From assembly GCA_024699595.1 (NCBI GenBank), contig JAILPG010000164.1:1-17581 (forward strand): a stretch of 17,581 nt of DNA. Direction: 5' to 3'. A program made the position numbers and the translations under genes. This document shows, piece after piece, positions 1 to 17,581 of the stretch. Each line of letters starts with the position of its first letter. Within the stretch, counting starts at the first letter, position 1. Under the pieces are notes generated by a model, which worked only from the letters and a program-made list of their open reading frames with translations, was not told the DNA's origin and did no database searches. Source of the DNA: Lachnospiraceae bacterium. Lineage in GTDB: Bacteria > Bacillota_A > Clostridia > Lachnospirales > Lachnospiraceae.

Positions 1-392
1 TCATGCTGTCCGTGAATGTCTATGAGTAACGATGCGATCTCCTTTACCGTTGAGATCGGCACAGTCTCTCCGTTGATCCTCGATATGCTCCTTCCACCGG
101 AAATGCGTCTCGTCAGTATTATCTGATCATCCTCCGTTCCGATTGAAAGTTCCTTAAGCTTATTCTTTATCTCCTCATCCTTTACTTCAAAGGTCAGCTC
201 CGAAAGGGCATATTCGGTGTTTTCCCTGACTATGTCCTTAGGCACGCGGGCACCGAGTGCAAAGTTGACCGCATCAATAATAAGAGACTTACCTGCACCG
301 GTCTCTCCACTCAGTACATTAAAGCCTCCTTCAAAATCAAGCTCCACTTCGTTTATCAGAGCTATGTTTTTTACGTGAAGATTTAATAACAT
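1..392 (-). CDS. recN: DNA repair ATPase RecN, N-terminal part (cut by window edge)
   Basis: The reading frame runs off the left edge of the window. About 130 residues of the amino end are visible. It starts MLLNLHVKNIALINEVEL, the typical RecN opening, followed by the Walker A loop GETGAGKS at residues 29-36 and the segment ending DIHGQH near residue 130, which fits the conserved HGQHEHQ region of RecN. RecN is an SMC-like ATPase that acts early in double-strand break repair by binding and tethering DNA ends; the coiled coil and Walker B half lie outside the window. The ATG at 390-392 is preceded by AAAGGATAAGG, a usable ribosome site. The start lies only 2 bases after the nadK stop, so it is almost certainly the next gene of the same operon. 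In many Firmicutes argR sits just before recN; here it does not. Confidence 0.95.
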   Translation of the reverse strand, partial: MLLNLHVKNIALINEVELDFEGGFNVLSGETGAGKSLIIDAVNFALGARVPKDIVRENTEYALSELTFEVKDEEIKNKLKELSIGTEDDQIILTRRISGGRSISRINGETVPISTVKEIASLLIDIHGQH

Positions 393-394
393 CC

Positions 395-1240
395 TTATCC
401 TTTCATTTTTCTTCCGAGTGTGTATAAAAAGCTCTCTTTATCCAGTCTGATCATCTTAGTACTTACCAAAGCCTTTTTAACGACAACCTCATCGCCTGCC
501 TTAAGATTCATGTTGACCCCTCCGTCAAAAGATACCGATGCCTCGTATTCCCTAAGGAATCTCCCTCCCAGTACCTTTATCCTTATCTCATCTTCGGCAG
601 ACAGGACTATCGCTCTTGTATTCAGTGTATGCGGACAAATCGGATTTATGACGATAAGCTCGGCTACAGGCTCTACTATGGGACCTCCCGCCGAAAGATT
701 ATAGCCTGTAGAACCTGTAGGAGTGGAAATGATAACCCCGTCGGCACTGTATGTATTAAGCAGCATGTCGTTAACATAGATCTCGTATTTGATGACCCTT
801 AAGCTTCCGTATCTGGAAATGATTATATCGTTAAGAGCATGTTCCGAATTAAATATCCCGTTTATGAGACACTTTCCGGATAACATCATTCTCTCCTCGA
901 TGTAATAATCACCGTTTATCAGCCTGTCCAGTGCGGGTATGACATTATCCCGCTCAACCTCCGTAAGATAACCGACATATCCTAGATTTATTCCAAGCAT
1001 CGGAATGGAATGCACTGTATTCTTTCCTGCGACCTGTATAAATGTACCGTCGCCTCCGAGCACGAGAATACACTCCGCCGAAAAAGCATCTTTCGAAAGC
1101 TCCCTCCCGTAACCGTCATCTCTTATTATGCTCTCACCTGTTACGGTACATCCGTGATCGGTCAGATATTTTTCGATATTCCCCGTGACCTTAAGTGAGG
1201 GATCACTGTCCTTATTGGCTACTATGTGAAATCTCTTCAT
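395..1240 (-). CDS. nadK: NAD kinase
   Basis: This 281-residue protein phosphorylates NAD to NADP using ATP or polyphosphate, and is the only known route to NADP. The family signature GGDGT is at residues 62-66 (Asp64 is the expected catalytic residue), followed by GINLGYVGYL at 83-92, the NAD-contacting ALND at 135-138, and the glycine-rich TPTGSTGY at 173-180 with NLSAGGPI after it. Length is normal for a bacterial NadK. The ATG directly abuts the TAG stop of tlyA, indicating translational coupling; a GAGGAA lies about 14 bases upstream, with a closer GGAT. NADP supply next to dxs and ispA fits the NADPH demand of the isoprenoid pathway, but this gene order is common in clostridia and need not be functional. 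Confidence 0.96.
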   Translation of the reverse strand: MKRFHIVANKDSDPSLKVTGNIEKYLTDHGCTVTGESIIRDDGYGRELSKDAFSAECILVLGGDGTFIQVAGKNTVHSIPMLGINLGYVGYLTEVERDNVIPALDRLINGDYYIEERMMLSGKCLINGIFNSEHALNDIIISRYGSLRVIKYEIYVNDMLLNTYSADGVIISTPTGSTGYNLSAGGPIVEPVAELIVINPICPHTLNTRAIVLSAEDEIRIKVLGGRFLREYEASVSFDGGVNMNLKAGDEVVVKKALVSTKMIRLDKESFLYTLGRKMKG

Positions 1241-2068
1241 CTATTTATCCAGTTCCTCATGCGCAGACACCGTAACCCGGTGTACCGCCTCCTCGTCAAA
1301 TCCGCTGTTGATCGTCAAAACAGATCCGTCATCACCGATCTTCTTAATGTATATCAGGTATTCAATATTCCCTTCCGGTCCCTTGATGGGTGAAAAGGAA
1401 AGCCCCTTTACCAAAAACCCCGATTCCGTGCACATAACGATAACGTTTCGTATCACCTCTTCATGGATCTTTATGTCTTTTACCACACCCTTTTTCCCGA
1501 CCTTATCCCTTCCGGCCTCAAACTGCGGTTTTATAAGACATACCATCTCCGCCCCGTCTTTTATGATCTGTGCCGCATTCGGCAGTATCTTTGACAGGGA
1601 GATAAAAGAAACATCCGCCGATGCAAAATCAACAGGTCTGTCTATCCTGTCCTTTGACATATAACGGAAATTGGTTTTTTCAAAGCAGCTCACTCTCTCA
1701 TCATTTCGCAATTTCCAGTCAAGCTGGCCGTATCCTACATCTATAGAGTAGACAAAGGCCGCTTTGTTTTGGAGCATGCAGTCGGTAAAGCCCCCTGTCG
1801 AAGCACCGATATCCATGCACACAAGCCCTTCAAGATCTATGTCAAATTCCTTCAGGGCTTTTTCAAGCTTAAGTCCCCCGCGGCTTACATATCTGATCGC
1901 GTTTTCCTTAAGCATTATCTCAGCTTTGTCACTGTCGATCATTGTACCGGGCTTGTCTTCTCTCTGACCGTTTACAAATACGTTTCCGGACATTATGAGT
2001 GCTTTGGCTTTTTCTCTTGAAGATGCAAGTCCCCTGCCTGTAAGGATTACATCAAGACGTTCTTTCAT
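1241..2068 (-). CDS. tlyA: TlyA family rRNA 2'-O-methyltransferase / hemolysin-like protein
   Basis: A 275-residue protein with an N-terminal S4 RNA-binding domain (about residues 1-60) and an FtsJ-type SAM methyltransferase domain. Visible motifs are VSRGGLKL (61-68), the SAM-binding DIGASTGGFTD (86-96), DVSFISL (152-158) and KPQFEAGR (180-187). Characterised relatives methylate cytidine 2'-OH in 16S and 23S rRNA and affect capreomycin sensitivity; the older name hemolysin is historical. An upstream TTG at 2069-2071 could extend it by one residue, but GGGAGG sits 4 bases from the ATG at 2068 and only 1 from the TTG, so I chose the ATG. The start overlaps the end of dxs by 17 bases and the stop abuts nadK, so it is part of the same polycistronic unit. 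In B. subtilis the homologue yqxC lies in the same place. Confidence 0.93.
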   Translation of the reverse strand: MKERLDVILTGRGLASSREKAKALIMSGNVFVNGQREDKPGTMIDSDKAEIMLKENAIRYVSRGGLKLEKALKEFDIDLEGLVCMDIGASTGGFTDCMLQNKAAFVYSIDVGYGQLDWKLRNDERVSCFEKTNFRYMSKDRIDRPVDFASADVSFISLSKILPNAAQIIKDGAEMVCLIKPQFEAGRDKVGKKGVVKDIKIHEEVIRNVIVMCTESGFLVKGLSFSPIKGPEGNIEYLIYIKKIGDDGSVLTINSGFDEEAVHRVTVSAHEELDK

Positions 2069-3962
2069 CAACCCTCCCGGTGATCCTGCTTCTTAAAGGT
2101 TCTTCGTTAAGCTTTTTTAATATCTTCTCCGTGATGGAATCAGTATCGATCCCTGTCTCTTTCTTAAGGATCTCCACGTTGCCATGCTCTATAAACTCAT
2201 CCGGAAGCGCGATGTTTATAAGCTCAAAGTCAAGCTTCTTCTCATCCGCATATTCTCTTACCTGCTGCCCGAATCCGCCTATATACACATTTTCCTCAAG
2301 TGTCACTAACAGGCTGTGTGTTTTGGCGATCTGCGATATCATATTTTTGTCAAAAGGCTTAACGAATCTCGCATTAATGAGAGAGCAGGAATATCCTCTG
2401 GCTGAAAGCCTCTCCCTTACTTCAAAGGCCGTCTTTACCATGCTTCCGACAGCAAAGAGTGCTATATCGCTCTCTCCGAAGATCACCTCACTCTTACCGT
2501 GGGACAGCGGTTCCCTGTACATCTCAAGACCGTCATATGCTATCCCTCTCGGATACCTTATGGCGATCGGGCCCGGATATTTTACGGCATATTTTATCAT
2601 ATCCGACAGTTCCCACTTGTTCTTGGGTGCCATAACCGTCATATTGGGTATTCCGGACAGATATGACAGATCAAATATGCCCTGATGGGTCTCTCCGTCA
2701 GACCCGACAAGTCCCGCCCTGTCTATGCAGAATACTACGGGCAGATTCTGTATGCTTACATCATGGAGGATCTGGTCATAAGCTCTCTGTAAAAAAGAAG
2801 AATAAACCGCAACTATCGGCCTAAGCCCCCCTGCCGCTAGTCCTGCCGCAAAAGTCACGGCATGCTGCTCTGCTATTCCGACATCAAAGAATCTGTCGGG
2901 ATACATCCTTGCAAATCTTTTAAGTCCCGTTCCGTCGGGCATTGCCGCGGTAATGGCTACCACCTTGTCATTTCTTGCTCCGAGCTTGGTCATTACCGTT
3001 GAAAAAACATCCGTATAATTAGACTTTGTACGATTTCTTACCGGAAGACCGGTCTCAATGTCAAACGGCTCGGTTCCGTGGAATCTTGCAGGATGCCGTT
3101 CCGCAGGCATATATCCCTTGCCCTTGCTCGTATATACATGAACCATTACGCATTTGGGTATCTTGCGTGCTTCCCTGAACATCTTGACCATGGCATTTAT
3201 GTCATGTCCGTCAACAGGTCCCAGATAGGTGATGCCCATATCCTCAAAGAACATTCCGGGAACCACGAGCTGCTTGAATCCGCTCTTGTATCTTTTCAGC
3301 GTGTCAAGCATATGATCACCGATCTTTGGTATCTTGATAAGCTGGTTCTCAAGATCGATCTTAAAATTCTTATAAGGCTCCGCGGTCCTTATCTTTCTTA
3401 AGTACTTTGACAGGCCGCCAACATTCTCGGCTATGGACATTTCATTATCGTTCAGCACGATCACATAGTTGGTCTTTAACCTCGAAGCATTATTAAGTGC
3501 CTCAAAGGCCATGCCTCCGGTAAGTGCGCCATCCCCGATAACGGCAAATACACCGTAATCCTCTCCCTTTATATCCCTTGCCTTTACAAGTCCGAGTCCT
3601 GCGGATATTGAAGTAGAGCTGTGGCCGGTGTCAAATACATCGCACTCGCTTTCCTTTCTCTTAGGAAAACCGCTCATCCCGCCGTATTTGCGCAGGCTGT
3701 CAAAACCTTCTCTCCTGCCGGTGAGAAGCTTATGAGTGTATGACTGATGCCCGACATCCCATATTATCTTATCCTGCGGCAGATCCGCGACCAGATGCAG
3801 GGCCATTGTAAGCTCCACCACACCGAGATTGGATCCGAGATGCCCTCCGGTCACGCTTATCTTGTTTACCAGAAAATCCCTGATCTCCTGGGACAGTCTG
3901 TCATAATCCCCGGGGTCGATCTTCTTTATGTCGTTAGGGGCGTTTATATTATCTAAGATCAT
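2052..3962 (-). CDS. dxs: 1-deoxy-D-xylulose-5-phosphate synthase
   Basis: A 636-residue cytosolic thiamin-diphosphate enzyme that condenses pyruvate and glyceraldehyde 3-phosphate to DXP, the first step of the MEP isoprenoid pathway and a precursor for thiamin and pyridoxal. GGHLGSNLG is at 39-47 (conserved His41). The TPP/Mg motif GDGALTGG is at 143-150 with NN at 157-158, and DVGIAEQHA at 360-368 carries the conserved Glu365. DRAGLVGSDG at 414-423 lies in the pyrimidine-binding domain and a transketolase C-terminal domain follows. Length matches the family (about 620-640). The ATG at 3960-3962 is preceded by AGAGGAAG. It starts 9 bases after the ispA stop, so the two isoprenoid genes are co-transcribed. 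Confidence 0.97.
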   Translation of the reverse strand: MILDNINAPNDIKKIDPGDYDRLSQEIRDFLVNKISVTGGHLGSNLGVVELTMALHLVADLPQDKIIWDVGHQSYTHKLLTGRREGFDSLRKYGGMSGFPKRKESECDVFDTGHSSTSISAGLGLVKARDIKGEDYGVFAVIGDGALTGGMAFEALNNASRLKTNYVIVLNDNEMSIAENVGGLSKYLRKIRTAEPYKNFKIDLENQLIKIPKIGDHMLDTLKRYKSGFKQLVVPGMFFEDMGITYLGPVDGHDINAMVKMFREARKIPKCVMVHVYTSKGKGYMPAERHPARFHGTEPFDIETGLPVRNRTKSNYTDVFSTVMTKLGARNDKVVAITAAMPDGTGLKRFARMYPDRFFDVGIAEQHAVTFAAGLAAGGLRPIVAVYSSFLQRAYDQILHDVSIQNLPVVFCIDRAGLVGSDGETHQGIFDLSYLSGIPNMTVMAPKNKWELSDMIKYAVKYPGPIAIRYPRGIAYDGLEMYREPLSHGKSEVIFGESDIALFAVGSMVKTAFEVRERLSARGYSCSLINARFVKPFDKNMISQIAKTHSLLVTLEENVYIGGFGQQVREYADEKKLDFELINIALPDEFIEHGNVEILKKETGIDTDSITEKILKKLNEEPLRSRITGRVDERTS

Positions 3963-3971
3963 GACTTCCTC

Positions 3972-4877
3972 TTATTTTCTCCTGTCTGTCAGTGACAGTA
4001 TCAGTTCCTCCAAAAATTCAGTGTCGCCTTTTATCTCTCTTAATATCTTTACGGCCTCGGAAGAATATGCTTCACAGTCCTTCTTTGACTGATCGAGGCC
4101 ATGTATATCAACATAAGTCCTCTTATTGTTCTTCTTATCAGATCCTACGGGTTTTCCAAGCTCCTTCTCATCTCCGATGACATCCAGAATGTCATCCTGT
4201 ATCTGAAAAGCGATACCGACCTTCGTACCAACATCTTCCATGGCTTTAATGTCTTTTTCATCCGCACCCGCAAGTATGGCTCCGATCATAAACGGTGCCT
4301 CGATAAGTGCAGCCGTCTTAAGCCTGAAGATAAACTCGATATCATCCCCGTCAAGCATGATCGCCTTATCCTCAGCCTCAACGTCATATACCTGGCCGCC
4401 TACCATTCCGTATATTCCGGCCTTTGTGGAAAGGACGGAAAGAGCCCTTAATGCCCTTTTCTGATCTTTTTCATCGCCGCACTTTTCAATCCCCGAAAGA
4501 GACACTTCATAGGCTCTGTTTAAAAGGGCGTCTCCGGTAAGGATAGCCATGTCCTCTCCATAAACGGCGTGAGTGGTCTTCCTGCCTCTTCGGTACATAT
4601 CGTTATCCATAGCCGGAAGATCATCGTGAACAAGGGAATAGGTATGGATCATCTCTATTGCAGCCATAAACGGCTCAAGGCAGGGGCTGTTTCCGCAGAA
4701 AAGATCATGTGAAGCCTTCATAAAGACAGGCCTTAACCTCTTTCCTCCTGCAAGAATACTGTAATTCATGGCATCGATCACCGTCTTCTGTCTGCCGGAA
4801 ACCTCTAATACGGCATATTTTTGCAATACCTGTTCACAGTACTCTGTCTCTTTTTTCAAGTGCTCATTCATATTCAT
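3972..4877 (-). CDS. ispA: Farnesyl diphosphate synthase (short-chain polyprenyl synthase)
   Basis: A 301-residue prenyltransferase that joins isopentenyl and dimethylallyl/geranyl diphosphate, most likely giving farnesyl diphosphate for undecaprenyl and quinone side chains. Seen are GGKRLRP (44-50), the first aspartate-rich motif DDLPAMDND (85-93, with the four-residue DDxxxxD spacing typical of bacterial farnesyl synthases), a tyrosine five residues before it, GGQVYD (160-165) and the second motif QDDILD (227-232). Geranylgeranyl synthesis cannot be excluded from sequence alone. Of the possible starts (TTG 4880, ATG 4877, ATG 4871) the ATG at 4877 has GGAG six bases upstream and was chosen. 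It overlaps the end of xseB by 14 bases. The order xseA-xseB-ispA-dxs is widely conserved in Firmicutes. Confidence 0.94.
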   Translation of the reverse strand: MNMNEHLKKETEYCEQVLQKYAVLEVSGRQKTVIDAMNYSILAGGKRLRPVFMKASHDLFCGNSPCLEPFMAAIEMIHTYSLVHDDLPAMDNDMYRRGRKTTHAVYGEDMAILTGDALLNRAYEVSLSGIEKCGDEKDQKRALRALSVLSTKAGIYGMVGGQVYDVEAEDKAIMLDGDDIEFIFRLKTAALIEAPFMIGAILAGADEKDIKAMEDVGTKVGIAFQIQDDILDVIGDEKELGKPVGSDKKNNKRTYVDIHGLDQSKKDCEAYSSEAVKILREIKGDTEFLEELILSLTDRRK

Positions 4878-5103
4878 CAAGTTCTCCGTCAGAGTTCATA
4901 AGCAAGACCTTTTTTTCCACCCTGTCTATCTTTTCATTGCAGGTCTTTACAAGCTCTATTCCTTTTTTATACAGATCAAAGCTGTCATCAAGGTTTTTTC
5001 CTTCTTCATCCATTTCTTTCAGGATCTTATCAAGCTCTCCGAATATTTCCTCAATCGACAGTTCCTCATTCTCATTTTTGATATTGGTGTTTTCTTCAGA
5101 CAT
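4864..5103 (-). CDS. xseB: Exodeoxyribonuclease VII small subunit
   Basis: A 79-residue, highly charged, helical protein with the family core SIEEIFGELDKILKEMDEEG (residues 16-35) and the LYKKGIELVKTCNEKI helix (44-59). XseB binds XseA to form exonuclease VII, which degrades single-stranded DNA in both directions to oligonucleotides. Length is normal (about 75-85). The ATG at 5101-5103 has GGCGGAG just upstream. It follows xseA by 27 bases and its stop lies inside the start of ispA, fitting translational coupling. Confidence 0.93.
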   Translation of the reverse strand: MSEENTNIKNENEELSIEEIFGELDKILKEMDEEGKNLDDSFDLYKKGIELVKTCNEKIDRVEKKVLLMNSDGELDEYE

Positions 5104-5130
5104 ACGCTCCGCCTTTTTGTAAACCTTTCT

Positions 5131-6342
5131 CTATATTTCTTCTCTTTTCACCTGTTTGACCCTTATAACGGCAGCATTTATATCCCTGCTGATCATATGT
5201 ATAAGGATCTCATCTCCGGATAGAAGCCTGCTGTCGCTTCCCACTACCTTTCCGTCTGATTCGACCAGGGCATACCCGCTCTTTAAGCGTTTAAGCGGCG
5301 ACAGGCTCTCAAGCTTTCCCGAATACAGTACGAGCCTGTTCTTTCTGTCGGTAAGGGATGCATTCATCCGCTCCGAAAGCTTATCAGATGCAGATGCAAG
5401 CTGCATTCTCATTTCCCTCAGTCTCCCCTCAGGACTTTTAGCCATTATCCTAAGCTTCAGCTTTTCAAATCTGCTCTTTTTTTCATTAAGGATAAACATG
5501 AAAGATTTTTTCAGGTTTTTTCCATACCCGAGTATCCTTTCATCCAGATCGTGAAGATCATAAACGACAAGCTCTGCGGCAGCCGAAGGAGTCGGCGCCC
5601 TGAGATCTGCGACAAAATCACATATCGTGGTATCAGTTTCGTGTCCGACGCCAGAGATAATAGGGGTATTGCAGTCAAATACGGCTCTGGCTACAGTCTC
5701 CTCGTTAAATGCCCACAGATCCTCTATCGATCCTCCGCCTCTTCCGACGATGATCACGTCTGCATCGGAGTTATCCAGCGCTCTTATACCCTCTGCGATC
5801 GAGTAAGCCGCCCCGTCTCCCTGTACTTTTGCAGGATACAGTATAAGCTGCACATAGGGATTATGCCTCTTTGTAATATTTATGATATCCCTTATTGCTG
5901 CTCCGGTGGGGGCCGTCACTATCCCGACCGTTTTTACATACTTAGGGATCGGTTTTTTGTACTGCGCAGAGAACATCCCCATATCCTCAAGTTTTTGCTT
6001 CAGCGCCTCGAATCTTGCATGGAGATCACCTTCACCGTCAAGAACGATCTGTTTTGCATACAGCTGGTATTTTCCGTCACGGACATAAATATCCACCTGC
6101 CCCAGAGCAATAATGTTCTGCCCTTCGGTAAGTGTAAAAGAAAGTCCCTTTCTGTTACCGGAAAACATGACACAGGCAAGTGTTCCGCCCTCATCCTTCA
6201 TGGTGAAGTAAATATGACCTGAGGAGTGGTATTTTACGTTGGATACCTCTCCCTTTACGTAAATAGACCGCAGCATATAATCCTGCGTGAACATGTTCTT
6301 TATATATGAGTTAACATAGGAAACTGAATATACATTATTCAT
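5131..6342 (-). CDS. xseA: Exodeoxyribonuclease VII large subunit
   Basis: A 403-residue catalytic subunit of exonuclease VII. It has an N-terminal OB-fold (VKGEVSNVKYHSSGHIYF, residues 29-46), then the catalytic domain with TAPTGAAIRDI (143-153), GRGGGSIEDLWAFN (200-213), GVGHETD (231-237) and ADLRAPTPSAAAE (245-257), all strongly conserved. A long helical segment after about 265 and a short beta-rich tail (LKRLKSGYALV) complete the usual layout. Length is slightly below the E. coli protein (456), normal for Firmicutes. The ATG at 6340-6342 has only a weak GGA about 12 bases upstream, so its initiation may rely on coupling to nusB, whose stop lies 20 bases earlier. folD, which precedes xseA in B. 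subtilis, is not here. Confidence 0.96.
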   Translation of the reverse strand: MNNVYSVSYVNSYIKNMFTQDYMLRSIYVKGEVSNVKYHSSGHIYFTMKDEGGTLACVMFSGNRKGLSFTLTEGQNIIALGQVDIYVRDGKYQLYAKQIVLDGEGDLHARFEALKQKLEDMGMFSAQYKKPIPKYVKTVGIVTAPTGAAIRDIINITKRHNPYVQLILYPAKVQGDGAAYSIAEGIRALDNSDADVIIVGRGGGSIEDLWAFNEETVARAVFDCNTPIISGVGHETDTTICDFVADLRAPTPSAAAELVVYDLHDLDERILGYGKNLKKSFMFILNEKKSRFEKLKLRIMAKSPEGRLREMRMQLASASDKLSERMNASLTDRKNRLVLYSGKLESLSPLKRLKSGYALVESDGKVVGSDSRLLSGDEILIHMISRDINAAVIRVKQVKREEI

Positions 6343-6362
6343 AGGTCATCATCCGGAGACGA

Positions 6363-6803
6363 TCAGCTCTTATCGGCCAGATCTGAAATGCCGGATAATA
6401 TACCGTTTACAAAAGCTGCCGATTCGTCCTGTCCGTATTTTTTGGCAAGCTCCACGGCCTGATCTATAGCAACCCCTGTAGGGATGTCATCATCAAAAAG
6501 AACCTCATATGCAGCAAGCCTCAGTATTGTCAGGTCAGCCTTTCCCATTCTTTCGGTCGACCATCCCTTTGACGCTTTGTTAATGATATCATCAAGCTGC
6601 GGCAGCATCTCTGATATCCTGTTGTATTTATCTTTTATATATTCCTCATCGCCGTTATCCGTAACGATATCCAGACCATCCTCATCCCCGCGGGTGGGTT
6701 CTTCAAAATAGAGTCTCTTCTGATCATTCATATCCGACATCGGATTAAACTCTATCCTGAATAACAGTCTGAATAAGTGTTCTCTGATATCCTGTCTCTT
6801 CAT
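6363..6803 (-). CDS. nusB: Transcription antitermination factor NusB
   Basis: A 146-residue all-helical protein that with NusE (S10) binds boxA RNA and keeps RNA polymerase from terminating early in rRNA operons. It has the family's N-terminal RQDIREHLFRLLFRIEF helix (3-19) and the conserved C-terminal half: KADLTILRLAAYEVLF, then the IPTGVAIDQAVELAKKYG segment and AFVNGILSGI. Length is typical. AAGAGGCC lies upstream of the ATG at 6801-6803. The start is 9 bases after the stop of the Asp23-family gene; the same neighbour (yqhY) precedes nusB in B. subtilis, which supports both calls. Confidence 0.95.
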   Translation of the reverse strand: MKRQDIREHLFRLLFRIEFNPMSDMNDQKRLYFEEPTRGDEDGLDIVTDNGDEEYIKDKYNRISEMLPQLDDIINKASKGWSTERMGKADLTILRLAAYEVLFDDDIPTGVAIDQAVELAKKYGQDESAAFVNGILSGISDLADKS

Positions 6804-6812
6804 TACGGCCTC

Positions 6813-7202
6813 TTATGCTTGCTTTGAAGTATCTATACCGGATATCCTGATGCTCACATCGCTTACCTCAAGTCCTGTCATGCTCTCAATAGCGTTCTTT
6901 ACTCTTTCCTGAACCTTTTTGCAGGTGACGGGAATGTTATATCCATAATCCATGATCAAAGCAAGCCTTACGGATACCACCGAATCCTCCACCTCAACGG
7001 TAACGCCCTTTGAAAGTGTACGCATGCCGACCTTGCTCATCAGCTCATTCGTGATATTGTTAACGGTCGATGCAACACCTTCAACTTCGGTTGCAGCAAT
7101 GCCGGCTATGTTAGCGACAACATCATCGGCGATCCTTATTTCACCTTCTGCGCTCTCAACATTCTTATATGTATCTTTTTCCTTATCAGTATCTTTTGCC
7201 AT
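6813..7202 (-). CDS. Asp23/Gls24 family envelope stress protein (YqhY-like)
   Basis: A 129-residue protein. After a charged, lysine-rich N-terminal 15 residues comes the Asp23 domain (about 20-125). Recognisable parts are GEIRIADDVVANIAGIAATEVEGV (opening at residue 20), SKGVTVEVEDSVVSVRLAL, then a YGYNIP turn and VQERVKNAIESMTGLEVSDV. No signal peptide or transmembrane helix is seen, so it is cytosolic. Asp23 proteins in staphylococci are membrane-tethered by a partner and linked to envelope stress; YqhY in B. subtilis is tied to acetyl-CoA carboxylase (accBC), which is not next to it here. It is the first gene of a nine-gene operon and sits behind a good promoter. AGGAG lies 9 bases before the ATG. 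Precise function is unknown. Confidence 0.9.
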   Translation of the reverse strand: MAKDTDKEKDTYKNVESAEGEIRIADDVVANIAGIAATEVEGVASTVNNITNELMSKVGMRTLSKGVTVEVEDSVVSVRLALIMDYGYNIPVTCKKVQERVKNAIESMTGLEVSDVSIRISGIDTSKQA

Positions 7203-7238
7203 GATCTTATTCTCCTGGATAATTGATATATATACCTT

Positions 7239-7254
7239 TTCGAGTCAGCTCGAA
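7239..7254 (-). repeat. Inverted repeat in the leader of the asp23-nusB operon
   Basis: TTCGAG and CTCGAA form a perfect 6-bp stem with a 4-base loop, lying between the predicted transcription start and the ribosome site of the Asp23-family gene. There is no T-run after it, so it is not a terminator. It could be a leader hairpin or an operator. No regulator is identifiable. Confidence 0.5.
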
Positions 7255-7285
7255 CGATATGTGACTTTTGACGCCTGTATCATAC

Positions 7286-7294
7286 ATTATACCA
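7286..7294 (-). promoter_or_regulatory. Extended -10 promoter of the asp23-nusB-...-recN operon
   Basis: Reading the minus strand, TGGTATAAT gives a perfect -10 hexamer preceded by the TG extension. No good -35 box lies at 16-18 bases; a TTGATA lies 21 bases upstream, which is too far to be normal. Predicted start is near 7279, giving a leader of about 77 bases. The 170-base gap between the lipoprotein gene and the Asp23 gene is the only large break before the nine-gene run, which fits a promoter here. Confidence 0.65.
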
Positions 7295-7372
7295 AAAATA
7301 TCTTATTTTTCATATCAAAATGATCTCGAAGCGGTTCTTTTCGTTGCAGGCTTATGTATCGCATACTTCCTG

Positions 7373-8656
7373 TCACAGATCGATAAGTATCTCGTTATGA
7401 CCGGGTATCTCCGCATAGCTTACAGAGGTATCCCTGAGATATTTAAAGATCTTTCGCCTGTCAAAGAGATAATACTTCATATCCGAGTATACCTGCTCAT
7501 CACTGCATTTGATGGTTATCGAATACTCTCCGCTGTTATATGCCCTTATAAAGGCCTGTTCCAGCGCATCTTCATCTATTGATGTAAAATACAGACCCTC
7601 CCTGACATAATAGTTGGCATCAACGCTTTCACATTCCGGAATTGGTACGGAGTTTTCGATCTCATGAGTAATCCCTATCTCATCGGTTGTGATGCACAGG
7701 TAATCATAATTGATCTCTGAGGATGTATAGGATCCGTTAACCGCTTCGGGTTCACCGTCCTTATTCACCCGGTTATACGGCGAATCTCCCCAGGTCGGAT
7801 CCACGTGATAATACTGCCCGTCAATCCTTACGAGATCCCACACATGATGCTCGCCTTCCTTAACAGATCCTTCCACAAGAGTACAGAAAATGCCGAGATC
7901 ATTGAGAATATACTGCATTGCCTTGGCATATCCCTGACAGATGCTCCTCTTTTCTGCAAATACACTGACAATGTTCTGGTTGTTGGGAGCACTCTTGTCA
8001 TACTCCGTATTCTTTACTATGTATTCATACACCTTTTTAACCTTAGTGTATTCATCCGCATCATAAGGGATAGTAGCCTCACATTTTTTTACATATTCAT
8101 CTATTACCGGCCCGTAACCCTGTATCTCTTTCTCGTCCATGATATACGTTCCGCTCATTGCGATCTTTTCGGGCACACCGTTTCTTGTATATGTCTTAAT
8201 CGAATAACCCTTCACAAAAAAGAGCTCCGGATGATCCATAAGTACACAGTCAAATGCAAAATCGATAAGATCCGTATCAAGAGTCGGCATATACACCTCG
8301 GTCTTAAACCCGGATATTATCTCATATATGTCATCATAGACACTTCTTTGGTCATCATTACTGAGACATGAGTATGCATATGCATGGACATCGTCTGTTA
8401 TCGTTGAAGGCTCTGCAGGCTTAATGCTGTTATTTTGAAGCACTTCCTCAGATGTGTCGTCGATCTCGACCTGTTCCTGTATCCGGTCCTCATCATCATT
8501 GACGATTATTATCTCATTATCCGGTTCCGAAGGCACGGATGTCACAGTATTACTGTTATTCCCGGCCGGAATATCTTTTATCGGAGGTGCTCCCTGCGAA
8601 CATCCGGCGAGTAATATAGCGGTTGTTATCGTTATCAATAACACTTTAGTCTTCAT
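7373..8656 (-). CDS. Transglutaminase-like lipoprotein of unknown function
   Basis: A 427-residue predicted lipoprotein. Residues 1-19 form a signal peptide ending in the lipobox LLAG-C (Cys19), so it should be anchored to the outer face of the membrane. A low-complexity acidic and Ser/Thr/Pro linker (20-90) follows. The C-terminal half carries a transglutaminase/protease core: RSICQGYAKAMQYIL with Cys240, EHHVWDLVRI with His271 and YYHVDPTWGD with Asp286, in the correct order and spacing for the catalytic triad. Bacterial members of this family include peptidases and cell-wall or surface-acting proteins, but no substrate can be named here. The frame opens earlier (8701) but the ATG at 8654-8656 has AGAGGAAA upstream and starts the signal peptide exactly. 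It follows prfC by 22 bases, so it may be co-transcribed. No clear terminator follows. Confidence 0.85.
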   Translation of the reverse strand: MKTKVLLITITTAILLAGCSQGAPPIKDIPAGNNSNTVTSVPSEPDNEIIIVNDDEDRIQEQVEIDDTSEEVLQNNSIKPAEPSTITDDVHAYAYSCLSNDDQRSVYDDIYEIISGFKTEVYMPTLDTDLIDFAFDCVLMDHPELFFVKGYSIKTYTRNGVPEKIAMSGTYIMDEKEIQGYGPVIDEYVKKCEATIPYDADEYTKVKKVYEYIVKNTEYDKSAPNNQNIVSVFAEKRSICQGYAKAMQYILNDLGIFCTLVEGSVKEGEHHVWDLVRIDGQYYHVDPTWGDSPYNRVNKDGEPEAVNGSYTSSEINYDYLCITTDEIGITHEIENSVPIPECESVDANYYVREGLYFTSIDEDALEQAFIRAYNSGEYSITIKCSDEQVYSDMKYYLFDRRKIFKYLRDTSVSYAEIPGHNEILIDL

Positions 8657-8678
8657 ATTTTTTCCTCTTCTGCTTTGA

Positions 8679-10271
8679 TCAGTTCCTGCTGAACTCGGCA
8701 AGCTTCAATCCCTCATTTCTCTCAAGAGTCATTCCGACACTCCAGCTATTGATGAACAGTAACAAGGGATTTCCTTTAAGATCCTTTATCTTTTTCATGT
8801 CTGAGGTGCCTGTAAGCTTCTCTACGTCCACCTCATCCTTATTCTCTATCCATCTGATGTATTCATACGGAAGATTCTCAAGTATTATCTCGACATTATA
8901 CTCATTTTCCAGCCTGTATTTAAGTACCTCAAACTGAAGAACACCTACAACCCCGACTATTATCTCCTCAAGTCCGGTATTGAATTCCTGAAAGATCTGG
9001 ATCGCACCCTCTAAAGCTATCTGGGTGATCCCTTTCACGAACTGTTTCCTCTTCATCGTATCCACCTGACGGACTCTGGCAAAGTGCTCCGGTGCAAAGG
9101 TCGGGATACCCTCATACCTGAATTCGTCCCCCGGGCTGCACAGTGTATCTCCTATGGCAAATACACCCGGATCAAATACTCCGATAATATCCCCCGCATA
9201 GGCCTCTTCGACCATGTGTCTGTCGGATGCCATCATCTGCTGTGGCTGGGAAAGCTTCATTATCCTGCTTCTCTGTACATGCTTTACTTCCATCGAAGGA
9301 TCATACCTTCCCGAACAGATCCGCATGAATGCCACCCTGTCCCTGTGCGCCTTGTTCATGTTTGCCTGTATCTTAAACACAAAAGCGGAAAACTCTCTTT
9401 CAGCCGGATCTATTATTCCGGTATCAGCCTTTCTTGCAAGCGGAGGAGTTGTCATTTTGAGAAAGTATTTTAAGAATATCTCCACTCCGAAATTGGTTAG
9501 AGCCGATCCGAAGAAAACAGGAGTGAGCTCTCCTTTGGTAACAAGCTCCTGGTCAAAAGGTGCACTTGCTCCGTCAAGAAGATCGGTCTCTTCGCAAAGT
9601 TTCTCCCACGCGTCCTCTCCTATCCTGTCCTTAAGCATGTCATCAGATATGGATATCTCCTCACTGGTTCCTTCCTTTGTCCCCTTCTCGGTATCCGAAT
9701 ACGTGATCACCTTTTTTGTGTTTCTGTCGTATACACCTTTAAAAGATTTACCCGAGCCTATCGGCCAGTTGACCGGACAGGTAGAAATGCCCAGCTCCTT
9801 TTCAATGTCATCAAGCAGGTCAAAGGTATCATTTGCATCCCTGTCAAGCTTGTTGATGAACGTAAAAATGGGGATCTTCCGCATCACACAGACCTTAAAG
9901 AGCTTTCTTGTCTGTGCCTCAACACCTTTACTGGCATCTATCACCATGACTGCAGAATCCGCAGCCATCAGTGTTCTGTATGTATCCTCGGAAAAGTCCT
10001 GATGTCCCGGTGTGTCCAGTATATTGATACAGAAACCGTCATATTCAAACTGAAGTACCGAGCTGGTGACGGATATTCCTCTTTCCTTCTCTATTTCCAT
10101 CCAGTCGGACACGGCATGCCTTGCAGTTGCCTTGCCTTTTACGGAGCCCGCAAGATTTATCGCACCGCCGTAGAGAAGAAACTTTTCCGTAAGAGTTGTC
10201 TTACCGGCATCGGGATGCGATATTATCGCAAATGTCCTTCTTCTGTTTATTTCTTTTTTTATATCTGCCAT
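8679..10271 (-). CDS. prfC: Peptide chain release factor 3
   Basis: A 530-residue translational GTPase that recycles RF1/RF2 from the ribosome after termination. The N-terminal RRTFAIISHPDAGKTT segment holds the P-loop (19-26), and the G domain continues with the switch region KERGISVTSS (62-71), DTPGHQDF (86-93) and NKLD (140-143). The WMEIEKERGISV context and the RF3-specific C-terminal region (LQFEVLKYRLENEYNVE, LPYEYIRWI) separate it from EF-G and TetM-like proteins. Length equals the family norm (about 529). The ATG at 10269-10271 is required by the conserved start, yet no Shine-Dalgarno is visible within 20 bases upstream; the nearest AAAGG is about 30 bases away, on the far side of a small hairpin. 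Confidence 0.95.
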   Translation of the reverse strand: MADIKKEINRRRTFAIISHPDAGKTTLTEKFLLYGGAINLAGSVKGKATARHAVSDWMEIEKERGISVTSSVLQFEYDGFCINILDTPGHQDFSEDTYRTLMAADSAVMVIDASKGVEAQTRKLFKVCVMRKIPIFTFINKLDRDANDTFDLLDDIEKELGISTCPVNWPIGSGKSFKGVYDRNTKKVITYSDTEKGTKEGTSEEISISDDMLKDRIGEDAWEKLCEETDLLDGASAPFDQELVTKGELTPVFFGSALTNFGVEIFLKYFLKMTTPPLARKADTGIIDPAEREFSAFVFKIQANMNKAHRDRVAFMRICSGRYDPSMEVKHVQRSRIMKLSQPQQMMASDRHMVEEAYAGDIIGVFDPGVFAIGDTLCSPGDEFRYEGIPTFAPEHFARVRQVDTMKRKQFVKGITQIALEGAIQIFQEFNTGLEEIIVGVVGVLQFEVLKYRLENEYNVEIILENLPYEYIRWIENKDEVDVEKLTGTSDMKKIKDLKGNPLLLFINSWSVGMTLERNEGLKLAEFSRN

Positions 10272-10283
10272 TTATTTATATAT

Positions 10284-10297
10284 GGCTTGTAAAAGCC
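10284..10297 (-). repeat. Small inverted repeat just upstream of prfC
   Basis: On the minus strand GGCTT-ttac-AAGCC makes a 5-bp stem with a tetraloop, 12 bases before the prfC start codon and directly after AAAGGC. It lies where a ribosome site would be expected and may shape initiation. Could be chance at this length. Confidence 0.35.
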
Positions 10298-10365
10298 GCC
10301 TTTCTGACTGTCCTGTTAATGTTTGGGATCTTATATCCGCGAAGTAATACCCCTGTGATCAAATA

Positions 10366-11529
10366 TCATGAAAGAAGGGAAGAGCCGTCAGTCTTATTAT
10401 CTATCTCAAGTATATCAAGCACCGTGGCTGCGATATCGGCAAAGGTGCTCCTGGTACCGTAGTTCTTTGGCTCTATATGCTTTCCGTATATAAGATACGG
10501 CGTGTACTCCCTCGAATGGTCCGTCGAAACCGTAAATCCCGGATCGCATCCGTGATCTGCGGTTATCATCAGGACATCGTCATCTCTCATCAGATCGAAT
10601 ATCTCAGGCAGCCTGTCATCAAAATATGCAACAGCCTTTGCGTATCCGTCCACATCATTTCTGTGTCCGTAGAGCATATCATAATCCACAAGGTTTACAA
10701 AAAGGATTCCGTTAAAATCCTTCTTCATATATTCAATTGTCCTGTCTATTCCTTCTGCGTTATTCTTCGTGTATACATATTCTGTGATACCCACGCCCGC
10801 AAAGATGTCATTTATCTTTCCAACACCTATGGAATCCAGGCCTGCATTTTTTATATGATCAAGCATCGTCTCTTTTGGAGGTAACAGCGAGAAATCATGC
10901 CTGTTTGCGGTTCTTGTATAATTTCCCGAAGTTCCGATAAAAGGTCTTGCTATCACCCTGCCCACACCGTGCTTTCCGGTCAGGATCTTTCTTGCGATCC
11001 TGCAGTATTCATACAGTGTTTCAACAGGAACGACCTCTTCATGAGCAGCTATCTGAAATACCGAATCTGCTGATGTATAGACGATCAGGTCACCGGTCCT
11101 TACATGCTCATCACCGAATTCGTTGATCACAACAGTACCCGAATACGGCTTGTTGCACAGAACTCCTCTTTTCGTCTGTTTCTTGAACTCATCCAGTACC
11201 TCGTCCGGAAATCCGTCCGGATAAACAGGCAATGCTCTCTCAGATATGACTCCTGCAATTTCCCAGTGTCCGATCGTTGTATCCTTGCCTGCCGATGCCT
11301 CACGCATCCTTGCATATGCACCTGAGGTATTATCAATCGACGGCGCATAATCCACCCCGTCTATATTGAAAAGCCCGAGCTTTCCGAGATTATCCGCTTT
11401 GAAATAACTGCTTGAATAACATGACCTTAAGGTATTGGACCCGACATCGCCGAATTTGTCGGCATCAGGAGCTTCTCCTATTCCAAAGCTGTCCATAACT
11501 ATGAGTATAACTCTCTTATCTGATCTCAT
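10366..11529 (-). CDS. deoB: Phosphopentomutase
   Basis: A 387-residue alkaline-phosphatase-superfamily enzyme that interconverts ribose/deoxyribose 1- and 5-phosphate, linking nucleoside breakdown to central metabolism. Metal ligands and active-site motifs are in place: VMDSFGIGEAPDA (11-23, Asp13), GKDTTIGHWEIAG (81-93) where Thr84 aligns with the phosphorylated threonine of the Bacillus cereus enzyme, NLVDYDMLYGHR, TADHGCDP and STDHSREYTP. Length is normal. The ATG at 11527-11529 has GGAGGG four bases upstream. No nucleoside phosphorylase or deaminase gene is adjacent within the window; prfC follows after 94 bases with no obvious terminator. The upstream gap carries candidate promoters, a palindrome and DnaA boxes, so its expression may be tied to them. 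Confidence 0.96.
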   Translation of the reverse strand: MRSDKRVILIVMDSFGIGEAPDADKFGDVGSNTLRSCYSSSYFKADNLGKLGLFNIDGVDYAPSIDNTSGAYARMREASAGKDTTIGHWEIAGVISERALPVYPDGFPDEVLDEFKKQTKRGVLCNKPYSGTVVINEFGDEHVRTGDLIVYTSADSVFQIAAHEEVVPVETLYEYCRIARKILTGKHGVGRVIARPFIGTSGNYTRTANRHDFSLLPPKETMLDHIKNAGLDSIGVGKINDIFAGVGITEYVYTKNNAEGIDRTIEYMKKDFNGILFVNLVDYDMLYGHRNDVDGYAKAVAYFDDRLPEIFDLMRDDDVLMITADHGCDPGFTVSTDHSREYTPYLIYGKHIEPKNYGTRSTFADIAATVLDILEIDNKTDGSSLLS

Positions 11530-11546
11530 TCTTCCCTCCGCAATAA

Positions 11547-11565
11547 CCCGTATGCTTTATACGGG
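11547..11565 (-). repeat. Palindrome at the predicted deoB transcription start
   Basis: CCCGTAT and ATACGGG form a perfect 7-bp inverted repeat around 5 bases. It begins where transcription from the nearest promoter is predicted to start and ends 18 bases before the start codon, just upstream of the GGAGGG. It may be an operator or a 5' stem-loop that affects translation or stability. No T-run follows, so it is not a terminator. Confidence 0.5.
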
Positions 11566-11571
11566 ACATAC

Positions 11572-11600
11572 CTTATACAGGCTATAAGATTCTATCACAA
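11572..11600 (-). promoter_or_regulatory. Candidate deoB promoter (proximal)
   Basis: TTGTGA at 11595-11600 and TATAAG at 11572-11577, read on the minus strand, are separated by exactly 17 bases. Matches to the sigma-A consensus are 4 of 6 and 5 of 6. The start would be near 11565, about 36 bases before the deoB ATG. Confidence 0.5.
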
Positions 11601-11712
11601 ATATCCTATTTATTCCACAAAACATCCTTTTTTCTCTGTTTCAGCGGTTTCCTAACGATATCTTTTTTATCGCCCCGATGGCAGGTCACATGTAATTTAT
11701 TGCTTGTATAGA

Positions 11713-11742
11713 TTTATAACACATAACTCGGACAGTTGTCAG
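11713..11742 (-). promoter_or_regulatory. Candidate deoB promoter (distal)
   Basis: CTGACA (11737-11742) and TATAAA (11713-11718) on the minus strand, each 5 of 6 to consensus, 18 bases apart, with TGT before the -10 giving the extended form. It would start near 11706 and give a leader of roughly 175 bases. The -35 overlaps an 11-base dyad TTGTC-a-GACAA (11736-11746), which could be an operator. Confidence 0.45.
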
Positions 11743-11793
11743 ACAAATCATTTCTTTTCATGGTTCAAAGCAGGCAAAAAGATGTATACAAGC

Positions 11794-11802
11794 TTTTCCA
11801 CA
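11794..11802 (+). promoter_or_regulatory. Probable DnaA box (TTTTCCACA)
   Basis: Fits the relaxed consensus TTWTNCACA, with one difference from the strict 9-mer. On its own it could be chance, but it lies 41 bases from two perfect boxes in the same orientation. Confidence 0.5.
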
Positions 11803-11842
11803 TTTTTCTGATTTTTCATAATCAAAACTGATGTGATTCCTC

Positions 11843-11860
11843 TTATCCACATTATCCACA
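11843..11860 (+). promoter_or_regulatory. Two directly abutting perfect DnaA boxes
   Basis: TTATCCACA occurs twice with no base between copies (11843-11851 and 11852-11860). This is the exact high-affinity DnaA 9-mer. Both read toward the AT-rich core at 11905-11935. Under equal base frequencies fewer than 0.01 perfect 9-mers would be expected in a 574-base gap counting both strands; three are present. Confidence 0.8.
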
Positions 11861-11946
11861 GTTTTAATCCCAGTATTTATCGGCGTTTTGGGACATCGCG
11901 CATCGATCATCATTAATTTAAATCATGATATAATACCGGGACCCCC

Positions 11947-11955
11947 TGTGGATAA
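11947..11955 (-). promoter_or_regulatory. Perfect DnaA box facing the tandem pair
   Basis: TGTGGATAA on the plus strand is a perfect 9-mer on the minus strand. Reading on from the box, the minus strand has a GC-rich stretch (about 11936-11946) and then the AT-rich core, so this box and the tandem pair point inward at the same core. Confidence 0.75.
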
Positions 11956-12032
11956 CCTTCGAAAAAAGTGGTTTTATGTCGCATGTATTTTATAAACAGG
12001 TCCAATAAAAATCTTGCGTAAAAATAATAAAA

Positions 12033-12071
12033 TGAAAAAAATACACCGGTTTTTTATGTACCGGTGTATTT
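12033..12071 (-). terminator. Intrinsic terminator of pnp
   Basis: On the minus strand AAATACACCGGT pairs perfectly with ACCGGTGTATTT (12039-12050 with 12060-12071) around a 9-base loop, and the stem runs straight into a stretch of seven T. It lies 32 bases after the pnp stop. The plus-strand reading also has a short T-rich tail, so it may work weakly in both directions. Confidence 0.92.
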
Positions 12072-12103
12072 CTTGATGCCGTTTTTTCGCGGTCCTGGTC
12101 TTA

Positions 12104-14191
12104 TTACCTGGCGTCTTTTATCGAGAACGATATCCTTCCCATCTTGTCCTTTCCGAGGCACTTAACCGTAACCTCATCGCCAAGCGTAAGCACATCTTCC
12201 ACATGATTGATCCTCTCTTTTGCGATCTTTGAGATATGAACCATTCCTTCCTTGCCGGGAGCAAACTCAATAAATGCTCCGAACTCCTTGATGCTTACCA
12301 CCTTGCCTTTATAGATCTGGCCTTCCTCAAACTCGGTCGTGATTATCTTTATGAGTTCAACAGCCTTATCCATCATTGCAGGATCTGTTCCGCAGACAGA
12401 TACATTTCCGTCATCGGTGATATCGATCTTGACACCGGTCTGTTCGATAATGGCATTGATAGTTTTTCCTCTCTGTCCTACAACATCACCGATCTTCTCA
12501 GGATCGATCTTCATCTGAATGATCTTGGGTGCATATTCACTTACTGTCTTTCTGGGCTCAGCGATAGCCGGCTTCATACAGGTATCCATGATAAAGAGCC
12601 TTGCCTCACGGCATCTTGCTATGGCACCTTCTACCATGGGCCTTGTAAGACCATGGATCTTGATATCCATCTGGATCGCGGTTATTCCGTCAGTCGTACC
12701 TGTAACCTTGAAATCCATGTCTCCGAAGAAATCCTCAAGACCCTGGATATCGGTTAACAGTACATAATCATCATCGGTATCTCCTGTTACCAGACCACAG
12801 GATATTCCTGCAACCATCTTCTTTATCGGTACGCCGGCTGCCATAAGTGACATACATGAAGCACAGGTGGAAGCCATTGAAGTGGAACCGTTTGACTCAA
12901 AAGTCTCTGATACGCATCTTATCGCATAAGGGAACTCTTCCTCTGAAGGAAGTACGGGTATGAGTGCTCTCTCTGCGAGCGCTCCATGACCGATCTCACG
13001 TCTTCCCGGACCTCTTGAAGGCTTGGTCTCGCCTACGGAATATGACGGGAAATTATAATGATGCATGTATCTCTTTGCAACTTCATTGGAATCAAGACCA
13101 TCGATCTTCTGCATCTCAGAAAGAGGAGCAAGTGTACAGATATCGCAGATCTGTGTCTGTCCTCTTGTGAACATTGAGGATCCGTGTACTCTCGGTATTA
13201 TGTCAACCTCTGCAGCAAGCGGTCTTATCTGGGTGATCTCCCTGCCGTCCGGTCTCTTGTGATCCTTTAAGATCATCTTTCTGACTGTCTTTTTCTCATA
13301 CTGATATACGGCCTCGCCCAGTATTGAAAGCCATTCCTCATTATCAGCGAAAGCTTCTTCAAGCCTTGCAGTTATCTTTCCGATATTCTCTTCCCTGACC
13401 ATCTTGTCATCGGTGAATACCGCATTCTCCATCTCTTCCTGGGGCACGAGTCTCTTCATCTCGGCAAACATTTCCTCAGGAACGGCACAGCTAGTATATT
13501 CGTGTTTTTTCTTTCCGACCTCATCAACGATCTTGTTGATGAAAGCGATGATCTCCTGATTGATCTGGTGAGCCATGTAGATAGCCTCGATCATCTTTGC
13601 CTCGGGGATCTCATTTGCTCCTGCTTCGATCATTATTACTTTTTCGCTGGTTGATGCAACGGTAAGATTAAGGTCTCCGACCTTCCACTGCTCCTGACCG
13701 GGATTTACTATCAGTTCCCCGTTTATCATTCCGATCTGAGTCGTAGCACAGGGGCCGCAGAAAGGTATATCGGAAATACTGGTTGCTATGGCAGATCCAA
13801 GCATAGCCAGAAGCTCAGGTCTGCAGTCGGGATCAACCGAAAGTACCAGATTGTTCAGTGTGCAGTCATTTCTGTAGTCCTTGGGAAAGAGAGGACGCAT
13901 GGGTCTGTCAATTACACGTGATGTAAGAATGGCATTTTCTGATGCTTTTCCTTCTCTCTTATTGAATCCTCCCGGGATCTTTCCTACGGCATACATCTTC
14001 TCTTCATACTCAACGCTTAAAGGGAAGAAATCTATACCCTCTCTCGGCTTCTCCGATGCCGTAGCGGTACTTAATACCGTTGTGTCTCCATAGTGCATTA
14101 AAGCAGCACCGTTAGCCTGTTTAGCCACACGTCCCACATCTACGGTAAGCGTACGGCCGCCAAGCTCCATTGAATAACTCTTGTAGCTCAT
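12104..14191 (-). CDS. pnp: Polyribonucleotide nucleotidyltransferase (PNPase)
   Basis: A 695-residue 3'-to-5' phosphorolytic exoribonuclease, a trimeric core enzyme of mRNA decay. Domains in order: first RNase PH fold (about 1-225, with KREGKASENAILTSRVIDRP), an all-helical linker, second RNase PH fold (about 310-545) with the phosphate site SNGSTSMAST and the metal/catalytic stretch GDTDDDYVLLTDIQGLEDFF followed by GDMDFKVTGT, a KH domain with VVGQRGKTINAII (GxxG loop), and a C-terminal S1 domain starting GQIYKGKVVSIKEFGAFIEF. Length is normal. Strong AAAGGAAAGGAG precedes the ATG. It follows rpsO, as in most bacteria. A terminator after rpsO and a long structured leader suggest control at the RNA level, as known for E. 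coli pnp. Confidence 0.97.
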   Translation of the reverse strand: MSYKSYSMELGGRTLTVDVGRVAKQANGAALMHYGDTTVLSTATASEKPREGIDFFPLSVEYEEKMYAVGKIPGGFNKREGKASENAILTSRVIDRPMRPLFPKDYRNDCTLNNLVLSVDPDCRPELLAMLGSAIATSISDIPFCGPCATTQIGMINGELIVNPGQEQWKVGDLNLTVASTSEKVIMIEAGANEIPEAKMIEAIYMAHQINQEIIAFINKIVDEVGKKKHEYTSCAVPEEMFAEMKRLVPQEEMENAVFTDDKMVREENIGKITARLEEAFADNEEWLSILGEAVYQYEKKTVRKMILKDHKRPDGREITQIRPLAAEVDIIPRVHGSSMFTRGQTQICDICTLAPLSEMQKIDGLDSNEVAKRYMHHYNFPSYSVGETKPSRGPGRREIGHGALAERALIPVLPSEEEFPYAIRCVSETFESNGSTSMASTCASCMSLMAAGVPIKKMVAGISCGLVTGDTDDDYVLLTDIQGLEDFFGDMDFKVTGTTDGITAIQMDIKIHGLTRPMVEGAIARCREARLFIMDTCMKPAIAEPRKTVSEYAPKIIQMKIDPEKIGDVVGQRGKTINAIIEQTGVKIDITDDGNVSVCGTDPAMMDKAVELIKIITTEFEEGQIYKGKVVSIKEFGAFIEFAPGKEGMVHISKIAKERINHVEDVLTLGDEVTVKCLGKDKMGRISFSIKDAR

Positions 14192-14207
14192 TTTTTCTCC
14201 TTTCCTT

Positions 14208-14224
14208 TACGGTCAGTGACCGTA
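14208..14224 (-). repeat. 17-base palindrome directly upstream of the pnp ribosome site
   Basis: TACGGTCA-c-TGACCGTA (minus strand) is a perfect 8+1+8 dyad that ends at the base before AAAGGAAAGGAG. With a one-base centre it is shaped more like a protein-binding site on DNA; as RNA it would fold as a 6-bp stem with a 5-base loop close to the ribosome site. Confidence 0.6.
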
Positions 14225-14250
14225 TCATAAGATGAAATCATAAAACACAG

Positions 14251-14336
14251 GACAGAAGAAAAGTTCCGAAACTACTGAGCAGACAACAAATCCGGTGTTT
14301 ATTGCCACCTCAGTGGTCTCGGCTGTCTCTTCTGTC
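14251..14336 (-). promoter_or_regulatory. Long stem-loop in the pnp leader
   Basis: Two paired segments stack on the minus-strand transcript. GACAGAAGA pairs with TCTTCTGTC (14251-14259 with 14328-14336, 9 bp). After an internal loop of 5 and 6 bases, 14266-14279 pairs with 14309-14322 over 14 positions, with one G-U wobble and one mismatch. The terminal loop is about 29 bases. The stem is long enough for a double-strand RNase. Enterobacterial pnp has a comparable leader stem cut by RNase III and used by PNPase to repress itself; whether the same happens here is inference. Confidence 0.6.
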
Positions 14337-14357
14337 GCTGGATGTTCTTTTTTTACA

Positions 14358-14384
14358 AAAAGGGCGGACTGAATCCACCCTTTT
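14358..14384 (-). terminator. Intrinsic terminator/attenuator after rpsO
   Basis: On the minus strand AAAAGGGTGG pairs with CCGCCCTTTT (one wobble) around a 7-base loop, ending in five T. It lies 9 bases after the rpsO stop and before the pnp leader, so pnp is reached by read-through or from an unseen promoter. Confidence 0.85.
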
Positions 14385-14393
14385 ATGTTTGCA

Positions 14394-14660
14394 TTATTTC
14401 CTTAAGCCAAGTCTCTTTACGAGATCACGATATCTTTCAATATCTTTGGATTTAAGATAATCAAGAAGGCCTCTTCTCTGACCTATCATCTTGAACATAC
14501 CTCTTGCGGAATGATGATCCTTGGGATTAACCTTTAAATGCTCGGTAAGCTCCCTTATCCTCTCCGTAAGAACGGCTACCTGTACCTCGGGTGATCCTGT
14601 GTCGCCTTCAGAACGGGCATATTCCTTCATGATCTCTGTCTTCTTTTCCTTTGATATCAT
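14394..14660 (-). CDS. rpsO: 30S ribosomal protein S15
   Basis: An 88-residue protein that binds the 16S rRNA central-domain three-way junction early in assembly. The whole family pattern is visible: TGSPEVQVA (21-29), [17 protein letters not shown] (38-54) with the RNA-contacting His-His-Ser, and [10 protein letters not shown] (60-69). Length is the family standard of 88-89. AAGGAGGAACAGAT precedes the ATG at 14658-14660. It has its own promoter and a folded leader, and is separated from pnp by a terminator. In most relatives ribF precedes it directly; here a transporter gene intervenes. Confidence 0.98.
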
Positions 14661-14685
14661 ATCTGTTCCTCCTTAAGTGTATTCG

Positions 14686-14729
14686 CCGGTACTGCGACCA
14701 GGTCGGAGATTCCATGCCCCCGGTACCGG
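14686..14729 (-). promoter_or_regulatory. Structured rpsO leader, possible S15 autoregulatory RNA
   Basis: CCGGTAC and GTACCGG (minus-strand 14729-14723 with 14692-14686) close a 7-bp stem around 30 bases. Inside lies the dyad CGACC-t-GGTCG (14695-14705), and a second short helix GGA/TCC is possible, which would make a junction. A separate hairpin GGGTA-ttta-TACCC precedes it, at the start of the leader. S15 is known to repress its own mRNA by binding leader structures, including three-way junctions in Gram-positives; the assignment here is inference from position and shape. Confidence 0.5.
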
Positions 14730-14768
14730 TATCATGCTATATGGGTATAAATACCCGCAACATACAAG

Positions 14769-14797
14769 ATATTAACACAACTTTATATTATTGTAAA
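14769..14797 (-). promoter_or_regulatory. rpsO promoter
   Basis: TTTACA (14792-14797) and TAATAT (14769-14774) on the minus strand, 17 bases apart, with TGT just before the -10. Predicted start near 14762 gives a leader of about 100 bases that contains the folded element. Confidence 0.65.
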
Positions 14798-14832
14798 CCC
14801 CAAATACAGTCTTACAGCAGTAATGACAGCAC

Positions 14833-14873
14833 ATACCCGTCTGTCAGGCACCGGTAATGCCCGTCTTTCAGGC
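14833..14873 (-). repeat. Direct repeat duplicating the stop-codon region of the transporter gene
   Basis: A 17-base unit occurs at 14857-14873 and again at 14833-14849, 24 bases apart, 15 of 17 identical. The first copy on the transcript contains the TGA of the transporter gene; the second repeats that TGA in frame, so a tandem stop lies 8 codons on. Looks like a small local duplication. Confidence 0.7.
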
Positions 14874-16535
14874 CTCCATGATCCTGTCAGCCCTCTTTGC
14901 GGCACCCTTTTCGGCATCTAACGTAGCAAAGGCAATATTGATGGAGTGATCCGCAACCCTTTCAAGTCCGCTGACTATATCCGAGAACAGCATTCCAGCC
15001 TCGGGAGAACACTCTGCCGCAGTCAGCCTGTCTATGTGGGCCTGCTGCAGCTCTCTTTCCTTCTCATCAACAGCATCCTCAAGATGGATAATATCCTCAA
15101 GATGTTCTTCATTATTATTTGCAAACATATCTATCGAATATCTTATCAGCGTATTTACCATATCAAGCATGCTGCCGAGCTCACGCTGCGCTTCCTTTGT
15201 GAAGGAGAGGTTCTTTTCCTTTCTCACGACTGCTGCATCGGCCACGTTTTCGGCATGGTCTCCTATCCTTTCGATATCATTTACGACATGGAAGAGCGAT
15301 CCTATGAGATTTGCATCATCAACAGGCAGATCGGTCTGGGATATCTTTACCAGATAATCCGTAATGGAATGATTCAGGAAATTGATGTTCTGCTCGGTCT
15401 CATACACGAGATCTATATCTTCCTGATCCAGAGTGATAAGTGCGTTCATGGCTCTGTTTAAATTCTCGCTTGCAAGCAGAGCCATTCTCTCAAGCTCCTT
15501 GGTAGCTTCTATAACGGCTGTAGCAGGTGAGAAAATGTTGTTTCCGCCGATGTATTTTAACTTCATATTCTCTCTGTAACCGATCTTCTGATCCTCTCCG
15601 CGCACGAACAGGTACGTCATCTTTACGAGCAGCTTGGAAAACGGCAGGAACATGATCACCTGAAGGATCTTGAATATGGTATGCGCATTTGCGACCTGTC
15701 TTCCGATATTGTCTCCTGACACGATCCTTAAGGAATCGATCACCTGTCCCATAAAAAGCTTTAGGATAACATATATCACGAGGGATCCCAACACATTGAA
15801 CAAAAGATGTATGAGTGCGGCTCTCTTTGCGTTCTTTTTACCTGCAAGCGAAGCAAGCATCGCACTGCAGCAGGCTCCAATATTGCACCCGAGTATCATA
15901 TACAGCGATATCGGCAATCCCAAAAGCCCCTGATTTGCCATTAACAGTATGATACTGACGGTAACGGATGACGACTGGATGATACCGGTTATAAGAGTTC
16001 CTATGATAATGGCCAGTGCCGGGGATGTAAGAGTTGCAAAAAAGGCCGGAACGGCCGGAATGTCCTTAAAGCTGTTCATCGCCTCGGACATTATCGACAG
16101 ACCCATGAACAATACACCAAATCCGGTAAGTATCTCACCGGCTTTGTTGATCATGGATTTCTTGATGAAATAAAGCATTATCACTCCGAGAAACACGAAA
16201 ACCGGAGCGTACTGTGAAAGGTTGAAGGAAACAAGCTGTGAAGTGACCGTTGTACCGATATTGGCACCAAGTATTACTCCCACGGCCTGATACAGGTTCA
16301 TGATGCCGGAGTTTACAAAGGTTACCACCATTACGGTACAGGCACTTGAGGACTGGATGATACCGGTAAACACGATACCGACTAACATTCCCGTATATTT
16401 GTTTGTGGTAAATATCTCGAGTATCTTTCTCAGCTTGGCTCCAGCTGCCTTTTCGATGCCTGAGCTCATAAGGTTCATGCCGAACAGAAAGAGACCAAGA
16501 CCTCCGAACAACGTGATAAAAATGGTCGACGCCAT
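14868..16535 (-). CDS. Na+/phosphate cotransporter family protein with PhoU-like C-terminal domain
   Basis: A 555-residue membrane protein. The first ~330 residues hold about nine hydrophobic segments and the two inverted-repeat signatures of the Na/Pi (PNaS) family: GIIQSSSACTV with QSSS at 61-64 and GIIQSSSVTVS with QSSS at 187-190, each followed by a glycine-rich NIG motif (GANIGTT, 90-96; GCNIGAC, 216-222). Residues ~340-545 are soluble and helical with PhoU-type motifs (FHVVNDIERIGDHAENVAD and SDIVSGLERVADHSINIA), giving two half-PhoU repeats. It probably moves phosphate with sodium, or exports it when cytoplasmic phosphate is high; direction cannot be told from sequence. AAAGGAGAAG precedes the ATG, 12 bases after ribF, so it is co-transcribed with truB-ribF. 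Confidence 0.92.
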   Translation of the reverse strand: MASTIFITLFGGLGLFLFGMNLMSSGIEKAAGAKLRKILEIFTTNKYTGMLVGIVFTGIIQSSSACTVMVVTFVNSGIMNLYQAVGVILGANIGTTVTSQLVSFNLSQYAPVFVFLGVIMLYFIKKSMINKAGEILTGFGVLFMGLSIMSEAMNSFKDIPAVPAFFATLTSPALAIIIGTLITGIIQSSSVTVSIILLMANQGLLGLPISLYMILGCNIGACCSAMLASLAGKKNAKRAALIHLLFNVLGSLVIYVILKLFMGQVIDSLRIVSGDNIGRQVANAHTIFKILQVIMFLPFSKLLVKMTYLFVRGEDQKIGYRENMKLKYIGGNNIFSPATAVIEATKELERMALLASENLNRAMNALITLDQEDIDLVYETEQNINFLNHSITDYLVKISQTDLPVDDANLIGSLFHVVNDIERIGDHAENVADAAVVRKEKNLSFTKEAQRELGSMLDMVNTLIRYSIDMFANNNEEHLEDIIHLEDAVDEKERELQQAHIDRLTAAECSPEAGMLFSDIVSGLERVADHSINIAFATLDAEKGAAKRADRIMEA

Positions 16536-16547
16536 TATCTTCTCCTT

Positions 16548-17495
16548 TTATATGTGCTGTTTATGCCACTCTTCTCCAAGCTTTATATCCTTATCCATCT
16601 GCGCCTTAAGCAGATCCACGCTTCCGAAATCCTTTTCCTCTCTTACATAATGATACAGAGAGACTAACAGGTCATCACCGTATATCTCATCATTAAAATT
16701 ATAGATATAGGTTTCAACACCCTTAACCGTTTCCTCTTTTGACCCGTTCTTTATCACAGTGGGCTTTAAACCGATATTGGTTATCGAACGGTATTCTACG
16801 CCCATATGGCGGACCCTCGAATAATAGACACCGCTTTTTGGCATCAGCTTTTCAGGTCGCGGAAGCAGGTTGACCGTGGGCATTCCGATAGTCCTTCCCA
16901 GTTTTCTTCCATGCACCACCGTCCCGTAAAACATATAGGGTCTAAGCAGCATATCATCTGCCTTTTCTATTTCTCCTCTGATTATATGCTCTCTGATACG
17001 GGAAGAGCTGACCGGTTCATTCTCATAAAAAACCTTATCGACGACATCCACGCAAAGACCCATGCTGTCCCTGTATGAATTAAGAAGAGCGACATCTCCT
17101 GCACCCTTATAACCAAAGCTCAGATCGCTTCCGCATACTATCGCCCTGCAGTTAAGCTTCTCCATCAGGATATCCTCGACAAAGCTCTCAGCACTAATGC
17201 AGGCTGTTTTTTCGTAAAAAGGAAATTCCACCATCACATCTATATTCAGCTCACTGAATATCAGCCTTTTTTCCTCAACAGTTGTCAGGACTCCGGATTG
17301 CCTGTTATACAAAAAGCTGTCCGGCTGCACATTAAAAGTGAAGATCACGCATTTGTACCCTTTTTCACGGTACTTCTGCATCGTACGGATGAGTTTCTCA
17401 TGTCCCTTGTGGATCCCGTCAAACTTACCGATGGCAACCACGCTTTTCGAACTGTCACCTATTCTGATATCCGCTTCATTTGAAATAATGATCAT
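16548..17495 (-). CDS. ribF: Bifunctional riboflavin kinase / FAD synthetase
   Basis: A 315-residue cytosolic enzyme making FMN from riboflavin and then FAD. The N-terminal adenylyltransferase domain shows the nucleotidyl-transferase signature GKFDGIHKGH (23-32), CGSDLSFGYKGAGD (121-134) and SSSRIREHI (163-171). The C-terminal kinase domain begins with YGTVVHGRKLGRTIGMPTVNL (190-210), and ITNIGLKPTV follows. Length is normal. The ribosome site is weak: GGTGA about 8 bases upstream and GAGGA 14 bases upstream of the ATG at 17493-17495. It follows the truB stop by 17 bases, the standard truB-ribF arrangement. Confidence 0.96.
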   Translation of the reverse strand: MIIISNEADIRIGDSSKSVVAIGKFDGIHKGHEKLIRTMQKYREKGYKCVIFTFNVQPDSFLYNRQSGVLTTVEEKRLIFSELNIDVMVEFPFYEKTACISAESFVEDILMEKLNCRAIVCGSDLSFGYKGAGDVALLNSYRDSMGLCVDVVDKVFYENEPVSSSRIREHIIRGEIEKADDMLLRPYMFYGTVVHGRKLGRTIGMPTVNLLPRPEKLMPKSGVYYSRVRHMGVEYRSITNIGLKPTVIKNGSKEETVKGVETYIYNFNDEIYGDDLLVSLYHYVREEKDFGSVDLLKAQMDKDIKLGEEWHKQHI

Positions 17496-17512
17496 TTTTT
17501 ATCACCGGATCC

Positions 17513-17581
17513 TCAGGCACCTAAAAACATCTTAACCGGGATCAGGCTGCCCTTTTCCTGTTTATACTCATAGACCCCGCA
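17513..17581 (-). CDS. truB: tRNA pseudouridine synthase B, C-terminal end (cut by window edge)
   Basis: Only the last 22 residues and the TGA are inside the window. They read CGVYEYKQEKGSLIPVKMFL then GA; the YEY...PVKMFL ending is what TruB proteins of this group show. TruB makes pseudouridine 55 in the T-loop of tRNA. The call rests mainly on this tail plus its place directly before ribF, which is where truB is found in most Firmicutes. Confidence 0.72.
   Translation of the reverse strand, partial: CGVYEYKQEKGSLIPVKMFLGA

Follow-up and report, generated by a model that had tools for sequence, protein, structure and literature searches.

Several DnaA boxes gathered outside oriC are known from Escherichia coli, in which the non-coding sites datA, DARS1 and DARS2 combine such boxes with sites for partner proteins. 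Both the boxes and the spacers of datA and DARS are described as conserved, and the spacing matters for datA (PMC4585315). Bacillus subtilis, from which datA and DARS are absent according to a review (PMC13220808), carries six DnaA-box clusters (DBCs) outside oriC, and removal of all six leads to early initiation (PMC5295017, PMC13220808, citing Okumura et al. 2012). Reviews of 2017 and 2026 report a strong effect only once all six have been removed (PMC5295017, PMC13220808). The oriC of C. difficile has clusters of TTWTNCACA-type boxes, flanks dnaA and contains a DnaA-trio as well as an unwinding region (PMC7561715).

We analysed a stretch of 17,581 nucleotides from a Lachnospiraceae bacterium (the window), in which the genes pnp and deoB are separated by a gap of 574 bases (11530-12103; Table 1). 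The original prediction, made from the letters of the sequence, had placed in this gap three perfect DnaA boxes, two of them abutting and one facing them, together with one relaxed box within 162 bases (11794-11955), and all four were found. In design, datA and DARS are nearest to this deoB module, whose boxes and spacing are conserved as well and whose companion motifs stand at set places. A difference lies in the partners, which are IHF and Fis in E. coli, whereas the putative partner sites of the deoB module are TTATGTAAA and a palindrome. The DBCs of B. subtilis, a member of the same phylum, likewise hold several boxes outside oriC, and the deoB module lies neither at dnaA nor at a switch of the GC skew. 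Unlike these clusters, the module combines a spacing that is rigid across species with two further fixed motifs, a rigidity not reported for DBCs in the review passages considered. Clostridial origins contain similar box clusters, but the module sits at deoB without a skew switch. Among titles and abstract openings of open-access literature on DnaA with deoB, DnaA boxes in Lachnospiraceae, conserved spacing and extra-oriC clusters, the deoB site is undescribed; the Bacillus gene name drm was covered in one paper only.

Table 1. Features of the pnp-deoB region in the window
Feature	Position	Strand	Remarks
pnp, polyribonucleotide nucleotidyltransferase	12104..14191	(-)	TIGR03591 above cut-off; upstream neighbour
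Inverted repeat AATACACCGGT / ACCGGTGTATT	12040..12070		Between pnp and module; read from the sequence
Outer DnaA box, pnp side	11947..11955	(-)	Perfect TTATCCACA; faces the other three boxes
AT tract (11909-11935) and GC run (11936-11946)	11909..11946		No shared counterpart in relatives
Second abutting middle box	11852..11860	(+)	Perfect TTATCCACA
Middle DnaA box	11843..11851	(+)	Perfect TTATCCACA; abuts the box at 11852-11860
Outer DnaA box, deoB side	11794..11802	(+)	TTTTCCACA, one mismatch
Palindrome TTGTCAGACAA	11736..11746	none	Perfect
deoB, phosphopentomutase	10366..11529	(-)	TIGR01696 and NF003766 above cut-off; downstream of module

In simulated windows, perfect boxes averaged 0.17 at Markov order 1 and 0.27 at order 3, and two perfect boxes within 113 bp occurred in 0 of 600 windows at either order. 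Boxes with at most one mismatch, perfect ones included, number 10 in the window against 5.3 expected, a count reached in 6 of 200 shuffles; taken alone, one-mismatch boxes are thus mildly in excess. An AT-rich core between the boxes, which had also been proposed, was found in the 27 bases of the AT tract (11% GC) and nowhere else. The between-box stretch as a whole (11861-11946) is not AT-rich, since its GC content of 40.7% compares with 44.7% in the window and 35.5% in the whole gap. Adjoining the tract, the GC run CCGGGACCCCC has a GC content of 91% over 11 bases. A single AT-rich core does not emerge from the average over 34 aligned copies of the module (see below), and the suggested unwinding layout of box, GC cluster and AT-rich DNA, likewise absent from this average, is particular to the window. 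The inverted repeat on the pnp side is likely the terminator of pnp; it does not appear in the output of our hairpin scan, for which the loop limit was 8. A promoter scan found 2 promoter-like sites in the gap against 2.5 expected, and a plasmid collection contained no match to the gap. Elsewhere in the window, positions 7373-8701 encode a lipoprotein-like protein, whose transglutaminase-related match of 90.9 bits lies far below the family cut-off of 450.

Conservation and geometry of the module

A scan of genome contigs carrying deoB yielded 40 loci, mostly from MAGs. The nearest of these, L001, has a deoB 86% identical to that of the window, and from this identity we infer that the window belongs to the genus of G001, its nearest relative. 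Boxes are present in L001-L004 and L006. Outside the genus, a facing pair 150-162 bp apart and at most 800 bp upstream of deoB was found in 0 of 35 loci, four of which (L013, L018, L033 and L036) have fewer than 460 bases upstream of deoB. L005, L007, L010 and L034 have no facing pair though pnp lies on the same contig, and in L026, likewise not of the genus, deoB is preceded by three loose boxes in a different geometry. Family-wide, facing perfect boxes matched in 27 of 299 genomes, and the match in G006 was recognised as the deoB site.

Within the genus of G001, 37 genomes, which are fragmented and whose bins may be mixed, were searched. A deoB match was obtained in 35 and a readable deoB start in 34, the remainder being G018 and G019 (no match) and G021 (gene end only). 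In 31 of the 34 genomes, two boxes face each other at a distance of 150-162 bp, neither with more than one mismatch. When one outer box was allowed two mismatches, L041 (G001) and L057 (G025) were added, bringing the count to 33 of 34, so that conservation in relatives, which the original prediction had named as a check, is high under either setting. The automatic scan, which covered 36 loci (the window, the 34 genomes and a second copy in G024), recovered the facing pair in 33 when each box was allowed a single mismatch. L058 (G030), without facing boxes, is the only member of the genus that lacks the module. At this locus a small gene lies directly upstream of deoB.

For the alignment we used 34 copies, namely the 30 loci L041-L070 without L054, a near copy of L053, and without the module-free L058, together with L107, L111, L112, L113, L119 and the window. 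Offsets of the right box and distances between the outer boxes were entered by hand, and the automatic scans agree with them except for L041 and L057, where an outer box has two mismatches. Counted from the start of the deoB-side outer box (position 0), the outer boxes are 153-159 bp apart in all copies and 155 bp apart in 23 of them. By comparison, anything between 101 and 440 bp separates the deoB-side outer box from the deoB start, and pairwise identity between copies of the module has a median of 43%. The deoB-side outer box is perfect in 30 of the 34 copies, and where the boxes differ, they mostly remain close to the consensus (TTTTCCACA, ATATCCACA and TTATCAACA). A middle box stands at -47 to -49 in 16 copies, the window included, and a counterpart of the second abutting box, with at most one mismatch, at -56 or -58 in three.

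Two further motifs accompany the boxes. The first, TTATGTAAA, occurs exactly in 30 of the 34 copies against 0.9 expected and is absent from the window, L041, L042 and L056. In 14 copies without the middle box it stands at -49 on the strand of that box; other places are -105/-106 (10 copies), near -205 (three) and -19 (three). The second, the palindrome TTGTCWGACAA, was counted 49 times with at most two mismatches (7.6 expected); 23 copies carry it at -253 to -249, on the pnp side, and 22 carry it at +56 to +58. The window has only the deoB-side palindrome, and the window, L041 and L042 are without both TTATGTAAA and the pnp-side palindrome. As a global operator the palindrome was rejected, since the 37 genomes contain ten exact copies of the 13-mer ATTGTCWGACAAT, six of them in the deoB module, against nine in a reversed control. 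TTATGTAAA coincides with a segment of the XerD arm in the dif site of B. subtilis; a difference is that the deoB module has no visible XerC arm at a set distance. The idea that TTATGTAAA marks dif was rejected, as dif-like hits in six genomes were no more numerous than in the reversed control. By eye, we noted two candidate dif-like sites with TTATGTAAACT.

Other DnaA-box clusters in the genus

Perfect boxes are in clear excess in G001-G005 (25-65 per genome against 7-19 in the reversed control) and in weak excess in G006 (30 against 19). Dense clusters were few, which answers the concern that equally dense ones might be common: at least two perfect boxes within 300 bp occur at two places in G006 (deoB and a helicase-loader-type locus) and at four in G001, with its 65 perfect boxes (the same two and two dnaA loci). 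The helicase-loader-type locus encodes a Mur ligase that by eye resembles MurC, a replication initiation protein of the DnaB_2 family and an ATPase of the IstB/DnaA type, and the boxes lie between the Mur ligase gene and the DnaB_2-family operon (loci L071, L072, L073 and L136-L165). Of 30 such loci, 29 have two or more boxes, each with no more than one mismatch, within 350 bp, and TTATGTAAA occurs in 8 of 30 of these box clusters. The conserved cluster suggests that DnaA may control the helicase-loader genes. In the G030 cluster (L154), we observed five boxes together with TTATGTAAA. Upstream of dnaA in L178-L181, TTATGTAAA is found 12 bases from a box.

As a side observation, contig C80 of G001 (152.9 kb; L074 and L075) carries two dnaA-dnaN-recF sets ~50 kb apart, whose DnaA proteins are 53% identical. 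The rpmH-linked DnaA clusters with those of the genus, and the other falls on a long branch together with an additional DnaA from G010. The doubled set may stem from another replicon, from a transfer or from chimeric assembly.

Replication control or control of deoB

The spacing was kept across species while the intervening DNA changed, which makes a DnaA control site, and not an origin, the probable identity. The original prediction had named a titration or replication-timing site, or DnaA control of deoB, as the likely kinds, and our data support these as a set of candidates. Our main reading, to which we give a probability of about one half, is that the deoB site is an extra-oriC DnaA module serving replication control. 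Here, DnaA would bind the two facing outer boxes and, in the subclade of the window, also one or two middle boxes, while partner proteins, at fixed distances, would occupy TTATGTAAA and the palindrome. The module would measure ~155 bp, or ~310 bp with the flanking palindromes in species having both, and the outcome would be a single, defined DnaA complex that is looped or bent. Such a complex may hold DnaA or alter its activity and thereby tune the timing of initiation, in a working mode like that of datA/DARS in E. coli or of the DBCs in B. subtilis.

Speaking for replication control, the near-fixed outer spacing contrasts with the loose distance to deoB and the low sequence identity, and TTATGTAAA is common to the module, the helicase-loader-type clusters and the region upstream of dnaA. 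As the module is rigid inside and loose outside and shares its motifs with replication loci, an autonomous DnaA complex appears plausible, and the distance to deoB, like by eye that to the likely deoB promoter, varies, as suits such an autonomous site. On the other side stand the finding of the module in one genus only, the weak perfect-box excess in G006, the lack of the module in G030, and the copies in the window, L041 and L042, in which TTATGTAAA and the pnp-side palindrome are missing.

Tentatively, and as the main rival to this reading, DnaA might control the transcription of deoB. A rigid complex upstream of the promoter would then activate or repress deoB in step with the cell cycle and tie the supply of (deoxy)ribose phosphate to replication, and this role may coexist with that of an extra-oriC module. 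The gene order bears on this possibility. In G011, G025 and G036, 3-5.5 kb separate pnp from deoB, and in all three the module adjoins deoB. The insert holds an FtsX-type permease and an ABC ATPase in G011 and includes a BRO-N protein in G036. Within 1.5 kb after pnp, these genomes have no facing pair and a single one-mismatch box, in G011. In G031 an extra small gene separates pnp from the module, not the module from deoB; apparently the same small gene is present in G030, but there the module is gone. The module thus stays with deoB in four genomes with changed gene order, which amount to about three independent events because G011 and G025 have the upstream gene end in common, too few to exclude chance. 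Its place beside deoB wherever pnp lies apart suits control of deoB better than an extra-oriC module, and the murC-dnaD-type box cluster is likewise located upstream of a replication operon. Against control of deoB, the boxes keep no set distance from the gene. Titles and abstract openings of the open-access literature on DnaA and deoB describe no such control.

Remaining alternatives and implications

It is improbable that some protein different from DnaA occupies the boxes, or that they belong to an enhancer of deoB without a role for DnaA. The palindrome and TTATGTAAA do point to further proteins, and more than half of the occurrences of the 13-mer ATTGTCWGACAAT lie in the deoB module. However, the sequence is that of the perfect DnaA box, the same 9-mer clusters beside dnaA and the helicase-loader-type operon, and Pfam shows the DNA-binding domain of the DnaA proteins to be normal.

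We rank very low the notion that a structured RNA uses the inverted boxes as the arms of a stem, or that they belong to a coding sequence. Facing boxes are inherently complementary, and RNAalifold pairs them in two subclades; the z-scores of -11 to -17 against column shuffles cannot separate RNA from paired DNA sites, because column shuffling destroys any inverted repeat. Over all 34 copies RNAalifold gave no structure, an uninformative outcome, and the whole window has no Rfam match at the gathering score. An outer box is changed in 21 of the 34 copies and the matching opposite change is found in 0 of these 21, which argues for DNA sites and not RNA arms. As to coding, the longest stop-free run in five modules covers 76 of ~115 codons, and the spacings vary by 1-2 bases.

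A replication origin, main or secondary, has next to no likelihood: the boxes do stand beside a short GC run and an AT tract, but these are not conserved over the 34 copies, the GC skew is negative on both sides without a switch at the site, the named genes around the gap all run in one direction, and clusters of boxes stand next to dnaA in the genus, in agreement with the original prediction that this is not a main origin. Positive GC skew is confined to two bins (15751-16250 and 16001-16500) at a distance of 4 kb, inside one gene. A DnaA-trio scan gave 0 hits in the 34 modules and also 0 at 17 dnaA-region loci, and is thus without a positive control.

A more far-reaching possibility, which we regard as rather doubtful, is that the site represents an independently arisen counterpart of datA/DARS in Bacillota. 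At deoB, a dedicated protein recognising the palindrome and a partner, which may be XerD, would join DnaA in a rigid switch of several proteins. The partner would read TTATGTAAA at three kinds of place, namely deoB, the helicase-loader-type operon and dnaA, so that one set of sites would serve the control of initiation, the processing of chromosome ends and nucleotide metabolism alike. In a Bacillota lineage other than that of B. subtilis, a spacing kept within a few bases despite the drift in sequence would mean selection on one defined extra-oriC DnaA complex. Since the module is short, it can be cloned, and titration, nucleotide switching and promoter control would be directly separable.
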